Assembly (NCBI RefSeq): GCF_001650875.1
Contig: NZ_LXYI01000001.1
Location: 124,001-188,000, forward strand
DNA: 64,000 nt
Source: Sulfitobacter sp. EhC04
Lineage (GTDB): Bacteria > Pseudomonadota > Alphaproteobacteria > Rhodobacterales > Rhodobacteraceae
Reading direction: 5' to 3'
The notes beneath the pieces were generated by a model, which saw only the letters and a program-made list of their open reading frames with translations, was not told the origin of the DNA and made no database searches. Positions within the stretch are counted from its first letter, which is position 1; every line of letters begins with the position of its first letter. The translations under genes and the position numbers were made by a program. This document shows, piece by piece, positions 1-64,000 of the stretch.

Positions 1-253
1 TGATGATGTCGCCGATGATCTCGGTGCCCATGGCCTTGGCATGGTCCTGCATGCGGATCATCAGGTCAGGGCCCTGCACTTCACTGTCACCGGGCCAGTT
101 CTCGACCTCGGTGGTGGTGGTCAGCTGGCCGCCCGGTTCGATGCCCTGCACCAGAATAGGCTCCAGCATGGCGCGGCTGGCATAGACACCGGCGGTGTAG
201 CCTGCGGGGCCTGAGCCAATGATCAGAACCTTGGTTTTGCGTGTCTCGGCCAT
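1..253 (-). CDS. trxB: Thioredoxin reductase, N-terminal part (cut by window edge)
   Basis: Only the first 84 codons are present; the gene runs off the left edge. The product uses NADPH and FAD to reduce thioredoxin in the cytoplasm. The start [19 protein letters not shown] carries the FAD-binding GSGPAG loop (residues 13-18), and [19 protein letters not shown] (from residue 37) is the classic TrxB signature. The redox-active CxxC lies outside the window, so activity cannot be confirmed. It is divergent from the Lrp gene, with 219 bp between the starts, so the two may share a control region. Identity is near certain. Confidence 0.93.
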
Positions 254-472
254 ACGGCACCCCCGAACATCTGTTGCAGCCCCCGTCATATAGACAAGCT
301 CCGCTCCCGCTTAAACCCCCGTTGGGATGACCGGAAGCCGGGCCGATAGGGCTTTTCTTCGAAGGATGCTGGCGCTAAGTGTCGACTCTGGAAGATTCTT
401 GCGCGAATACGAAACAATATTGCGCAGAATTGCCGCGCTGATATAAGAATCGCAAATACCACAGGGGGCGTC

Positions 473-973
473 ATGGCAGGTACACGGCTTGATCCGATTG
501 ATCGGAAAATTCTGGCCGAATTGCAGGCGGATGGGCGGATGACCAATGTTGAGCTGGCCAAGCGGGTCGGCATTTCAGCACCGCCCTGCCTGCGCCGGGT
601 GCGCACGCTGGAGGAACAAGGCTACATCCGCGGCTATCACGCCGATGTCGATGCCCGCGAACTGGGGTTCGAGGTTCAGGTTTTCGCGATGGTCGGGCTG
701 GCGAGCCAGGCCGAGGCGGACCTGAGCACCTTCGAGCAGAAATGCCGCGACTGGCCGCTGGTCCGTGAATGCCACATGCTGAACGGCGAAGTCGATTTCA
801 TCATCAAATGCGTGGCCCCCGACCTGTCCAGTTTCCAGAGCTTTCTGACCGGCAAGCTGCTGACCACCCCGAATGTGGCCAGCGTCAAGACCAGCCTGGT
901 CATCCGTGGTGCCAAGGATGAGCCCGGCGTGCCTTTCGATGTATTGGAAGAACGCCTGAAGACGTCCCCCTGA
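473..973 (+). CDS. Lrp/AsnC family transcriptional regulator
   Basis: 166 residues, the usual Lrp length. An N-terminal helix-turn-helix spans about residues 5-60 (LDPIDRKILAELQADGRMT, then ELAKRVGISAPPCLRRVRTL). A ligand-binding RAM domain follows at about 70-150 and includes ECHMLNGEVDFIIKC. Members bind DNA as octamers or hexadecamers and usually sense an amino acid; the ligand cannot be read from sequence. The start is preceded by GGGGG at 463-467. It is divergent from trxB, so an effect on trxB or itself is possible but inferred only from position. It faces the Hint gene convergently. Confidence 0.9.
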   Translation: MAGTRLDPIDRKILAELQADGRMTNVELAKRVGISAPPCLRRVRTLEEQGYIRGYHADVDARELGFEVQVFAMVGLASQAEADLSTFEQKCRDWPLVRECHMLNGEVDFIIKCVAPDLSSFQSFLTGKLLTTPNVASVKTSLVIRGAKDEPGVPFDVLEERLKTSP

Positions 974-992
974 GGAGCAGGCCCAGGGGGAC
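964..992. terminator. Hairpin between convergent Lrp and Hint genes
   Basis: GTCCCCCT (964-971) is the inverse complement of AGGGGGAC (985-992) with a 13-nt loop. It overlaps the Lrp stop region and precedes the 3' end of the opposing Hint gene. No T-run follows on either strand, so it is a possible termination or RNA-stabilising hairpin and not a canonical intrinsic terminator. Confidence 0.35.
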
Positions 993-1011
993 GCCGTCGC
1001 GGCGTGTGCCC

Positions 1012-1800
1012 TCAGGCGACCTGGCCGTTTTCCGGTTCGGGGGCGCGAGGGTGGGCAAGGGGGCCAAAGTCGGTGATGTGACTGATACGCGGAAACATCC
1101 CCAGGAAACGGTCGCGAAGTGAATGGGTTACCGTCCGCGTTGCATTGGCGCCGGGGTGAAAGGTTTCCATCTCTAGCCCGCCCGCATTGATCGCGGCATG
1201 CCGGTCCAGGCAGATGTGGAACAGCCGCACAGGCGTTGGCGGTACGATCTCGATCACGTTCACGCCATCCACGAATTCCCGGACAGAGGTCAGCATCCGT
1301 GTGCCCCCGGCCTCTGACCTCAGGTGGTGGGGTGTGTGCAGCACCCGCGCGCCCGGTCCCACGGTCAGGAAGGAGGCGGGGCGCCCCTGTCCGAAACTGT
1401 CGGCCATGATCCGCACCAGCGGCATCCGGCGGCCCGCATCGGCAGGCACGAAACTGGAGGAACCGATCCAGATCAGCTTGGCCGGTTCCCCGGTCGACGT
1501 GTTGATCATGTCACCGGGTTGCAGATCCTCGACCGCAACCTCGCCATTGACGGTCTGGATCAGCGTGCCGCGTGCAAAAGCGGAAAAGGCGGATTCGAAC
1601 AAGGGAATGGCCGGGGCCCTGTCCTGTCCGATGTAGAGCGAGTCATCCGACCGCAGCGCCGCTATTTCGAAATTGCGCATCGGCATGGGGACGGCTGCCC
1701 GCAGGCCGCCGTTTGCAGGACCCGGCGCGTTCAGGTCGAACCCACGCGGTGCTTTCAGTCTGGTCGTCAGGCGGGCGCCCGAGGCAGCAGTAATATTCAT
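1012..1800 (-). CDS. Hint-domain (hedgehog/intein) protein, no catalytic Cys
   Basis: 262 residues from the ATG at 1800, which follows GGAAGG 8 nt upstream; the open frame extends to 1872 but has no ribosome-binding site there. Hint-domain proteins are common in Rhodobacteraceae, often as C-terminal parts of secreted proteins; their role here is unknown. The Hint fold begins at FARGTLIQTVNGEVAVEDLQ (75-94), with PGDMINT and KLIWIG following, and a late block LHTPHHLRSEAGG. The usual CFxxGT start has Ala at position 74 instead of Cys, so self-splicing or self-cleavage chemistry is not expected. A second such protein lies at 39.2 kb. Confidence 0.8.
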   Translation of the reverse strand: MNITAASGARLTTRLKAPRGFDLNAPGPANGGLRAAVPMPMRNFEIAALRSDDSLYIGQDRAPAIPLFESAFSAFARGTLIQTVNGEVAVEDLQPGDMINTSTGEPAKLIWIGSSSFVPADAGRRMPLVRIMADSFGQGRPASFLTVGPGARVLHTPHHLRSEAGGTRMLTSVREFVDGVNVIEIVPPTPVRLFHICLDRHAAINAGGLEMETFHPGANATRTVTHSLRDRFLGMFPRISHITDFGPLAHPRAPEPENGQVA

Positions 1801-2017
1801 GCGATCACCCTTCCAAGGTTGGTCACATCCGTGTCGGCCCCCACCGACAACAACGGAAATAACATTTGTCATTTCATGTCTTCTACGAGGCTTAAATCGC
1901 CATGAAAGAGCTAGATTGTCAAAGTTTGTCGAACATTAATGCCCCATTTAAGGCTAATTTGGTGGAATATCGCCGTTCTGTTTCCTCATTTCCGCCGGCG
2001 TCCGCCACATTTCGCGC

Positions 2018-2056
2018 AAAAAAAGACCCCCCTCGCGAATCAACGCGTGGGGGGTC
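2018..2056 (-). terminator. Intrinsic terminator of the 48-residue gene
   Basis: GACCCCCC (2025-2032) pairs with GGGGGGTC (2049-2056), and an inner CGCG/CGCG pair encloses an AATCAA loop. Read on the minus strand the stem is followed by a run of seven T (complement of 2018-2024). It lies 50 bp past the stop of the small gene at 2107-2253. The remaining space from 1801 to 2017 shows no gene. Confidence 0.8.
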
Positions 2057-2106
2057 CTGCACTCGTACCAGCAAAACTGGTAGCTTTGGGGAGGCTGGTG
2101 CGGTGC

Positions 2107-2253
2107 TCAGGCGGTCTTGCGCGCCGATGCGTCTGATGCCGTGCGCTTGGCAATGAAAGCCTTGCGGCGTGCGCCGCGTGCCCAGGGCATCACGGTGTCA
2201 TTCTTGGCTGCGGTTTCGACGACGTTCTTGATAAAGCGCGTGTTGGTTTTCAT
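2107..2253 (-). CDS. Small basic protein, 48 residues
   Basis: Starts MKTNTRFIKNVVETAAKND, continues with VMPWARGARRKAFIAKR, and ends rich in Ala, Ser, Thr and Lys. It is very basic, with no membrane segment or signal peptide. The ATG at 2253 has GAGG 8-11 nt upstream; the open frame to 2391 lacks such a signal and its extra residues look non-coding. A strong terminator follows, so this is a monocistronic unit with a proper end, which supports a real gene. I recall similar short basic proteins in Rhodobacteraceae but know no function; a nucleic-acid or ribosome contact is only a guess from charge. Confidence 0.7.
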   Translation of the reverse strand: MKTNTRFIKNVVETAAKNDTVMPWARGARRKAFIAKRTASDASARKTA

Positions 2254-2537
2254 TGTCTCATCCTCGGTCTGGTTTTTTCGGGTCGTTGCCCTTGCTTGAG
2301 GATCAATATGCCCGGCCAATCGGGCGGGTTTTTGGCGTTTTAAGAAAAGTTTCGAAAAAGCTTCACCATTGGGCCGGTTGTTTGTGGCCACGGCGCCTCA
2401 ATTCCTGAGTGCCCTTGTTTTATTGGGGTTTGCGGGGGCTTTGTGGTCAATCCTGCCACTTTGGCGTGATTGTTTCCACTTCGCGATTGGCCCTTTCGGG
2501 CAGGAAGGGGGCCGGACCTGCCCCAATTGCGTCAAAA

Positions 2538-3293
2538 TCAAAGGGTGATGGCAGAGATCAGTCGGCCGTAGTCGGCCTCCTTGGCGTGGGTGGTTCTGCG
2601 ATAGGAGTAGAACCGCGCCGGATCGCTGTAGGTGCAATGATGTGTCCATTCCGCATGGCCAACGCCAGCGGCCCGCAGCCGGTTCAGGCCAAATCCCGGC
2701 AGATCGAACAGCATCCGGTCGCCATCGCCATTGGCAAAGTAGCGGGCAAAGGCCTGATCCTCGGCGATGAAATCCTCGAAGAATTCCGGCCCGACTTCAT
2801 AGGCGCGCTGGCTGATGCAGGGTCCGATCACGGCGGTGATGGCATGTCGCTTGGCCCCCAGCGCCACCATGGCATCGACGGTGGCGTGCAACACGCCGTC
2901 CAGCGCGCCGCGCCATCCGGCATGGGCGGCCCCGATAACCCCGGCTTCGGCATCGGCGAACAGTACGGGCTGGCAATCGGCGGTCAGCACCGACAGGGCC
3001 AGACCGGGGGTGGCGGTGACCAGCGCATCCGCTTTCGGCTTGTCGGCCTGCGGTTCAGCCACCGTGATCGCGGTTGCAGAATGAACCTGATGGACACCCA
3101 GCAGGTGCTCCTGCGGCACGCCCATGGCGTCAGCCACGCGGCGGCGGTTGATCGCCACGATTTCGCGTTGATCGGAACTGCCCTGTCCGCAGTTCAGACC
3201 GGCGAACACCCCCGAGGACGCACCGCCCGCGCGGGTAAAGAACCCGTGACGCAGGGGGGCAAGGCTGTCCGACGTGAGAATTTCCAGTGTCAT
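2538..3293 (-). CDS. pgeF: Peptidoglycan editing factor / YfiH (laccase-domain) family
   Basis: 251 residues. The PgeF/YfiH (DUF152) family is a metal-dependent cytoplasmic enzyme, described both as a purine-nucleoside phosphorylase-type enzyme and as a factor preventing L-Ser misincorporation in murein. Conserved metal residues are visible: HQVHS (68-72), ADCQPV (C107), HAGWRG (H124) and GPCISQ. The ATG at 3293 overlaps the stop of the upstream methyltransferase gene by 4 bp (ATGA); the open frame to 3509 lies entirely inside that gene and is discarded. It is the last gene of lgt-midA-pgeF, all translationally coupled. Confidence 0.9.
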   Translation of the reverse strand: MTLEILTSDSLAPLRHGFFTRAGGASSGVFAGLNCGQGSSDQREIVAINRRRVADAMGVPQEHLLGVHQVHSATAITVAEPQADKPKADALVTATPGLALSVLTADCQPVLFADAEAGVIGAAHAGWRGALDGVLHATVDAMVALGAKRHAITAVIGPCISQRAYEVGPEFFEDFIAEDQAFARYFANGDGDRMLFDLPGFGLNRLRAAGVGHAEWTHHCTYSDPARFYSYRRTTHAKEADYGRLISAITL

Positions 3294-4351
3294 GGTTCCA
3301 ATCCCGGTGGCGGTGCCGACTCTGGTGGATAGAGGGCGATCACCTTGAAGAGGTTTCCCATTTCCTGCGGATGCGTCAACCGTCGATGTGCAGCGATGTG
3401 GCTGTCCAGCGCCGGGCCGGTCAGCGCCTGCGCCAGTTGCTGCGCCCGTTGCGTGATGCCCAGCCGTTCCAGGAACACGCCCTGCGGGGTGACGCGGCTG
3501 TAGGCACAAGGGGCTGCGGCAAGGGCGATCGCTTCGAAATCCACATGTGCGGTCAGGTCGGCGGCACCTGGGTCGGCCAGCGGGTCTGCGGGGGCATGAT
3601 CCTGAACAGCCTGCCAGGTGTCGCCCAGCGTGTGCCAGTCGCCATAATCAATGATGACCGCTGCGCCGCCGTGGTTTGCGATCCGGGTCGCGATCTGCGA
3701 CAGGATCGGGGACAAGGCACCGCAGATTTCCACCACGTTGCCGTCGTGGGTATCCTTGATCCTGTCCTTCAGCGCAGGTTGCGGCTGGGCAGGGCCCAGG
3801 CCCAGGGCAAGGGTGCCGTCCTGCAGGCCGACCTGCCGTTCGCGCCAGCGCGTCCCTTCCCGGACAAACTGGCGGATCGGCAGCGCGTCAAAGAATTCGT
3901 TTGCCACCAGATAAAGCGGTTGTTCCGGCAGATCGCCGATGTCGGTTGACCATGTGACCCGAGCGGCCTTCAGGGTTTGGGCCTGTATCTGCCGCAGGCT
4001 GTCGGAGGCTTCAATCAGGTGAATTTCCGCCGCGTCGATAAATCCCGGCACCTGTGCGCAGGCCCGCAGGATATCGGCCATCAGGGTGCCGCGTCCGGGA
4101 CCCAGTTCCGCCAGGGTAAAGGGGGCAGGCGCGCCGTCGTCCAGCCATTTCTGTGCCAGCGACAGGCCGATGACCTCACCGAACATCTGGCTGATCTCAG
4201 GCGCGGTGGTGAAATCCCCCGCAGCCCCCAGCGGGTCGCGGGTCGCGTAATAACCCCAGCGCGGGTGCAACAGGCAGGACTGCATATAGTCGTCCAGCCG
4301 CATCGGACCCTCGGCCCGGATGCGTGCGACGATATGGTCGTGCAGGCTCAT
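3290..4351 (-). CDS. NDUFAF7/MidA family SAM-dependent methyltransferase
   Basis: 353 residues. The family includes human NDUFAF7, which methylates an arginine of the complex I subunit NDUFS2 during assembly; a parallel role on bacterial NuoD is plausible but inferred. N-terminal landmarks are [19 protein letters not shown] (29-47) and [13 protein letters not shown]. The SAM-binding motif is [11 protein letters not shown] (81-91), and the later [16 protein letters not shown] is a family signature. It overlaps lgt upstream and pgeF downstream by 4 bp each (ATGA), so the three are one operon. Confidence 0.9.
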
Positions 4352-5235
4352 GCTGCGCGGCGTCGGGCCCGCAGGATCAGGAAGACCCCAACCATGATCA
4401 TCGGCAGGCAGAGGATCTGGCCCATGGTCATCCCATAGCCGCCCATGTGCCAGGCGAGGCCCAGCGGGTTGCCGTCACTGACGAATTGCGCGTCGGGCTG
4501 GCGGACGAATTCGACCGCAAAGCGGGCAATGCCATAGCCCGCAAGAAAGGTGCCGCCGATCAGCCCTTCGCGTTGCAACGCGCCGCGCCGCCAGGCCATC
4601 CAGACCAGAATGCCGCCCAGGATCAACCCTTCCAGCAGCGCTTCATAAAGTTGCGAGGGGTGCCGGGCGCAGATCCCCGCCACGTCGGGGCAGTATTGCG
4701 CCGCATCGGTCGGAAAGGCGACGCCCCAGGGCAGATTGGTCGGGCGGCCCCAAAGCTCGGCATTGATGAAATTGGCCAGACGCCCCAGGAACAGCCCCGG
4801 TGCCAGCCCGAGGCAGACCAGATCGCCGGTCGAGATGGTGGGGATCTTGTGGCGCCGGGTAAAAAGCAGCCCGGCAATGATAACGCCCAATGCCCCGCCG
4901 TGAAACGACATGCCGCCCTCCCAGAGTTGCAGGATGCGCAGGGGATTGGAGAGGTAGAACGCCGGTTGATAGAACAGCACATAGCCCAGCCGCCCGCCCA
5001 GGATGACGCCCAGGATCACCCAGAACAGCAGGTCCTCGACCTGGGAGGGGGTCATCACAGGCGTGTTGTTCTTCCAAAGGCGCGGGGTCCGGGTGGCGCG
5101 CACGACCAGCCGCCAGCCCAGCAGGATGCCGACAATATAGGCCAGCGCATACCAGCGCAGCGCGAAGGTTGTGCCAAAAAGCGAGATCGAGAAAACCTCG
5201 GGGGAGATATCGGGGAAGGGGAGCATTGCGATCAT
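4348..5235 (-). CDS. lgt: Prolipoprotein diacylglyceryl transferase
   Basis: 295 residues, the usual Lgt size. An inner-membrane enzyme that moves diacylglycerol from phosphatidylglycerol to the lipobox cysteine of prolipoproteins, the first step of lipoprotein maturation. About seven membrane segments are apparent. The family signature is present as [16 protein letters not shown], along with the catalytic-region FHGGALGV and [12 protein letters not shown]. Two starts are possible (5235 and the internal ATG at 5226); neither has a clear Shine-Dalgarno. It heads the operon with the methyltransferase and pgeF, and would process the lipoproteins found at 11.2-12.5 kb. Confidence 0.95.
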
Positions 5236-5328
5236 GCGCTGATTGAGCGCGCCCCGGCGGGGAAGTCAACCTTGCGCCTGCGGCAAGTGGGCCCCATATA
5301 GGATGAAAGCGAACCCCGGAGGCCCGAC

Positions 5329-5574
5329 ATGCAGACCCGCAACAAGTTTTTCGACGACGTCAGCCAGATGATGACCAATGCCATGGGCGTGGCACAGGGG
5401 GCCCGGAACGAGGCCGAAACCGCGTTGAAAGGCATGATGGACCGCTGGCTGGCGGACCGCGACTTTGTCACCCGCGAGGAATTCGACGCGGTGCGCGCGA
5501 TGGCGCAGAAGGCCCGCGAAGAGAATGAGACGCTCAAGGCGCGGCTGGACGCGCTGGACGCCAAGAAGGGCTGA
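5329..5574 (+). CDS. ubiK: UbiK-family ubiquinone biosynthesis accessory factor
   Basis: 81 residues, matching the YqiC/BMFP (COG2960) family. It starts with the typical MQTRNKFFDDVSQMMTNAM, followed by LKGMMDRWLADRDFVTREEF and a C-terminal heptad stretch (about 58-80, NETLKARLDALDAK) that forms a trimeric coiled coil. UbiK helps the cytoplasmic Ubi complex in aerobic ubiquinone synthesis and has membrane-fusogenic behaviour. It is divergent from lgt with 93 bp between starts. Confidence 0.85.
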   Translation: MQTRNKFFDDVSQMMTNAMGVAQGARNEAETALKGMMDRWLADRDFVTREEFDAVRAMAQKAREENETLKARLDALDAKKG

Positions 5575-5914
5575 CCAAAAGGCGGCGCTGCCGCGCCATT
5601 CCCATTTATTGCAAGGGGCGGGTGATCACCTGACCACCGGTGTCGCGACCGGTGTCGGGTGGGGCGCATGGATATTTGTAGCCAAAAAGAAAAGCATCGC
5701 TGATATTTCGCGGCTGTGATTGATTTTCCCACAAGATATTGGAGATATCCCCCGTAATTTGTAGTTATCCCCAAGAAAAAGGTTGCCACGGGTCACGCTT
5801 ATCGCCCACCATATCTAGTATAGGCTTGGAAGAGTTCCCCGCCTATTAGTGCAGGCATCCATGGCTGGTGGCGCAGGCGCACCACGGCTCTGGACCAAAA
5901 AAAGAGGTGGCGAA
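5575..5914. other. 340-bp intergenic region
   Basis: No gene seen. It contains one copy of the dispersed GATATTT...GCCAAAAAGAAA motif (5670-5693), then an AT-rich part with ATATTGGAGATATCC and GTTATCCCCAA near 5735-5775. The proximal part before 5915 should hold the promoter of the YbjN-like gene, but no convincing -35/-10 pair stands out. Confidence 0.5.
5670..5693 (+). repeat. Dispersed GATATTT-GCCAAAAAGAAA motif, copy 1
   Basis: GGATATTT, a 3-nt spacer GTA, then GCCAAAAAGAAAA. The same core recurs at 16063, 32361, 51349, 61617 (diverged) and 61651 (inverted). It lies 96 bp after the ubiK stop. Confidence 0.7.
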
Positions 5915-6415
5915 ATGGCCCTGTCCGAGCAGTACCTTGAAGAAGACATTCACCCCATTGATATCGTGGAAAACCTGGCGGCCCATCATGAGTGGGATTT
6001 CGACAGGATTTCCGATGAGCAGATCGCCATGGCTGTCGAGGGCCAGTGGCGGACCTATTCGATCACCCTGGCCTGGTCCGCGTTCGACGAAACGCTGCGC
6101 CTGATCTGCACCTTTGACATGGACCCGCCGGAGCATGCCTTGCCCGGCGTTTACGAGTTGCTCAATTCCATCAATGACCAATGCTGGGCGGGGGCCTTTA
6201 CCTATTGGGCAGAGCAGAAGTTGATGGTCTATCGCTATGGATTGGTGCTGGCAGGCGGGCAGGATGCCTCGGCCGAGCAGATCGACACAATGATCACGGC
6301 TGCCGTGATGTCGGCGGAGCGGTATTACCCGGCGTTGCAGCTGCTGATCTGGGGGGACCGGACCCCGAAAGACGCGCTTCAGGTCGCCATTGCAGAGGCC
6401 TACGGCCACGCGTAA
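5915..6415 (+). CDS. YbjN-domain protein
   Basis: 166 residues from the ATG at 5915, placed 7 nt after AGAGG; the longer frame from 5849 has no binding site. The YbjN family (PF10722) resembles type III secretion chaperones in fold and is linked to stress and motility phenotypes in enterobacteria; no reaction is known. Visible landmarks are HPIDIVENLAAHHEWDFDR (12-30), GQWRTYSITLAWS and the central YELLNSINDQCWAGAFTYW. It is acidic and soluble, with no signal peptide. It lies 33 bp ahead of proC on the same strand, so co-transcription is likely. Confidence 0.8.
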   Translation: MALSEQYLEEDIHPIDIVENLAAHHEWDFDRISDEQIAMAVEGQWRTYSITLAWSAFDETLRLICTFDMDPPEHALPGVYELLNSINDQCWAGAFTYWAEQKLMVYRYGLVLAGGQDASAEQIDTMITAAVMSAERYYPALQLLIWGDRTPKDALQVAIAEAYGHA

Positions 6416-6448
6416 CAGTTTCCCGCGAGTAAATGCGGGAGATTTGTG

Positions 6449-7264
6449 ATGAAAGACAGTCGGATTGCTGCCGGAGGCCTGGTGTTGCTGGGCTGCGGCA
6501 AGATGGGGTCAGCCATGCTGGCTGGTTGGCTGGCGCGCGGGTTGCCGCCCTCCTCTGTCTGGGTTCTGGACCCTGTGCCATCTGACTGGTTGCGGGGGCA
6601 GGGGGTTCATCTGAACGAAACCCTTCCCGAAACACCGGCGCTTGTGCTGGTGGCGGTCAAACCGCAGATGATGGCAGAGGCGCTGCCGACCTTGCAGGCC
6701 ATGGGCAATGGCAGCACGGTTTTTGTCAGCGTTGCCGCCGGGATCCCAGTTTCCTATTTCGAGAAGGTTCTGGGCGCGCAAACGCCCATCGTGCGCGCCA
6801 TGCCAAACACGCCTGCCGCGATTTCGCGGGGGATCACGGCGATCGTTGGTAATGCTGCTGTCGGCGCACAGGCCCTGGACGAGGCAGAAGCGCTGCTCAG
6901 CGCAGTAGGCGAGGTGGTGCGCCTGACCGAAGAGGCGCAGATCGACGCGGTGACCGGTGTCAGCGGATCGGGGCCGGCCTATGTCTTTCACATGATGGAG
7001 ACGATGGCAGAGGCCGGAGTGGCCCAGGGGTTGCCGCGTGAACTCGCCTTGCAACTGGCCAAGGCGACGGTCGCCGGGGCCGGGGCGCTGGCAATGGAGG
7101 CGGCAGAGGATCCCACGCAGCTTCGCATCAATGTGACCAGTCCGAATGGCACGACCCAGGCTGCGCTTGAGGTGTTGATGGACCCCGAAACTGGGTTCCC
7201 GGCGCTGTTGAAACGTGCGGTGGCGGCAGCCGCCGACAGATCAAGGGAGCTGTCAGATGGCTGA
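6449..7264 (+). CDS. proC: Pyrroline-5-carboxylate reductase
   Basis: 271 residues from the ATG at 6449 (a GTG at 6446 is one codon earlier; GGGAGA upstream suits 6449 better). It reduces 1-pyrroline-5-carboxylate to L-proline with NAD(P)H in the cytoplasm, the last step of proline synthesis. The Rossmann motif is LVLLGCGKMGSAML (about 10-23). RAMPNTPAAISRG and the signature GVSGSGPAYVFHMMETMAEA are fully conserved. It follows the YbjN-like gene and overlaps csaA by 8 bp. Confidence 0.95.
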   Translation: MKDSRIAAGGLVLLGCGKMGSAMLAGWLARGLPPSSVWVLDPVPSDWLRGQGVHLNETLPETPALVLVAVKPQMMAEALPTLQAMGNGSTVFVSVAAGIPVSYFEKVLGAQTPIVRAMPNTPAAISRGITAIVGNAAVGAQALDEAEALLSAVGEVVRLTEEAQIDAVTGVSGSGPAYVFHMMETMAEAGVAQGLPRELALQLAKATVAGAGALAMEAAEDPTQLRINVTSPNGTTQAALEVLMDPETGFPALLKRAVAAAADRSRELSDG

Positions 7265-7595
7265 GATTGATTTCGATGATTTCATGAAGGTGGATATCCG
7301 CGTCGGGACGGTGATCCGCGCAGAACCCTTTCCAGAAGCGCGCAAGCCTGCGATCAAGCTTTGGGTGGACTTCGGGGAAGAAATCGGCACCCGCAAGACC
7401 TCGGCGCAGATCACGGTGCATTATACGCCCGATGACCTGATCGGCCGACAGGTGATGGCGGTGGTGAATTTTCCACCGCGCCAGATTGGCCCCTTCATGT
7501 CCGAGGTGCTGGTGTTGGGGGTGCCGGACGCGGAGGGGGCGATTGTTCTGCTGTCTCCGGACCAGGAGGTTCCCATCGGTGGGCGCATGCACTGA
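7257..7595 (+). CDS. csaA: tRNA-binding domain protein, CsaA type
   Basis: 112 residues. A stand-alone EMAP-II/tRNA-binding OB fold; Bacillus CsaA is described as an export-related chaperone that also binds tRNA. Landmarks are DFMKVDIRVGTVIRAEPF (8-25), KPAIKLWVDFGEEIGTRKTSA, QVMAVVNFPPRQIGPFMSEV and the end VPIGGRMH. The ATG at 7257 is preceded by AGGGAG and lies inside the end of proC (8-bp overlap), implying coupled translation. The family call is firm, but the cellular role in Alphaproteobacteria is not established. Confidence 0.88.
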   Translation: MAEIDFDDFMKVDIRVGTVIRAEPFPEARKPAIKLWVDFGEEIGTRKTSAQITVHYTPDDLIGRQVMAVVNFPPRQIGPFMSEVLVLGVPDAEGAIVLLSPDQEVPIGGRMH

Positions 7596-7718
7596 ATTGA
7601 ATCAGTGAGCTGTGCAGCTTTCCTGATGTCTTGCATGAGCTGCGCTGTGCGGATTTTCCAGGCCGGCTCTGTGGTGCAGTTGATGGGGCCATGACGCGGG
7701 ATTTCACCCTCAGCGCGA

Positions 7719-7825
7719 CTAGAGCACCGTCCAGTTGGCTTGACTCAATCGCGGTGCTCTATCCCTTTGATATTGCGCGATGTCCGAGTCGGAAATCGTT
7801 GCCGATTTCCTCGCCATCGCTCTAG
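7719..7825. repeat. 107-bp composite palindromic repeat
   Basis: CTAGAGC (7719-7725) and GCTCTAG (7819-7825) form the outer inverted repeat. Inside are TAGAGCACCG (7720-7729) against CGGTGCTCTA (7752-7761), and the tight hairpin GGAAATCG-TTGC-CGATTTCC (7791-7810). The nested architecture is typical of non-autonomous intergenic mosaic elements of Alphaproteobacteria. No second full copy was seen in this window. Confidence 0.55.
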
Positions 7826-7908
7826 AATGGATGTTTTTCACCGGAATTTCGGGCCGCCAAGGGGGCTATTTCGACAGTTCTGCGATGTGCATGTGTTGAT
7901 GTTGAATA

Positions 7909-7969
7909 TGTGGATAACTTTGAAAGAAAGTGAGCTTTAATCAAGTTTCAGGAAAAATGCGGTGGATAA
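7909..7969. promoter_or_regulatory. Candidate DnaA-box pair
   Basis: TGTGGATAA (7909-7917) is an exact complement of the consensus TTATCCACA, and GGTGGATAA (7961-7969) has one mismatch. Both have the same orientation and lie 52 bp apart in an AT-rich spacer. Two boxes are few for an origin; they may titrate DnaA or be chance. Confidence 0.35.
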
Positions 7970-8007
7970 CCCGCCGAAATAGTCGGCTTTTTAAAAGGTG
8001 TTGGTGA

Positions 8008-8589
8008 TCATTTATCCCCAACTGCCTCGCGCCAGTGGCGTCGGCAGAGGGACAGATAGGTCTCATTACCCCCGATCTGGACCTGCGCGCCGTCGCGCTG
8101 GGGTTTGCCGCCTGCGTCCATCCTCACCACCATGGTGGCCTTCTTGCCGCAATGGCAGATGGTGCGGACCTCGCGCATTTCATCGCTGAGGGCCAGCAGG
8201 GTGGCAGAGCCGGGGAACAATTCGCCGCGAAAGTCTACCCGCAGGCCAAAGCACATGACAGGCACGTTCAGGTCATCGACCACGCGCGCCAGTTGCCAGA
8301 CCTGTTCGGCGCTCAGGAACTGTGCCTCGTCCACGAAAATACAGGCACATGGCCCCTGGGCCAGCCGCGTTTCGATCTTGGCAAATAGGTTTTCCTTGGG
8401 TGCGAAAGTATCCGCCTTTTGACCGATCCCGATCCGCGAGGCGATGCGTGCCTCGCCCGCGCGGTCGTCAAGCTGGGCCGTCAGCAGATAGGGGTGCATC
8501 CCCCGTTCTACGTAGTTATGCGCAGCTTGCAGCAGAACGGTGGATTTCCCCGCGTTCATGGTTGAATAATGGAAATAAAGTTTGGCCAT
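8008..8589 (-). CDS. tdk: Thymidine kinase
   Basis: 193 residues from the ATG giving MAKLYFHYSTMNAGKSTVLL; a GTG-like extension to 8601 is unlikely. Phosphorylates thymidine (and deoxyuridine) with ATP in the cytoplasm for salvage. The P-loop is residues 8-16, and the VDEAQFL segment (86-92) contains catalytic Glu88. The four zinc ligands of type II thymidine kinases are visible as C145 and C147 in TICHCGKK and C182 and H185 in LCRRHW. It is convergent with csaA. Functionally it partners the pyrimidine-salvage operon at 29.4-33.1 kb. Confidence 0.95.
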   Translation of the reverse strand: MAKLYFHYSTMNAGKSTVLLQAAHNYVERGMHPYLLTAQLDDRAGEARIASRIGIGQKADTFAPKENLFAKIETRLAQGPCACIFVDEAQFLSAEQVWQLARVVDDLNVPVMCFGLRVDFRGELFPGSATLLALSDEMREVRTICHCGKKATMVVRMDAGGKPQRDGAQVQIGGNETYLSLCRRHWREAVGDK

Positions 8590-8847
8590 GGCGCATCCCA
8601 TACGTCAGGATCATCGCGGCGATCAAGCAAAAGGGTTCGTCCATTTGCTGCCCTGCGGGCCTGAAGCTCCCTCTCTCTTCAGAAATGGCCGAACCAAACA
8701 AACGCTGCGCAGGGGCCGCAGGTCACTCGTCATTCCGCGTACTCTGCGGATAGAATGTGAATGACATCTGCCGGGTCTGCGGTTAATGGGAAAAACCGAG
8801 GCGTGTTCCCCCGAAGGGCATGCGCCAGCCAACGGAGAACCGAAGTT

Positions 8848-9306
8848 ATGGCCGGAATAGGCAGCTATCTGAAGAAACACACCGAGGCCCTGGTGAAGGA
8901 TGTTGGAATTGAGCCAGCCTGCGAATTGACCGGAAAGTCCAAGGCGACCTTGGGGCGCTATTATTCCGACAATGCAGAACATGCCGATCGTTTCATGCCC
9001 ATTGATGCGGTGGCGCAGCTTGAGAAGGCTGCGCGCTATCCTCATGTAACGGCTGCCCTGGCAGAGCTGGGCGGCGTCGAATTGTCCTTTCATGACGATC
9101 GCCCGAATGCGCCGCGCACTGGTGGGGTGAATTCCGATGTGATCGCGCTGAGCCAGCGTTTTGCAATGCTGATGGCCGAATACCAGCAATCCATGGAAGA
9201 TGGCCGGATCACGGTAAACGAAGCAAAGCGGCTGCTGCGCGAGACGACGATGTTGCAGCAGGTGCTGATCGACATGAAACTGAACCTGGAAGAAGAAAGT
9301 GGCTGA
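8848..9306 (+). CDS. Unknown protein with HTH-like N-terminus, coupled to arsH
   Basis: 152 residues from the ATG at 8848, with GGAGAA upstream; the frame to 8761 has no signal. I do not recognise a named family. Residues about 18-38 ([20 protein letters not shown]) look like a helix-turn-helix recognition region. The middle [20 protein letters not shown] resembles the layout of phage CII-like regulators (PF06892), and the C-terminus is a long helix ([18 protein letters not shown]). No membrane segment is visible. It overlaps the GTG start of arsH by 8 bp, so the two are translationally coupled. A regulator is possible but unproven. Confidence 0.65.
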
Positions 9307-10015
9307 TATCTTGTCTTCCCTGCAAGCGGATGCCTTGCCTCAGATCGAAACCGACCGTTTGCGCGCAGAAGGTGATCCGGGTCACAAGCCGCGCATATTG
9401 CTGCTGTATGGGTCGCTGCGCGAGGTCAGCTATTCGCGCAAGGCCACCATTGAATCGGCACGTATCCTGGAGCATCTGGGATGCGAGACGCGGATGTTTG
9501 ACCCTACGGGGCTGCCGCTGCCCGATGGGGCGGAGGCCGATCACCCCAAGGTACAGGAACTGCGCGATCTGGCGGTCTGGTCCGAAGGCATGGTCTGGTC
9601 CAGCCCGGAACGCCACGGGGCGATGACGGCGGTGATGAAGGCGCAGATCGACTGGCTGCCCTTGTCCCTGAAGGGCGGCATCAGGCCGACACAGGGCAAG
9701 ACCCTGGCGGTGATGCAGGTCAGTGGCGGATCGCAATCCTTCAACGCGGTCAATCAGATGCGTATCTTGGGGCGGTGGATGCGGATGGTTACCATTCCCA
9801 ACCAGTCCAGTATTCCCAAGGCCTGGCTGGAGTTCGATGAGGCGGGACACCTGCCTGCGGGCCCGTTCTACAACCGCGTTGTCGATGTGATGGAGGAACT
9901 GGTCAAGTTCACCTGGCTGGTGCGCGGGCGCGCGGATTATCTTGTGGATCGCTATTCCGAGCGAGTGGAAAGCGCGGAAGAGGTCCACAAACGTGTGTCT
10001 TTGAAATCGCTCTGA
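9299..10015 (+). CDS. arsH: ArsH family NADPH-dependent FMN reductase
   Basis: 238 residues, GTG start at 9299 inside the upstream gene. ArsH is a flavodoxin-fold oxidoreductase that oxidises trivalent methyl- or aryl-arsenicals and also reduces quinones, azo dyes or metals in some bacteria. The FMN-phosphate loop is [11 protein letters not shown] (38-48). [40 protein letters not shown] and [16 protein letters not shown] are ArsH-specific blocks. No arsR, arsB or arsM is adjacent, and arsC is 50 kb away, so the usual ars operon context is missing and a general redox role is possible. Confidence 0.9.
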
Positions 10016-10034
10016 CGCGGCTTCGGCTTGGCGC

Positions 10035-11159
10035 TCAGCCGTGCTTTTGCACGATGACGGACCCGACTGAATAGCCCGCGCCAAAGGAACAGATCAGCCC
10101 CATATCGCCGTCTTTCAGATCATCGGAGTATTTGGAGAAGGCGATGATCGACCCGGCAGAGGACGTATTGGCATAATCCTGCAGGATATTGGGCTGTTCG
10201 CCCGGTTCGGGCACCCGGCCCAGTACCTTGCGCCCGATGAAATCATTCATCGACTTGTTGGCCTGGTGCAGCCAGATCCGTTTCAGATCATCGCTGACGA
10301 CACCATTGTCCGCCATATGCGCCGCGACATGATCAGAGACCAGCGGCAGCACTTCTTTGAATACCTTGCGGCCATTCTGCATGAATTGCATGTCGCGCCG
10401 GTCGGCAACGCCATCAGGCCGGGACCGGCGCAGAAAGCCGTTGTTGTTCCTGATGTTGTTTGAGAACTGCGTCGCGCAACGGGTTGATTTGATTTCAAAA
10501 TAGGGTCCTTGCGCGGCTTCCTCCCGCTCGATCAGCGTGGCCGTGGCCACATCGCCAAAAATGAAATGGCAATCGCGGTCTCGCCATTCCAGATGGGCCG
10601 AGCAGATTTCCGGATTGACCACCAGGGCAGAGCGGATCGAGCCGCTGCGCACCATATCCGCCGCCGCCTGAATGCCGAAGGTGGCAGAGGAGCAGGCGAC
10701 ATTCATGTCGAATGCAAAGCCGTTGATATCCAACAACTCCTGAATTTCGATTGCCACAGCCGGATAGGCGCGTTCGAGGTTCGATGCGGCGCAGATCACG
10801 GCATCGACATCCGCCGCAGTCTTGCCCGCCTGGGCGAGCGCCTTGTTGGCCGCATCCAGCGCCATTTCGGCCATCAGCGAAGGTTCGTCATCGCTGCGTT
10901 GGCGCAGCAACGGGTGCATCACCTGCGGGTCCAGAACGCCCGCCTTGTCGATCACATAGCGCCGCTCGATCCCGCTGGCCTTGACGATGAACTCTTCGGA
11001 GGAATGCGTCTTGGCCTCAACCTCGCCCGCTTCGATCGCAGCGGCATGTTCCGAGTTGTACAGATCGACATAGGCGTTGAACGAGGCCACCAGTTCCGCA
11101 TTGGTGATGATCTGGTCCGGCGTGAAGATGCCGGTGCCGGTGATAACAGGTGTGTACAT
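10035..11159 (-). CDS. 3-oxoacyl-ACP synthase III-like enzyme (KAS III)
   Basis: 374 residues, longer than the roughly 320 of classical FabH. It would condense an acyl-CoA with malonyl-ACP or a related partner. The catalytic triad is complete: Cys156 in NVACSSATFGIQ, His298 in WLHQANKSMNDF and Asn331 in DYANTSSAGSI; the C-terminal glycine loop is CSFGAGYSVGSV. Extra length sits near residues 28-60 (FNAYVDLYNSEHAAAIEAGE) and 305-327. The start at 11159 gives MYTPVITGTGIFTPD, a typical KAS III opening; the frame to 11231 is discarded. It is not next to fatty-acid synthesis genes, so a dedicated or alternative priming role is possible. Confidence 0.85.
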   Translation of the reverse strand: MYTPVITGTGIFTPDQIITNAELVASFNAYVDLYNSEHAAAIEAGEVEAKTHSSEEFIVKASGIERRYVIDKAGVLDPQVMHPLLRQRSDDEPSLMAEMALDAANKALAQAGKTAADVDAVICAASNLERAYPAVAIEIQELLDINGFAFDMNVACSSATFGIQAAADMVRSGSIRSALVVNPEICSAHLEWRDRDCHFIFGDVATATLIEREEAAQGPYFEIKSTRCATQFSNNIRNNNGFLRRSRPDGVADRRDMQFMQNGRKVFKEVLPLVSDHVAAHMADNGVVSDDLKRIWLHQANKSMNDFIGRKVLGRVPEPGEQPNILQDYANTSSAGSIIAFSKYSDDLKDGDMGLICSFGAGYSVGSVIVQKHG

Positions 11160-11243
11160 TCGGTAACCTCTTGATTTGCGCCAAACTAGCCGGGGTCCGG
11201 GGCCGGGGGCAAGGGCGTGTCTGAGGTGCACCTGACCCGGCCC

Positions 11244-11525
11244 TTACCCCCGGGGCACGGAATACAGAACATAGCCATCGCGCCGCGCGACTTCCTGCGC
11301 GCCGGTGTCAATGACAAAGACGCCAAGGTTTTCCAAGTCCTCCGGGCAACCAACCAGATCGGCGGCATCGTCGAGAAACTGGTTGGTATAGGCGTCCTCG
11401 CCCAAGCGGCGGCAGGCATCGCCGTCGAAGCGGTAGCCATCGCCGAAGAATGGCAGGGCGCTGGGGGCAGTGACGGGGGTGCAGGCGGTGAGCAGGAAAA
11501 CAGCGGGAATTAGGGTGCGGAACAT
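11244..11525 (-). CDS. Small lipoprotein, 93 residues
   Basis: MFRTLIPAVFLLTACTPVTA is a lipoprotein signal peptide with lipobox LTAC (cleavage before Cys15). The mature part of about 79 residues is acidic and includes CRRLGEDAYTNQFLDDAADL and VGCPEDLENLGVFVIDTGA, holding two further cysteines that could pair. I recall similar short Rhodobacteraceae lipoproteins with a DAC...LG motif, but no function is known. It lies 84 bp upstream of the KAS III gene on the same strand. Confidence 0.75.
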   Translation of the reverse strand: MFRTLIPAVFLLTACTPVTAPSALPFFGDGYRFDGDACRRLGEDAYTNQFLDDAADLVGCPEDLENLGVFVIDTGAQEVARRDGYVLYSVPRG

Positions 11526-11650
11526 ATGCGTAAACTCCCGATTGATTTAATGGGAAAGTACCATCCGTATTTGGTTATGACCAGAAAGACTCGCTGTTTT
11601 GGACGAATCAGTTGATACTAAGGATATTCAGAATATGAAAGATTATTGAA

Positions 11651-12481
11651 ATGATTTTACAAAAGAGCCGCTTTTTTGCGAGCCTATTCGTGATGTCTGG
11701 CCTCATTAGCGGGTGTGCAGAAGGCACTTCACCGTTAGATGAACGATATTCAATCATATCAGCAGATGAAGCCTATAATTCGGCGGTAACGAAAGCGAGC
11801 CGCCGCAATTCATCGGCATTTCCGGTTGATAAAGCAGGGCCAGTCGTAAGAAGAGAACATTACAGAGCATTGGTTGAATTCAACCATATCGTGGCGAATG
11901 AATTCCTGGTTGCTGCCGATCATTCTCGGAGGCTGGGGAAATATGGAAATGGCGCACTTATTCTAACAGCGGTTTTATATGGCGTAGGAAGCACCAATGG
12001 GGTCAATTCGGACACGTTAACCAATGGCTTGATTGCGGGTCTTGGCCTCTCTGAAGCGATTCATTATTCCGGTTCAAACGTGAGTTCGGGCGCGTTCTTG
12101 GCGGCGGCAGAACAATCTGCCTGTATTGCCGCGCGTGGGGCGAAAAAGCTGAACCCTCCGGCCAACAACATGCCGACGGATTCCGATGCAAATGAACTTT
12201 GGGAAGCGATGGTTGTTGTTCAAGCCGATCTCCGACGCAATCTACGGCGAAAGCATGTCGGTTTCATTCGTTTGGCGACAGGTCTGCTCGATCCTTCGGC
12301 GCACGGGGTGGAAAGCTACGAATTGTCACGGGCCGAACAACGTCTGCGCGCACATACCAAACAGGAAAAAATGAGAAGCGAGGCAGGCGGTAAAGTCAGC
12401 AAGGCAGGCGATGAAATTAATAATACCCTTCGCTATCAATTGCTTGAATGTTTGGCGCAAGAAACTTCCGGTGACACTTGA
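11651..12481 (+). CDS. Putative lipoprotein of unknown function in an AT-rich patch
   Basis: 276 residues. The start MILQKSRFFASLFVMSGLIS is followed by GCAEG, giving a lipoprotein signal with Cys22. Features of the mature part: a basic stretch (KASRRNSSAFPVDKAGPVVR), a glycine-rich segment GALILTAVLYGVGSTNGVNS near 100-120 that could be a hydrophobic loop, and a charged helical C-terminus. No family recognised. Base composition differs from its neighbours (hand counts 23/60, 27/60 and 26/60 G+C in 11641-11700, 11701-11760 and 11941-12000), suggesting transfer. It ends 6 bp from the opposing carB stop. Confidence 0.7.
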   Translation: MILQKSRFFASLFVMSGLISGCAEGTSPLDERYSIISADEAYNSAVTKASRRNSSAFPVDKAGPVVRREHYRALVEFNHIVANEFLVAADHSRRLGKYGNGALILTAVLYGVGSTNGVNSDTLTNGLIAGLGLSEAIHYSGSNVSSGAFLAAAEQSACIAARGAKKLNPPANNMPTDSDANELWEAMVVVQADLRRNLRRKHVGFIRLATGLLDPSAHGVESYELSRAEQRLRAHTKQEKMRSEAGGKVSKAGDEINNTLRYQLLECLAQETSGDT

Positions 12482-12487
12482 CGATTT

Positions 12488-15400
12488 CTACCCCTGCAAC
12501 GCCTTCACGCCAATCTCATCCTCCGCCTGCGCCTTGATCGCCAGCGCCGCGGCATAGGCCCCGGCGGCGGTGGTGAAATAGGGGATCTTGTCGAACAATG
12601 CGATGCTGCGGATGCTCTTGCTGTCCTCGACCGCCTGCGTGCCTTCGGTGGTGTTCAGCACCAGATGCACGGCCTCGTCCTTCATCATGTCGGTCACATC
12701 GGGGCGACCTTCATAGACCTTGTTGACGGTCTCGCAGGCATGGCCGTGTTGCTTGAGCCAGGCGGCGGTGCCACGGGTGGCGACGATGCTGAACCCCTGT
12801 TCCAGCAGGATCCGCGCGGCGGAGAGCATGTCGTCCGTCTTGTCCATGTCCTTGATCGAGATAAAGACGCAGCCTTCGCGTGGCATGACGTTCCCGGCCC
12901 CCATCTGCGCCTTGAGGAAGGCACGGGGGAAGTCGCGGTCCCAGCCCATGACCTCACCGGTTGAGCGCATTTCGGGACCCAGCAGCGTATCGACGCCGGG
13001 GAAGCGGGCAAAGGGCAGCACCGCCTCCTTGACAGAGAACCATGGCATGTCGGGATCGGCCAGCGTCATCGGGTCGCCCAGTGGCAAGACGTCGGCATAG
13101 GCGGCCTGTTCGGGGTAGGGCGGGCGTTTGGGAAAGTTCGACAGCGGCTCGCCCGCCATGATCCGCGCGGCGATGGAGGCGATGGCTGAATCAGTCGCCT
13201 TGGCCACAAAAGGCACGGTGCGCGAGGCGCGCGGGTTGACCTCGATCAGGTAGACTTCGCCATCCTTGACTGCGAACTGGATGTTCATCAGGCCAACCAC
13301 ATTCAGCGCCAGCGCAAGGGCATGGGTCTGCTTGGTCACTTCCTCGATGATGGCGCGATCCAGCGAATAGGGCGGCAGCGAACAGGCACTGTCGCCGGAA
13401 TGCACGCCGGCCTCTTCGATATGCTGCATGATCCCCGCGACATGCACATCCGTGCCATCACAGAGCGCGTCGACGTCCAGTTCGACCGCGCCGGACAGGT
13501 AATTGTCCAGCAATACCGGGCTCTTGCCCGAGACAACAACCGCATCGCGGATATAGCGCTCAAGGCTTTGCTGATCGCGCACAATCTCCATCGCGCGACC
13601 ACCCAGCACATAAGAAGGGCGGATCACCAGGGGGAAGCCGATGTCGGCCGCGATTTCCAGCGCCTCGGCATCGGAATGGGCGATGCCGTTCCTGGGTTGT
13701 TTCAGGCCCAGCTTCTGCACCAGCTGCTGGAACCGCTCGCGGTCTTCGGCGAGGTCGATCATGTCGGGCGTGGTGCCAAGGATCGGGATACCGGCCTCTT
13801 GCAGCGCATTGGCGAGCTTGAGCGGGGTCTGGCCACCGAACTGGACGATGACGCCATGCAGGGTGCCGTTTTCCTGCTCGACCCGCATGATCTCCATCAC
13901 ATGTTCGAATGTCAGAGGTTCGAAATATAGCCGGTCGGAGGTGTCATAATCGGTGCTGACAGTCTCGGGGTTGCAGTTGACCATGATGGTCTCGTAGCCC
14001 GCATCCGTCAGCGCATAGCAGGCGTGACAGCAGCAATAGTCGAATTCGATCCCCTGGCCGATGCGGTTGGGGCCACCGCCGAGGATCACGACTTTCTTGC
14101 GGTCACTGGGGCGCGCCTCGCATTCCACGTCGCCCATCATCGGGGCTTCATAGGTGGAATACATGTAGGGCGTCTGCGCCTCGAATTCGGCTGCACAGGT
14201 GTCGATCCGTTTGAAAACGGCCTTCACCCCGACAGCAAGGCGTGCCTTGCGCACCTCTTCCTCGGTCTTGCCTGACAGATGCGCAAGGCGGGCATCGGTA
14301 AACCCCATCATCTTGAGCTGGCGCAGCCCGTATTCGTCGCCGGGCAAGCCGGTGCTGCGTACCACTTCCTCTGCTTCGATGATCTCGCGGATACGGTCGA
14401 GAAACCAGGGGTCGAACATGGTGATGCCGTGAATATCGACGTTGGACATGCCGTGGCGCATGGCCTGGGCGATGGTGCACAGCCGGTCGGGGGTCTGTTT
14501 GCTGATCGCCTTGATCAGCGCGGCACGCTCGTCTGGCGCCAGATCCCCCTCACCCAACCCTCTCCCCCGAGGGGAGAGGGCTCCCGCGCCGCTCGCAGCC
14601 GAGCGTGCGGCATCAGTAGAACCGCTCTCCGGGGACCGCCGCTCCCTCTCCCCCGAGGGGGAGAGGGCTGGGGTGAGGGGGGCGATACCGGGGATGTCGA
14701 TCTCGTCAAAGCCGGTCAGACCCGATTCCATCGACGCAAGCGCCTTTTGCATGCTTTCGTGAATGGTGCGGCCAATCGACATTGCCTCGCCCACCGATTT
14801 CATCGCGGTGGTCAGGTTGGGCTCTGAGCCGGGAAACTTCTCGAAAGCGAATTTGGGGATCTTTGTGACGACATAGTCGATGGTGGGCTCGAAGGATGCC
14901 GGGGTGACGCCGGTGATGTCATTGTCCAGCTCGTCCAGGGTGAAGCCGACCGCGAGTTTGGCGGCGATCTTGGCAATCGGGAAACCCGTCGCCTTGGAGG
15001 CCAGTGCCGAGGAGCGCGACACGCGTGGGTTCATCTCGATCACCACCATGCGCCCGTCGGCGGGGTTTACGGCCCATTGCACGTTGGAACCGCCGGTTTC
15101 CACGCCGATCTCGCGCAGCACCGCGATGGAGTGGTTGCGCATGATCTGGTATTCCTTGTCGGTCAGCGTCAGCGCGGGTGCGACGGTGATGGAATCGCCC
15201 GTGTGCACCCCCATCGGGTCCACGTTTTCGATCGAGCAGACGATGATGGCGTTGTCGGCGGTGTCGCGCACCACTTCCATCTCGAATTCCTTCCAGCCCA
15301 GCAGGGATTCGTCGATCAGGATCTGCCCCATGGGAGAGGCGTCCATGCCGGAGCGGCAGTAGAATTCGTAATCCTCGCGGTTATAGGCGACGCCGCCGCC

Positions 15401-15970
15401 GGTGCCACCCATGGTGAAGGCGGGACGGATAATTGCAGGCAGGCCGATATCTTCAAGCGCTTCGAGCGCAAGCCGGACCCCTGCGGCAAGATCCTTCTTG
15501 CCCTTTGCATCCTTGGGCGCGGTGCAGATCGTGGCGCGGGGGTTTTCGATGCCCAGCCGGTCCATCGCCTCGCGGAACAGTTTGCGGTCTTCGGCCATCT
15601 CGATGGCCTCGCGCTTGGCGCCGATCATCTCGACGCCATATTTCTTGAGCACGCCCATCTCTTCGAGTGCCAGCGAGGTGTTCAGCCCGGTCTGCCCGCC
15701 CATGGTGGGCAGCAGCGCGTCGGGGCGTTCCTTTTCGATGATCTTGGCGACAATCTCGGGCGTGATGGGTTCGATGTAGGTTGCATCGGCGAGGCCCGGA
15801 TCGGTCATGATGGTGGCCGGGTTGGAGTTCACGAGGATGACCCGGTAGCCTTCCTCCTTGAGCGCCTTGCAGGCCTGCGCACCGGAATAGTCGAACTCGC
15901 AGGCCTGTCCGATGACAATGGGGCCAGCACCAATGATCATGATTGATTTGATGTCGGTGCGCTTTGGCAT
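12488..15970 (-). CDS. carB: Carbamoyl-phosphate synthase large subunit, with in-frame insertion
   Basis: 1160 residues; usual bacterial CarB is about 1070-1110. Makes carbamoyl phosphate from bicarbonate, ammonia (from CarA) and two ATP, for pyrimidine and arginine synthesis. The order is an ATP-grasp carboxyphosphate half ([32 protein letters not shown]), an oligomerisation region, a second ATP-grasp half ([33 protein letters not shown]) and a C-terminal MGS-type regulatory domain ([20 protein letters not shown]). Residues about 430-476 are encoded by a 138-bp palindromic repeat in the linker between the first ATP-grasp half and the oligomerisation domain. The frame stays open. carA is not in the window. 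Confidence 0.97.
14545..14682. repeat. Palindromic repeat element inserted in frame inside carB
   Basis: Outer arms CCCCCTCACCC (14545-14555) and GGGTGAGGGGG (14671-14681) are inverted. Each end also carries a short palindrome of the CCCTCTCCCC/GGGGAGAGGG type, and the middle holds CGCTCG-CAGC-CGAGCG (14590-14605). The total of 138 bp is 46 codons, so the reading frame is kept. Read in carB frame it gives [11 protein letters not shown] at one end and [12 protein letters not shown] at the other. This resembles the CTCACCCCAACCCTCTCCCC-type repeats spread through many proteobacterial intergenic regions. Confidence 0.85.
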
Positions 15971-16062
15971 GGCAGTGCCCCCTGATATGCAAATTCACTG
16001 CGTTATAGGCATGGCGTGATCGGGCGCAAGGCCGGATTGGGGGAGCGGCCCCCATGTGCGCG

Positions 16063-16085
16063 GGATATTTTCCGCCAAAAAGAAA
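16063..16085 (+). repeat. Dispersed GATATTT-GCCAAAAAGAAA motif, copy 2
   Basis: GGATATTT, spacer TCC, GCCAAAAAGAAA. It lies in the 184-bp space between the carB start and the cfa-like stop; the rest of that space shows nothing else. Confidence 0.7.
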
Positions 16086-16154
16086 CGAAATGCATCGGCG
16101 GACATTATTCGGGCGCGCAACCTGCCGTTCCCGGCCCTTGCAGTTGCCCGGCGC

Positions 16155-17366
16155 TCACGTCGCCGGGGCAGGCCGGTACAGATAGTCGCGGGTCAGGGGC
16201 ACCGCATCGCGCCTGTGGGCAAGTTGTATCTGATAGACGCCCTGCATCTGCTGTTCGAAGGCCGCGATGCAGATCGCGAAATAATAGCGGAACATGGTGA
16301 TGAACCGGTCGTCATACATGTCGCGGATGGTGTCGATGTTGGCTTCGAACCGCTTGCGCCAATGCCGCAGGGTATAGGCATAGTGCAGCCGCCAGACTTC
16401 GATGTCGGTTTGCCACAACCCGCTGCGTTCCATCGGGCCTGCAAGTTCGGACAAGGAGGGCACGTAGCCGCCCGGAAAGATGTATTTGTTCAACCACGAG
16501 CTGTGCGGCATCGGCGGCGCACTGCGTCCGATGGTGTGGATCAGGGCAACCCCATCCGGTTTCAGTAAATCTGCGACCTTTGCAAAGTAGGTGTCGTAAT
16601 TCGGGACGCCCACATGTTCCAGCATGCCGACGCTGACAATCCGGTCAAAGGTCTCTGTCACATTGCGGTAATCCTGCAACCGGAAGGTCACACGGTCCTG
16701 AAGCCCTTCCGCCCGGGCACGGGCCTGCGCCGTGCCAAGCTGGTTTTCGGACAGGGTGATGCCCGTCACATGCACATCGAAATCACGCGCCAGTGTCAGC
16801 GCCATACCGCCCCAGCCGCAGCCGATGTCCAGCACATGCTGGCCGGGCGACAGACACAGCTTGGCGGCGATATGCGCCTTCTTGGCGGCCTGCGCATCCT
16901 CCAGTGACATCTCGGGATCGGTGAAATAGGCGCAGGAATATTGCATGTCCTCGTCAAGGAACAGCCGATAAAGGTCGTCGGACATGTCGTAATGATGCGC
17001 GACATTGGCGCGGGCGCGCTCCGGCGTGTTGCGCTGGATGAAACGGCGGGTGTGAAAACGGGCGTTGTTCGCCGTCTTGATCCAGCCCGGCTGATCCCCC
17101 GCAGCGCGGTTCTGCAGGATGATGCGCAGGAAATCGTCCAAGGTTGTGTCGATCAGGGCAATGGTGCCATTCATCAGGCCCTCGCCCAGTGCGAGGTCGG
17201 GGTTCAGGCACAATTGGCGCAGCGCGCGCGGGTCCCGGATGGCGACCTGGGCGACGTCGCCCTGCGCAGGCCCGTAGCTGGCTGTCGTGCCGTCGGGAAA
17301 TTCAGTTTTCAGCTGATCCTGCACCATCATGGTGCTGATCATCTTTTCATAGAGGGACTTCCACAT
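16155..17366 (-). CDS. Cyclopropane-fatty-acyl-phospholipid synthase family protein
   Basis: 403 residues. Family enzymes transfer the SAM methyl group to the double bond of membrane phospholipid acyl chains. The SAM motif is VLDIGCGWGGMALTLA (178-193). The substrate-region block HHYDMSDDLYRLFLDEDMQY (124-143) and IVSVGMLEHVGVPNYDTYF are family hallmarks. N-terminal residues 20-90 match the lipid-binding domain. The start is supported by GAGGAAAGG upstream. Roseobacters carry several paralogues, so a cyclopropane, methylation or furan-type modification cannot be told apart by eye. Confidence 0.88.
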   Translation of the reverse strand: MWKSLYEKMISTMMVQDQLKTEFPDGTTASYGPAQGDVAQVAIRDPRALRQLCLNPDLALGEGLMNGTIALIDTTLDDFLRIILQNRAAGDQPGWIKTANNARFHTRRFIQRNTPERARANVAHHYDMSDDLYRLFLDEDMQYSCAYFTDPEMSLEDAQAAKKAHIAAKLCLSPGQHVLDIGCGWGGMALTLARDFDVHVTGITLSENQLGTAQARARAEGLQDRVTFRLQDYRNVTETFDRIVSVGMLEHVGVPNYDTYFAKVADLLKPDGVALIHTIGRSAPPMPHSSWLNKYIFPGGYVPSLSELAGPMERSGLWQTDIEVWRLHYAYTLRHWRKRFEANIDTIRDMYDDRFITMFRYYFAICIAAFEQQMQGVYQIQLAHRRDAVPLTRDYLYRPAPAT

Positions 17367-17426
17367 GACCTTTCCTCATGCTCTTCGCTATCAAAGGTTA
17401 ACTTTTTGTCGCGAAAGGCAAGAGGG

Positions 17427-18209
17427 TCAAGTTGTTGGCGCGTCATCCAGGTCGAGAAAAGCGCGCAGCGCGGCCTCGAATTCGCGTGGTTTTTCGGCAT
17501 GCAGCCAGTGGCCGGCACCGGGCAGCTTGGCAAAACGCGCGGCCGGGAAACAGGATTTGATCCTGTCACGGTGCTGGGTCTGGACGTAGTCAGACGCCCC
17601 GCCCGACAGGAACAGGGTGCGCCCCTCGAAAGAGCCGCCAAGGTCTTCGGGCCAGCCGATGATCTTGGGCATTTCGGCCTCAAGCACATCCAGGTTCAGA
17701 CGCCAGGCCTTGTTCGGCACATCCAGCGACTGGGTGAAAAAGCTTTGCAAAGCGGGCTCAACTCCTGCGGCGGCCAGTTGCGCTTCGGCGTCGGACCGGC
17801 GGGTCAGATTGGCAAGGTCCACCTGGCGCATGGCGTCGATGAACATTGACTGCGTGTGGGTATAGGCGACCGGGGCGATGTCGGCGACGATCAGATTGCG
17901 GATCAATTCCGGGCGCATCAGCGCCAGGGCCATCGCGGTCTTGCCGCCCATTGAATGGCCGCACAGGTCGACCGGGCCGCCGACCGTTTCGATCAGCTTG
18001 GCCAGATCCCCTGCCATGTCGGGATAGCTTTGGGTGGGCGCACGCGGGCTGGACCCATGGTTGCGCATGTCGGGTGTGATGACATGGCGGCTGTCGGCAA
18101 GGCGTTTGGCGATCACACCCCAATTGCGGCCCGATCCGAAAAGGCCGTGGGCGATGATCAGCGAAGGCCGGTTGCCGGATGCGGTGCCATATTCAACATA
18201 GTTCAGCAT
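17427..18209 (-). CDS. Alpha/beta-fold hydrolase (YbfF-like esterase)
   Basis: 260 residues from the ATG at 18209 (a TTG two codons earlier is possible). The nucleophile elbow GHSMGG has Ser86, the oxyanion region is HGLFGSGRNW (21-30), and DMRNHGSSPRAP is the acid-side loop typical of YbfF/esterase homologues. The catalytic His is in GAGHWLHAEKP near the end. Probably hydrolyses short-chain acyl esters or thioesters; the substrate is unknown. It lies upstream of the cfa-like gene on the same strand with a 60-bp gap. Confidence 0.85.
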   Translation of the reverse strand: MLNYVEYGTASGNRPSLIIAHGLFGSGRNWGVIAKRLADSRHVITPDMRNHGSSPRAPTQSYPDMAGDLAKLIETVGGPVDLCGHSMGGKTAMALALMRPELIRNLIVADIAPVAYTHTQSMFIDAMRQVDLANLTRRSDAEAQLAAAGVEPALQSFFTQSLDVPNKAWRLNLDVLEAEMPKIIGWPEDLGGSFEGRTLFLSGGASDYVQTQHRDRIKSCFPAARFAKLPGAGHWLHAEKPREFEAALRAFLDLDDAPTT

Positions 18210-18264
18210 GGCCAAGGGTTAGCGCCATTGCGTGCGATGCGCCAGTCGATTTAGATTGGGCCCC

Positions 18265-18639
18265 ATGTTGACCGAGAAAGACATCACCGCAAAATCCCAG
18301 ACCGTGCTCCGGCTGCTCCGGACCAAGCTGGGGGTCAGCGCGCGCGATCTGGAACAGGCGCTGCGCCGCGCTGGCCGCCGCCTGCCGCGGCGGGTCCGGG
18401 CGCAGGGTGCGCGCCTGGTCGCGGCGCAAAAGATGGCGGGCAATCCGAAACTGGCGCGGCAGCTGGACCCGCGCGAATTTGCCCAGGCCTATGCGGATGT
18501 CAGCGCCCATCTGGTGGCGATTGACGTGGCCGACAGACGCAAAGGGCGCCTGATCGGCCTTGCCGCTGTCGTGGCACTGAATCTGCTGGCCGTGATCACA
18601 GCCTTTCTGGTTTGGCTGTGGTGGCGCGGCTATGTTTGA
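18265..18639 (+). CDS. Small membrane-anchored protein, 124 residues
   Basis: Starts MLTEKDITAKSQTVLRLLRT; the frame to 18232 has no better start. The N-terminal 90 residues are strongly basic and helical (LRRAGRRLPRRVRAQGARLV). One C-terminal membrane segment follows (about 98-118, LIGLAAVVALNLLAVITAFL), ending WLWWRGYV. The layout suggests a cytoplasmic domain tethered to the inner membrane. No known family recognised. It is divergent from the hydrolase, with 55 bp between starts, and 15 bp ahead of the VOC gene, so likely co-transcribed with it. Confidence 0.7.
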   Translation: MLTEKDITAKSQTVLRLLRTKLGVSARDLEQALRRAGRRLPRRVRAQGARLVAAQKMAGNPKLARQLDPREFAQAYADVSAHLVAIDVADRRKGRLIGLAAVVALNLLAVITAFLVWLWWRGYV

Positions 18640-18654
18640 ACAAGGGAACATCCG

Positions 18655-19005
18655 ATGACAGTGACACGCATCGTCTGCAATTTCGCCAGCGCCGACGTGC
18701 CCGGATTGGCGGCCTTCTACAGCGACTTGCTGAACTTGAATATCCTGATGGATCAGGGGTGGATCATCACGCTTGGGTCCGGCGAACTTGGGCCGGTTCA
18801 AATCAGCGTCGCCTCGCAGGGCGGGGCCGGGTCACCGGTGCCGGATATTTCGGTGGAGGTCGAAAACGTGGACGAGGTCCACGACCGTGCCCGCGCAATG
18901 GGCGCGACAATCACCTATCCCATCACGGATGAAAGCTGGGGGGTGCGGCGGTTCTTTGTCGCGGACCCGATGGGGCGCGAGATCAACATCCTGTCGCATT
19001 TCTAG
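18655..19005 (+). CDS. VOC family protein (glyoxalase/dioxygenase fold)
   Basis: 116 residues, one VOC module of paired beta-alpha-beta-beta-beta units. Landmarks are [20 protein letters not shown] (4-23), [20 protein letters not shown] and [20 protein letters not shown], the last being the common C-terminal block. Members act as metal-dependent lyases, dioxygenases or antibiotic-binding proteins; expected metal positions are not clearly conserved, so no substrate is proposed. Its TAG stop overlaps the stop of the opposing cupin gene by 4 bp (CTAG). Confidence 0.85.
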
Positions 19006-19397
19006 CGATTGTATTGCGCGTCCGTGACGGGTTCCATCCAGTCTGCGGTGGTGCCGTCCAGCGCCTCCTGCAGGGCGATATGGGTCATCGCGCAATCGGG
19101 GGCCGCGCCGTGCCAGTGTTTCTCGCCGGGGGCGAACCAGACGACATCGCCGGGGCGCAGTTCCATAATCTCCTCGCCCTCTTTCTGTGCGCGGCCCGCG
19201 CCGGCGGTGACGATCAAAGTCTGGCCCAGGGGATGGGTATGCCAATTGGTGCGCGCGCCGGGTTCGAAGGTTACCGCGACGCCGTTCAGGCGGGCGGGGG
19301 CAGGCGCGCTTATCAGCGGGTCCATTCTGACCGTACCGGAGAAATATTCTGGATTGGCGCTGCTCGAAGGGCGCGACCCCGCGCGGTGAATGATCAT
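19002..19397 (-). CDS. Cupin-domain protein (quercetinase/carboxymuconolactone-associated type)
   Basis: 131 residues from the ATG at 19397, the first with a GGAG upstream; the longer frame is discarded. Cupin motif 1 is [20 protein letters not shown], with two His and Gln/Glu-type ligands, and motif 2 is [17 protein letters not shown]. The phrase [11 protein letters not shown] near residue 20 is common in cupins linked to decarboxylases and aldo-keto reductases. Metal binding is likely; the reaction is unknown. Confidence 0.8.
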
Positions 19398-19617
19398 CTG
19401 TTGTCTCCACATGCAAAAAGGTGGGCGAGACGGCCACCATATGGCGGTCTGACCAAAAGATACATCGCGCTTCGGCATTTTTGGCAAGCCGGTGAAACGC
19501 GCTTCGCTTCTTTATGCTTCAGATACTCTCATCTTACCTGAGCGGCGGGCGCAAAGGCCTGCGGGTGACGGGCACCGGGCAGGGTAGGGCCCTCACCCTG
19601 CGGCACCACAAAACGAA

Positions 19618-19646
19618 ATCGGCCTGCGGCAGTGCCGCAGGCCGAT
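19618..19646 (-). terminator. Intrinsic terminator of glyA
   Basis: ATCGGCCTGCGGC (19618-19630) pairs perfectly with GCCGCAGGCCGAT (19634-19646) around a 3-nt loop. On the minus strand it is followed by a T-rich TTTCGTTTTG. It sits 36 bp past the glyA stop. Confidence 0.85.
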
Positions 19647-19682
19647 GTTGCCTCAGATGGGCGCATGTCCCACCAATGGTCT

Positions 19683-20960
19683 TCAAAGATCGGGATACAT
19701 CGGGAATTTCGCGCACAGCGCTTCGACCTCGGCCTTGACCTTGGCTTCGACCTCGGCGTTGCCTTCCTCGCCGTTCTCGGCAAGCCCATCAACAACCTCG
19801 ATGATCCAGTCCGCGATCTGACGGAACTCCGCCTCGCCGAAGCCGCGGGTGGTTCCGGCGGGAGAGCCCAGGCGGATGCCGCTGGTCACGGTCGGTTTTT
19901 CGGGATCGAAGGGGACGCCGTTCTTGTTGCAGGTGATATGGGCGCGGCCCAGGGCCTTTTCGGTGGCATTTCCCTTTACGCCCTTGGGGCGCAGATCGAC
20001 CAGGACGACATGGGTGTCGGTGCCGTGGGTGACCGTATCCAGCCCGCCCTTGATCAGCTGATCGCTGAGGGCCTGGGCGTTCTTGACGACCTGCTGGATA
20101 TAGGTCTTGAACTCGGGGCGCAGCGCCTCGCCAAAGGCCACGGCCTTGCCGGCGATGACATGCATCAGCGGCCCGCCCTGGATGCCGGGGAAGATGGCAG
20201 AGTTGAATTTCTTGGCCAGCGCCTCGTCATTGGTCAGGATCATGCCACCGCGCGGACCGCGCAGGGTCTTGTGCGTGGTTGTCGTGGCCACATGCGCGTG
20301 CGGGAAGGGCGATGGGTGTTCGCCCGCCGCCACCAGCCCCGCGAAATGGGCCATATCGACGTGCAGGTAAGCGCCGACTGAATCGGCAATCTCGCGCATT
20401 CGGGCAAAGTCGATCTGGCGCGGAATGGCGGAGCCACCTGCGATGATCATCTTTGGCTGATGCTCGGTCGCGAGTTCCTGCACCTGGTCGTAGTCCAGCA
20501 GGTTGTCCTGCTTGCGCACGCCGTACTGGATGGCGTTGAACCATTTGCCGGACTGGTTCGGCTTGGCACCATGGGTCAGGTGGCCGCCTGCATCCAGCGA
20601 CATGCCAAGGATGGTATCGCCGGGCTGCAGCAGCGCCTGGAAAACGCCCTGGTTCGCCTGGGAGCCGGAGTTCGGCTGGACGTTGGCAAAACCGCAATCA
20701 AACAGCTTGCAGGCGCGTTCGATCGCCAGGTTCTCGGCCACATCGACCCATTCGCAACCGCCATAGTAGCGTCGGCCCGGATACCCTTCGGCGTATTTGT
20801 TGGTCATCACGGAGCCCTGCGCCTCCAGCACAGCGGCAGAGACGATGTTCTCCGATGCGATCAATTCGATCTCGTTGCGCTGGCGGCCAAGCTCGCCCGT
20901 GATGGAGGCCAGAAGATCAGGATCCGTCTGGGCCAGCGAGGCGGTAAAGAAATCTTTCAT
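19683..20960 (-). CDS. glyA: Serine hydroxymethyltransferase
   Basis: 425 residues. A PLP enzyme interconverting serine and glycine with tetrahydrofolate, the main source of one-carbon units. The PLP lysine is K231 in [24 protein letters not shown] (32-41), [19 protein letters not shown] (55-73) and [20 protein letters not shown] are full family signatures. The start has AAAGGAG upstream, and a strong terminator follows, so it appears monocistronic. No riboswitch is apparent in the 190-bp upstream spacer. Confidence 0.97.
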
Positions 20961-21150
20961 GCGAGGGCTCCTTTGAGGCCGGAAAATTTCGTCATTTCGT
21001 AGCGTAAAGGGCGCTAGGCTTAAAGACTGTAAAACGACGCATATGCCAATATGCGCGGCAGCACTGGCAGCGATTGGGAATATGTGCTTGGTTCAGGGGA
21101 ATACGGGCAGCATCGGAAACCTTCGCCATGATCTTTGAGATGTCTCGGAC

Positions 21151-21912
21151 ATGTCCATGAAAATCTCATTTCTGGCCAGCCGCGCCGATGTTGCGCAGAC
21201 AGCCAAGGCTGTCCTGACGGGTCGTTATGGCAATGTGCCGGCAGAAGAGGCGGAAATCATCGTGGCGCTGGGCGGCGACGGTTTCATGCTGGCCACCCTT
21301 CACGAAACCCAGGCGCTGGACCTGCCGGTCTACGGGATGAATCGCGGGACCATCGGGTTCCTGATGAACGAATACAGTGAAAGCGACCTGATCGAGCGGC
21401 TGCGCGCGGCGGAAACCGCCGTGATCAACCCGCTTGTCATGCAGGCCACGCAGATCAACGGAAACATGGCCACGGCGCTGGCCATCAACGAGGTGTCCTT
21501 GCTGCGGGCGGGGCCACAGGCGGCCAAGCTGCAAATCTCTGTGGATGGGCGGTTGCGGATGCATGAGCTGGTCTGTGACGGTGCTTTGGTCGCCACGCCT
21601 GCCGGTTCCACCGCCTACAACTATTCGGCCCACGGGCCAATTCTGCCGATCGGGTCGGATGTTCTGGCATTGACCGCGATGGCGGCCTTCCGGCCCCGGC
21701 GCTGGCGCGGTGCCCTGTTGCCGAAAGCGGCCAAGGTACGATTTGACGTGCTGGAACCTGAGAAACGGCCGGTGATGGCCGATGCGGACGGGACATCCTA
21801 CCGCGATGTTGTCACCGTCGAGATCGCATCGGAGCCATCCGTCACGCATACGATTCTTTTCGATCCCGGACATGGGTTGGAAGAACGCCTGATCTCGGAA
21901 CAATTTACCTGA
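21151..21912 (+). CDS. nadK: NAD kinase
   Basis: 253 residues. Phosphorylates NAD to NADP with ATP in the cytoplasm. The GGDG motif (41-44, in VALGGDGFMLATLHETQ), GMNRGTIGFLMNEYSE and the signature DGALVATPAGSTAYNYSAHG are all intact. The start at 21151 (MSMKIS) or 21157 cannot be separated, and no strong Shine-Dalgarno is seen. It is divergent from glyA with a 190-bp spacer. Confidence 0.95.
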   Translation: MSMKISFLASRADVAQTAKAVLTGRYGNVPAEEAEIIVALGGDGFMLATLHETQALDLPVYGMNRGTIGFLMNEYSESDLIERLRAAETAVINPLVMQATQINGNMATALAINEVSLLRAGPQAAKLQISVDGRLRMHELVCDGALVATPAGSTAYNYSAHGPILPIGSDVLALTAMAAFRPRRWRGALLPKAAKVRFDVLEPEKRPVMADADGTSYRDVVTVEIASEPSVTHTILFDPGHGLEERLISEQFT

Positions 21913-22009
21913 AACGCTGCACCCATTGTTCTGGCGCGCCTCCGGATCGCGTCGGCGCAAATTTCCGCTCATTTCCGCCAAGCCATGGCAGTGAGTGCGC
22001 CGATAGCCG

Positions 22010-22035
22010 GGAACCAAGAAGGGCGTCGTCGCGTT
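22010..22035 (+). promoter_or_regulatory. Candidate EcfG-type stress promoter of csbD
   Basis: GGAACC (22010-22015), 16-nt spacer, CGTT (22032-22035). This matches the alphaproteobacterial general-stress sigma EcfG consensus GGAAC(C)-N16/17-CGTT. It lies 67 bp upstream of the csbD ATG, leaving a leader of about 60 nt. Whether this organism has EcfG cannot be seen here. Confidence 0.5.
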
Positions 22036-22102
22036 CCTTCAGTGAACCCGCACGGCACGAGGATGTGCCCCGGCGGAATACTGTTTTTAAAGGAGACGAG
22101 AC

Positions 22103-22300
22103 ATGAATTGGGACCAAATCAAAGGCAATTGGAAGCAGATGACCGGTTCGATCAAATCCGAATGGGGCGATCTGACCGACGATGAGGTGACCGAAGCCGA
22201 AGGCGACCGCGACAAGCTGGTCGGCAAGATTCAGGAACGCTATGGCGTGGCCAAGGAAGAGGCAGAGCGTCAGGTGGATGATTTTGCCGCGCGCGTCTGA
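22103..22300 (+). CDS. CsbD family stress protein
   Basis: 65 residues. Opens MNWDQIKGNWKQMTGSIKSE and continues WGDLTDDEVTEAEGDRDKL, then VGKIQERYGVAKEEAERQVD, the complete CsbD (YjbJ) pattern of a small, acidic, helical soluble protein. The family is induced under general or phosphate stress; its molecular role is unknown. A strong AAGGAG site precedes the start, an EcfG-like promoter lies upstream and a hairpin follows, so it is a single-gene unit. Confidence 0.93.
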   Translation: MNWDQIKGNWKQMTGSIKSEWGDLTDDEVTEAEGDRDKLVGKIQERYGVAKEEAERQVDDFAARV

Positions 22301-22321
22301 AACGGCTGATAGATGATTGAG

Positions 22322-22348
22322 AAAGGGCGGTCCGATGGGCCGCCCTTT
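22322..22348 (+). terminator. Hairpin terminator after csbD
   Basis: AAAGGGCGG (22322-22330) pairs with CCGCCCTTT (22340-22348) around a 9-nt loop. Only short T stretches follow (TTTGCATTT). It lies between csbD and the convergent cyclase gene. Confidence 0.7.
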
Positions 22349-22436
22349 GCATTTCGTGGCACGCTCGACGTTGTATCGCTCGTGGGGCCATCGCCATGGG
22401 GCAAAGGCCCCCGACCTGCACCTCCAGAGACGCCCC

Positions 22437-23675
22437 TCAATCGAGTGTGAACAGTTCCTGCCGCTCGGCGACGCCGCGCAGACGGTATTGACCCAGTGAC
22501 ACCAGCTCGGGCCGCGTTTCCCGCAGCGGCTTTGCCACGGCAGAGGAAATGACGATCCTCTGATCCAGCGGGCCAGTCATGCCCAGAATACGTGCCGTGG
22601 TGTTCACCGCCGGTCCGATCACGGTGAAATCCAGCCGCGTCTTTCCGCCGATATTGCCATAAAGAACGTCACCTGCATGCAGGGCAAGCGTGAACCCAGC
22701 GATCGGCAGCCCCTGTTCCGAACGGGTGCGATTCAACAGCTCGAAAGCTGTCCGCAGTTCAATTGCCGTATCAACGGCAATCCGACGGGCATTGGGGTCT
22801 TGGTCCAGATCAAAGATCGCCAGCATGCCGTCGCCCATGAATTTGAGCACATTGCCGCCATTGCGTTCGACCACGTCCACCGCTTCGCCGAAACAGGCGT
22901 TCAGCAACTCGATGACGGCGGGGCCGGGCAAGGCTTCGGACATCTTGGTGAACCCTTGCAGGTCGAAATACCAGATCACTGCGGATATCGTCTCAGAGGA
23001 ACCGCGGGTGATGGCACCCGACAGCACCCGCGCGCTGGCGTCGCGTCCAAGGTAGGCGGCTGTGATATCTTCGGCCATCAGACGGTTGGCACCGCTTTTC
23101 AGCGTCAGGCACAGGGCGGGCAGCAGGTTTCGGACCGCATCCAGCTGCGCAGTGGTGAACCCGCCGGGGGCGTCGGTGGTCATGGAAATGGTCATGCCCT
23201 CTTCACCCGCGTTACGGGGATTGACCGGCGAGTCATGGTCAGCCCTGAGGAAAAAGCGCTTGGCGGCGTAATATTCCGTCCCGCCGCGCTCCCTCAATTC
23301 GTCGAAGATCGGAAAGGTCATCGCCGGTTCAGGGTCTGTCAGTTTCTGCCGCAGCTCGGAAATATCGTGGGTCAGCAGGTAGTATAACGGGCTTTGCAGG
23401 TATTCGTCGGGTGTTGTGGCGGAGCGTTGGTAGTCAAAGCGTTCATATGCCCCGCTCCGGAACCAGCGAAAAGCCACAGCGCCGATTTCGGGATGATGCG
23501 CCCGAAGCGAAAGGTTGACCCGTTGCAGGGGGATGCCTGCCGCGACCAGTTTCTCGCAACAGGCTTCGAGCCAAGTCTCGACGGGTGTGTTTTCCAGACC
23601 CTGCCGGATCAGCCAATTGGTCAGATCCGACAGCGCTGCCGCGAATTCAAAATCGGTGGCTCTAGATGTTTCCAA
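22437..23675 (-). CDS. Class III adenylate/guanylate cyclase with unassigned N-terminal domain
   Basis: 412 residues from a TTG start at 23675, placed 6 nt after a strong GGAGG; no ATG alternative has such a signal. The C-terminal catalytic domain (about 231-412) has metal-binding aspartates D238 in YFDLQGFTKMSE and D282 in LKFMGDGMLAIF, plus GDVLYGNIG (335-343) and VIGPAVNTTARI (352-363, with Asn358 and Arg362 for the transition state). Class III cyclases make cAMP or cGMP. Residues 1-200 are soluble and not a domain I can name; they probably sense a signal. No membrane segment. It lies 20 bp downstream of prpE on the same strand, so possibly co-transcribed. Confidence 0.88.
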   Translation of the reverse strand: METSRATDFEFAAALSDLTNWLIRQGLENTPVETWLEACCEKLVAAGIPLQRVNLSLRAHHPEIGAVAFRWFRSGAYERFDYQRSATTPDEYLQSPLYYLLTHDISELRQKLTDPEPAMTFPIFDELRERGGTEYYAAKRFFLRADHDSPVNPRNAGEEGMTISMTTDAPGGFTTAQLDAVRNLLPALCLTLKSGANRLMAEDITAAYLGRDASARVLSGAITRGSSETISAVIWYFDLQGFTKMSEALPGPAVIELLNACFGEAVDVVERNGGNVLKFMGDGMLAIFDLDQDPNARRIAVDTAIELRTAFELLNRTRSEQGLPIAGFTLALHAGDVLYGNIGGKTRLDFTVIGPAVNTTARILGMTGPLDQRIVISSAVAKPLRETRPELVSLGQYRLRGVAERQELFTLD

Positions 23676-23695
23676 GGTGATCCTCCGAAGGTGAC

Positions 23696-25588
23696 CTATC
23701 CCTTAGCATAGCCTATTGTCTGCAGCGCTGTCCTGATTTCATCCAGGATGGCGGGGTCGTCGATGGTCGCGGGCGGTTTGAAATCCTGATTGTCCGCGAT
23801 CTTGACCATGGTGGCGCGCAGAATCTTGCCGGACCGGGTCTTTGGCAGGCGGTCCACCACCAGCGCCTGTTTGAAGGCCGCGACCGGGCCGATCTGATCG
23901 CGGATGCGTTTCACGCATTCGGCAGTGATTTCCGCGTGCGGACGATTCACGCCCTTGGAAAGACAGACAAAGCCAATCGGTGCCTGGCCCTTGAGCACAT
24001 CGCTGACGCCGACCACGGCGCACTCGGCCACATCCGGATGCCCGGCAAGGACTTCTTCCATGGCGCCGGTGGACAGACGGTGGCCCGCGACGTTGATCAC
24101 ATCGTCGGTGCGCGCCATGATATAAAGGTATCCGTCCTCGTCCATCATGCCCGCATCGCCGGTTTCATAATATCCCGGAAAGGTGGTCAGATAGCTTTTG
24201 CGGAACCTATCTTCGGCGTTCCACAGGGTTGGCAAGGTGCCGGGAGGCAGGGGCAGCTTGATGGCGATGGCCCCCAGCTCGCCGGGCCTTTGCGGCTGGC
24301 CCGCATCGTCAAGGATCTGCACATCGTAGCCGGGCATCGGCACTGTGGGCGATCCGATCTTGACCGGCAGCGCTTCCAGCCCGGCGGGATTGCCCGCGAT
24401 GGTATAGCCCGTTTCGGTTTGCCACCAATGGTCATAGACTGGCTTGCCCAGTTTCTCCTGCGCCCAGATGATCGTATCGGGGTCGGCACGCTCGCCCGCA
24501 AGGTAGAGCGCGCGCAGGCAGGAAAGATCATATTTCTCGATGAACGCGCCCTTGGGGTCCTCACGTTTGACCGCACGAATTGCGGTGGGGGCGGTAAAGA
24601 AGGACCGCACGTTATGCTCTTCGATGACCCGCCAGAAGGTGCCGGCATCGGGGGTGCCGATTGGCTTGCCTTCGAAGACGACCGTTGTGTTGCCGTGTAC
24701 CAGCGGACCATAGCAGATATAGCTGTGGCCAACGACCCAACCCACGTCCGATGCAGCCCAGAACACATCGCCGGGATCGACGTTGTAGATGTTCTTCATC
24801 GTCCAGTTCAGCGCGACCAGATGGCCTGCAGTGTGGCGCACGACACCCTTGGGCGCGCCGGTCGTGCCGGAGGTATAAAGGATATAGGCCGGATGGTTGC
24901 CCGCCACCGGCACACAGTCAGCAGGGGCGGCCGCGCCACAGACCTCCGCCCAGTCCAGATCGCGACCCGGTGTCAGGTCGCAGGCGTGCTGTTCGCGTTG
25001 CAGAATCAGGCAGACTTCGGGCTTGTGACGGGCCATCTCGATGGCGCCGTCCAGCAATGGTTTGTACTCGACCACGCGCCCCGGCTCCAACCCGCAGGAG
25101 GCAGCAAGAATCGCCTTGGGCGTGCAATCGTCGATGCGCACGGCCAGTTCATTTGCGGCAAATCCACCAAAGACAACGGAATGAACCGCCCCGATGCGCG
25201 CACAGGCCAGCATGGCGTCCAGCGCCTCGGGCACCATCGGCATATAGATGATCACGCGATCACCCTTGGTCACGCCTTGCGCCACCAACGCACCGGCCAG
25301 TTTCGCCACACGGGTCTGCAATTCGGCGAAGGTGATCTTTTGTTTCGTGCCGGTGATCGGGCTGTCATGGATGATGGCAACCTGATCGGCGCGGCCGTTT
25401 TCCACATGACGGTCGACGGCGTTGTAACAGCCGTTCACCTGCGCCTCGGCATACCATTCAAACATGTCCGCGCCCCGGTCAAAGAGGACCTTCTTTGGCG
25501 GTTCCACCCAGTCGATGCCCTTGGCGGCATCAAGCCAGAAACCTTCCGGGTCCTGTTTCCAACCTTCGTAGACTGCGCGGTAGCTCAT
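23696..25588 (-). CDS. prpE: Propionyl-CoA synthetase
   Basis: 630 residues from the ATG at 25588, which follows GGGAGGAAG. Activates propionate (and acetate less well) to acyl-CoA via an acyl-adenylate. The opening YEGWKQDPEGFWLDAAKGID is the acetyl/propionyl-CoA synthetase N-terminus. AMP-binding motif YTSGTTGAPKGVVRHTAGH, WWQTETGY, GYYETGDAG and the catalytic lysine in PKTRSGKILR (Lys588) are present. WAASDVGWVVGHSYICYGPL favours PrpE over Acs. Propionyl-CoA then enters the methylmalonyl or methylcitrate route, not seen here. Confidence 0.92.
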   Translation of the reverse strand: MSYRAVYEGWKQDPEGFWLDAAKGIDWVEPPKKVLFDRGADMFEWYAEAQVNGCYNAVDRHVENGRADQVAIIHDSPITGTKQKITFAELQTRVAKLAGALVAQGVTKGDRVIIYMPMVPEALDAMLACARIGAVHSVVFGGFAANELAVRIDDCTPKAILAASCGLEPGRVVEYKPLLDGAIEMARHKPEVCLILQREQHACDLTPGRDLDWAEVCGAAAPADCVPVAGNHPAYILYTSGTTGAPKGVVRHTAGHLVALNWTMKNIYNVDPGDVFWAASDVGWVVGHSYICYGPLVHGNTTVVFEGKPIGTPDAGTFWRVIEEHNVRSFFTAPTAIRAVKREDPKGAFIEKYDLSCLRALYLAGERADPDTIIWAQEKLGKPVYDHWWQTETGYTIAGNPAGLEALPVKIGSPTVPMPGYDVQILDDAGQPQRPGELGAIAIKLPLPPGTLPTLWNAEDRFRKSYLTTFPGYYETGDAGMMDEDGYLYIMARTDDVINVAGHRLSTGAMEEVLAGHPDVAECAVVGVSDVLKGQAPIGFVCLSKGVNRPHAEITAECVKRIRDQIGPVAAFKQALVVDRLPKTRSGKILRATMVKIADNQDFKPPATIDDPAILDEIRTALQTIGYAKG

Positions 25589-25808
25589 GACTTCTTCCTC
25601 CCGTTTGCAATTGGTTACGCGAGGGCAGGCCACCCGGACAAGGGCATTGCGCCCCGATGGGCCAGAAATGCAAAGAACTTTTCTGTATCCGTCCCGGTGC
25701 AGCGCATGAGTTTACACCTATGTGACCGGATTGCGGCTGTTCTTTCCCGGCCCGCGTGCTAGGTCCTGTGACGAGTAAATGTTGCTTCTATTGACGGAGA
25801 TGATTTTC

Positions 25809-26576
25809 ATGCGCACCTCGATGCTTGCCTTCGGCCTTGCGGCCTCTACCCTGATTGCCCTGCCTGCGACGGCACAGGAACGGTCCTTCAACTTTGCCCT
25901 GCGCGGCGGGGTTTCGGCGGCACCGTCCTATCCCGGTGCGGATGATTTTACCGCCGGGCCCGACTTCGGTTTCACCTTTGGGGCGTTGAAATGGGGCGGG
26001 GTCGATATGGGCAATGGCGTGCGGGCCATCCCGGACAACGGCTTTGCCCTGCGTGGCGCGTTCAAATACATCGGCTCGCGCGACGTGGCAGACAACCCCG
26101 AGCTTGCCGGCATGGGCGACATCGACGCGGCGGTTGAACTGGGTTTGGGACTGATCTACCGCGAAACCAACTGGCAGGTATTTGGTGAAGTGCGCCAGGG
26201 CTTTGGCGGACACCACGGTGTCACCGGCGCATTGGGCGGCGATCTGATCTTTCGGCCCAGTGACCGGCTAACCATCCTGGCCGGCCCGCGCATCAACATG
26301 GGCAACACCGAATACGCCCAGACCTATTTCGGCGTGACCCCGGCCCAGTCGGGAACATCCGCCTTTGCGCCCTTCGCCGCCGATGGCGGCGTGCTGGGTG
26401 CCGGTGTCACCGTCGAAGCGATCTATGCGCTGGACGACCGTTGGGCGCTGGAGGGTGCGGTGGCCTATGAACGGTTGCAGAACTCTGCCGCCGACAGCCC
26501 GATCACGGCAACAGGGTCCGAAGATCAGTGGACCGTCCGGTTCGGGGTCAGCCGCGTGTTCGACTGGCGCTTCTGA
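25809..26576 (+). CDS. MipA/OmpV family outer-membrane protein
   Basis: 255 residues from the ATG at 25809, 9 nt after GGAG; an ATG three codons upstream sits too close to that site. The signal peptide MRTSMLAFGLAASTLIALPA ends at TAQ/ERSF. The mature part has alternating beta strands, the family opening ALRGGVSAAPSYPGADDFTA, and the C-terminal VRFGVSRVFDWRF ending in an aromatic residue as outer-membrane barrels do. MipA was first seen as a scaffold for murein enzymes in E. coli; many homologues are simply barrels of unknown substrate. It is divergent from prpE. Confidence 0.87.
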   Translation: MRTSMLAFGLAASTLIALPATAQERSFNFALRGGVSAAPSYPGADDFTAGPDFGFTFGALKWGGVDMGNGVRAIPDNGFALRGAFKYIGSRDVADNPELAGMGDIDAAVELGLGLIYRETNWQVFGEVRQGFGGHHGVTGALGGDLIFRPSDRLTILAGPRINMGNTEYAQTYFGVTPAQSGTSAFAPFAADGGVLGAGVTVEAIYALDDRWALEGAVAYERLQNSAADSPITATGSEDQWTVRFGVSRVFDWRF

Positions 26577-26603
26577 ACCCCCTTCCAGATTGATGTCGCA
26601 ATT

Positions 26604-26637
26604 ATGCCGGGTTGTCGAATATGCGACAGCCCGGCAT
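26604..26637 (+). terminator. Long hairpin after mipA
   Basis: ATGCCGGGTTGTCG (26604-26617) pairs with CGACAGCCCGGCAT (26624-26637) over 14 bp with one G-U wobble. It sits 28 bp past the mipA stop; the following CTTGCATTTG is only weakly T-rich. Confidence 0.65.
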
Positions 26638-26707
26638 CTTGCATTTGACAAAGATGCCAACAGGGTCGGCATCCCGCCGGACCCGCGTCATGACAAGGTT
26701 CACGACA

Positions 26708-26818
26708 ATGGGTGACAAGATCGCCAACAAGAAGAAAAAATCCCTCAAAGCTGCCAAACCGGCACCAAAGGCCGCCGCGACCGTGGCAGATATCAAACCG
26801 GCAACGCCGCGCAAGTAA
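26708..26818 (+). CDS. Very short basic protein, 36 residues
   Basis: MGDKIANKKKKSLKAAKPAP followed by an Ala/Thr-rich tail ending TPRK. The frame opens with an ATG at 26708, about 12 nt after AAGG. The Lys/Ala/Pro composition resembles a disordered nucleic-acid-binding tail. It lies between the mipA hairpin and another GC-rich hairpin, so it may have its own transcript. It could also be chance; conservation in related genomes would decide. Confidence 0.4.
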   Translation: MGDKIANKKKKSLKAAKPAPKAAATVADIKPATPRK

Positions 26819-26831
26819 CAAAGACTGCGCC

Positions 26832-26859
26832 GGGGCCGCGCCGCCATAGGGGCGGCCCC
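26832..26859 (+). terminator. GC-rich hairpin after the 36-residue gene
   Basis: GGGGCCGC (26832-26839) is complementary to GCGGCCCC (26852-26859) with a 12-nt loop. Only TT follows, so it is a weak terminator candidate. It sits 18 bp upstream of the paired-hairpin repeat. Confidence 0.35.
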
Positions 26860-26876
26860 TTGCGATGAAAGGGCGC

Positions 26877-26919
26877 GGAATTTTGGAAAATTCCGGCCCG
26901 ATTTTTTCCAAAAAATCGG
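26877..26919. repeat. Paired-hairpin repeat, copy A
   Basis: GGAATTTTGGAAAATTCC (26877-26894) followed three bases later by a second palindrome with core GATTTTTT/AAAAAATC (26898-26919). Both hairpins give T-runs on either strand. It lies between the plus-strand mipA unit and the 3' end of maeB, so probably a bidirectional terminator. Related copies lie at 59321 and 63447. Confidence 0.8.
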
Positions 26920-26941
26920 CGCGTCGCGCCGGGCTTGCGGC

Positions 26942-29215
26942 CTATCCGTAATGGGTCACCGGCGTGCCCGCGATGGCCCCCACGTTCAGCAATCCGCGCG
27001 GGGTGATCGACGGCGATACGATATGCGCGCGGTTGCCCATCCCCATCAGGATCGGCCCGACCTCCAGCCCGCCGCCCTTCATTTTCAGGATGTTGCGCAC
27101 GCCCGAAGCGGCATCGGCATGGGCAAAGATCAGGACGTTTGCGGCCCCTTTCATCCGGTTGGTGGGCAACAGGCGCGCACGCAGGTCCGGGTCCAGCGCC
27201 GTGTCGATGTTCATCTCGCCCTCATAGCAGAAATCATCTCCTGCCGCGTCCAGTATCCCGATGGCAGCACGCAGCCGCCCGCCTGTGCCCTCGCCCTGAT
27301 TGCCGAACTGCGATTGTGAGCAGAAGGCGATCTTGGGCTCGATCCCGAAGCGGCGCACATGCCGCGCCGCACCCCGCGCGACCTCGACGATCTGTTCGGG
27401 GTTGGGGTGCAGGTGGACATGGGTGTCTGCGATGAACAGTGGCCCGTCTTCAAGGATCATCATGCTGAGCGCCCCATGCGGGCGCAGCCCGTCGCGGCCC
27501 AGGACCTGTTCGACGTAATTCAGGTGCCAGCGGAACTCGCCAAAGGTGCCGCAAATCAGGCTGTCGGCTTCGCCGCGATGGACCATGACGGCACCGATGG
27601 CGGTTGTGTTGGTGCGCATGACGGCACGGGCGATGTCGGGCGATACCCCCCGCCGCGCCATCAGGTTGTGATAGGTCTCCCAGTAGTCGCGATAGCGCGG
27701 ATCGTTTTCAGGGTTCACCAGATCGACATTATCGCCCAGCCGCAGGTTCAGCCCGGCCTGTTCGATGCGTTTCTCGATCACATCCGGCCGTCCGATCAGG
27801 ATGGGCGTTTCCACCGTCTCTTCGATGATCGCCTGCGCAGCACGCAACACCCGCTCGTCCTCGCCCTCGGCAAAGACGAGACGGCGGGGCGATACGCGGG
27901 CGGCCTCGAACACCGGGCGCATCAACAGGGCGGATTTGAACACCGACCCGTCCAGCTTGCGCTTGTAGGCCTCCAGATCCTCGATGGGGCGCGCCGCGAC
28001 GCCGGTTTCCATCGCGGCGCGCGCCACGGCGGATGAGACAACGCCGATCAGGCGGGGGTCAAAGGGTTTGGGAATCAGGTATTCCGGGCCGAATGTCATC
28101 TGCTCACCCTGATAGGCGGCAGCGGCTTCCGCGCTGGTGGTGGCGCGGGCAAGGGCCGCGATCCCGTCGATACAGGCCAGCTGCATTGCGTCGTTGATGG
28201 TGCTTGCCCCGACATCCAGCGCCCCCCGGAAAATGAAGGGAAAGCACAACACGTTGTTGACCTGATTGGGAAAATCAGAGCGCCCGGTCGCAATGATTGC
28301 ATCGGGTGCCACCGCGCGGGCGGCGTCGGGCAGAATCTCCGGTGTCGGGTTCGCAAGGGCAAAGATGATCGGACGGCTGGCCATCTTGGCCACCATTTCC
28401 GGGGTCAGCACGCCGGGGCCGGACAGCCCCAGGAACATGTCGGCATCCGGTATCACGTCATCCAGCGTGCGCAGCTCCGTATCCTGCGCGTATTCGGACT
28501 TGATCGGGTTCATGTCCACTTCACGGCCCTTGTGGACCAGACCGTGAATGTCACAGAGCCAGACGTTTTCGCGTTTCACCCCCAGTTTCAGCAGCATGTT
28601 GAGGCAGGCAATGCCCGCAGCACCGCCGCCGGTTGACACGATCTTGATGTCTTCGAATTTCTTGCCCGCGACGTGCAGCGCGTTCTTGGCCGCCGCGCCG
28701 ACGACGATGGCCGTGCCATGCTGGTCGTCGTGGAAAACCGGGATGTTCATCCGTTCCCGGCACAACCGTTCAACGGTAAAGCAATCCGGTGCCTTGATGT
28801 CTTCGAGGTTGATCGCGCCAAAGGAAGGCTCCAGCGCGCAGACGATATCGGCCAGCTTTTCGGGGTCGCTCTGATCCAGTTCGATGTCGAAACAGTCGAT
28901 ATTCGCGAATTTCTTGAACAGGACCGCCTTGCCCTCCATCACCGGCTTTGACGCCAGCGCACCGATGTTGCCCAACCCCAGCACAGCCGTCCCGTTGGTC
29001 ACGACCGCCACCAGATTGGCGCGCGCGGTATAGAGCGCTGCGGTGGCGGGATCGGCCTTTATTTCAAGACATGCCTCTGCCACGCCGGGCGAATAGGCCC
29101 GCGACAGGTCACGCCCGTTTGCCAGCGGTTTGGTCGCTCTGATCTCAAGCTTTCCGGGCTTTGGAAGGGCATGATAGTCAAGCGCGGCTTGTCGCTGGTT
29201 GGAGGTGTCGGACAT
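26942..29215 (-). CDS. maeB: NADP-dependent malic enzyme with phosphotransacetylase domain
   Basis: 757 residues, the standard MaeB length. The N-terminal half (to about 430) is malic enzyme: [51 protein letters not shown] and the NAD(P) loop [15 protein letters not shown]. It decarboxylates malate to pyruvate, making NADPH. The C-terminal part (about 440-757) is a phosphate-acetyltransferase-like domain ([39 protein letters not shown]), which in homologues is regulatory and binds acetyl-CoA without full Pta activity. The start [20 protein letters not shown] fits the family. It feeds gluconeogenic carbon flow. Confidence 0.95.
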
Positions 29216-29378
29216 GCGCGGGTGCTCCTGCTGGAATTTTGTTTAACGCTAAACTATCTGGTTTGCATGGGCCAGAATGTCATATGCCTGTTGGTTTGGC
29301 AAAGGGGCATTGCAACGGGGTGTTTTGTCCACCGAAACGGCTGTGCGGGATGACGGGCGGGATCAGGGGTTTTGTCCT

Positions 29379-29407
29379 TTGATACTTTCTGCGAGGGTTT
29401 TTATATA
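29379..29407 (+). promoter_or_regulatory. Candidate sigma-70 promoter of the cdd-deo-upp operon
   Basis: TTGATA (29379-29384), 17-nt spacer, TATATA (29402-29407); TATAGT at 29404 is an alternative -10. It lies 20 bp upstream of the cdd start in an otherwise AT-rich stretch. Confidence 0.4.
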
Positions 29408-29427
29408 GTGCGCGACAGGGGGTGATC

Positions 29428-29829
29428 ATGAGTTCAGATTTGCGACAGGCAGCGGTCGAGGTGCGCGAGAATGCGCATGCGCCTTATTCGGGGTTCAAGG
29501 TCGGGGCGGCCCTGCGCAGCACATCCGGCGCGATCTACGTCGGCTGCAACGTGGAGAACGTCGCCTATCCCGAAGGCACCTGCGCCGAGGCAGGGGCGAT
29601 TGCCGCCATGGTTGCCGCCGGAGAGACCGTGCTGAAAGAGGCATATGTGGTGGCCGACAGCCCGATGCCGGTCACACCCTGCGGCGGGTGCCGTCAGAAA
29701 CTGGCGGAATTCGGGGCCGGTGCGGTGCCCGTCACCATGGCCACGCTTGCCGGTGCCGAACAGGCCACCACGATTGCCGACCTGCTGCCGGGCAATTTCA
29801 CCGCCGCCTATATGGAGGGGCAGGGATGA
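29428..29829 (+). CDS. cdd: Cytidine deaminase
   Basis: 133 residues from the ATG at 29428, after GGGGG (a GTG at 29422 is less well placed). Deaminates cytidine and deoxycytidine to uridine forms. The zinc site is complete: C52-A-E54 in EGTCAEAGAIAAM, with Glu54 as the proton shuttle, and C85 and C88 in TPCGGCRQKL. It is a short tetrameric-type enzyme. First gene of the salvage operon; its stop overlaps the deoA start (ATGA). Confidence 0.95.
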   Translation: MSSDLRQAAVEVRENAHAPYSGFKVGAALRSTSGAIYVGCNVENVAYPEGTCAEAGAIAAMVAAGETVLKEAYVVADSPMPVTPCGGCRQKLAEFGAGAVPVTMATLAGAEQATTIADLLPGNFTAAYMEGQG

Positions 29830-31130
29830 ATGCCCGCGCCATCCTGGCAAAGCTGAGACAGCGCCAGACCCCCACGCGGGAAGAATTGGGATGGTTTGCG
29901 CAAGGGCTCGCCGATGGGCAGGTCAGCGATGCGCAGGCCGGGGCCTTTGCCATGGCGATCTGTCTCAACGGGCTATCGGATGTGGGAAGGGTGGCGCTGA
30001 CCCTTGCGATGCGCGATTCCGGCCGGGTGCTGTCCTGGGATCTGGGTGGACCGGTGCTCGACAAACACTCGACGGGGGGTGTGGGGGATTGCGTGTCGCT
30101 GATACTGGCCCCGGCGCTGGCGGCCTGCGGGGCCTATGTGCCGATGATCTCGGGGCGCGGGCTGGGGCATACCGGCGGTACGCTTGACAAGCTGGAGGCG
30201 ATACCCGGGGTCGGCACCCAGCCGGATGAACAGCGGTTCCGGCAGATCGTGGCACAGGCCGGCTGCGCCATTGTCGGGGCGACAGCGGATATCGCGCCAG
30301 CAGACAAACGTCTTTATGCGGTGCGCGATGTCTCGGCCACGGTGGAATCGCTGGACCTGATCACCGCCTCCATCCTGTCCAAGAAACTGGCCGCCGGGGT
30401 CGACGGGCTGGTTCTGGACGTCAAGGTCGGCAGCGGTGCCTTCATGAAGGACCTTGCCGCAGCGCAGGCATTGGCAGAGGCGCTGACCAAAACGGCGAAT
30501 GCCGCGAAATGCCGGACCACGGCTGTGATCAGCGACATGAGCCAGCCGCTGGTACCCAGCCTGGGCAATGCGCTTGAGGTGGCAGAGGTGATGCGGGTGC
30601 TGACCGGCACGGGTCGTGGCCCCATCGTGGATGTGGCGGCAGCGCTGGGTGGCGTGTTGCTGGCCAACAGCGGCTTGGTTGCCGATGTGCAGGACGGTGC
30701 CGATGCCATTGCCAAGGCGATCCGCAACGGTGGTGCCGCCGAACGTTTTGGCAGGATGATCGGCGCAATGGGCGGGCCGGTTGGATTTGTCGAGACCTGG
30801 CAGCGCTTCCTGCCGGAGGCCAGCGTCATCCGCGAGGTCAAGGCCCCTTCAGGCGGCTACGTGCGCGCCATTGATGGCGAGGCGCTGGGCCTTGCCGTGG
30901 TGCACCTTGGCGGCGGCCGCGAGGTGGAAAGCGATCACGTCAACCCCGCCGTGGGCCTGTCAGAGGTGGTGCGGCTGGGCACAAAGATCAGCAAGGGTCA
31001 GACCCTTGCCGTTGTGCATGCAACCCGCTCTGATCAGGCTGACCGGGCGGCGGCGGCGGTTGTCGGCGCGATCACGCTGGGGCCTTCGCGGCCCAAACTG
31101 CCCGACCTGATCATCGAAAGGGTCGGCTGA
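29826..31130 (+). CDS. deoA: Thymidine phosphorylase
   Basis: 434 residues from the ATG at 29826, which overlaps the cdd stop by 4 bp; the frame upstream lies inside cdd. Splits thymidine or deoxyuridine with phosphate into base and deoxyribose-1-phosphate. Phosphate site KHSTGGVGD (80-88), SGRGLGHTGGTLDKLEAIPG and AADKRLYAVRDVSATVES-type blocks are conserved, as is VLDVKVGSGAFMKDLAAAQA. Its sugar product is the substrate of DeoB encoded next. Confidence 0.95.
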   Translation: MNARAILAKLRQRQTPTREELGWFAQGLADGQVSDAQAGAFAMAICLNGLSDVGRVALTLAMRDSGRVLSWDLGGPVLDKHSTGGVGDCVSLILAPALAACGAYVPMISGRGLGHTGGTLDKLEAIPGVGTQPDEQRFRQIVAQAGCAIVGATADIAPADKRLYAVRDVSATVESLDLITASILSKKLAAGVDGLVLDVKVGSGAFMKDLAAAQALAEALTKTANAAKCRTTAVISDMSQPLVPSLGNALEVAEVMRVLTGTGRGPIVDVAAALGGVLLANSGLVADVQDGADAIAKAIRNGGAAERFGRMIGAMGGPVGFVETWQRFLPEASVIREVKAPSGGYVRAIDGEALGLAVVHLGGGREVESDHVNPAVGLSEVVRLGTKISKGQTLAVVHATRSDQADRAAAAVVGAITLGPSRPKLPDLIIERVG

Positions 31131-32371
31131 TGCCGCGCGCCTTTCTGGTGGTAATGGATTCTGTCGGGATCGGCGGCGCGCCGGATGCGGAGAGCTATTT
31201 CAACGGCGATGTGCCCGACACTGGCGCCAATACGCTGGGCCATATCATGCGGGCCTGCGCGCGGGGTAAAGCGGAGGGTGGGCGCACCGGCCCGCTGAAA
31301 CTGCCCAACCTGATGGCGCTGGGCCTTGCCGAGGCGATGGCGCTGGCTGCGGGTGAGCCGGCACCGCCGACCGTGAGCGGTGGCACCTGGGGCGCGGCGA
31401 CAGAGGTCTCGCGGGGCAAGGACACCCCGTCGGGCCATTGGGAGTTGGCCGGTCTGCCGGTGCCCTGGGACTGGCATTATTTCCCGGACAAACGCCCCGC
31501 CTTCCCCGCAGACCTGTCTGCTTTCGTAGCAGAGACCGCAGGGACGACAGGTATTCTCGGCAACTGCCATGCCTCGGGCACCACGATCATCGCGGACCTG
31601 GGCGCGCGGCATTGCGAGACCGGCTGGCCGATCTGCTATACCTCGGCCGATTCCGTGTTCCAGGTGGCCGCGCATGAGGAAACATTCGGGCTCGACCGCC
31701 TGCTGGCACTTTGCGAGGCCATCGCGCCGCGCCTGCATGGGATGAAGGTGGGCAGGGTGATCGCCCGGCCCTTTACCGGCAAAGCGGATGACGGCTTCAC
31801 CCGCACCGCAAACCGCCGCGATTTTGCCATCACGCCGCCTGCACCGGTTCTGACCAACTGGGTGCAGGACGCCGGGCAAAAGGTCTATGCGGTGGGCAAG
31901 ATTGGCGACATCTTTTCAATGCAGGGCATCGACGAGGTCCGCAAGGGCACCGATGCCCAGCTGATGCGCCACCTGGGCGACCTGATGGATGAGGCAGAGC
32001 AGGGCAGCCTGACATTCGCCAACTTCGTGGAGTTCGACAGTCTTTATGGCCACCGCCGTGACGTTGCGGGATATGCGCGGCACCTGGAGTGGTTCGATGC
32101 CGAGATCGGCAAGTTGCTGGGGCGGCTGCAACCCGGCGACATCATGGTGCTGACCGCCGATCACGGCAATGACCCGACCTGGACCGGCACCGACCACACC
32201 CGCGAGCGCGTGCCTGTGCTGGTGGCAGGTGACAACACGGGGCCGCTGGGGCTGATCGGTTTTCAGGATGTCGCGGCACTGGTGGCGCGCCATCTGGGCG
32301 TTCAAGTGGGCGGACAGGGCGGCGGGGGCGCTGCCCCCATCGGCAAAGCCGATCCCCCCGGGTATATTTAA
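31130..32371 (+). CDS. deoB: Phosphopentomutase
   Basis: 413 residues, overlapping the deoA stop by 1 bp. Converts (deoxy)ribose-1-phosphate to the 5-phosphate using two Mn2+ ions. The metal and nucleophile regions are visible: [19 protein letters not shown] (D10), [16 protein letters not shown]-like [18 protein letters not shown], and [20 protein letters not shown]. The last 20 or so residues ([20 protein letters not shown]) do not look like enzyme: they are encoded by GC-rich hairpins and end inside the dispersed GATATTT-type motif, which supplies the TAA stop. Confidence 0.94.
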
Positions 32372-32386
32372 GGCCAAAAAGAGAAG
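32361..32386 (+). repeat. Dispersed GATATTT-GCCAAAAAGAAA motif, copy 3
   Basis: GGTATATTTAAGGCC followed by AAAAAGAGAAG. It includes the deoB stop codon (TAA, 32369-32371) and is preceded by two hairpins inside deoB, GGGGG...CCCCC and ATCGGC-AAA-GCCGAT. Confidence 0.65.
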
Positions 32387-32448
32387 GGGGCGCTGCTTGC
32401 GAAATCTTCGGTTTCGCGCGACAACGGAGCAAAAGGAAAGCGCTGCCC

Positions 32449-33093
32449 ATGCCCTCAATGACCGACGACCATCTGACCGTGGTGAACCATCCGCTGGTTC
32501 AGCACAAGCTGACCATCATGCGCGACCGCGACACGCCGACGGCGGTGTTCCGGCAACTTTTGCGCGAGATCAGCCAGTTGCTGGCCTATGAGGTCACACG
32601 CGGATTGCCGATGACCACCAAGAAGATCAACACGCCCATGCAAGAGATGGACGCGCCCACGCTTGACGGCAAGAAACTGGCGCTGATCTCCATCCTGCGG
32701 GCGGGCAATGGGCTGCTGGACGGTGTGCTTGAGCTGATCCCCTCGGCGCGGGTCGGGTTTGTCGGGTTGTACCGGGACGAGGAAACCCTGCAACCCGTGC
32801 AGTATTATTTCAAGGTGCCTGAAGGGCTGGACGACCGTCTGGTGATCGCGGTTGATCCGATGCTGGCCACCGGCAATTCCTCGGCTGCGGCGATCGACCT
32901 GTTGAAACAGGCAGGTGCCACCAACATCCGCTTTCTGTGCCTTCTGGCCGCGCCCGAGGGAATCGCGCGGATGCGACAGGCCCATCCGGATGTGCCCATC
33001 GTCACGGCAGCCGTGGACGAGGCGCTGAACGACGTGGGATACATCGTGCCAGGGCTGGGCGATGCCGGAGACCGGATGTTCGGCACGAAGTAG
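32449..33093 (+). CDS. upp: Uracil phosphoribosyltransferase
   Basis: 214 residues from the ATG at 32449 after AAAGGAA (an ATG three codons later is possible). Forms UMP from uracil and PRPP. The PRPP-binding loop [18 protein letters not shown] and the uracil-site C-terminus [20 protein letters not shown] are canonical, as is [20 protein letters not shown]. It completes the route cytidine to uridine to uracil to UMP with cdd and deoA products. A 10-bp tandem duplication covers its stop codon. Confidence 0.96.
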
Positions 33094-33106
33094 GTCGAAG
33101 TAGGTC
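33087..33106. repeat. 10-bp tandem duplication at the upp stop
   Basis: GAAGTAGGTC occurs twice head to tail (33087-33096, 33097-33106). The first copy contains the upp TAG stop. Probably a recent replication slip. Confidence 0.7.
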
Positions 33107-33216
33107 AATTCCCGTCCTGGAAAAGGTGGACAAAGTGGCTTGCGCGCTGGACACTGCGGACAGGCTGGGGCATCCTCGACCGATAAATTTTCATTCGGAT
33201 TGTGTGGGGGCACGAG

Positions 33217-34566
33217 ATGAAGCTTACAAGACTGATTGCCATTGCCATTATCGCGGCCTCCGGCGGAATGGCGGCCCTTCAGGTCGACGCCCAGATTCAG
33301 GAACAGCAACCGGCGGAGTTTCCGCCTGCGTCCTACAAGGGCAAGCAATACGTCGACAGTCAGGGCTGCGTGTTCATTCGTGCCGGTATTGACGGCAACG
33401 TATCCTGGATTCCGCGTGTGACCCGGTCCCGCAAGACGATCTGCGGGTTCAAGCCCAGCCTGTCAGGTCAGGTCGCATCGGCGGCAGCTCCGGCGAAACC
33501 GGCAGAGGCGCCTGTTCAGATCACGCTCAACAATGCGCCAGCGGCGGCCCCGGCTCCTGCGCCACGCAAGGTGGCGATAGCCCCCAAGCCCAAACGCCAA
33601 CCGGCCCCTGTTGTTGTGCGCCAGACCGCACCCGCCCCCAAGCCACAGCCAAGGATCGTCCCGGCACCGGTCGTTGTCGCCGCACCGGTTCCTGCACCTG
33701 CGCCCCAGGTGCGGCGCAGCGCGCAGGCCGCCACGGCCTGCCGGGGGGCATCGCCCCTGTCGCAGCAATACCTGCGCGGCTCAGCCGGCACGCCGGTGCG
33801 TTGCGGGCCTCAGGCAGAACCGATCGTGGCATCGGGATATGCCGCCGGCGGGACGCGCGGCTATGCATCAACAGCGGCTGACGACGTCACGGCGCATACA
33901 CGTATCGTGCCCAAACATGTGGCACAGAACCGCATCAACACCGTCAACAACGTGCGTGTGCCGCAGGGCTACAAGCCTGTCTGGGACGATGATCGCCTGA
34001 ATCCGCGCCGCGCGGAGCAGAACCTTGCCGGGCGCAGCGACATGTTGTTGATCTGGACACAGACCGTCCCGCGCCGCCTGATCAACCAAAGCACCGGGCG
34101 GGATGTGACAGCCTCCGTGCCGCTGGTCTATCCCTATCTCGATATCGTGACGCAGCGCCGTGAACTGGGCGAAGTGACCATCGTGCAGCGTAACGGCCAG
34201 CTGACCAAGCGGATCATCCGCAATCATGCGTCAAGCGGACGCAACGCCGTAAAGCGCCAGCCGGTCTATTCCTCGCGCTCCGCGCCAAAGGTGGCGCAGC
34301 CGCAGGCGGCCACCGCGACACCGTCACGGGCATTGGTCGGCACGCGGTATGTGCAGATCGGGACTTATGGCAATCCAGCGAACGCCCGGAAGGCTGCCCA
34401 GAACATTGCCCGTATGGGCATGGCGGCCCGCATCGGCAAACACAGCAAGAACGGCAAGACTTACATGACAGTGCAGGCCGGGCCGTTCAACTCGGCGCGG
34501 GCGATCCAGAACGCCATGCGCCGCCTGCGGGGTGCCGGGTACAGCGACGCCTTTGCGCGCAAATAA
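33217..34566 (+). CDS. Secreted SPOR-domain protein
   Basis: 449 residues from the ATG at 33217, preceded by GGGGG. Signal peptide MKLTRLIAIAIIAASGGMAA, probable cleavage after VDA. A conserved region (about 25-75) has two Cys (SQGCVFIRAGIDGNVSWIPR; KTICGFKPS). A long Pro/Ala-rich linker of low complexity follows (about 85-175). The C-terminal SPOR domain (about 374-449) starts VGTRYVQIGTYGNPANARKA and contains MTVQAGPFNSARAIQNAMRR. SPOR domains bind denuded septal peptidoglycan, so a cell-division or envelope role in the periplasm is inferred. A strong terminator follows. Confidence 0.9.
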   Translation: MKLTRLIAIAIIAASGGMAALQVDAQIQEQQPAEFPPASYKGKQYVDSQGCVFIRAGIDGNVSWIPRVTRSRKTICGFKPSLSGQVASAAAPAKPAEAPVQITLNNAPAAAPAPAPRKVAIAPKPKRQPAPVVVRQTAPAPKPQPRIVPAPVVVAAPVPAPAPQVRRSAQAATACRGASPLSQQYLRGSAGTPVRCGPQAEPIVASGYAAGGTRGYASTAADDVTAHTRIVPKHVAQNRINTVNNVRVPQGYKPVWDDDRLNPRRAEQNLAGRSDMLLIWTQTVPRRLINQSTGRDVTASVPLVYPYLDIVTQRRELGEVTIVQRNGQLTKRIIRNHASSGRNAVKRQPVYSSRSAPKVAQPQAATATPSRALVGTRYVQIGTYGNPANARKAAQNIARMGMAARIGKHSKNGKTYMTVQAGPFNSARAIQNAMRRLRGAGYSDAFARK

Positions 34567-34591
34567 GCGGCATCTGCCCAGCAGCTTGTCC

Positions 34592-34628
34592 TGGCCAGTC
34601 GGAGGATATCCGGCTGGCCATTTCTTTT
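34592..34628 (+). terminator. Intrinsic terminator of the SPOR gene
   Basis: TGGCCAGTCGG (34592-34602) pairs with CCGGCTGGCCA (34610-34620) allowing one mismatch, followed directly by TTTCTTTT (34621-34628). It lies 25 bp past the stop. Confidence 0.85.
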
Positions 34629-34725
34629 GCCCAAAGGGTGTCCGGCGGGCAGGGGTGAAATCCGAATTCAGCCATCAGGATCGGTGATCTGGAGGCAGGG
34701 CAGGACGGGCAGCAGGGGCCCTGCG

Positions 34726-35739
34726 TCAGCCGCCGCAAATGCTCTGCAACCGCAGCCAGTTGGCGTCGGACATCAGCGGGGCGGTCAGTTTTCCGGCCAT
34801 CGGGTCGCCCTCGATCAGGGGCAGGGTTGTTTCCCCGCTGATGTCACGGGCATAGGCATAGGGCGTACTGCGCACCTTGGCGTCGGCAAAGAGCTTCAGT
34901 TGCGCTGTCAGGGCAACCGGCGCAGTGGGATTGGCCAACAGATGTTCGGCATAACGGTCCAGCGCCTCTGGCGCGACGTCGCCGGTTGTCAGCAGACGAA
35001 AATTCTCGCGCAGGCCCACGTCCCGCAGCAGGTCGCGCAGCGGGTCGCTGTCCGTCCGACGGGCCATTTCCGTGAGAACAAAACCCGCAGCGACATCCGG
35101 CTCTTCGAAGTCCTCTATCACCGACCGATCCAGCAGGATCAAACCACCGGGCAGGTGCAGGCTGGCGCGGGTCATATCCGGCAGCACCGCCAGTTTGCCC
35201 GCCGACAGCCGGTTGGCCAAAAGCGAAAGCGCTGCGCGTCCTGCGGTCTCTGTGCAGGCAGGCCCTGACACGCGTTCAATCCGGCTGAGCAGGGCAAGGC
35301 CGATCTGCGTGCGTTTCACACCCGGCACCACGCGCAGGGTGTGATCCTGCATGGCACCGGGCAGCCAGAACAGGACAAGTGCTGCAACCACAACGAAGGA
35401 CGCAACCATCCCCACCAGCCGCAGGCGTCCCGGCCTGGGGCGTGCGCGGCTGATCGCACGACGCAGGGTCTCGATCGCCTCGATCATCTCGGTTTCGTTG
35501 TCCGGTATCTCCACGGTCTCGCCGGGGTCACCATCCGGGTGATAGATCGCTGGTGTCTCGTTCGGGTTGGCCCGTTCCACCGCTGCAAGGGACCAATGGG
35601 TCAGGGGCCGGTCGTTCAGGTTGGAGATCACCAGCGTCGCATCACCTATCGACACGATCACCTCCTGCCGCTGCGCCTCGGGCGTGGCGCGCCACAAGGC
35701 TGTGGCCTCTAGCCGGGCGTATTTGGTGAGCGCGGTCAT
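34726..35739 (-). CDS. Membrane protein with degenerate M48-peptidase-like domain
   Basis: 337 residues. N-terminal soluble part (1-100), one membrane segment (about 106-128, RLVGMVASFVVVAALVLFWL), then a C-terminal domain. The order of blocks in that domain resembles M48 zinc peptidases: LPGGLILLDRSVIEDFEEPD (196-215), then VLTEMARR (221-228) where active enzymes have HExxH, then a helical segment with RYAEHLLANPTAP. The zinc-binding histidines are absent, so it should be inactive as a protease. The M48 likeness is by eye and moderate. It is convergent with the SPOR gene. Confidence 0.7.
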   Translation of the reverse strand: MTALTKYARLEATALWRATPEAQRQEVIVSIGDATLVISNLNDRPLTHWSLAAVERANPNETPAIYHPDGDPGETVEIPDNETEMIEAIETLRRAISRARPRPGRLRLVGMVASFVVVAALVLFWLPGAMQDHTLRVVPGVKRTQIGLALLSRIERVSGPACTETAGRAALSLLANRLSAGKLAVLPDMTRASLHLPGGLILLDRSVIEDFEEPDVAAGFVLTEMARRTDSDPLRDLLRDVGLRENFRLLTTGDVAPEALDRYAEHLLANPTAPVALTAQLKLFADAKVRSTPYAYARDISGETTLPLIEGDPMAGKLTAPLMSDANWLRLQSICGG

Positions 35740-35876
35740 GGAGTTGCTGGTCTGCCTCTTGTTTTTTGCCTAGTTTAACACCGAAGGTGGCGGCGGCAAT
35801 GGGCCAGGGGCATTCCCGTTCCGGCGCACACCCCGATCGTCACGCAGGCAGCCGCGGCATCCCGGCCGAAAGCGGG

Positions 35877-37505
35877 TCAAAGTTCAGCGGCGGCCTTGCG
35901 CAGTTCATACTTCTGAATCTTGCCGGTCGATGTCTTTGGCAGTTCCTGAAACACGACCCGTTTCGGGGTCTTGAACCCGGCCAGAGTCTCGCGGGCAAAG
36001 GCGATCAGCGCTTCGGCATCCTCCACCGCACCCGGTTTCAGTTCCACAAAGGCGCAGGGCACCTCGCCCCATTTCTCATGCGGCTGTGCCACCACGGCGG
36101 CAAGGTTCACGTCCGGGTGTCCCATCAGCACGCCTTCGACCTCGACGCTTGAGATGTTTTCCCCACCCGAGATGATGATGTCCTTGGCGCGGTCCGCGAT
36201 CTGGATGTAACCGTCATCGTGCTGCACGGCCAGGTCACCGGAATGAAAATAGCCGCCTGCAAATGCCTCCTGCGTGGCCTGCGGGTTTTTCAGGTATCCT
36301 TTCATCACCGAATTGCCCCGAATCATGATCTCGCCCTGGGTGCTGCCATCCTTTGCGATTTCGGCCATCCGGCTGTCCGTCACCGTAATATGATCCATCA
36401 TCGGCATGGCGACCCCCTGCCGGGCCTTGATCGCAGCACGGGCGGATTGATCCAGGTCTTCCCAATCCTCGGCGCGCCACAGGCATTCGGTCACATGGCC
36501 ATAGGTTTCGGTCAGCCCGTAGACTTGGGTGACGTTGAACCCCAGCTTCTCGATCTTTGACAGCGTTGCGGGGGCGGGCGGGGCCCCGGCGGTAAAGACC
36601 TCGACCGTGTGGTCAAAGTCGCGGCGGTCCTGCGCCGTCGCATTGACCATCATGTTCAAAACGATGGGCGCGCCGCCGAAATGGGTCACGCCCTCGTCCG
36701 CGATGGCGTCGTATATGGCCTTGGCCGTGATGTCGCGACTACAGACCAGCGTGCCCCCGATCAGCGGCATCATCCAGGTGTGGTTCCAGCCGTTGCAGTG
36801 AAACAGGGGCACGATCTGCATGTAGATCGGATGCAGCACCATGCGCCAGGAAATCACCGTGCCCATGGTCATCAGATAGGCCCCCCGGTGATGATAGACG
36901 ACCCCCTTGGGCCGCCCCGTGGTGCCGGAGGTATAGTTCAGCGCCAGGCTTTCCCATTCATCCTGCGGCATGTGCCAGGCAAAATCAGTGTCACCCCGGG
37001 CCAGGAAATCCTCGTAGGTTGGATGCCGCCCCGTTGCGGGATGGCCTGCGGCCTCGTCCGTGACCTCGACAATTTGCAGAGCTTCGTCCGGCAACCGCTC
37101 CCGCGCGGCCTCCACCAAGGGCACAAACTCGGTATCCACCAGCGCCAGCTTTGCGCCGCCATGCTCCAGGATATAGCTTACCGTGCCCACATCGAGCCGC
37201 GTGTTGATCGTGTTCAGCACCGCCCCGCAGGCCGGCACGCCAAAATGCGCCTCTGCCTGGGCCGGGGTATTGGGCAACAGGGTCGCCACCACGTCGCCGG
37301 GGAGAATCCCCTGCGCGGCAAGGGCCGACGCCAGACGCGTGCAACGCGCGTGATACTGCGCATAGGTCACCCGGTGGTCGCCATAGATTACTGCTGTGCG
37401 GCCCGCAAAAACATGCGCCGCGCGTTGCAGATGCGACAGCGGCGTCAACGGCACGTAATTGGCAGGGCATTTTTCCAGCCCCGTTTCATCCTGCATCCAA
37501 CCCAT
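35877..37505 (-). CDS. Acyl-CoA synthetase (AMP-forming)
   Basis: 542 residues from the ATG at 37505, which sits 6 nt after GGGAGG; an ATG at 37511 touches that site and the frame to 37649 is discarded. Activates a carboxylic acid to its CoA thioester through an adenylate. NYTSGTTGRPKGVVYHHRGA, VYGLTETYGHVTECLW, GYFHSGDLAVQHDDGYIQI, DRAKDIIISGGENISSVEVE and the catalytic Lys529 in PKTSTGKIQKYELR are intact. FHCNGWNHTW marks the medium/branched-chain acyl-activating branch. It is not an obvious DmdB by its N-terminus. Substrate unknown. Confidence 0.9.
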   Translation of the reverse strand: MGWMQDETGLEKCPANYVPLTPLSHLQRAAHVFAGRTAVIYGDHRVTYAQYHARCTRLASALAAQGILPGDVVATLLPNTPAQAEAHFGVPACGAVLNTINTRLDVGTVSYILEHGGAKLALVDTEFVPLVEAARERLPDEALQIVEVTDEAAGHPATGRHPTYEDFLARGDTDFAWHMPQDEWESLALNYTSGTTGRPKGVVYHHRGAYLMTMGTVISWRMVLHPIYMQIVPLFHCNGWNHTWMMPLIGGTLVCSRDITAKAIYDAIADEGVTHFGGAPIVLNMMVNATAQDRRDFDHTVEVFTAGAPPAPATLSKIEKLGFNVTQVYGLTETYGHVTECLWRAEDWEDLDQSARAAIKARQGVAMPMMDHITVTDSRMAEIAKDGSTQGEIMIRGNSVMKGYLKNPQATQEAFAGGYFHSGDLAVQHDDGYIQIADRAKDIIISGGENISSVEVEGVLMGHPDVNLAAVVAQPHEKWGEVPCAFVELKPGAVEDAEALIAFARETLAGFKTPKRVVFQELPKTSTGKIQKYELRKAAAEL

Positions 37506-37593
37506 TTGCATCCTCCCTGCGTGGCATTGCCCGGCGGATAGAGTATTGCGGTGAGGGGGCGACTTTGGAAAGGTGAAAAAAAAGGGGTATCGG

Positions 37594-38535
37594 GTGAGCA
37601 TCCAGAGTATCAGGCCGGGTTTGGCGGCAGTTTCGGTGTTGGGCGGCATGGCGACATTGGGTCTGACGGATAATTTCGTCCCCTATATCTCCGAGCGTGG
37701 CTCGCTCTGGCAGTTCCACTTTGTCCGTTCCCTGATGGCGGTTGCCATCCTCGGGGCCATTCTCGCCCTGGGTTATGGCAGCCTGCGGCCCAAACGGCCC
37801 TGGGCGGTGATCGGGCGCAGCCTGTTTCAGGGCGGCGCGATGCTGATCTACTTTGGCTGCCTGTCCGTACTGCCCATCGGGGTGGTGGTGGCCGGGTTGT
37901 TCACCTCGCCGCTGTTTGTCGTGCTGATCTCGGTCCTGTTTCAGGGCAAGCGGGTCGGCCCCTATCGCTGGTGCGCGGTCGGGATCGGATTTGCCGGGGC
38001 GCTTCTGGTGATCCGGCCCGACCCTTCCGCGCTCGATTGGGTGGCATTCGCGCCGGTCCTCGCCGGGTTGCTCTATGCCGTGGGCGCCGTGGCCACCCGC
38101 GCATGGTGCGAAGGCGAAAGCACCCTGACCCTGACCGCCGGGTTCTTTGCAATCCTCGGTGTATTCGGTCTGATCGGCATGGTGCTGATCTCAGGCACCG
38201 GCGCACCCGACGGACACGCGGGCTTTGTCCTGCGCAACTGGGGGCCGCTGGACGCAGCGATGCTGTTCTGGTTCGCGGTGCAGGCGGTCGGGTCGCTGAT
38301 TGGAATCGCGCTGATCTTTCGCGGCTATCTGATCGGCGAAGCGGGCCATGTCGCGGTCTTTGAATATTCGCTTCTGGTCTTTGCCAGTTTCTGGGCCTGG
38401 GTGCTTTGGGATCAGGCCGTGCCGCCGCTGGCGCTGGCGGGCATGGCGCTGATTGCCTGCGCGGGCAGCATCATCGCCCTGCGCTCCGACAATCCGGTAT
38501 CGGCGGCGCGCACGCCAGCGGGTGAGGGCGTATGA
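37594..38535 (+). CDS. DMT-superfamily (EamA) transporter
   Basis: 313 residues from the GTG at 37594 (AAGGGG upstream); a GTG at 37573 is the alternative. Ten membrane segments in two EamA halves are apparent. Landmarks are TLGLTDNFVPYISERGSLWQ, FQGGAMLIYFGCLSVLPIGV, LFTSPLFVVLISVLFQGKRV and the second-half VFEYSLLVFASFWAWVLWDQ. Such proteins export amino acids, nucleobases or other small metabolites at the inner membrane; the substrate is not predictable. It overlaps the sulfotransferase gene by 4 bp and is divergent from the acyl-CoA synthetase. Confidence 0.87.
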   Translation: MSIQSIRPGLAAVSVLGGMATLGLTDNFVPYISERGSLWQFHFVRSLMAVAILGAILALGYGSLRPKRPWAVIGRSLFQGGAMLIYFGCLSVLPIGVVVAGLFTSPLFVVLISVLFQGKRVGPYRWCAVGIGFAGALLVIRPDPSALDWVAFAPVLAGLLYAVGAVATRAWCEGESTLTLTAGFFAILGVFGLIGMVLISGTGAPDGHAGFVLRNWGPLDAAMLFWFAVQAVGSLIGIALIFRGYLIGEAGHVAVFEYSLLVFASFWAWVLWDQAVPPLALAGMALIACAGSIIALRSDNPVSAARTPAGEGV

Positions 38536-39179
38536 TCATCAGCCGGGGACGGTCCTATATCTTTGTCCATATTCCCAAGACCGGCGGCACCTCGATGGCG
38601 CTGGCGCTTGAGGATCGCGCGATGAAAGACGACATCATGCTGGGCGACACGCCCAAGGCGGCAAAGCGGCGGCGGCGTCTGAAAGGCGTGCAGGCCTCGG
38701 GCCGGTTGTGGAAACACAGCACGCTGGCGGATATCGACGGGCTGGTCACTCCGGAGGAGATCGCGGGCATGTTCACCTTCACGCTGGTGCGCAACCCCTG
38801 GGACCGCACGGTCAGCTATTACCGCTGGCTGCGCGGTCAAGGCTTCGAACACCCCGCCGTGCATCTGGCCAAGTCGACCGATTTCGCGGGCTTCCTGTCC
38901 GATACGGGCACGCAAGCCAGCTTACAGGGCTGGTCCGCAGCGCGATACATGCGCGATGCAACCGGGGCCGAGCGGTGCAGTGCCTTCATCCGGCTGGAGC
39001 ACCTGGAGGCGGATGCGGCACCGTTGTGGGACCATCTGGGATTTCGGCTGGATCTGCCGCATGTCAATACATCGGACCGGGCAGAAACCTGGCAAAGCAG
39101 TTATACCCCCGACTTGCAGGACATCGTCGCGCGCTGTTGCGCAGAAGACATTGCCCGATTCGGCTATCGGTTTTTTTGA
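38532..39179 (+). CDS. Sulfotransferase-family protein
   Basis: 215 residues. The 5'-phosphosulfate loop is FVHIPKTGGTSM (11-22), and the 3'-phosphate-binding block is LVRNPWDRTVSYYRW (85-99), together placing it in the PAPS-dependent sulfotransferase-2 family. It would transfer sulfate from PAPS to a carbohydrate or other acceptor; such genes in roseobacters often modify surface polysaccharides. The start overlaps the stop of the DMT gene (ATGA), suggesting a joint role such as export and modification, which is inference. Confidence 0.82.
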   Translation: MIISRGRSYIFVHIPKTGGTSMALALEDRAMKDDIMLGDTPKAAKRRRRLKGVQASGRLWKHSTLADIDGLVTPEEIAGMFTFTLVRNPWDRTVSYYRWLRGQGFEHPAVHLAKSTDFAGFLSDTGTQASLQGWSAARYMRDATGAERCSAFIRLEHLEADAAPLWDHLGFRLDLPHVNTSDRAETWQSSYTPDLQDIVARCCAEDIARFGYRFF

Positions 39180-39218
39180 ATTACGCTGCCTCGCGTTAAC
39201 CAAACCGGCAAGATTGCC

Positions 39219-40058
39219 ATGTTTGTGCCGCCTAATTCCCCCGAATTCAGCGGAATTGTCGCCGAAACAGATGACAATGCCCGATTTCCGCCGCTTTCCG
39301 GTCGCCTACCGGTCATGGGAATCACCCCAATTGGTTCCATCAACTGCACCGGCGCCCTGCCATGGCGCTTCACCATGGGGATGGATGAAATGTTTGGATG
39401 GAAGACAAAAGAGATGAACCGCCGCTCACCCGAGATGACGGGGGCCTATGACGGCGGTCTGGCGACAATGACAAACGGATTGGTGGCAGGCACGCGGGTT
39501 GCGTCGAACCTGGGCTGGCGCGCCGTCGAGGCGCTGGCGGTGGGCGACTCTGTCCTGACCTTTGACCACGGCATGCAGCAGATCACCGATGTGCGCCGTA
39601 TGGTGATGTGGATCGACGCGCCCGACACGAACCCTGCGTTATGGCCGGTGATCGTGCCCGCCGGGGCGCTGGACAACCGCGCCGAACTGACCCTGCTGGC
39701 CGATCAGGGTGTGCTGGTGGAAAGCGATGCGGCCGCCGACATCTACGGTGACCCCTTCGCCCTTGTCCCGGCGCAGGCGCTGGTGGGGGTGCGCGGCATT
39801 CATCGTGCGGCACCGCAGGAAAAGGTGGAACTGATCGTGATCGCCTTTGCCGATGAACAGGTGATCTATGCCGAAGGCGGCGCATTGATCCATTGCCCGG
39901 TGGCCCGGATGGCGCTGGACAATCTGCTGGACGGCACAAACCCCGTCTATGGTGTTCTGGGGCTGAGCGATGCCGCGTTTCTGGCCGGATGCCTGACCAT
40001 GGAAGACCGGATGCTGGCCACGGGCGGCTGCACCGTCAGGGCAACCGCATCCTGTTGA
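39219..40058 (+). CDS. Hint-domain protein, no catalytic Cys
   Basis: 279 residues if started at 39219; starts at 39375 or later are possible because the first 50 residues (many Pro, Ser, Thr) look weak and no site is clearly better. The Hint-like domain begins GLVAGTRVASNLGWRAVEAL (87-106), continues GDSVLTFDHGMQQI and has a late block VIYAEGGALIHCP. Where active Hint proteins have Cys-Phe-x-x-Gly-Thr this one has Gly87-Leu, so self-processing is not expected. A hairpin terminator follows. Function unknown; the family is abundant in Rhodobacteraceae. Confidence 0.75.
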   Translation: MFVPPNSPEFSGIVAETDDNARFPPLSGRLPVMGITPIGSINCTGALPWRFTMGMDEMFGWKTKEMNRRSPEMTGAYDGGLATMTNGLVAGTRVASNLGWRAVEALAVGDSVLTFDHGMQQITDVRRMVMWIDAPDTNPALWPVIVPAGALDNRAELTLLADQGVLVESDAAADIYGDPFALVPAQALVGVRGIHRAAPQEKVELIVIAFADEQVIYAEGGALIHCPVARMALDNLLDGTNPVYGVLGLSDAAFLAGCLTMEDRMLATGGCTVRATASC

Positions 40059-40125
40059 TCTGACCGGGGCGGCCCACCTGGAGGGGGCCGCCGAGAGACA
40101 AGACAGACATCTCCATGTCAGGACA

Positions 40126-40157
40126 GGGGCCGCGAGGTGAGAGCCGCGGCCCCTTTT
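40126..40157 (+). terminator. Intrinsic terminator after the second Hint gene
   Basis: GGGGCCGCG (40126-40134) pairs perfectly with CGCGGCCCC (40145-40153), followed by TTTT. A second GC-rich hairpin, GGCGGCCC/GGGCCGCC (40068-40092), lies just before it. Confidence 0.75.
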
Positions 40158-40234
40158 GCATGTGTCGGGGGCCACGCACCTCCCCGGTTGCGACATGGCG
40201 CTGTGTTTGCCAACGCCCCCCGATCGGCCAGCGC

Positions 40235-41317
40235 CTAGACCTCGATCAGGTGATTGTCCCACATCAAGGCAGCAGTCGCCCTTGCCTCCGCCGACCCGCG
40301 CAGGCAGCGCAATTCCCCGGTGCCGGTGGTCACGGTAAAGCCACCTGCCGCCGGGGCCACGCCGCAGACATCGCTCAGGGATATGACCTGCGACAGGGCC
40401 ATGGTGCTGGTGTCATAGAACTGCACCCGATTGCCACGCGGCGAGGTGACGGCAACCCTGGCCCCGTCCGGCGAACAGGCGATACTGCCGACATAGCCCT
40501 GCATCTCGCGCACAGCCTCGGGCGGGGCGTCGAACAGCGCGATCTGCCCGCCCCTCCGGTGCCTGCCGACCAGCGCCGCGACCGGTTCCTCGCCCTGCCA
40601 TTGCATGCCAAAGGTGACATCGCCCGCCGGGCCGACCGCAAGATGACGGATTGAATTCTTGTGCATGGCATGGGGCAGGGCCGCCTGTTCCACGATCTTG
40701 CCGTGGTCGAAATAGCTCAGGTTCGGGGCCATCGTGGGGATGTTCAGCTTGGTCCTTCCGGTGTCGGGGTGCGTGTCGATGCCGCCATTTGCAACGACGA
40801 GGACGTCCGACCCCGGCAACCGTTTGATGTCATGCGGCCCGATCCCGCCGCTGCTGATCTCGTCCAGACGTTTGTAGCCTGCGGCAACGTCCCAGATGCC
40901 GATGCGCCCTTCGCCTGCCTCAAAGTCGTTCTCTGTCGTGAACAGCCAGTCCCCACCCTTGGAAAAGGCCCCGTGGCCGTAGAAATGCCGGCCCTCTGGG
41001 CTGGTCAGCCGGGCCTGTTGCCGCCCCGTGGCACAGTCGATCACCACCGCGAAGGTGCCGGGCCTGCGGGCAAAGGCCACGGCCTGCGGTCGGCTCGGGT
41101 GGGCGGCGGCGGCATGGCCGCGCGCGGGCAGGGGAATTTCGAACAAGACCGACAGGTCCGCCGCGATACCGCACAGCAGATAGGACCCGTCCGCCCGCGC
41201 GCCAGCAGCCAGATAGGCGGGCGATCCCGCATCGGCCCAACTGGGGCAGGGCAGCACCCCGGCGGCCATCAGCCCGCCCAGAAACCGGCGGCGTCCGCTG
41301 TGGGGGGCTGTGGGCAT
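40235..41317 (-). CDS. DUF1513 (COG3490) periplasmic protein
   Basis: 360 residues from the ATG at 41317, 1 bp after the upstream imelysin stop. The N-terminus MPTAPHSGRRRFLGGLMAAG has a twin-arginine-like RRRFLGG signal, so Tat export is likely. The body looks like a seven-blade propeller: repeated segments such as RHFYGHGAFSKGGDWLFTTE, GRIGIWDVAAGYKRLDEIS, SGGIGPHDIKRLPGSDVLVV and YVGSIACSPDGARVAVTSPR. DUF1513 always travels with imelysin and the di-haem protein of this operon. Molecular role unknown; last gene of the iron operon. Confidence 0.88.
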   Translation of the reverse strand: MPTAPHSGRRRFLGGLMAAGVLPCPSWADAGSPAYLAAGARADGSYLLCGIAADLSVLFEIPLPARGHAAAAHPSRPQAVAFARRPGTFAVVIDCATGRQQARLTSPEGRHFYGHGAFSKGGDWLFTTENDFEAGEGRIGIWDVAAGYKRLDEISSGGIGPHDIKRLPGSDVLVVANGGIDTHPDTGRTKLNIPTMAPNLSYFDHGKIVEQAALPHAMHKNSIRHLAVGPAGDVTFGMQWQGEEPVAALVGRHRRGGQIALFDAPPEAVREMQGYVGSIACSPDGARVAVTSPRGNRVQFYDTSTMALSQVISLSDVCGVAPAAGGFTVTTGTGELRCLRGSAEARATAALMWDNHLIEV

Positions 41318-41318
41318 G

Positions 41319-42335
41319 TCAGTCACCGTCCAGCGAATTGAAACCCGCCGCCACGCCCAAAGTCGGGCCCAGATCGCTGCGGGCAAGGGTGCGGATGGCT
41401 TCGACCTCCTGCTGGACAACTTCAACCTTCAACCGGCTTTGCGGCTGGGCCACCCCGGCAAACACCGGATCGTCCAATCTATCGAGGTGATCAACTGCCT
41501 TGGCAAAGGCGCTGTCCAACTCGGCGGTTACCCGAGGGTGACCGGTGGCCAGCCGCTCGGCCAGATCGCGCAGGGCGGTCAGGCTCAGCCCCACATGCCG
41601 CGCCGACCTCTCGGAGCGCCAGACCTCTGCCCGCGTGGGCCGGGGGCGGTCATATGTGCCCAGGGGGCGGCCCAGCCGGGTCTCTGCGGTGAACTCAAGC
41701 CCGGTGGTCAGCGAGGTGAAAAGCTGCTGAAGCACCTCATCTTCACTGCGGTAGGTGCCGTCCGGTCCGGGGTTCAGCATCTCGGGCGCATAGCTCTCGT
41801 GCCAATCCGCGCGGATGGTATCGGCGGTTGCGGCGATATCGGCGGTGACCGCGCCGATCAGGCCGCAAAGGTAGGTGGCATCGGCTGCTTCGGTCAGCTC
41901 CGGGTCATAGAGCAGGTATTCCAGCCCGTAAAACCCCCGTGCCGCGATGGAGACCTGAGCAAAGCCTTCGGCACTGTCGATGATCGCATCCTGCTCCGCC
42001 ATCAGCCCGGCCAGCGCACGCGGGGTTGCGCCCCGGCTGTCGGGCCAGAAGGCAAGCGCAAAGGCGCGGTCGCCGACTTCGGTCGGGCCAAAGCGCAGGT
42101 GGCTGGCGCTGACCCAACTGTCAAATGCCGCGCCATAGGCGTCGCGCAGGTCGGGCGACGTGGGTGCGCAGTCGTTCCCGGCCATATCCGCCAGGTGATC
42201 GGCACTTTCGGACAGCGCGTCAAACCGCGGCAGGATGTGATGTTCGACCACATCGGTGATCTTGGCAGTGGCATCCTGTGCCACAGCGGCAAAGGGCATC
42301 AGCACAACAAGCAGGCTGAGGAAAAGTCTGGTCAT
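41319..42335 (-). CDS. Imelysin-family protein (COG3489 type)
   Basis: 338 residues from the ATG at 42335, overlapping the di-haem gene stop (ATGA); the frame to 42533 is rejected. Signal peptide MTRLFLSLLVVLMPFAAVAQ. Helical imelysin fold with GVSASHLRFG-like WVSASHLRFGPTEVGDRAFA and WPDSRGATPR. The imelysin metal motif GxHxxE is here GFYGLE (134-139), so Tyr136 replaces His while Glu139 stays. Imelysin (EfeO M75-like) proteins are periplasmic or outer-membrane iron-regulated factors. Whether this COG3489 form binds iron is unclear. Confidence 0.88.
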   Translation of the reverse strand: MTRLFLSLLVVLMPFAAVAQDATAKITDVVEHHILPRFDALSESADHLADMAGNDCAPTSPDLRDAYGAAFDSWVSASHLRFGPTEVGDRAFALAFWPDSRGATPRALAGLMAEQDAIIDSAEGFAQVSIAARGFYGLEYLLYDPELTEAADATYLCGLIGAVTADIAATADTIRADWHESYAPEMLNPGPDGTYRSEDEVLQQLFTSLTTGLEFTAETRLGRPLGTYDRPRPTRAEVWRSERSARHVGLSLTALRDLAERLATGHPRVTAELDSAFAKAVDHLDRLDDPVFAGVAQPQSRLKVEVVQQEVEAIRTLARSDLGPTLGVAAGFNSLDGD

Positions 42336-43930
42336 AAGCTCTCCAGATAGGTGATCAGCGCGTCGCGGTCGGCAGTCGGAAGGTCGATGACGGTGTCGCG
42401 CTGGGCCTGTGCCTCGCCGCCGTGCCACAGGATCGCTTCCAGCAGCGACCGGGCGCGCCCGTCGTGCAGGAAATAGCTGTGGCCACTGACCTGTTCCGTC
42501 AGACCGATACCCCAAAGCGGCGGCGTCCGCCATTCCGTTCCGGTGGCGCGTGCCTCGGGGCGGTTGTCCGCCAGACCGGGGCCCATGTCATGCAGCAGCA
42601 TGTCGGAATAGGGCCAGATCAGCTGGAAAGACTGCTCCGGCTGATCTGCAAGCCGGTTGGTCACGAACTTGGGCTGGTGGCAGGCGGTGCAGCCGGTGTC
42701 ATAGAACACCTTCTTGCCTCGCAACACCTGCGGATCGTCCAGATTGCGGCGTTCCGGCACGCCCAGGTTGCGGCTGTAGAAGGTCACCAGATCTAGCCCC
42801 TCGGCGTCGATCTCGGTGCCGCGCGCGTCGCCGTCGCCATGGGTTGCGGCCTGGCAATCGGCCTGCAAATCGGTGCATTCACCCGCGCCCGCCGTGAACA
42901 ATGGATTCGATATGCCGATGTCCCCGACAAAGGCCGAGGCCGATTGTTCCAGCACTGAAGGATTGCCCGCCTTGAGGCCAAAGCGCCCCAGCATGGGCCG
43001 GTCCTGTGCCGCCGACCAGACGATATTGGCCCGGCCCGAAATGCCGTCCCCGTCCGCATCGTCCGGGTCTGCCAATGCAAGGATATCGGCAGCAGGGATC
43101 GCTTCCAGCAGGCCCATGCCGATCATCTGCGGCGCGACGCGCGGGCTCAGCATGGCGTCGGGATGCAGCGGGCCATAGCCCAGATCGGCCGCCCGGTAGG
43201 TGGGATGCCTGAGTGAAACCTTGGTCCCGTCCGCCAGCGTGATCGGCTCTTCCCTGTACGTGATATCAAGGCGGTATTCAGCCGCATGCCCCTGCACGGC
43301 AAAGTCCTGCAACTGGGTGCCATAGGTGGGGTCGGGGCGGCTGGCGATATAGCCTTCGATCCCGTCGATGGCGTCGCTCTCATCTCCGGGGATCGACACC
43401 CGCAAGAACATGGAGATTGCATTGCTGTCGCCGTCGGCTTCCGGCGGATGCCCGCGCCCGTCCTTGATGTGGCAACGCTGGCAGGAGCGCGCGTTGTAAA
43501 GCGGCCCCAACCCGTCAGAGGCCAGCGTGGAGGAGGGGGCAGAGACCCAGAGCTTGCGGAACAGCCCATTGCCGACCTTGAAGGTCAGCTCATCCTCGAA
43601 ACTGATGTTGCCGGAGGGCTGGGAAAAGGCATCTGCCGACTTGCGCACCCGCACAGTGGCGGCACCGGCAGGCAGGTGTTCAAATTGCTCAGGGGCGGTA
43701 AAGTTGGTGGGTGGTGTCAGCACCGCTGCAATGCGCGCGGTCTCCTCCGCCGTGCGGGGGATCACATTCAGATGTCGGTCATCCAGCACCGGGGCATCCT
43801 GCGCCAGTGCCGCTGACCCAATGGCAAGGATCAGCGGCACCAGGGCGCAGGGTAATCTGCCTGTGCGCTGTGACATGCTGGCGGTCTGGCCCGGACGTTG
43901 TGCGGCGGCAGACTGATGGCTGGCTGTCAT
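42332..43930 (-). CDS. Di-haem cytochrome c-type oxidoreductase (DUF1111/COG3488)
   Basis: 532 residues from the ATG at 43930, after AGGAG. A signal sequence (LVPLILAIGSAALAQ) ends near residue 44. Two CxxCH haem c sites are visible: CQRCH (150-154) and CTACH (414-418), the latter followed by QPKF. NARSCQRCHIKDGRGHPPE and WRTPPLWGIGLTEQVSG are typical of COG3488, once called thiol oxidoreductases, related to MauG/cytochrome c peroxidases. Being periplasmic and redox-active, it may change the iron oxidation state for the imelysins; that role is inference. It overlaps the COG3489 gene by 4 bp. Confidence 0.9.
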   Translation of the reverse strand: MTASHQSAAAQRPGQTASMSQRTGRLPCALVPLILAIGSAALAQDAPVLDDRHLNVIPRTAEETARIAAVLTPPTNFTAPEQFEHLPAGAATVRVRKSADAFSQPSGNISFEDELTFKVGNGLFRKLWVSAPSSTLASDGLGPLYNARSCQRCHIKDGRGHPPEADGDSNAISMFLRVSIPGDESDAIDGIEGYIASRPDPTYGTQLQDFAVQGHAAEYRLDITYREEPITLADGTKVSLRHPTYRAADLGYGPLHPDAMLSPRVAPQMIGMGLLEAIPAADILALADPDDADGDGISGRANIVWSAAQDRPMLGRFGLKAGNPSVLEQSASAFVGDIGISNPLFTAGAGECTDLQADCQAATHGDGDARGTEIDAEGLDLVTFYSRNLGVPERRNLDDPQVLRGKKVFYDTGCTACHQPKFVTNRLADQPEQSFQLIWPYSDMLLHDMGPGLADNRPEARATGTEWRTPPLWGIGLTEQVSGHSYFLHDGRARSLLEAILWHGGEAQAQRDTVIDLPTADRDALITYLESL

Positions 43931-43946
43931 GAAGGCTCCTGGTTGT

Positions 43947-44954
43947 TCAGAAAGACACGACAGCCGCCAGGCCGACCGATGTCGATTTAACACCGCCCAC
44001 GTCAAAGCGGGCCACGCCAAAGTTGATTTCGCTGTTATCGGTTATCTGACGGTCTACTCCAAGGGCGAGCATCTTGTCACGGCCTGCACCGCTGATGTTG
44101 ACAAGAGTCCCGGTGCCCGAGAAGGTCCATTGGTCAAGCGCATAGGACGCGCCGAGGGTGCTGTAGGTTGCATCCGCAGCAGTACCGCCTGCGCCGCTGA
44201 AATGGGCCACTTCGCCGATCATGTCCCAGCCATTGCCGAAATCATGGGCCAGCCCCGCAACGACACCGTTTTCATCCGAAACATCGCCCGCGCCTGCCGC
44301 CAGGTGGCGTGCGCCGACCCATGCGGTGGTTGCGCCGAAGTCCTGGCTGTATTGCAGCGCGATGTTGTTCAACTTGCCGGTGTTTCCGACACCACCCGCC
44401 GCAACCGAGTTCCGCCCGCGCCGATTGCCGATGCTGTCACTCAGAAAGGTGTTGTCGGCATAGAATGCTGCAAAGGACAGGGTGCCATCTGCGCCAACAG
44501 GCGTTTCGACGGTCAGGCCGATCATCTCCGCCAGCTCATAGTCGCCCGACAGCGAGGTGCCGTAGTAACCCGGCGCATCGTCCCATGCCACGCCGAAGAT
44601 CGGGCTGAGCTTGCCGACGGAGACCAGGGTTTCGCCAAAGGCAAAGCGCAGGCCCAATTCGCTGACGTAGAGCCCCAGGTCATCAAAACTGCGGTCGTCG
44701 GTGGCATCTGTCATCGATTCCAGCGTCAGCCCGCCAAAGGCGGTGATGCGGTCCGTGATCGCGGCCTCAAAGGCGGCTTCGATGCTGAGATAGACATCGC
44801 TGAATTCCGCTGTCGGGTCATCGGAGCTGACCGTGCTGTCCACGCCGATCTCGACGCTGCCTTCCCAGGTAAAGCCGGCGTCCTGCGCCTGTGCCGCATG
44901 CCCGCAAAGCATCGCGAGGCCGCAAAGCCCCGCAAGGTGTGTCTGTTTCTTCAT
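43947..44954 (-). CDS. Outer-membrane porin-like beta barrel
   Basis: 335 residues. Signal peptide MKKQTHLAGLCGLAMLCGHA ending AQAQ/DAGF. The mature part alternates polar and hydrophobic residues and carries barrel strands such as AFGETLVSVGKLSPIFGVAW, YELAEMIGLTVETPVGADG and LNNIALQYSQDFGATTAWVG; it ends VGLAAVVSF with C-terminal Phe, the barrel-insertion signal. It resembles gram-negative general porins of Rhodobacteraceae. It sits between IrpA and the di-haem gene, so it may be the outer-membrane channel of this iron system. No TonB box was recognised. Confidence 0.83.
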   Translation of the reverse strand: MKKQTHLAGLCGLAMLCGHAAQAQDAGFTWEGSVEIGVDSTVSSDDPTAEFSDVYLSIEAAFEAAITDRITAFGGLTLESMTDATDDRSFDDLGLYVSELGLRFAFGETLVSVGKLSPIFGVAWDDAPGYYGTSLSGDYELAEMIGLTVETPVGADGTLSFAAFYADNTFLSDSIGNRRGRNSVAAGGVGNTGKLNNIALQYSQDFGATTAWVGARHLAAGAGDVSDENGVVAGLAHDFGNGWDMIGEVAHFSGAGGTAADATYSTLGASYALDQWTFSGTGTLVNISGAGRDKMLALGVDRQITDNSEINFGVARFDVGGVKSTSVGLAAVVSF

Positions 44955-45010
44955 TGTGATTGTCCTGTGAGAGTATGAGATGTCGCTGGCAGGAGGGCTG
45001 GCTGATCGGG

Positions 45011-46273
45011 TTATTGGAAGACGGCGTTGGGATTGTCCAGACTGTCGGAGCCTTCAAAGGCGACCTGGTCGAGCCCCAGAACCTTGACCACGCGCTCGAT
45101 GCTGCGGGTCTGGTCGATCAGCCCGTTGACGCCGCCCATGATCAGCGCCTCGCCGCCCGCGTTGCCGCGTTCCAGCATCTGGTCATAGGCGAAACCGGCT
45201 TCAGCCGCCGTCTTGATCCGCCCGAGCGCCAACATCGTGGTGCTCAGCTTTTCGCGCATTTCACTGTCCAGCGCCGGGTCGGTCTCTGCAACCAGATCGG
45301 ACAGCGACGGGCCGGAGACCAGCGTGCCGTCCACACCGACATATTCGCCCAGATAGGTGCTCTGGACACCAAGTCCGTCGTAGTAATGGCTGTTGTGGGT
45401 GTTGTCGGAAAAGCAATCATGCTCTTCTTCGGGGTCGTTCAGCATCAGGCCAAGCCGCATGCGTTCGCCCGCCTGCTCCCCATACGACAGCGAGCCCATG
45501 CCGGTCAGCATCGCGACAAGGCCTGCGTTCTCGTCTTCCAGAAGGGCAGTTCTGGCGGCACCGCCATCTGTCCACTGTGCGGCCATCCATTCCAGGTCAG
45601 AGACCAGCAGGTCGGTGGCGGCGACCAGATAATCGGCGCGGCGGTCGCAATTGCCATTGGTGCAATCCTCGCCCATCGCATAATCGGTCCAGGGGCGGTT
45701 GCCCGCGCCCGCGTCGTGGCCGTTAAGGTCCTGACCCCAAAGCAGGAATTCGATGGCGTGGTATCCGGTGGCCACATTGGCCTCGACCCCGTCGGCCTCG
45801 TGCAGGGTTTCGCCCAGCAGTTCGGGGGTGATCGCGCTGGCGTCAACTTCGGTGCCTGACAGGGTGAAGGTCGGGTTCGCAACGACGTTCAGCGCGGCAA
45901 AGCTGTTTTCATCCGATGGCCCGCCGTAGGTGGTATCAACATAGTCGATCAGCCCCTCGTCCAGCGGCCAGGCGTTCACCTTGCCTTCCCAGTCGTCGAC
46001 GATGGCATTGCCGAAACGGTAGACTTCGGATTGCTGATAAGGCACCCGCGCCGCCAGCCAGGCCTGCCGTGCCGCTGTCAGACCCATGGCCGACGGGGCG
46101 TCCAGAAAGCTTGCGACAGCGTCCTGCAAGCGTTGGGCTGTGGTCACGCTGTCAGCGTATTTCGCCGCTGCGATGTCGGCATATGTCTCGATCACCTCGG
46201 TCTTTTCGACGGCCAGCGCCGGAGAGGCGCAGATCAGCAAAGCAGCGGTGGAGAGAAGGGTGGAGCGTTTCAT
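45011..46273 (-). CDS. Imelysin/IrpA-type iron-regulated protein (COG3487)
   Basis: 420 residues from the ATG at 46273, after AAAGGA; the frame to 46342 is rejected. Signal peptide MKRSTLLSTAALLICASPAL with cleavage after ALA. The imelysin motif GxHxxE is intact as GYHAIE (170-175). EVYRFGNAIVDDWEGKVNAW, GEDCTNGNCDRRADYLVAAT and ERMRLGLMLNDPEEEHDCFS match the IrpA branch, whose founder is needed for growth of a cyanobacterium in low iron. Periplasmic or outer-membrane-associated iron handling is expected. It follows hemP by 65 bp and precedes the porin. Confidence 0.9.
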   Translation of the reverse strand: MKRSTLLSTAALLICASPALAVEKTEVIETYADIAAAKYADSVTTAQRLQDAVASFLDAPSAMGLTAARQAWLAARVPYQQSEVYRFGNAIVDDWEGKVNAWPLDEGLIDYVDTTYGGPSDENSFAALNVVANPTFTLSGTEVDASAITPELLGETLHEADGVEANVATGYHAIEFLLWGQDLNGHDAGAGNRPWTDYAMGEDCTNGNCDRRADYLVAATDLLVSDLEWMAAQWTDGGAARTALLEDENAGLVAMLTGMGSLSYGEQAGERMRLGLMLNDPEEEHDCFSDNTHNSHYYDGLGVQSTYLGEYVGVDGTLVSGPSLSDLVAETDPALDSEMREKLSTTMLALGRIKTAAEAGFAYDQMLERGNAGGEALIMGGVNGLIDQTRSIERVVKVLGLDQVAFEGSDSLDNPNAVFQ

Positions 46274-46338
46274 CGGAATGTCCTTTTGGTATCTGGGCCT
46301 GCCGTCCGCACGTTGTCGGCAGATTGGCATGGTGGCGG

Positions 46339-46503
46339 TCACTTGGTCAGGATCAGCTTGCCTGAACGGGTGATCCGCAGGGTGTAGGTCTGACCGTCCA
46401 GCTGGATATGCGCCAGATCGCCGTCGCCTGTCAGTTCCTGTGCGACATAGGTCGGTACTTCATTCTGCGTGGTGAGTTGCGCGGGCGGACGGTGAAAGCT
46501 CAT
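46339..46503 (-). CDS. hemP: Hemin uptake protein HemP (HmuP), 54 residues
   Basis: Translated by hand: MSFHRPPAQLTTQNEVPTYV, then AQELTGDGDLAHIQLDGQTY and TLRITRSGKLILTK. The C-terminal block YTLRITRSGKLILTK is the diagnostic HemP signature. In Rhizobiales and Burkholderia, HmuP is a small cytoplasmic protein needed for expression of haem-uptake receptors. Here it heads the imelysin operon, which marks the operon as iron-controlled. The ATG at 46503 is followed after the stop by 65 bp to the IrpA start. No TonB receptor or hmuS gene is in the window. Confidence 0.88.
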   Translation of the reverse strand: MSFHRPPAQLTTQNEVPTYVAQELTGDGDLAHIQLDGQTYTLRITRSGKLILTK

Positions 46504-46633
46504 GTCCGGGGCGCCGCGGAATCAGGCAAAAGGGTCATGGTACATCCTGTGGCATCTGGCGTAATGGCTTGCCCGAGACAGAGTCGGGCTGGCTGTGCCC
46601 TTCTTATACCCGAGAGAATTGATAAGGAAATGG

Positions 46634-46656
46634 TATCCGAGGAAAAAACTCGGATA
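46634..46656. promoter_or_regulatory. Perfect dyad upstream of hemP
   Basis: TATCCGAG (46634-46641) and CTCGGATA (46649-46656) are perfect inverted arms around GAAAAAA. A second interrupted dyad GATA-N9-TATC (46621-46637) overlaps it. They lie 118-153 bp upstream of hemP, in the only space that can hold its promoter. An operator for an iron regulator or a transcript hairpin are the options; neither matches a Fur or Irr consensus that I can recall. Confidence 0.4.
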
Positions 46657-46707
46657 ATCCTGTCAGGTCACGCGCGACGTATCGGCGCACCGGTCCGGCA
46701 GGACATG

Positions 46708-46733
46708 AAAAAGGGCGCCGAAGCGCCCCTTTC
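46708..46733 (-). terminator. Intrinsic terminator of the beta-oxidation operon
   Basis: On the minus strand GGGCGC-TTCG-GCGCCC with a UUCG tetraloop is followed by TTTTT (stem at 46713-46728). It lies 20 bp past the fadJ stop. Confidence 0.9.
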
Positions 46734-46753
46734 CGATCCCGTTCTGACGCCTC

Positions 46754-48955
46754 TCAGGCCGCCTGTGCCTCCGGCCCGAAACGACCATAGAAGGTCTGGT
46801 TCTTCTCGGCCATCTCGCGCAGCAGGTCGGGGCATTTGAACCGGGGGCCGAACTTGGCCTCCAGCTGGTCGCAGCGTTCTGCCGCATAGGGGGTGCCGAT
46901 CATGTCCAGCCAGGAGAACGGGCCGCCCGACCAAGGGGCAAAGCCCCAGCCCAGGATCGCGCCCACGTCGCCCTCGCGGATGTCCATCAGCACGCCTTCC
47001 TCCAGCGCGCGCACGGCTTCCAGCACCTGCACGAACATCAGCCGGTCCTGAATTTCCTGCAATTCGGGCTGTTCATCCGCCAGCGGATACTTGTCGTGAA
47101 TGCCCTTCCAATAACCCAGCCGCTTGCCCTTTTCGTCATAGTCGAAATAGCCCGCCTTCGCCTTGCGGCCCAACCGGCCCAGATCTTCCATCCAGACGAT
47201 CAGGTCGTCGGCCTCGGAGGCGGGGTATTCATTGCCCATCGCCGCCTTGGTCGCGCGCATGATCTTGGTCGCCAGATCGACGGAGGTTTCGTCGCCCAGT
47301 TGCACCGGCCCCACGGGGAAGCCCAGCAATTGCGCGGCGTTGTCGATCAGCACGGGGGCCACGCCCTCGGTGATCATGCGGTTCGCCTCGCCGCCATAGG
47401 GGATGATGCAGCGGTTGGCGTAGAAGAACCGCGCATCGTTGACCACGATCGGGGTCTTGCGGATCTGGCGCACATAGTCGAGCGATTTGGCCACCGCGCG
47501 GTCGCCTGTCTTCTCACCCTTGATGATCTCCACCAGCGCCATGCGTTCGACAGGCGAAAAGAAGTGGATGCCGATGAACTGCTCGGGGCGGCTGGATGCC
47601 TTCGCCAGTCCGGTAATCGGCAGGGTCGATGTATTGGAGGCAAAGATGCAATCCTCGGGGATCACCGCTTCGACCTTCTGGGTCATCTCGGCCTTCACCG
47701 ATGGGTCTTCGAACACCGCTTCGATGATCAGATCGCAGCCCTTGAGATGGTCCAGATCCGGGGTGGCGGTGATCAGGCCGAGCGCGGCTTCCTTCTTCTC
47801 CGGCGTGGATTTGCGGCGTGCGATGCCCTTGTCGAAATAGGCGGCGGCGTACCCCTTGCCCTTGTCGGCGGCTTCCTGATCGCGGTCGATCAGCACCACC
47901 TCGATGCCCGCCTGAGCCGAGACCAGCGCGATGCCCGCGCCCATCATGCCCGCGCCCAGCACGCCCAGCTTCTTCACCCGCTGGTCTGCAACGCCTTCGG
48001 GGCGCACGGCACCTTTTTCCAGCGCTTCCTTGTTCAGGAACAGCGACCGGATCATGGCAGAGGAAGAGGGGTTCATCAGAACGGAGGTGAACCAGCGCGC
48101 CTCGATCTTCAGCGCAGTGTCGAAATCGACCAATGCACCCTCATAGACCGCCGACAGCAGCGCCTTGGCGGCGGGATAGACGCCCTTGGTGTTGGAATTG
48201 ACCATGGCGGAGGCGCCCACGAAGGTCATGAAGCCCGCCGGGTGATAGGGCGCGCCGCCGGGCATCTTGTAGCCCTTGGCGTCCCATGGCTTGACCAGAT
48301 CGGCGTCCTTGGCGTTCAGCACCCACTCCTTGGCCGCCGCCACCGGGTCATCCGCCACCTCGTCAATCAGGCCCGCCTTCACGGCGGCATCGGGGGCGAC
48401 CATCTTGCCTTCCAGCAGGAAGGGGGAGGCCGCCATCGCGCCCAGCTTGCGCGACACACGGGTCGTGCCGCCCGCGCCCGGAAAGATGCCGACCATGATT
48501 TCCGGCAGGCCGATGCGCGCCTTGGGGTTGTTGGCGGCAAAGATGCGGTGCGTGGCCAGCGGCAGTTCCAGCCCGATGCCCGCAGCCGTGCCGGGCAGGG
48601 CGGCGGCGATGGGCTTGCCTCCCGTCAGTTTCTTGGGGTCCATGCCCGCGCGTTCGATCTTGCGCAGCAGGGCGTGCATTTTCATCGTGCCTTCGAACAG
48701 ACCCTTGGCCGGGTCATCGCCCGCGTCCTGCTTCATCTTGGCCAGCAGGTTCAGGTCCATGCCACCGGCAAAGGAGCCGTCCTTGCCGGAGGTGATCACG
48801 ATGCCCTTGACCGCGTCGTCGGCCAGAGCAGAGTCAATCAGCGCGTCAAGCTCGCTCAGCCCGTCGATGGACATCACGTTCATGGACTTGCCGGGCACGT
48901 CCCAGGTGATGATGGCAACGCCGTCGGCGTCGGTTTTCATGGTGAAATCGGTCAT
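46754..48955 (-). CDS. fadJ: Fatty-acid oxidation complex alpha subunit (hydratase/3-hydroxyacyl-CoA dehydrogenase)
   Basis: 733 residues. The N-terminal crotonase domain (about 1-200; GIVITSGKDGSFAGGMDLNL, PGAGGTTRVSRKLGAM) hydrates enoyl-CoA. A middle NAD-binding domain (KKLGVLGAGMMGAGIALVSA, then GIEVVLIDRDQEAADKGKGY) and a C-terminal dehydrogenase domain (FANRCIIPYGGEANRMITEG; GFPVGPVQLGDETSVDLATK) oxidise the 3-hydroxyacyl-CoA. EEVFEDPSVK-like IIEAVFEDPSVKAEMTQKVE and IGIHFFSPVERMALVEII are hallmark motifs. RBS AAAGGGAGAG precedes the start. Last gene of the operon, overlapping the cupin by 4 bp. Confidence 0.95.
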   Translation of the reverse strand: MTDFTMKTDADGVAIITWDVPGKSMNVMSIDGLSELDALIDSALADDAVKGIVITSGKDGSFAGGMDLNLLAKMKQDAGDDPAKGLFEGTMKMHALLRKIERAGMDPKKLTGGKPIAAALPGTAAGIGLELPLATHRIFAANNPKARIGLPEIMVGIFPGAGGTTRVSRKLGAMAASPFLLEGKMVAPDAAVKAGLIDEVADDPVAAAKEWVLNAKDADLVKPWDAKGYKMPGGAPYHPAGFMTFVGASAMVNSNTKGVYPAAKALLSAVYEGALVDFDTALKIEARWFTSVLMNPSSSAMIRSLFLNKEALEKGAVRPEGVADQRVKKLGVLGAGMMGAGIALVSAQAGIEVVLIDRDQEAADKGKGYAAAYFDKGIARRKSTPEKKEAALGLITATPDLDHLKGCDLIIEAVFEDPSVKAEMTQKVEAVIPEDCIFASNTSTLPITGLAKASSRPEQFIGIHFFSPVERMALVEIIKGEKTGDRAVAKSLDYVRQIRKTPIVVNDARFFYANRCIIPYGGEANRMITEGVAPVLIDNAAQLLGFPVGPVQLGDETSVDLATKIMRATKAAMGNEYPASEADDLIVWMEDLGRLGRKAKAGYFDYDEKGKRLGYWKGIHDKYPLADEQPELQEIQDRLMFVQVLEAVRALEEGVLMDIREGDVGAILGWGFAPWSGGPFSWLDMIGTPYAAERCDQLEAKFGPRFKCPDLLREMAEKNQTFYGRFGPEAQAA

Positions 48956-49419
48956 TTGGTCTCTCCCTTTTTGGGGTATGGGGTGCCATCGCGATGCGTG
49001 AAACCCTGCGGTGTCGCCAGCAGGTCCAGATCGGGATAATGGCAGATGTCGTCTTCGGCACGGGTGCCGACAATCAGATAGGTTGCGGGTTCATCGCTGT
49101 GATTGCGCAGGCAGTGGGCGGTGCGATCGCCTGCTTTCCAGCAGCAGGCGTCGCCCGGTTGCAGCGCGGTTTCCTTGCCGTCCTCGACCACGGTAAGCGC
49201 GCCGGAGAGCACGAAGAGAAACTCGTCCTCCTTCTCGTGCCAGTGCATCTGCGAGGATTGCTTGCCCGGATACAAAGTTTCCAGCGCCACGCCGAATTGG
49301 GTCAGCCCGGCGACATCGCCAAAGCCGTGATAGGTGACGTAGCCTTTGCCGAGGTTGAAGGGGTCGGGATACCCAGACTGGACTTCGGTCCTGGGTACAC
49401 TGCCCGCGCGCAGGATCAT
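48952..49419 (-). CDS. Cupin-domain protein in the beta-oxidation operon
   Basis: 155 residues from the ATG at 49419, 1 bp after the thiolase stop; a longer frame is rejected. Cupin motif 1 is [19 protein letters not shown] (two His, one Glu ligand), and motif 2 is [20 protein letters not shown]. The end [20 protein letters not shown] is a block common in alphaproteobacterial cupins of this size. A metal-dependent role on an acyl or sugar intermediate is possible, but its reaction is unknown. Position between fadA and fadJ suggests co-regulation. Confidence 0.83.
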
Positions 49420-49420
49420 G

Positions 49421-50632
49421 TCACACCCGCTCGATGATGGTGGCTGCCCCCATGCCGGAAGCGATGCAGAGCGTGGCCAGGCCAACCTGCTTGTCGCTGC
49501 GTTCCAGCTCGTCCAGCAGGGTGCCGATGATCATCGCGCCGGTGGCCCCCAGCGGGTGACCCATGGCGATGGCCCCGCCGTTCACATTGACCTTGTCGTG
49601 GTCCACGTCAAAGGCCTGCATGAAGCGCAGCACGACCGAGGCGAAGGCCTCGTTCACCTCGAAGAGGTCGATGTCGCCGATGGTCATGCCGTTGTCCTTG
49701 AGGATCTTCTCGGTCACCGGGACCGGGCCGGTCAGCATGATGGTGGGGTCGGTGCCGATCTTGGCGGTGGCGCGGATGCGGGCGCGCGGCTTGAGCCCGT
49801 ATTTCTCGCCGAATTCCTTGTTGCCGATCAGCACGGCGGCGGCACCATCCACGATGCCGGATGAATTGCCCGCGTGGTGGATGTGGTTGATCTTTTCAAG
49901 ATGCGGGTACTTCATCATCGCGATCTTGTCGAAACCGGGCATGACCTCGCCCATGGCCTGGAACGCGGGGTTCAGGCTGCCGAGGCTCTGCATGTCGGTT
50001 TCGGGGCGCATGTATTCGTCACGGTCCAGGATGGTCAGACCGTTCTGGTCGCGGATGGTGATGACGGATTTATCGAAACGCCCGTCTTTCCAGGCCGCTG
50101 CCGCGCGTTGCTGGCTGGCGATGGCAAGCTGGTCCGCATCATCGCGGGAAAACCCGTATTCGGTGGCGATGATGTCGGCGGAAATGCCCTGCGGGACGAA
50201 ATACCCGTCCATCGCGATGGAAGGATCGACGGCAATCGCCGCCCCGTCACTGCCCATCGCCACACGGCCCATCATTTCGACACCGCCCGCGATATAACCC
50301 ATGCCGGCGCCGCCCCTGATCTGGTTGGCGGCCAGGTTCACGGCTTCCATCCCGCTGGCGCAGAACCGGTTGATCGCCAGACCCGGAATACGTTCGTCAA
50401 GGTCAGAGGCCAGCACGGCAGAGCGCGCCAGACAGCCGCCCTGTTCCATCACCTGGGTCACATTGCCCCAGATCACGTCCTCGACCGCATGGCCATCGAG
50501 GTTGTTGCGCTCCTTGACGGCGTTCAGCGTCTGCGCGGACAGGCGCAGGGCCGTGACTTCATGCAGCGCGCCGTCCTTGCGGCCCTTGCCGCGGGGGCTG
50601 CGCAGGGCGTCGTAGATATAGGCTTCGGTCAT
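49421..50632 (-). CDS. fadA: Acetyl-CoA C-acyltransferase (thiolase)
   Basis: 403 residues. Cleaves 3-ketoacyl-CoA with CoA to acetyl-CoA and a shortened acyl-CoA. The nucleophilic Cys91 is in [15 protein letters not shown]. The His in [15 protein letters not shown] and the second Cys in [16 protein letters not shown] complete the active site. [18 protein letters not shown] is conserved. A GAAAGGAAG site precedes the start. It partners the FadJ-type subunit two genes downstream. Confidence 0.95.
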
Positions 50633-50650
50633 GGTGATATCTTCCTTTCT

Positions 50651-51289
50651 TCAGGCGCGGTCAGCGGGGCTGCCGGGCATCAGGTCGTAGGGGGCTTTCC
50701 AGCCCGGTTGTTCGGACAGACGCGTCAGCCACGCGTCGATGTTGGGCCAGGCAGAGCGGTCAAAGCCGAAGGGCTCGGGGTAATAGAGGTATCCGCAGCA
50801 GGACAGGTCAGCGTTGGTCACGCTGTCGCCCACGACCCAGTCGCGGCCCTCAAGGTGGTTGTTGAGAACGCTGTACGCGGCCTTGAGGCGGCCAAGCGTG
50901 AAACCGATGACTTCGGCGGGGCGTTTTTCCTCCGGCAGGAAGTTCATCAGGAAACGGGTCATCCCGGCCTGCGAACTGAGCTTGTGGTTGTCCCAGAGCA
51001 CCCAGCGCAGGATCTCGCGCCGTTCGGCAGCATTCCCGCCCCCGAATTTGCCGGATTTTTCGGAAACGTAATCCTGAATGACGCCGGATTGGGTCAGTCT
51101 GACGTCGCCATCCACCATCACCGGGGCCTCGCCCATCGCGTTGATCTGGCTGCGGTAATCCGCGCTGCGGGTTTCGCCGCCGAAGAAGTCGACCTTCACC
51201 GGCTCCCAGTCCAGTCCCGACAGTTGCAGCGCCAGGGCGGCCTTGTAGGCGTTGCCGGATTCGCCAAAGCAATAGAGCTTGATCGTCAT
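50651..51289 (-). CDS. Glutathione S-transferase family protein
   Basis: 212 residues. N-terminal thioredoxin-like domain (1-75: MTIKLYCFGESGNAYKAALA, with Ser/Asn at the usual catalytic position; GEAPVMVDGDVRLTQSGVIQ is the cis-Pro/glutathione-binding segment) and an all-helical C-terminal domain (VVGDSVTNADLSCCGYLYYP). Its substrate is not predictable; a detoxifying or thiol-dependent step linked to acyl-CoA metabolism is suggested by location. CAGGAGAG precedes the start. Confidence 0.88.
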   Translation of the reverse strand: MTIKLYCFGESGNAYKAALALQLSGLDWEPVKVDFFGGETRSADYRSQINAMGEAPVMVDGDVRLTQSGVIQDYVSEKSGKFGGGNAAERREILRWVLWDNHKLSSQAGMTRFLMNFLPEEKRPAEVIGFTLGRLKAAYSVLNNHLEGRDWVVGDSVTNADLSCCGYLYYPEPFGFDRSAWPNIDAWLTRLSEQPGWKAPYDLMPGSPADRA

Positions 51290-51320
51290 CTGGTGTCTCT
51301 CCTGTATTTTGGGGTCGCGC

Positions 51321-51374
51321 CGGGGGTTTCACACCCCCGGACCCCCGTGGGAATATTTGGGGCCAAAAAGAAAG
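51321..51374 (+). repeat. Dispersed GATATTT-GCCAAAAAGAAA motif, copy 4, with hairpin
   Basis: GAATATTTGGGGCC then AAAAAGAAA (51351-51374), preceded by the hairpin CGGGGGT-TTCAC-ACCCCCG (51321-51339). It lies between two genes of the same operon, so as a terminator it would have to be leaky or strand-specific. Confidence 0.65.
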
Positions 51375-51388
51375 CAGTGCGGCCTGGC

Positions 51389-52546
51389 CTACAGCGACCG
51401 CGCGATCAGTTCCTTCATGATCTCATTTGTACCGCCATAGATGCGCTGGATGCGGGCGTCGGTCCACATCTCGCCAATTGCGTATTCCTGCATGAATCCG
51501 TAGCCGCCATGCAGTTGCAGACATTCGTCCAGCACCTCGCCCTGGGTGTCGGTCAGCCAGTATTTCGCCATCGCCGCGCGGTCCACAGTCAATTCGCCGC
51601 GCAGATGCTCCGCGATGCAGGTGTCCAGAAATGCCCGGCCCACTGCGGCCTTGGTCTTGCATTCCGCCAGTTTGAACCGCGTGTTCTGGAATTGGGTCAG
51701 CGGGCCGCCAAAGGCTTCGCGCTCCTTGCAATATCTGATTGTCAGATCGACAGCGCCTTCCATCGACCCCACAGCCTCGCAACCGATGATCAGCCGTTCC
51801 TGCGGAAGCTGCTGCATCATCTGGTAAAAACCCTTGCCCTCTTCCTGGCCAAGGATGTTCTCAGGCGGGATTTCCACGTTGTCAAAGAAGAGTTCGGAGG
51901 TGTCGGAGGCGTGTTTGCCGATCTTTTCAAGGTTGCGGCCGCGCTGGAAGCCATCAGCGCCCTCGGTTTCAAGCACCACCAGCGAGACGCCTTTGGAGCC
52001 TTCCTTGGGGTCGGTCTTGGCCGCGACGATGATCAGATTGGCGTGCTGGCCATTGGTGATGAATGTCTTTTGCCCCGACAGCCGGTAGGCATTGCCGTCG
52101 CGGATCGCCTTGGTCTTGATCCGCTGCACGTCCGACCCGGCAGAGGGTTCGGTCATTGCCAGCGCGCCGACCATCTCGCCCGATACCATTTTGGGCAGCC
52201 AGCGTTTCTTTTGCTCTTCGGTGCCATAGGCCAGAATGTAATGCGCCACGATGCCGGAATGGATACCATTGCCCCAGCTGGCCAGATTGGCCCGCGCGCC
52301 TTCGATCAGGATCGCCGCTTCATGGCCGAAATCGCCACCCGCGCCGCCGTATTCCTCGGGGATGGAGGGGCAGAGCAGGCCCAGCGCGCCCGCCTGGGCC
52401 CAGGTCTCGCGGTCCATCTCGCCCTGCTTGCGCCATTTCTCGAACTTCGGGGCCCATTCGGTGGTGATGAAGGACGCGGCCATGTCCGCGATCATCTTGT
52501 GTTCGTCCGTCATCCAGTTGGATGGTGCTGTGCTCAGGTCGTTCAT
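51389..52546 (-). CDS. Acyl-CoA dehydrogenase, LCAD-like
   Basis: 385 residues, standard ACAD length. FAD-dependent alpha,beta-desaturation of acyl-CoA in the cytoplasm. [14 protein letters not shown] (128-141) and [15 protein letters not shown] bind FAD. The catalytic base expected from long-chain ACADs is Glu263 in the block [19 protein letters not shown]; the C-terminal [16 protein letters not shown] is the long-chain-type variant without the medium-chain Glu. GGGGAGGG precedes the start. It may act on long or branched chains. Confidence 0.92.
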
Positions 52547-52574
52547 GATCCCTCCCCAGGTGAGTCGTTTCGGC

Positions 52575-52787
52575 TCAGCGTTTGCGGTCGTCGAGTTCGG
52601 CGTTGAAAAGCCTCAGCCGCGCGATCAGGTTTTCCTCGTTGATCACGCTGCCGAAGTTTTCAAACAGGAACGACAGCGCCTCACCCTCGTCAAGGCCCGC
52701 CTCGGCGCTGAATTTCTTCAGCCGCCTGTACCCGTCCTCCGTCATGGCGACGGGAAAGCGGCGGGTCAGGCGGAAGCGTTTCGGCAT
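52575..52787 (-). CDS. Small conserved protein, 70 residues, possibly RHH-like
   Basis: [20 protein letters not shown], then [20 protein letters not shown] and [21 protein letters not shown] beta strand ([20 protein letters not shown]) followed by two helices resembles a ribbon-helix-helix layout, which would make it a DNA-binding protein, but the match is weak. GAGG precedes the start. It lies between the two acyl-CoA dehydrogenase genes on the same strand (28 and 45 bp gaps), a setting I recall for small hypothetical proteins in Rhodobacteraceae. Confidence 0.65.
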
Positions 52788-52832
52788 CTTAACCTCTTGT
52801 TAATAATCAAGGTTTCGCGGCGAAACCGGGGT

Positions 52833-54614
52833 TCAGAAGTTCGCGGCCTCCAGCGCCATCACCGTATCCGCGCCGGACTGGATGCGCGTCAGGTGAAGGG
52901 CGGTCGCCGGAAGTTGTCGTGCCATATAGTAGCGCCCGGTGGCCAGCTTTGTCTCAAAGAACGCCGCGTCGCCGGTGCCATCCTTGAGCGCCTTGGTCGC
53001 CGCAAGGCCCATGCGGGCCCACATCAGGCCGAGGCAGACATGTCCGAACATGTGCATGAAGTCGTTGGAGCCTGCCAGCGCGTGATTGGGGTTCTTCATG
53101 CCGTTCTGCATGAAGTACATGCCCGCCTGTTGCAGGTCCTTGCTGGCCGCCTTGAGCGGATCGAGGAATGCCGCGTCATAGTCCGCGTCCTGACCCGCGT
53201 TGTCCTTGATGAAGCCTTTCACCAGATCAAAGAAGGCCATGACGTGCTTGCCACCGTCCTGCGCCAGCTTGCGGCCCACGAGGTCAAGCGCCTGAACGCC
53301 GTTGGCACCCTCGTAGATCATCGCGATCCGGGCATCGCGGGTGAACTGCGACATGCCCCATTCCTCGATATAGCCATGCCCGCCATAGATTTGCTGGGCC
53401 TTTACGGTCATGTCATAGCCCTGATCGGTCAGGAACCCTTTGATCACGGGGGTCAGCAGCGACACGAGGCCATCGGCATCCTTGTCTCCCGCGCGGTGGG
53501 CCGCGTCGATCATGGTGGCCCCCCAGAGGATGAAGGCGCGCGCGCCCTCGGCAAAGCTTTTCTGATCCATCAGCGAGCGGCGGATGTCGGGGTGCACGAT
53601 CAGCGGGTCGGCGGGTTTGTCGGGCGCTTCCGCGCCGGTCACCGCGCGGCCCTGCAGGCGGTCCTTGGCGTATTCCAGCGCGTTCTGATAGGCGACATCC
53701 GCCTGTGCAAGACCCTGCATGCCGACGCCCACGCGGGCCTCGTTCATCATGGTGAACATGGCGCGCATGCCCTTGTGTTCCTCGCCCAGCAGGAAGCCGG
53801 TGGCCCCGTCATAGTTCATGACGCAGGTGGAATTGCCGTGGATGCCCATCTTTTCCTCGATGGAGCCGACGGCGACGCCGTTCCGCTCACCCAGGGAACC
53901 GTCCTCGTTCACCATGAATTTCGGCACGATGAAGAGCGACACACCCTTGATGCCCTCGGGGCCGCCTTCGATCTTGGCGAGGACAAGGTGGATGATGTTG
54001 TCGGCCATGTCGTGTTCACCCGACGAGATGAAGATCTTCTGCCCGGTGATCTTGTAGGAACCATCGTCCTGCGGTGCCGCCTTGGTGCGCATCAGTCCCA
54101 GATCGGTGCCGCAATGCGGTTCCGTCAGGTTCATTGTGCCGGTCCAGTCGCAGGCGACCATCTTGGGCAGATAGGTGTCCTTTTGTGCATCGGTGCCATG
54201 CGCAAGAATCGCAGAGGCCGCGCCATGGGTCAGGCCCTGATACATCGTGAAGGCCTGGTTGGCGGCAGAGAACATCTCGCCCACGGCGGTGCCGATGACA
54301 TAGGGCATGTTCTGGCCGCCGTATTGTTCGGGCATGTCGAGACCCGGCCAGCCGCCTTCCTTGACCTGTGCAAAGGCCTCCTTGAAACCTTTGGGCGTAT
54401 AGACGACGCCGTTTTCCAGGCGGCAGCCTTCCTTGTCGCCCACGGTGTTCAGCGGGGCGAGAACGCCCGAGGTCAGCTTGCCCGCTTCTTCGAGGATGGC
54501 AGAGGTGAAATCGGCTTCCAGCTCATCGTAGCCGGGGGTCTCGCTGCCGGTCACGTTCAACACATCGTGCAGGACGAATTGCAGGTCTTTGACGGGGGGG
54601 GTGTAGCTTGGCAT
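52833..54614 (-). CDS. Acyl-CoA dehydrogenase, long form (FadE/DmdC type)
   Basis: 593 residues, the long ACAD form with a C-terminal extension of about 130 residues. [18 protein letters not shown] (162-179), [11 protein letters not shown] and [20 protein letters not shown] are family blocks; the catalytic base is Glu435 in [15 protein letters not shown]. The same architecture is shared by 3-methylmercaptopropionyl-CoA dehydrogenase DmdC of roseobacters; I recall Glu435 as the catalytic base in a Roseovarius DmdC. A medium/long-chain FadE is equally possible. It is the first enzyme gene after the MerR regulator. Confidence 0.9.
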
Positions 54615-54653
54615 GGGTCTGTTCCTAAAGCGCGTGTTGAGGGTGCAGGGTGC

Positions 54654-55058
54654 CTATTCGGCGGCCTTGCGGGATTGGTTCATGAAGGCGATCATCTTTT
54701 CCCCCCATTTCAACTGGTCTTTCAGATCGTCGATGGCTTCGTTCAGCTCATCACGCCGGGATTCCATGTCGGCCAGACGGGCGTGCGCAATCTCATAGGT
54801 GCGCGCGATCTGGGTCTGCTGCTGGTCGCCCATGTCATACAGGTCCAGCAACTGGCGGATTTCCTCCAGCGAGAACCCAAAGCGCTTGCCGCGCAGGATC
54901 AGCTTGAGCCGGGCGCGGTCACGCTTGGTGAACAGGCGCTTCTGGCCTTCCCGGATCGGGAACAGCAGTTCCTTGGCCTCGTAGAACCGCAGGGTGCGCG
55001 GGGTTACGTCGTAGGCATCGCACATCTGGCGAATGGTCATTGTATCTGTTGTCATCAT
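54654..55058 (-). CDS. MerR-family regulator of the beta-oxidation operon
   Basis: About 134 residues (starts at 55058 or 55055; the ATG at 55070 is less likely). The N-terminal winged helix begins TMTIRQMCDAYDVTPRTLRF, continues KRLFTKRDRARLKLILRGK, and a long C-terminal coiled coil (about 75-120) forms the dimer. It lacks the conserved effector cysteines of metal sensors. Closest in kind to LiuR/PaaR-type MerR proteins that control fatty-acid and branched-chain amino-acid degradation. It is the first gene of the operon, with a LiuR-like site 71 bp upstream, so autoregulation is likely. A paralogue lies at 56.5 kb. Confidence 0.88.
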   Translation of the reverse strand: MMTTDTMTIRQMCDAYDVTPRTLRFYEAKELLFPIREGQKRLFTKRDRARLKLILRGKRFGFSLEEIRQLLDLYDMGDQQQTQIARTYEIAHARLADMESRRDELNEAIDDLKDQLKWGEKMIAFMNQSRKAAE

Positions 55059-55128
55059 CTCTGCTCTCATCAGAAAACCATCACGTTGATTTTGATCTGG
55101 GGATACAGAAAGTCTCTTACAACATCAG

Positions 55129-55143
55129 TTGACGTTTACGTAA
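55129..55143. promoter_or_regulatory. Candidate LiuR-type operator
   Basis: TTGACGTTTACGTAA matches the LiuR-type pattern of near-palindromic TTTACG/CGTAAA elements recalled from comparative genomics of fatty-acid and branched-chain catabolism. Further ACGTCACGTCAC follows at 55149. It lies between the divergent MerR and LuxR genes, 71 bp upstream of the MerR start, and could affect both. Confidence 0.55.
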
Positions 55144-55298
55144 CCCAAACGTCACGTCACTTTGGTGCCGAAATGTGGCAAGCCTTTGCAATTCCAGTCA
55201 ACTTGCTTCTGCGCCTTGTGAAATTGGTGTTTGACGACAGATTTCAATCTACTTATGTCGCAAAATCTTGTAAAGTTGCGCCAGGATCGGATGGATCT

Positions 55299-56039
55299 AT
55301 GTCCCGGATAACCGTCAGGAGTTTCGTAACAAGCTGCGCGGCCGCGTCTGATGCCGCGTGCCTCTGGCAGACCATTGTCGGGTTTTTTCAAAGCTGTGGC
55401 ATAGAGATGGTCAGCTATCATCTGGACAACACCGACAGTCTTCCGGGGGGGCAACTGGGCTTTGTCGAGGATGGGTTTCCGAAGGAATGGGTCTGCGAAT
55501 ACATCGACTCAAATTTGCAGGTGATCGACCCGATACCCGGACTCGCCGCCAGAGTGTCCCGACCATTTCTGTGGTCCGAAATCGAGGAGCTTGCCGACCT
55601 GACCGAGCAGGAAGCGGACTTCATGCGCAGGCGGCAGGCATCTGACTTTGGCGATGGGGTCGCGCTTCCGGTTTTCGGCCCGAAAGGGCGGAATGCCTAC
55701 TTTGGACTTGGGTTTGGCAAATCGGCGGTTGTGGTCGGGCCAGAGAACATATTCGAAATGCAATGTGCAGCGCAGATCGCACATCTTCGATTCTGCGAAC
55801 TGATTGAGGAACCTCTGTGCCACATTGACCTTTCCCCGAGAGAGCTGGAAATTTTGCGCTGGATGGCCCGCGGCAAGAGCAATAGCGTGATCGCCGAAAT
55901 ACTGGGAATTTCAAGGCATACGGTTGACACGATTGGCCGCAGACTATTTGACAAACTTGATGTTAACGATCGAACGACCGCAGCCATCAAAGGGCTCGGA
56001 TCGGGACTTTTGCAAATAAAAGAACTTGATATCCTGTAG
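55299..56039 (+). CDS. LuxR-family quorum-sensing regulator (AHL-binding type)
   Basis: 246 residues from the ATG at 55299; the much longer open frame upstream is antisense noise. The N-terminal autoinducer domain (about 20-165) keeps all six AHL-contact residues at canonical spacing: W64, Y68, D77, P78, W92 and G120 (TraR W57, Y61, D70, P71, W85, G113). The GerE helix-turn-helix (about 178-235) has E182, L186 and G192 in SPRELEILRWMARGKSNS. It should bind an acyl-homoserine lactone and then a lux-box-like site. No luxI is in the window, so it may be a solo. A small gene with an upstream dyad follows. Confidence 0.9.
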   Translation: MSRITVRSFVTSCAAASDAACLWQTIVGFFQSCGIEMVSYHLDNTDSLPGGQLGFVEDGFPKEWVCEYIDSNLQVIDPIPGLAARVSRPFLWSEIEELADLTEQEADFMRRRQASDFGDGVALPVFGPKGRNAYFGLGFGKSAVVVGPENIFEMQCAAQIAHLRFCELIEEPLCHIDLSPRELEILRWMARGKSNSVIAEILGISRHTVDTIGRRLFDKLDVNDRTTAAIKGLGSGLLQIKELDIL

Positions 56040-56098
56040 CGCATTCGCGTGACGTGACCACGACCATTGCCACCGCTATCTGGTCCGTCCACGCGTCA

Positions 56099-56114
56099 TG
56101 CTGCATTTGCAGCA
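56099..56114. promoter_or_regulatory. Perfect dyad downstream of luxR
   Basis: TGCTGCA-TT-TGCAGCA, a 16-bp perfect inverted repeat 22 bp upstream of the next gene's start. The size and CTGCA core are in the range of lux-box-like operators, so it may be a target of the adjacent LuxR protein. Inference only. Confidence 0.45.
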
Positions 56115-56135
56115 TATACTGCGAAAGGTTGCTAA

Positions 56136-56348
56136 ATGAACGATTCCGCTAAATCCCTTCCCACAGATGACCCCCGTCAAAAACTGTTGGAAGCGGCCAA
56201 GCTGGTCGAAGATGCGGCCTATGATCTGGCGTCTTCCCACTCCAGTCGGCTGGTGTCGGAACTGATCGTGATCGCCGCAGAAATGGACCGCATCGCCAAG
56301 GCGATTTCGCTCACCGAACGTGTACAGGATGAGGTGACCAAAATCTGA
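56136..56348 (+). CDS. Small helical protein next to luxR, 70 residues
   Basis: MNDSAKSLPTDDPRQKLLEA, then KLVEDAAYDLASSHSSRLVS and ELIVIAAEMDRIAKAISLTE. Entirely helical by composition, acidic, with no signal peptide or membrane segment. AAAGG precedes the start by 7 nt. No family recognised. It is 97 bp after luxR and behind a TGCTGCA dyad, which suggests either co-transcription or control by LuxR. The following 165 bp to the MerR gene hold only a GCGTTT-CGCGCT-AAACGC hairpin (56375-56392). Confidence 0.65.
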   Translation: MNDSAKSLPTDDPRQKLLEAAKLVEDAAYDLASSHSSRLVSELIVIAAEMDRIAKAISLTERVQDEVTKI

Positions 56349-56513
56349 CCTCGCAACCGGGATGAGGCGCTGGAGCGTTTCGCGCTAAACGCGAATGACC
56401 ACAGACCCTTACACTGCCTGAAACCCACTGCCTGAAATCAGGGATTTCAACGCGCCGCATGATAGGTGATGTGTCATATATTTCGTAAGACGCCGTCGGC
56501 GGGATGGTCTGGC

Positions 56514-56915
56514 TCAAGCCAAACGCGAATCGCTGTAAGTGCTGAGATTTTCCAGTTCTTCGACAGTGTCGTCGTGCAGGCGCTGCAATTCGGCCATGGC
56601 CTCGTCCACTTGGGCGCGTTGCTCTGCCAGTTCCTTGAGCTGCCGTTCCGAAGCGATCACCCAGGCGCGCTTCTGCGCCTCGGTCCCTTCCTTCTCGTAG
56701 ATCAGCAGCCATTGCCGGATGCCCTCAAGGGAAAAGCCGAATTTGCGACCGCGCAGGATCAGCTTCATCCGCGCGCATTCCCTCGGGCTGTAAAAGCGAG
56801 ACCGCCCTTCACGTGCCGGTTGCAGCAGCTCGATGTATTCATAGTAACGCAGCGTGCGCGGCGTGACGTCGAACCGTTCACACATCTGTTTGAAAGTCAG
56901 TCTCTCGTCGGCCAT
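56514..56915 (-). CDS. MerR-family regulator (paralogue of the one at 54.7 kb)
   Basis: 133 residues from the ATG at 56915, 7 nt after GGGAG (an ATG one codon earlier is closer). DNA-binding part ADERLTFKQMCERFDVTPRT, then LRYYEYIELLQPAREGRSRF; LKLILRGK of the paralogue is here MKLILRGRKFGFSLEGIRQ. The C-terminal coiled coil runs from about 80 to 125. No effector cysteines. Divergent from two thioesterase genes with a 106-bp spacer, so it may control them. The two MerR proteins in the window clearly share an origin. Confidence 0.87.
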   Translation of the reverse strand: MADERLTFKQMCERFDVTPRTLRYYEYIELLQPAREGRSRFYSPRECARMKLILRGRKFGFSLEGIRQWLLIYEKEGTEAQKRAWVIASERQLKELAEQRAQVDEAMAELQRLHDDTVEELENLSTYSDSRLA

Positions 56916-57021
56916 CATCAATCTCCCGTTGCGCAAGCTAGGATGATGCCCGTCCAAGCGCAACAGGTGGTCTTGTCCTTTGCCCGTCACAAGTTGATAA
57001 CAGTTCCCGAAAGAGGGGCCG

Positions 57022-57444
57022 ATGACTGACAAATTGAAACAAGCCAACCAGTTTATCCGGGCCCTGCCACATGCACGTGCGCTCGGGATGCAGTTGCAGA
57101 CCCTTGAACTGGGGACGGCGATCATTTCCATGCCCTATGCTGACAGGTTGGTGGGGGACCCCAAGACCGGTGTCATCCACGGTGGCGCGGTCTCGGCGCT
57201 GATGGACACGGCCTGCGGTGCCGCGGTAATGAGCCATCCCAGCCATCCGGCAGGCACCGCCACCATTGATCTGCGCATCGAATATCTGCGTGCCGCCACA
57301 CCTGGACAGGCGATCACCACCGAAGCCACCTGTTATCACGTTACCCGCTCCGTGGCTTTCGTGCGGGCAACCGCGCGGGACGAGGACAGCGAGACTCCCG
57401 TGGCCATGGCCACCGGGACATTCACGGTGGAGGGGGGCAAATGA
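57022..57444 (+). CDS. PaaI-family thioesterase (hotdog fold), first of two
   Basis: 140 residues. Hydrolyses acyl- or aryl-CoA thioesters. The catalytic segment is GVIHGGAVSALMDTACGAAV, with the usual HGG(A/V) and Asp, and RIEYLRAATPGQAITTEATC follows. The N-terminal helix KQANQFIRALPHARALGMQL is typical. GAGGGG precedes the start. Likely a homotetramer in the cytoplasm. It overlaps the next thioesterase gene by 4 bp, and the divergent MerR gene suggests control by an acyl-CoA or related signal. Confidence 0.9.
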   Translation: MTDKLKQANQFIRALPHARALGMQLQTLELGTAIISMPYADRLVGDPKTGVIHGGAVSALMDTACGAAVMSHPSHPAGTATIDLRIEYLRAATPGQAITTEATCYHVTRSVAFVRATARDEDSETPVAMATGTFTVEGGK

Positions 57445-57953
57445 CCAAACGCCCTGCACCTGAACCCGTTCAGATCGTCAAACAGCGCCGTGATTCCGTG
57501 TTGCGCGCGCTAGTCGAGGGGGTGCCCTATGTGCAGTTCTTGGGCATCGCCTTTGAACGGCGGGGGGATGAATTGACGGGGGTCATGCCGTTCAAGGACG
57601 ATCTTATCGGCAATCCGATCCTGCCTGCGCTGCACGGCGGCGCGACAGCGGCGTTTCTGGAGGTCACGGCGATCATCACGCTGAGCTGGGCCTTCATCTG
57701 GGAGGATATGGAAAGTGGCGCGCTGGATGTCAGCGATCTGAGCCATGTGCATCTGCCGCGCCTGCCCAAGACAATTGATTTCACCGTCGACTACCTGCGC
57801 TCCGGCCTGCCGCGCGATGCCTATGCCCGCGCCAGGATCAACCGGTCGGGGCGGCGCTATGCCAGCGTGCATGTGGAAGGCTGGCAGGACAACCGGGACC
57901 GGATGTTCGCGCAGGCCACCGGGCATTTCGTGATGCCGCAGCGCAAGGGTTGA
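57441..57953 (+). CDS. PaaI-family thioesterase (hotdog fold), second of two
   Basis: 170 residues, longer and more diverged than its neighbour. The catalytic segment is PALHGGATAAFLEVTAIITL, in which Glu replaces the Asp of the first copy. An insertion (SWAFIWEDMESGALDVSDLS) separates the halves, and TIDFTVDYLRSGLPRDAYAR is the last conserved block. GGAGGGGGG precedes the start inside the first gene. The two may form a mixed complex; tandem hotdog pairs are known to do so, but this is inference. Confidence 0.86.
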   Translation: MTKRPAPEPVQIVKQRRDSVLRALVEGVPYVQFLGIAFERRGDELTGVMPFKDDLIGNPILPALHGGATAAFLEVTAIITLSWAFIWEDMESGALDVSDLSHVHLPRLPKTIDFTVDYLRSGLPRDAYARARINRSGRRYASVHVEGWQDNRDRMFAQATGHFVMPQRKG

Positions 57954-57954
57954 T

Positions 57955-59331
57955 GTGACGGAACCGATTTCGGACAGCGAAGTGCGCGCGATCGAGGCAG
58001 GGGCACTGGAACCCCGCGATGTGATCACCCATCGGCGCGTGTTGAACATCGCGCTGCCCATTGTCATCTCCAACGCCACTGTGCCGCTGCTGGGGGCAGT
58101 GGATACCGGCGTGGTGGGCCAGATCGGGCTGGCCGCACCGGTGGGTGCGGTGGGGCTGGGGGCGATCATCCTCTCCGCCTTCTACTGGGTATTCGGGTTC
58201 CTGCGCATGGGCACCACCGGGCTGACCGCGCAGGCCGCAGGCAACCGGGACGAGGCCGAAGTGGCGGCCCTGCTAACGCGCGGATTGCTCGTGGGCCTTG
58301 GCGCAGGTCTTGTTGTGGTGACCTTGCAGGTGCCGCTTTTCTGGGCCGCCTTCCTGGTCTCTCCGGGCACTGTCGAGGTGGAGGGCCTTGCACGGTCCTA
58401 CATGACCATTCGCATCTGGTCGGCACCGGCGGCCATTGCCCTTTATGCCATCACGGGATGGTTGATCGCGCAGGAACGCACCAGGGCTGTGCTGGTGATC
58501 CAACTGGTGATGAACGGGCTGAACATCGGTCTGGACCTTTGGTTCGTGCTGGGGCTGGAATGGGGCGTGCAGGGCGTGGCTCTTGCCACTTTCATCGCGG
58601 AATGGACAGGGGCGGTGCTGGGCCTGTGGTTTTGCCGCGCGGCATTCAGGGGGCCGGAGTGGCGCAACTGGCTGCAGGTTTTCAACCGTTTGAGATGGGT
58701 CCAGATGGTGCGGCTGAACACGGATATCCTGATCAGGTCGATGTTGCTGGAGGCGATGTTTGTCTCTTTTCTTTTTCTGGGTGCCGGGATGGGCGATGTG
58801 ACGCTGGCAGCCAATCAGGTGCTGCTGCATTTCCTGATGATCACGTCTTACGGGCTGGACGGTTTCGCCTTTTCGGCGGAGGCGTTGGTGGGCAAGGCGA
58901 TGGGCGCGCGGCAACGCGATGCCCTGCGCCGCAGTGCGATGCTGAGCATGGGCTGGGCCTTTGTTACTTCGGCGCTGGTCACGGTGGTTTTCGCGCTGGC
59001 CGGGCCGCAGATCATCGACCTGATGGTCAAGGCACCGGAGGTGCAGCAGATGGCGCGGGTCTTTCTGCCCTATGTTGTTGCCCTGCCGCTGGTCGCCTGT
59101 GCGGCCTTCATGCTGGACGGGGTCTTTATCGGGGCCACGCGGTCGCGGGACATGCGCAACATGATGGCGATCAGCTTTGGCATCTACGTGCTGGCAGTGA
59201 TCCTGCTGCTGCCCGCCCTCGGCAATCACGGGCTTTGGGCGGCGATGCTGATTGCCTTTGTGGCGCGGGCTGTGACCCTTGGGCTGCGCTATCCGGCGCT
59301 TGAACGGGCTGCGGGGCAGGCGATTTTTTGA
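57955..59331 (+). CDS. MATE-family efflux transporter
   Basis: 458 residues, GTG start 1 bp after the thioesterase stop. Twelve membrane segments in two six-helix halves: VLNIALPIVISNATVPLLGA, VDTGVVGQIGLAAPVGAVGL (first-half motif) and LLHFLMITSYGLDGFAFSAE (second half). Uses Na+ or H+ gradients to expel cationic drugs or metabolites such as DinF-type substrates. Its last three codons (GCG ATT TTT) and stop lie in the paired-hairpin repeat. Grouping with thioesterases suggests export of a product or related stress response. Confidence 0.92.
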   Translation: MTEPISDSEVRAIEAGALEPRDVITHRRVLNIALPIVISNATVPLLGAVDTGVVGQIGLAAPVGAVGLGAIILSAFYWVFGFLRMGTTGLTAQAAGNRDEAEVAALLTRGLLVGLGAGLVVVTLQVPLFWAAFLVSPGTVEVEGLARSYMTIRIWSAPAAIALYAITGWLIAQERTRAVLVIQLVMNGLNIGLDLWFVLGLEWGVQGVALATFIAEWTGAVLGLWFCRAAFRGPEWRNWLQVFNRLRWVQMVRLNTDILIRSMLLEAMFVSFLFLGAGMGDVTLAANQVLLHFLMITSYGLDGFAFSAEALVGKAMGARQRDALRRSAMLSMGWAFVTSALVTVVFALAGPQIIDLMVKAPEVQQMARVFLPYVVALPLVACAAFMLDGVFIGATRSRDMRNMMAISFGIYVLAVILLLPALGNHGLWAAMLIAFVARAVTLGLRYPALERAAGQAIF

Positions 59332-59364
59332 AAAAAATCGGGCCGGAATTTTCGAAAATTCCGG
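59321..59364. repeat. Paired-hairpin repeat, copy B (inverted order)
   Basis: CGATTTTTTGAAAAAAATCG (59321-59340), then GGAATTTTCGAAAATTCC inside CCGG arms (59343-59364). It is the reverse order of copies A and C. It overlaps the MATE stop codon and lies 8 bp from the arsC stop on the opposite strand; a bidirectional terminator is the obvious role. Confidence 0.82.
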
Positions 59365-59371
59365 GCGCTTG

Positions 59372-59716
59372 TCAGAGCAATTCGCCCACAGCCTCGGGCG
59401 GACGTCCGATGACGGCGCGTTTGCCACGGAACACGATGGGCCGCTCGATCAGGATCGGGTTTTGCGCCATGGCGGTCAGCAGTTCCGCTTCCGGCGTATC
59501 CTTGTCCAACCCAAGTTCCTTGTAGGTCTTCTCTCCAGTCCGCAGCATATCGCGCAGGGACGTCAGCCCCAGCGCGCTGCGGGCCGCGTCGATTTCGCTT
59601 TCTGTCGGCGCGTCCTCAAGATAGCGCCGGATGGTGACCTCGGCGCCGCCCTGCTCGATCAGCGCCAGGGTCTGGCGGGATTTGGAGCAGCGCGGGTTGT
59701 GCCAGATGGTGATCAT
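59372..59716 (-). CDS. arsC: Arsenate reductase (glutaredoxin-dependent), ArsC
   Basis: 114 residues. Reduces arsenate to arsenite with glutaredoxin and glutathione. Catalytic Cys10 is in [15 protein letters not shown]; the arginine cluster and the cis-Pro region [20 protein letters not shown] are conserved. It overlaps pyrD by 4 bp (ATGA), an unusual but known location outside ars operons. It is 50 kb from arsH; whether the organism relies on this copy for resistance is unclear. YffB/Spx-type redox proteins are a weaker alternative. Confidence 0.88.
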
Positions 59717-60756
59717 AGCCAGTCATCCCTGCGGCTGCCGATCGCATCCGCCACATGATCAAACCCGTCACGGGCCAGCAATGCGTCAAGGCCACGGGCG
59801 ATGTCACTGACCAGTCCAAGCCCGCCATAGACAAGCGCGGTGTAAAGCTGCACCGCGCTGGCACCTGCACAGATCTTGGCATAGGCCTGTTCGGCCGATC
59901 CGACGCCGCCAACCCCGATCAGGGGGATATCGGTGAGTGTGGACAGGCGCGCCAGAACGCGGGTCGATTTGTCGAACAGGGGCGCGCCCGACAGACCGCC
60001 CGTCTGATGCGCATGGGCAGAGCGCAACCCGTCGCGGTCCAGAGTCGTGTTGGTTGCGATGATCGCGGAGATGCCTGCGACGTTTGCCACCTCGGCCACG
60101 TCCGCGATTTCCGCCTCCGACAGGTCCGGCGCGATCTTGAGGAAGACAGGCGTCGCGCCGCGCACCTCCATCACCCCGTCAAGCAGGGCGGCAAGCGCGG
60201 CCTTGCCCTGCAGGTCGCGCAGCTTTTCGGTGTTGGGCGACGACACGTTGACGGTGGCAAAGTCGACGTGGTTGCGTGCGGCAACCATGACGCGGGCAAA
60301 ATCGGCGGCACGGTCCGTGCTGGTCTTGTTCGCGCCGAGGTTCAGACCGACCGGAATGCCAGCACCACGCCGCGCAAGCCTGCCACAGATGGCATCGGCC
60401 CCTTCATTGTTGAAGCCGAAGCGGTTGATGGCGGCGGCGTCCTCGGTCAGGCGAAACAGGCGGGGGCGCGGATTGCCCGGCTGGGGCAGGGGGGTGGCGG
60501 CGCCCACTTCGATAAAACCGAAACCTGCCCGCGACAGTGCGGCAATGGCGGTGGCGTTCTTGTCGAACCCTGCCGCCAGCCCGACGGGGTTGGGCAGGGA
60601 GAGGCCTGCGAGGGTGGTTTTCAGCCGTGGCGTGGTAATGGGGCCGGGGCGTGGCGTCAGGTTGCAGCGCAGGGCCCGCATGGCAAGCCCATGGGCAGCT
60701 TCCGGGTCAAGCCGGTGCAGCGCGCCAAGGCCCAGACGCTCGATCAGCGACATCAT
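59713..60756 (-). CDS. pyrD: Dihydroorotate dehydrogenase (quinone), class 2
   Basis: 347 residues. A membrane-associated flavoenzyme oxidising dihydroorotate to orotate with quinone as acceptor, fourth step of pyrimidine synthesis. The N-terminal hydrophobic helix [20 protein letters not shown] is the membrane anchor. [32 protein letters not shown] and the signature [15 protein letters not shown] (with the class 2 Ser base) are conserved; [20 protein letters not shown] binds FMN phosphate. It acts with carB in the same pathway. Confidence 0.96.
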
Positions 60757-61184
60757 GCAAAGCCGTCCTGAGGGGCCAGCGGGGTGCTGCGGATCAGCCG
60801 CGACGTGCGGACGGCGGCCTGCCGGTGGATCACCGCGCGCTGGTATTCAGGGTCCGAGATCATCGCCAGAAAGGCATGCGCACTGGGGTAGGCCGCGATG
60901 AACATCGCATCCCAATCCTCGTCCTGAGGGCCAATCAGCGTCATGTCGAACTGTCCCCGCCACAGGATGCTGCCGCCCACCCGCGCCAGAACCGGGGCGG
61001 AATGCTTGCCATACAGGCCATAGGCCTGCGCCCCGGTCAGCCCGTCGCGGGCCAGGTCGTGGTCGCCGGGGTAATTTGCCAGATCATTGAAGGCGACGAG
61101 GTTCAGCATGTTGAGGGGGGCATCGCGGTCCAGCGCCTTGAAGGCGTCGAATTGCGCGCGGTCCGGGTCGATGAAACCGCTCAT
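60753..61184 (-). CDS. DUF1330-domain protein
   Basis: 143 residues from the ATG at 61184 (ATGA overlap with the DUF952 gene); the frame to 61322 lies inside that gene. A dimeric alpha-beta barrel fold of the ferredoxin-like type. Landmarks are [59 protein letters not shown] and [20 protein letters not shown], the last two being diagnostic of DUF1330. Function unknown. It overlaps pyrD by 4 bp, so it is in the same operon as arsC and pyrD. Confidence 0.87.
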
Positions 61185-61531
61185 TGGCTTGCGTCCTCCA
61201 GACCGGCAGGAAACTGATGGGCCCCGTCGAGGAGGGGCAGCGGCTGCGCCCAGACAACGTCTTGCATGGTCATCCGGCGATAGAGATGCGGAAACAGCGC
61301 GCCGCCCCGCGAGGGTTCCCATTTCAGCGCCTCACCTGCGGCGGTTGCATCCACCGCGACCAGCATCAGGCCTTCGGCCCCGGTGAAATACCTGGCTGCC
61401 GTCTCTTCCACCTGTGCGGCGGTCGAAAAATGCACATAGCCGTCCGCGATGTCGATGGGCGCGCCGTCAGTGCTGCCCGCCTGGCGCAATGTGGTCCATT
61501 GATCGGCGGTAAATATCTTGAAAATCAACAT
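61181..61531 (-). CDS. DUF952-domain protein
   Basis: 116 residues. Opens MLIFKIFTADQWTTLRQAGS and has DIADGYVHFSTAAQVEETAA with the conserved GYVHFS that defines DUF952; KWEPSRGGALFPHLYRRM (with the invariant FPHLYR) completes the family match. No reaction is known, though the fold is related to ADP-ribosyl/RNA 2'-phosphotransferases. First gene of the DUF952-DUF1330-pyrD-arsC operon. Confidence 0.9.
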   Translation of the reverse strand: MLIFKIFTADQWTTLRQAGSTDGAPIDIADGYVHFSTAAQVEETAARYFTGAEGLMLVAVDATAAGEALKWEPSRGGALFPHLYRRMTMQDVVWAQPLPLLDGAHQFPAGLEDASQ

Positions 61532-61616
61532 GGGGCAGTCATGCCCCGGCAGTCAACGGGGGTCAAGGCGGGTCGGACCATCGCAGCCACCTGGATGTGC
61601 CCCGGCCGTCGGATTT

Positions 61617-61672
61617 GAGTATTTGGGGCATAAAGAAGTCCGGTTATCTCTTCTTTTTGCCAAAATATCCGG
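61617..61672. repeat. Dispersed GATATTT-GCCAAAAAGAAA motif, copies 5 and 6, head to head
   Basis: A diverged forward copy, GAGTATTTGGGGCATAAAGAAG (61617-61638), is followed after 12 bp by an inverted copy, TTCTTTTTGCCAAAATATCC and GG (61651-61672). The pair could fold into a long imperfect hairpin in the 290-bp spacer before the nucleotidase gene. No gene is visible in this spacer. Confidence 0.6.
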
Positions 61673-61821
61673 TCCAGACCCCGAAGCCCGCGTTTCATTG
61701 GCAAGGGCACAGGGCATTGCCGCCTGCAGCGCTTGACCCAACGGCATGCCGCGCACAAGCGCTTTGACAGTCGCAAGGGCGCAGGCCACCATGCTGCATG
61801 TGTTCCAACTGGGGAAAAGCA

Positions 61822-63378
61822 ATGAAACGATTCTTGACAAGCGTTGCAGCGCTGGGCCTGACGGCCGGTGCGGCTGCCGCCGACTATCAGCTTACCATCC
61901 TTCATACCAACGACTTCCATGCGCGGTTCGAACCGATCAGCAAATATGACGGGCCCTGCGGTGCCGAAGACAATACCGCCGGGGAATGTTTTGGCGGTTC
62001 CGCCCGGCTGATGACGGCGATTACCGACGCCCGCGCGCGGTCCAACAATTCGATCCTGGTGGATGGCGGTGACCAGTTCCAGGGCACGCTGTTCTATACC
62101 TATTACAAGGGCGCGCTGGCCGCCGAGATGATGAACAAGATGGGATATGACGCGATGACCGTGGGCAACCACGAATTCGATGATGGCCCCGAGGTTCTGA
62201 AAGGCTTCATGGACACGATCGACTTTCCGATCCTGATGTCCAATGCCGATGTCTCGGCTGAGCCGCTGCTTGCAGGCAACCTGCCGAAATCCACGATCAT
62301 CGAACGGGGCGGCGAAAAGCTGGGCCTGATCGGGTTGACGCCGCAAGACACGGATGAGCTGGCAAGCCCCGGCGACAACATCACCTTTTCCGATCCCGTG
62401 GCTGCGGTACAGGGCGAGGTGGACAAGCTGACTGCGGAAGGTGTGAACAAGATCATCGTCCTGTCGCACTCCGGCTACGCCGTGGACCAGCGCGTTGCCG
62501 CTGAAACAACGGGTGTGGATGTCATCGTCGGCGGGCACTCCAACACGCTGCTGAGCAACACCAATGACCGCGCCGAGGGGCCCTATCCGACCATGGTGGG
62601 CGACACGGCCATCGTGCAGGCCTATGCCTATGGCAAGTTTCTGGGCGAGCTGAATGTGACTTTTGACGACGACGGCAAGGTCACCGAGGCCAGCGGCGAG
62701 CCGCTGATCATGGACGCCGCGGTGACCGAAGACGAGGGCACGGTCGCCCGTATCGGGGAGGCCGCCGCACCGCTTGAGGAAATCCGCAACAAGGTTGTGG
62801 CCGAAACCACCGACATGATCGAAGGCAACCGCGATGTCTGCCGAGCGCAGGAATGCTCCATGGGCAACCTCGTTTCCGACGCCATGCTGGCGCGGGTCAA
62901 GGACCAGGGCATCGACGTGGCGATCTCCAACTCGGGCGGGCTGCGTGCCTCCATCGACGCGGGCGAGGTCACCATGGGCGAGGTGCTGACGGTGCTGCCG
63001 TTCCAGAACACGCTTTCGACCTTTCAGGTGACCGGCGAAACGCTGCTGGCCGCGCTGGAGAACGGTGTCAGCCAGGTCGAGGAAGGCGCAGGCCGCTTCC
63101 CGCAGGTTGCGGGTCTGACCTTTGCGTTTGACGCCAGCGCGGAGCCGGGCAGCCGGGTCAGCGACGTGATGGTCGGGGGCGAACCGCTGGACATGGGCAA
63201 GACCTATGGCGTGGTTTCCAACAACTATGTGCGCAACGGCGGTGACGGCTATGAGATGTTCAAGACCGCGATGAACGCCTATGACTTTGGCCCCGACCTG
63301 GCCGATGTGACGGCGGAATATCTGGCCGAGAATGGTGCCTATACGCCCTATACCGACGGGCGCATCAGCGCGAAGTAA
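61822..63378 (+). CDS. Secreted bifunctional UDP-sugar hydrolase / 5'-nucleotidase family
   Basis: 518 residues. Signal peptide MKRFLTSVAALGLTAGAAAA. N-terminal calcineurin-like metal domain: LTILHTNDFHARFEP (first metal), VDGGDQFQGT, VGNHEFDDG, VLSHSGYAVD and VIVGGHSNT supply Asp, His and Asn ligands for two metals. The C-terminal 5'-nucleotidase domain contains SNSGGLRASIDAGEVTM, LPFQNTLSTFQVTG and the substrate Phe/Tyr region NGGDGYEMF. It hydrolyses nucleotides in the periplasm, supplying nucleosides for the cdd-deo-upp route. The ATG at 61822 has GGGGAAAAG before it. Confidence 0.93.
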   Translation: MKRFLTSVAALGLTAGAAAADYQLTILHTNDFHARFEPISKYDGPCGAEDNTAGECFGGSARLMTAITDARARSNNSILVDGGDQFQGTLFYTYYKGALAAEMMNKMGYDAMTVGNHEFDDGPEVLKGFMDTIDFPILMSNADVSAEPLLAGNLPKSTIIERGGEKLGLIGLTPQDTDELASPGDNITFSDPVAAVQGEVDKLTAEGVNKIIVLSHSGYAVDQRVAAETTGVDVIVGGHSNTLLSNTNDRAEGPYPTMVGDTAIVQAYAYGKFLGELNVTFDDDGKVTEASGEPLIMDAAVTEDEGTVARIGEAAAPLEEIRNKVVAETTDMIEGNRDVCRAQECSMGNLVSDAMLARVKDQGIDVAISNSGGLRASIDAGEVTMGEVLTVLPFQNTLSTFQVTGETLLAALENGVSQVEEGAGRFPQVAGLTFAFDASAEPGSRVSDVMVGGEPLDMGKTYGVVSNNYVRNGGDGYEMFKTAMNAYDFGPDLADVTAEYLAENGAYTPYTDGRISAK

Positions 63379-63401
63379 CACGCGGTTCAGGCAAAATTGA
63401 C

Positions 63402-63436
63402 AGGCGCGGTCCGCAAGGGTCGCGCCTTTTTCTTTT
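63402..63436 (+). terminator. Intrinsic terminator of the nucleotidase gene
   Basis: AGGCGCG (63402-63408) pairs with CGCGCCT (63421-63427), followed by TTTTTCTTTT through 63436. It is 24 bp past the stop and 10 bp before the paired-hairpin repeat. Confidence 0.85.
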
Positions 63437-63446
63437 GGTCCGGGTG

Positions 63447-63490
63447 CCGGACTTTTCAAAAAGTCCGGGCCGATTTTTTCGAAAAAATCG
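63447..63490. repeat. Paired-hairpin repeat, copy C
   Basis: GGACTTTTCAAAAAGTCC inside CCGG arms (63447-63468), two bases, then the perfect palindrome CGATTTTTTCGAAAAAATCG (63471-63490). Same order as copy A. It lies between the convergent nucleotidase and MFS genes and would end transcription from the MFS side. Confidence 0.82.
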
Positions 63491-63514
63491 CCTGCCGTCT
63501 GCCGCTTGGCTCGA

Positions 63515-64000
63515 TCAATTCATCCCTTTGGCCGCATCCACCGGCTGCTGCGAGGCCTCGACCGTTTGCAGGCTGGAGGTACGGCCGGCATTGATCGGCT
63601 GGAAACTGGTCTTGTCGGCATCGGCGACGGCCTCCCGTTTACTGATCCGCCAGAGGGTGTAGAGGATGACCATGCCATGCGACACCGCCGTGATCAGGAA
63701 AAGCGCGCGAATGCCCACTTCTGCCATGGCCAGCCCTGCAACTGTCGGCCCGATGATCGACCCGATGCCGAAGGTCAGCAGCAGCCCGCCTGATATCTGG
63801 ATCGCGGTGCCGGGTTCGGCGTGGTCATTGGCATGTGCCACGATCACCGGGTACATCGCATAGATCGAGCCGCCCAGCAGTGCTGCAAGTGTCAGGTTCA
63901 TCCCCCGCCCTTCCGGTGCCAGCAGGATAAACCCCAGGTCGGCCACCAGTGCCAGTGCGGCCACGCCGACCAGCACCTTGCGGCGGTCCATTCTGTCGGA
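63515..64000 (-). CDS. MFS transporter, C-terminal part (cut by window edge)
   Basis: The frame stays open to the right edge: immediately upstream of the internal Met at 63991 come SDR, so the edge reads SDRMDRRKVLVG, the MFS motif-A loop (GxLSDRxDRR). It is thus an internal segment and not a start. Visible part: about five membrane segments (VGVAALALVADLGFILLAPE; LTLAALLGGSIYAMYPVIVA; GLLLTFGIGSIIGPTVAGLA; IRALFLITAVSHGMVILYTL) and a cytoplasmic tail. The YcaD-like group of small-solute transporters is likely; substrate unknown. Confidence 0.85.
   Translation of the reverse strand, partial: SDRMDRRKVLVGVAALALVADLGFILLAPEGRGMNLTLAALLGGSIYAMYPVIVAHANDHAEPGTAIQISGGLLLTFGIGSIIGPTVAGLAMAEVGIRALFLITAVSHGMVILYTLWRISKREAVADADKTSFQPINAGRTSSLQTVEASQQPVDAAKGMN

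Follow-up and report, generated by a model that had tools for sequence, protein, structure and literature searches.

How does a long palindromic DNA repeat come to be read as part of an essential enzyme, and what keeps it there? This question is raised by carB, the gene for the carbamoyl-phosphate synthase large subunit, in a 64,000-nucleotide stretch of DNA from Sulfitobacter sp. EhC04, referred to here as the window.

The element and its host gene

carB occupies positions 12488-15970 on the minus strand, and its frame of 1160 aa is intact, with no stop. The palindromic element within it (14545-14682) measures 138 nt from arm to arm. The left outer arm, CCCCCTCACCC (14545-14555), and the right outer arm, GGGTGAGGGGG (14671-14681), are 11 nt each, and both inner hairpins (14558-14580 and 14644-14667) are perfect. 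Six related 9-mers are packed into 133 nt of the element. Folding was better than in 200/200 dinucleotide shuffles both as DNA (z -5.5) and as coding-strand RNA (-104 kcal/mol, z -6.2). The arms, the two hairpins and the folding confirmed the original prediction of a palindromic element with inverted outer arms and inner palindromes. The whole carB frame was also found to be open across it, as predicted, so that the element is read in frame as residues 430-476. A scan of 14300-14900 for promoter and terminator consensus sequences found none, and seven Rfam matches (E up to 1), all below the gathering score, were taken as chance. Opposite carB, an open frame of 182 aa on the plus strand (14279-14827) spans the element and gives no sign of being a gene.

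The window CarB exceeded the curated cut-offs of both TIGR01369 and PRK05294, with a full profile match. The genome holds one full-length carB match; the three others are ATP-grasp stretches with 25-28% identity. In two other genomes, G040 (L125) and G045, a frameshift seems to lie in carB or close to it, and may be an assembly error.

The alignment to E. coli CarB stops at residue 411 and resumes at residue 427, with the insert in between, and the Pfam oligomerisation domain of the window CarB starts at residue 488. An AlphaFold2 model of CarB made from 29 sequences (mean pLDDT 73.7, pTM 0.79) lacks secondary structure between a helix ending at residue 412 and a helix starting at residue 479. 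pLDDT is below 50 at residues 433-475, where the block means (26-30) are lower than anywhere else in the protein. Both the alignment and this least confident stretch of the model agree with the linker location that had been proposed. The model suggests that the insert peptide is probably a disordered loop; given the shallow alignment and a pLDDT below 50 in ten other segments as well, disorder is likely rather than proven.

Identity of the repeat

By its sequence, the carB element consists of two BoxC/PIT/TM_ECO repeats in inverted orientation to each other; these repeats are of the triplex type. The consensus of these repeats is 5'-CCCTCNCCC N3-6 GGGNGAGGG N3 GGGNGAGGG (Holder et al. 2015, PMC4666352). 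Copy a (14644-14679, plus strand; CCCTCTCCC-6-GGGAGAGGG-3-GGGTGAGGG) matches it exactly. The sole departure of copy b (14547-14580, minus strand; CCCTCTCCC-5-GGGAGAGGG-2-GGGTGAGGG) is a second loop of 2 nt instead of 3. Such a loop is present in 2 copies among the 75 family copies listed, copy b included, and it may be frame-restoring, since a loop of 3 nt would put carB out of frame. The two copies are separated by a spacer (14581-14643).

As described in the main text of Holder et al. (2015, PMC4666352), there are 3610 copies of BoxC/PIT/TM_ECO across 262 proteobacterial genomes, 23 of them in E. coli MG1655. The MG1655 copies are "always located intergenically" and include five inverted pairs; such loci are called unstable. 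The repeats were already known in the 1990s and have had no function assigned to them. PIT elements blocked DNA polymerase in vitro, those of E. coli had neither promoter nor terminator activity and no in vivo effect, and footprinting gave no support for stable triplexes in vivo. That the stems of the E. coli copies are better conserved than the loops was already remarked there. The carB element is like these repeats in stem sequence, three-block architecture, inverted pairing and proteobacterial spread (PMC4666352). It differs in that the MG1655 copies are all intergenic, a trait of location and not of sequence, whereas the carB copy is coding and kept in four species (PMC4666352). The second loops differ too, being TTA/CCG in the E. 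coli pairs and mostly others in carB, namely TT in copy b and CTG, CCG or TTG in copy a (PMC4666352).

The genome search suggested with the original prediction did find further copies, as the window genome has five hairpins at three places, two of which are inverted pairs. The full triplex motif was found in 15/295 genomes of the family sample and the reversed-pattern control in 0. A composite unit built from observed copies matched 239 plasmid records at 80-95% identity, most commonly in Sinorhizobium and Azospirillum. Four plasmid copies among the 40 matches listed lie under an annotated gene. Two of these are at gene ends and two are internal and in frame, in RbbA of Azospirillum sp. B510 and in a 3-hydroxyacyl-CoA dehydrogenase of Vitreoscilla filiformis.

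A Rickettsial precedent for repeats inside proteins had been cited correctly. The RPE is a palindromic repeat of 105-146 bp found in frame in conserved proteins, and in guanylate kinase its effect is given as neutral or slightly detrimental (PMC2229807). The carB element is likewise a palindromic repeat in frame in a conserved protein; the difference is that Rickettsia is an unrelated taxon, and the two are alike by description, not by sequence (PMC2229807). No mention of silent-site freezing of RPE stems was found in the accessible part of that paper (PMC2229807). No report of BoxC/PIT repeats in coding sequence, or of palindromic repeats in carB, was found in the literature covered, which was mostly open-access and without supplementary files, and neither carB nor carbamoyl occurs as a word in the main text of PMC4666352 or of PMC3733652. 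Within that literature, the original statement that no such case was known agrees with the search for carB but not for the type of repeat, which is already described (PMC4666352). What the present case adds is a coding copy in carB and the comparison of orthologues against a silent-site clock.

Age of the carB copy and variation of its stems and loops

The exact hairpin was found in 4/62 genus genomes, namely the window genome (G000), G041, G059 and G060. The same four carriers were picked by a protein search that used neither the hairpin arms nor the third strands and that matched 61 of the 62 genomes. Their best E values were 2.3e-169 or lower, with all 300 residues covered. For the 57 non-carriers matched, the best E was between 5e-109 and 7e-99 in 56 and only 9e-4 in G063; G004 gave no match. 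Comparing CarB from relatives, as had been advised, thus showed that only 4/61 matching genomes of the genus score high enough for a match that spans the insert.

The insert is in frame in all four carriers (4/4), each with 222 nt between the same anchors. The linker is 71 residues long in the carriers and 21, 30 or, in one case, 32 residues long in the other Sulfitobacter loci read, these shorter lengths being interspersed across the genus. Depending on the ancestral state, the net gain is 41 codons (vs the 30-residue linkers) or 50 (vs the 21-residue linkers). Because of this, an insertion of "exactly 46 codons", as first proposed, is not established, although the figure does agree with the arm-to-arm span. 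Among 40 carB sequences placed in a tree, the four carriers form one clade (support 99/99). Of these sequences, 35 represent the 62 genus genomes and five come from elsewhere; six loci were left out. The simplest reading of these sequences is one insertion before the four Sulfitobacter species split. A recent insertion, which was part of the original prediction, was rejected, since four species of one clade share the insert and the four-fold sites in the carB flanks alongside it are 35-49% different between them.

The same insert was not seen in the other CarB proteins surveyed. Among 186 distinct linkers surveyed in the family, CCCTCTCCC or its complement is present in that of the window alone. 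The insert-plus-flank peptide was matched in 43/295 family genomes, and the linkers of those matches with a carB locus held no other insert of this type. A search of the class matched 6/385 genomes, and the five besides the window were in frames of 55-239 aa that are not carB. The insert peptide had no match in plasmids by tblastn.

The short palindromes set as an inverted pair with a spacer are also reminiscent of REPIN/RAYT systems, by their published description. A RAYT partner was rejected, as a Y1 transposase is not consistent among the four carriers. In a search of 11 genomes, PF01797 was, among the carriers, above the cut-off in G000 only, below it in G059 and absent from G041 and G060, and it was found in the non-carriers G002 and G013.

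Repeats are error-prone, and contig C34 of the window genome ends just past another copy of this one. We nevertheless give almost no credence to an assembly artefact or a broken carB, because the same in-frame insert is present in four separate genomes and the carB profile match is full.

Across the four species, variable positions in the carB element number 0/54 in the stems, 7/16 in the loops (p 1e-5) and 37/63 in the spacer (p 9e-14). Third codon positions inside the stems were likewise frozen (0/18 variable). In the arm codons the third position was invariant in 21/23 cases vs 195/473 in the carB flanks (Fisher p 1.4e-6), and the best contiguous 23-codon stretch of flank had at most 18 invariant third positions. 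The hairpin arms belonged to the pattern used to search for carriers; the third strands, which make up 18/54 stem positions, did not. The constraint on the stems looks to be at the level of the nucleic acid, since they are frozen at silent sites and two non-carB loci are common to the same four genomes. The base of this result is four species and 54 stem positions, and the exact hairpin is absent from the other 58 genomes of the genus, both of which weigh against selection on the stems. Of the published findings on PIT elements, the block of DNA polymerase in vitro speaks for a kept structure, and the lack of an in vivo effect in E. coli and of support for stable triplexes there speaks against it (PMC4666352).

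The peptide motifs LTP[AT]LSP.GERE and LSP[RQ]GRGLGEG are common to the four species, as might be expected if the insert peptide were functional and conserved as protein. We consider this very unlikely because the stems show no change at silent third positions either, the CarB model has its lowest confidence in this segment and the same stem sequence is present in copies outside carB.

We think it probable that, after one old insertion that was tolerated as a protein loop, the stems have been kept by selection as a nucleic-acid structure. A single insertion of a BoxC/PIT/TM_ECO dimer into the carB linker would have taken place in the ancestor of the four-species Sulfitobacter clade. The extra residues would be translated and would be tolerated, probably as a disordered loop, because the linker separates the first ATP-grasp half from the oligomerisation domain. 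Selection, and not a mutational process, would then keep the two hairpin arms and the third strand of each copy, and the loops, the spacer and some of the encoded residues would drift within the limits of the frame. The structure may act in the DNA when the strands open or in the mRNA. The proposal of an insertion tolerated in a surface linker is supported as regards a linker repeat that is tolerated in frame, but tolerance alone is insufficient, as it leaves the frozen stems unexplained.

Two further repeat loci outside carB are common to the same four genomes. At one, a single copy follows what we take to be an aldehyde dehydrogenase gene (the dehydrogenase locus). At the other, a dimer lies next to a gene that seems to end like phnI, and beyond it there is a presumed phnJ-like gene (the phn-like locus). 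A fourth repeat place is found in G041 only. The carB loops are 6/3 and 5/2 nt long in all four genomes. At the dehydrogenase locus the first loop is 6 in four genomes and the second is 3 in three, and the loop lengths at the phn-like locus are 4 and 5-6. The stems appear largely frozen at these two loci too. Retention is imperfect, as the third strand of the dehydrogenase-side copy of G060 (L056) is interrupted by unrelated sequence and one third strand at the phn-like locus of G041 has a C at the N position. In G000 the contig ends within the phn-like copy.

Another explanation is that the repeat is a neutral passenger whose stem mutations are repaired by template switching or gene conversion among near-identical 9-mers. 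The six related 9-mers in carB and the further copies elsewhere in the genome could serve for this, and insertion into a permissive loop requires no function. However, homogenisation should erase locus-specific loop lengths, yet these are kept between species where they are readable, which argues against copying between loci. It should also erase the difference between the hairpin arms, which carry A, and the third strands, which carry T at the same place; this difference is kept in 63/75 family copies listed and argues against homogenisation within a copy. We therefore regard a neutral passenger as possible but not likely.

Palindromes in other carB linkers

In-frame palindromes of other kinds were found in the same carB linker of eight more genera in the family sample. 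The 186 linkers surveyed came from genomes within the 295-genome sample and were the top rows of searches with palindrome-bearing queries, so frequencies are biased upward. Linkers of at least 52 residues numbered 25/186, and nine of those had a hairpin stem of at least 8 (the window, G139, G127, G370, G228, G181, G174, G216 and G267). Because genomes with inserts are over-represented in the survey, the 295 genomes have at least these nine, and no rate can be taken from them. A stem-8 hairpin was also present in 3/161 shorter linkers, so stem length alone is no proof of a repeat. Longer linkers with an AIDKxxT-type ending and no stem of at least 8 were seen at L231, L234, L259, L277, L296, L332, L392, L414 and L415. 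A named MAG (L173) has a long linker with a palindrome of 10-bp stem, TCGAGGGCTGTCCAGCCCTCGA.

CCCGGGCTTGACCCGGG-like palindromes are present in 7/9 of the long palindromic linkers. In each of those seven genomes the CCCGGGCTTGACCCGGG-kind pattern occurs at 9 to 135 places, with 0 in reversed controls; some carB-linker palindromes deviate from the exact pattern counted. In other genomes it was found at 0 (G000, G013 and G225), 1 (G041 and G221), 4 (G086) and 221 (G192) places. The named genomes LSUCC0031 and 32-66-7 have palindromes in the carB linker as well. The pattern occurs at 10 places in 32-66-7 and at 2 in LSUCC0031 (L151) vs 1 in its control, so a repeat family in LSUCC0031 is not supported. 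CCCGGGCTTGACCCGGG-like palindromes were seen in frame, in differing reading frames, at L151, L161, L206-L208, L210, L212, L213 and L243.

By description, these palindromes seem to resemble the CGTC-type REPs (PMC3733652). CGTC/GTAG-tagged REPs lie within genes in several species, where dimers encode extra residues, and two Xanthomonas species have different REPs at about one site in recB (Di Nocera et al. 2013, PMC3733652). The main text of that paper has no Sulfitobacter, Roseobacter, Paracoccus or rhodobact. The window element is of another sequence type; the CGTC-type palindrome (CCCGGNYTYGANCCGGG, a pattern of our own) is absent from it and from all of G000, and G041 has it at 1 place. A third sequence type, triplex-like and of the CCCTCCCCC type, is inserted in frame at the same linker in G139 (L276). 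Elsewhere in that genome this insert has one clear match (93% over 40 nt) and one weak match (82% over 37 nt, E 0.08), and there are three triplex-pattern places.

In 74 full-length carB genes out of 80 named loci, stem-8 hairpins numbered 5 in 9201 nt of linker vs 26 in 237486 nt elsewhere. The binomial p of 0.005 is overstated, because two of the five hairpins belong to one insert and another (L193) looks like chance. On a poorly supported tree, 12 changes would account for the 13 palindromic rows, one of which (L209) has a degenerate palindrome only, and the starred branches force only 2 independent gains. The palindrome labels did not cluster on that tree beyond shuffles (132/500 as low). 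Judging from the linkers compared, palindromes have landed repeatedly in the carB linker, which is a permissive site for them.

This recurrence of unrelated palindromes, together with the position of the element between domains and the strong fold of the coding-strand RNA, would also be in line with a translational pause, in which mRNA hairpins would hold ribosomes back at the domain boundary and give the first CarB half time to fold ahead of synthesis of the second. We find this improbable, as pausing inside carB cannot explain the same stems in the non-carB copies, and long palindromic linkers are rare even in a sample biased toward them (9/186). A broader idea, which we put forward tentatively and think rather unlikely, is that unrelated palindromes dock repeatedly in the linker, are taken up in frame and are then retained because of their nucleic-acid structure. 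Such a structure could be a pause signal between the homologous CarB halves or a DNA structure acting in replication.

If the docking-site idea were true, the difference in conservation between stems and loops would be direct evolutionary evidence of BoxC/PIT function. Conservation of stems between orthologues of a coding copy has the advantage that silent sites serve as a clock, and here they have diverged while the stems have not moved. The result is a sign of structural constraint that can be tested, found in a repeat that has been linked to instability (PMC4666352) and is nonetheless fixed in an essential reading frame of four species. The repeated capture of palindromes in the carB linker also offers a natural set of insertions in which to ask why some protein loops accept repeats.
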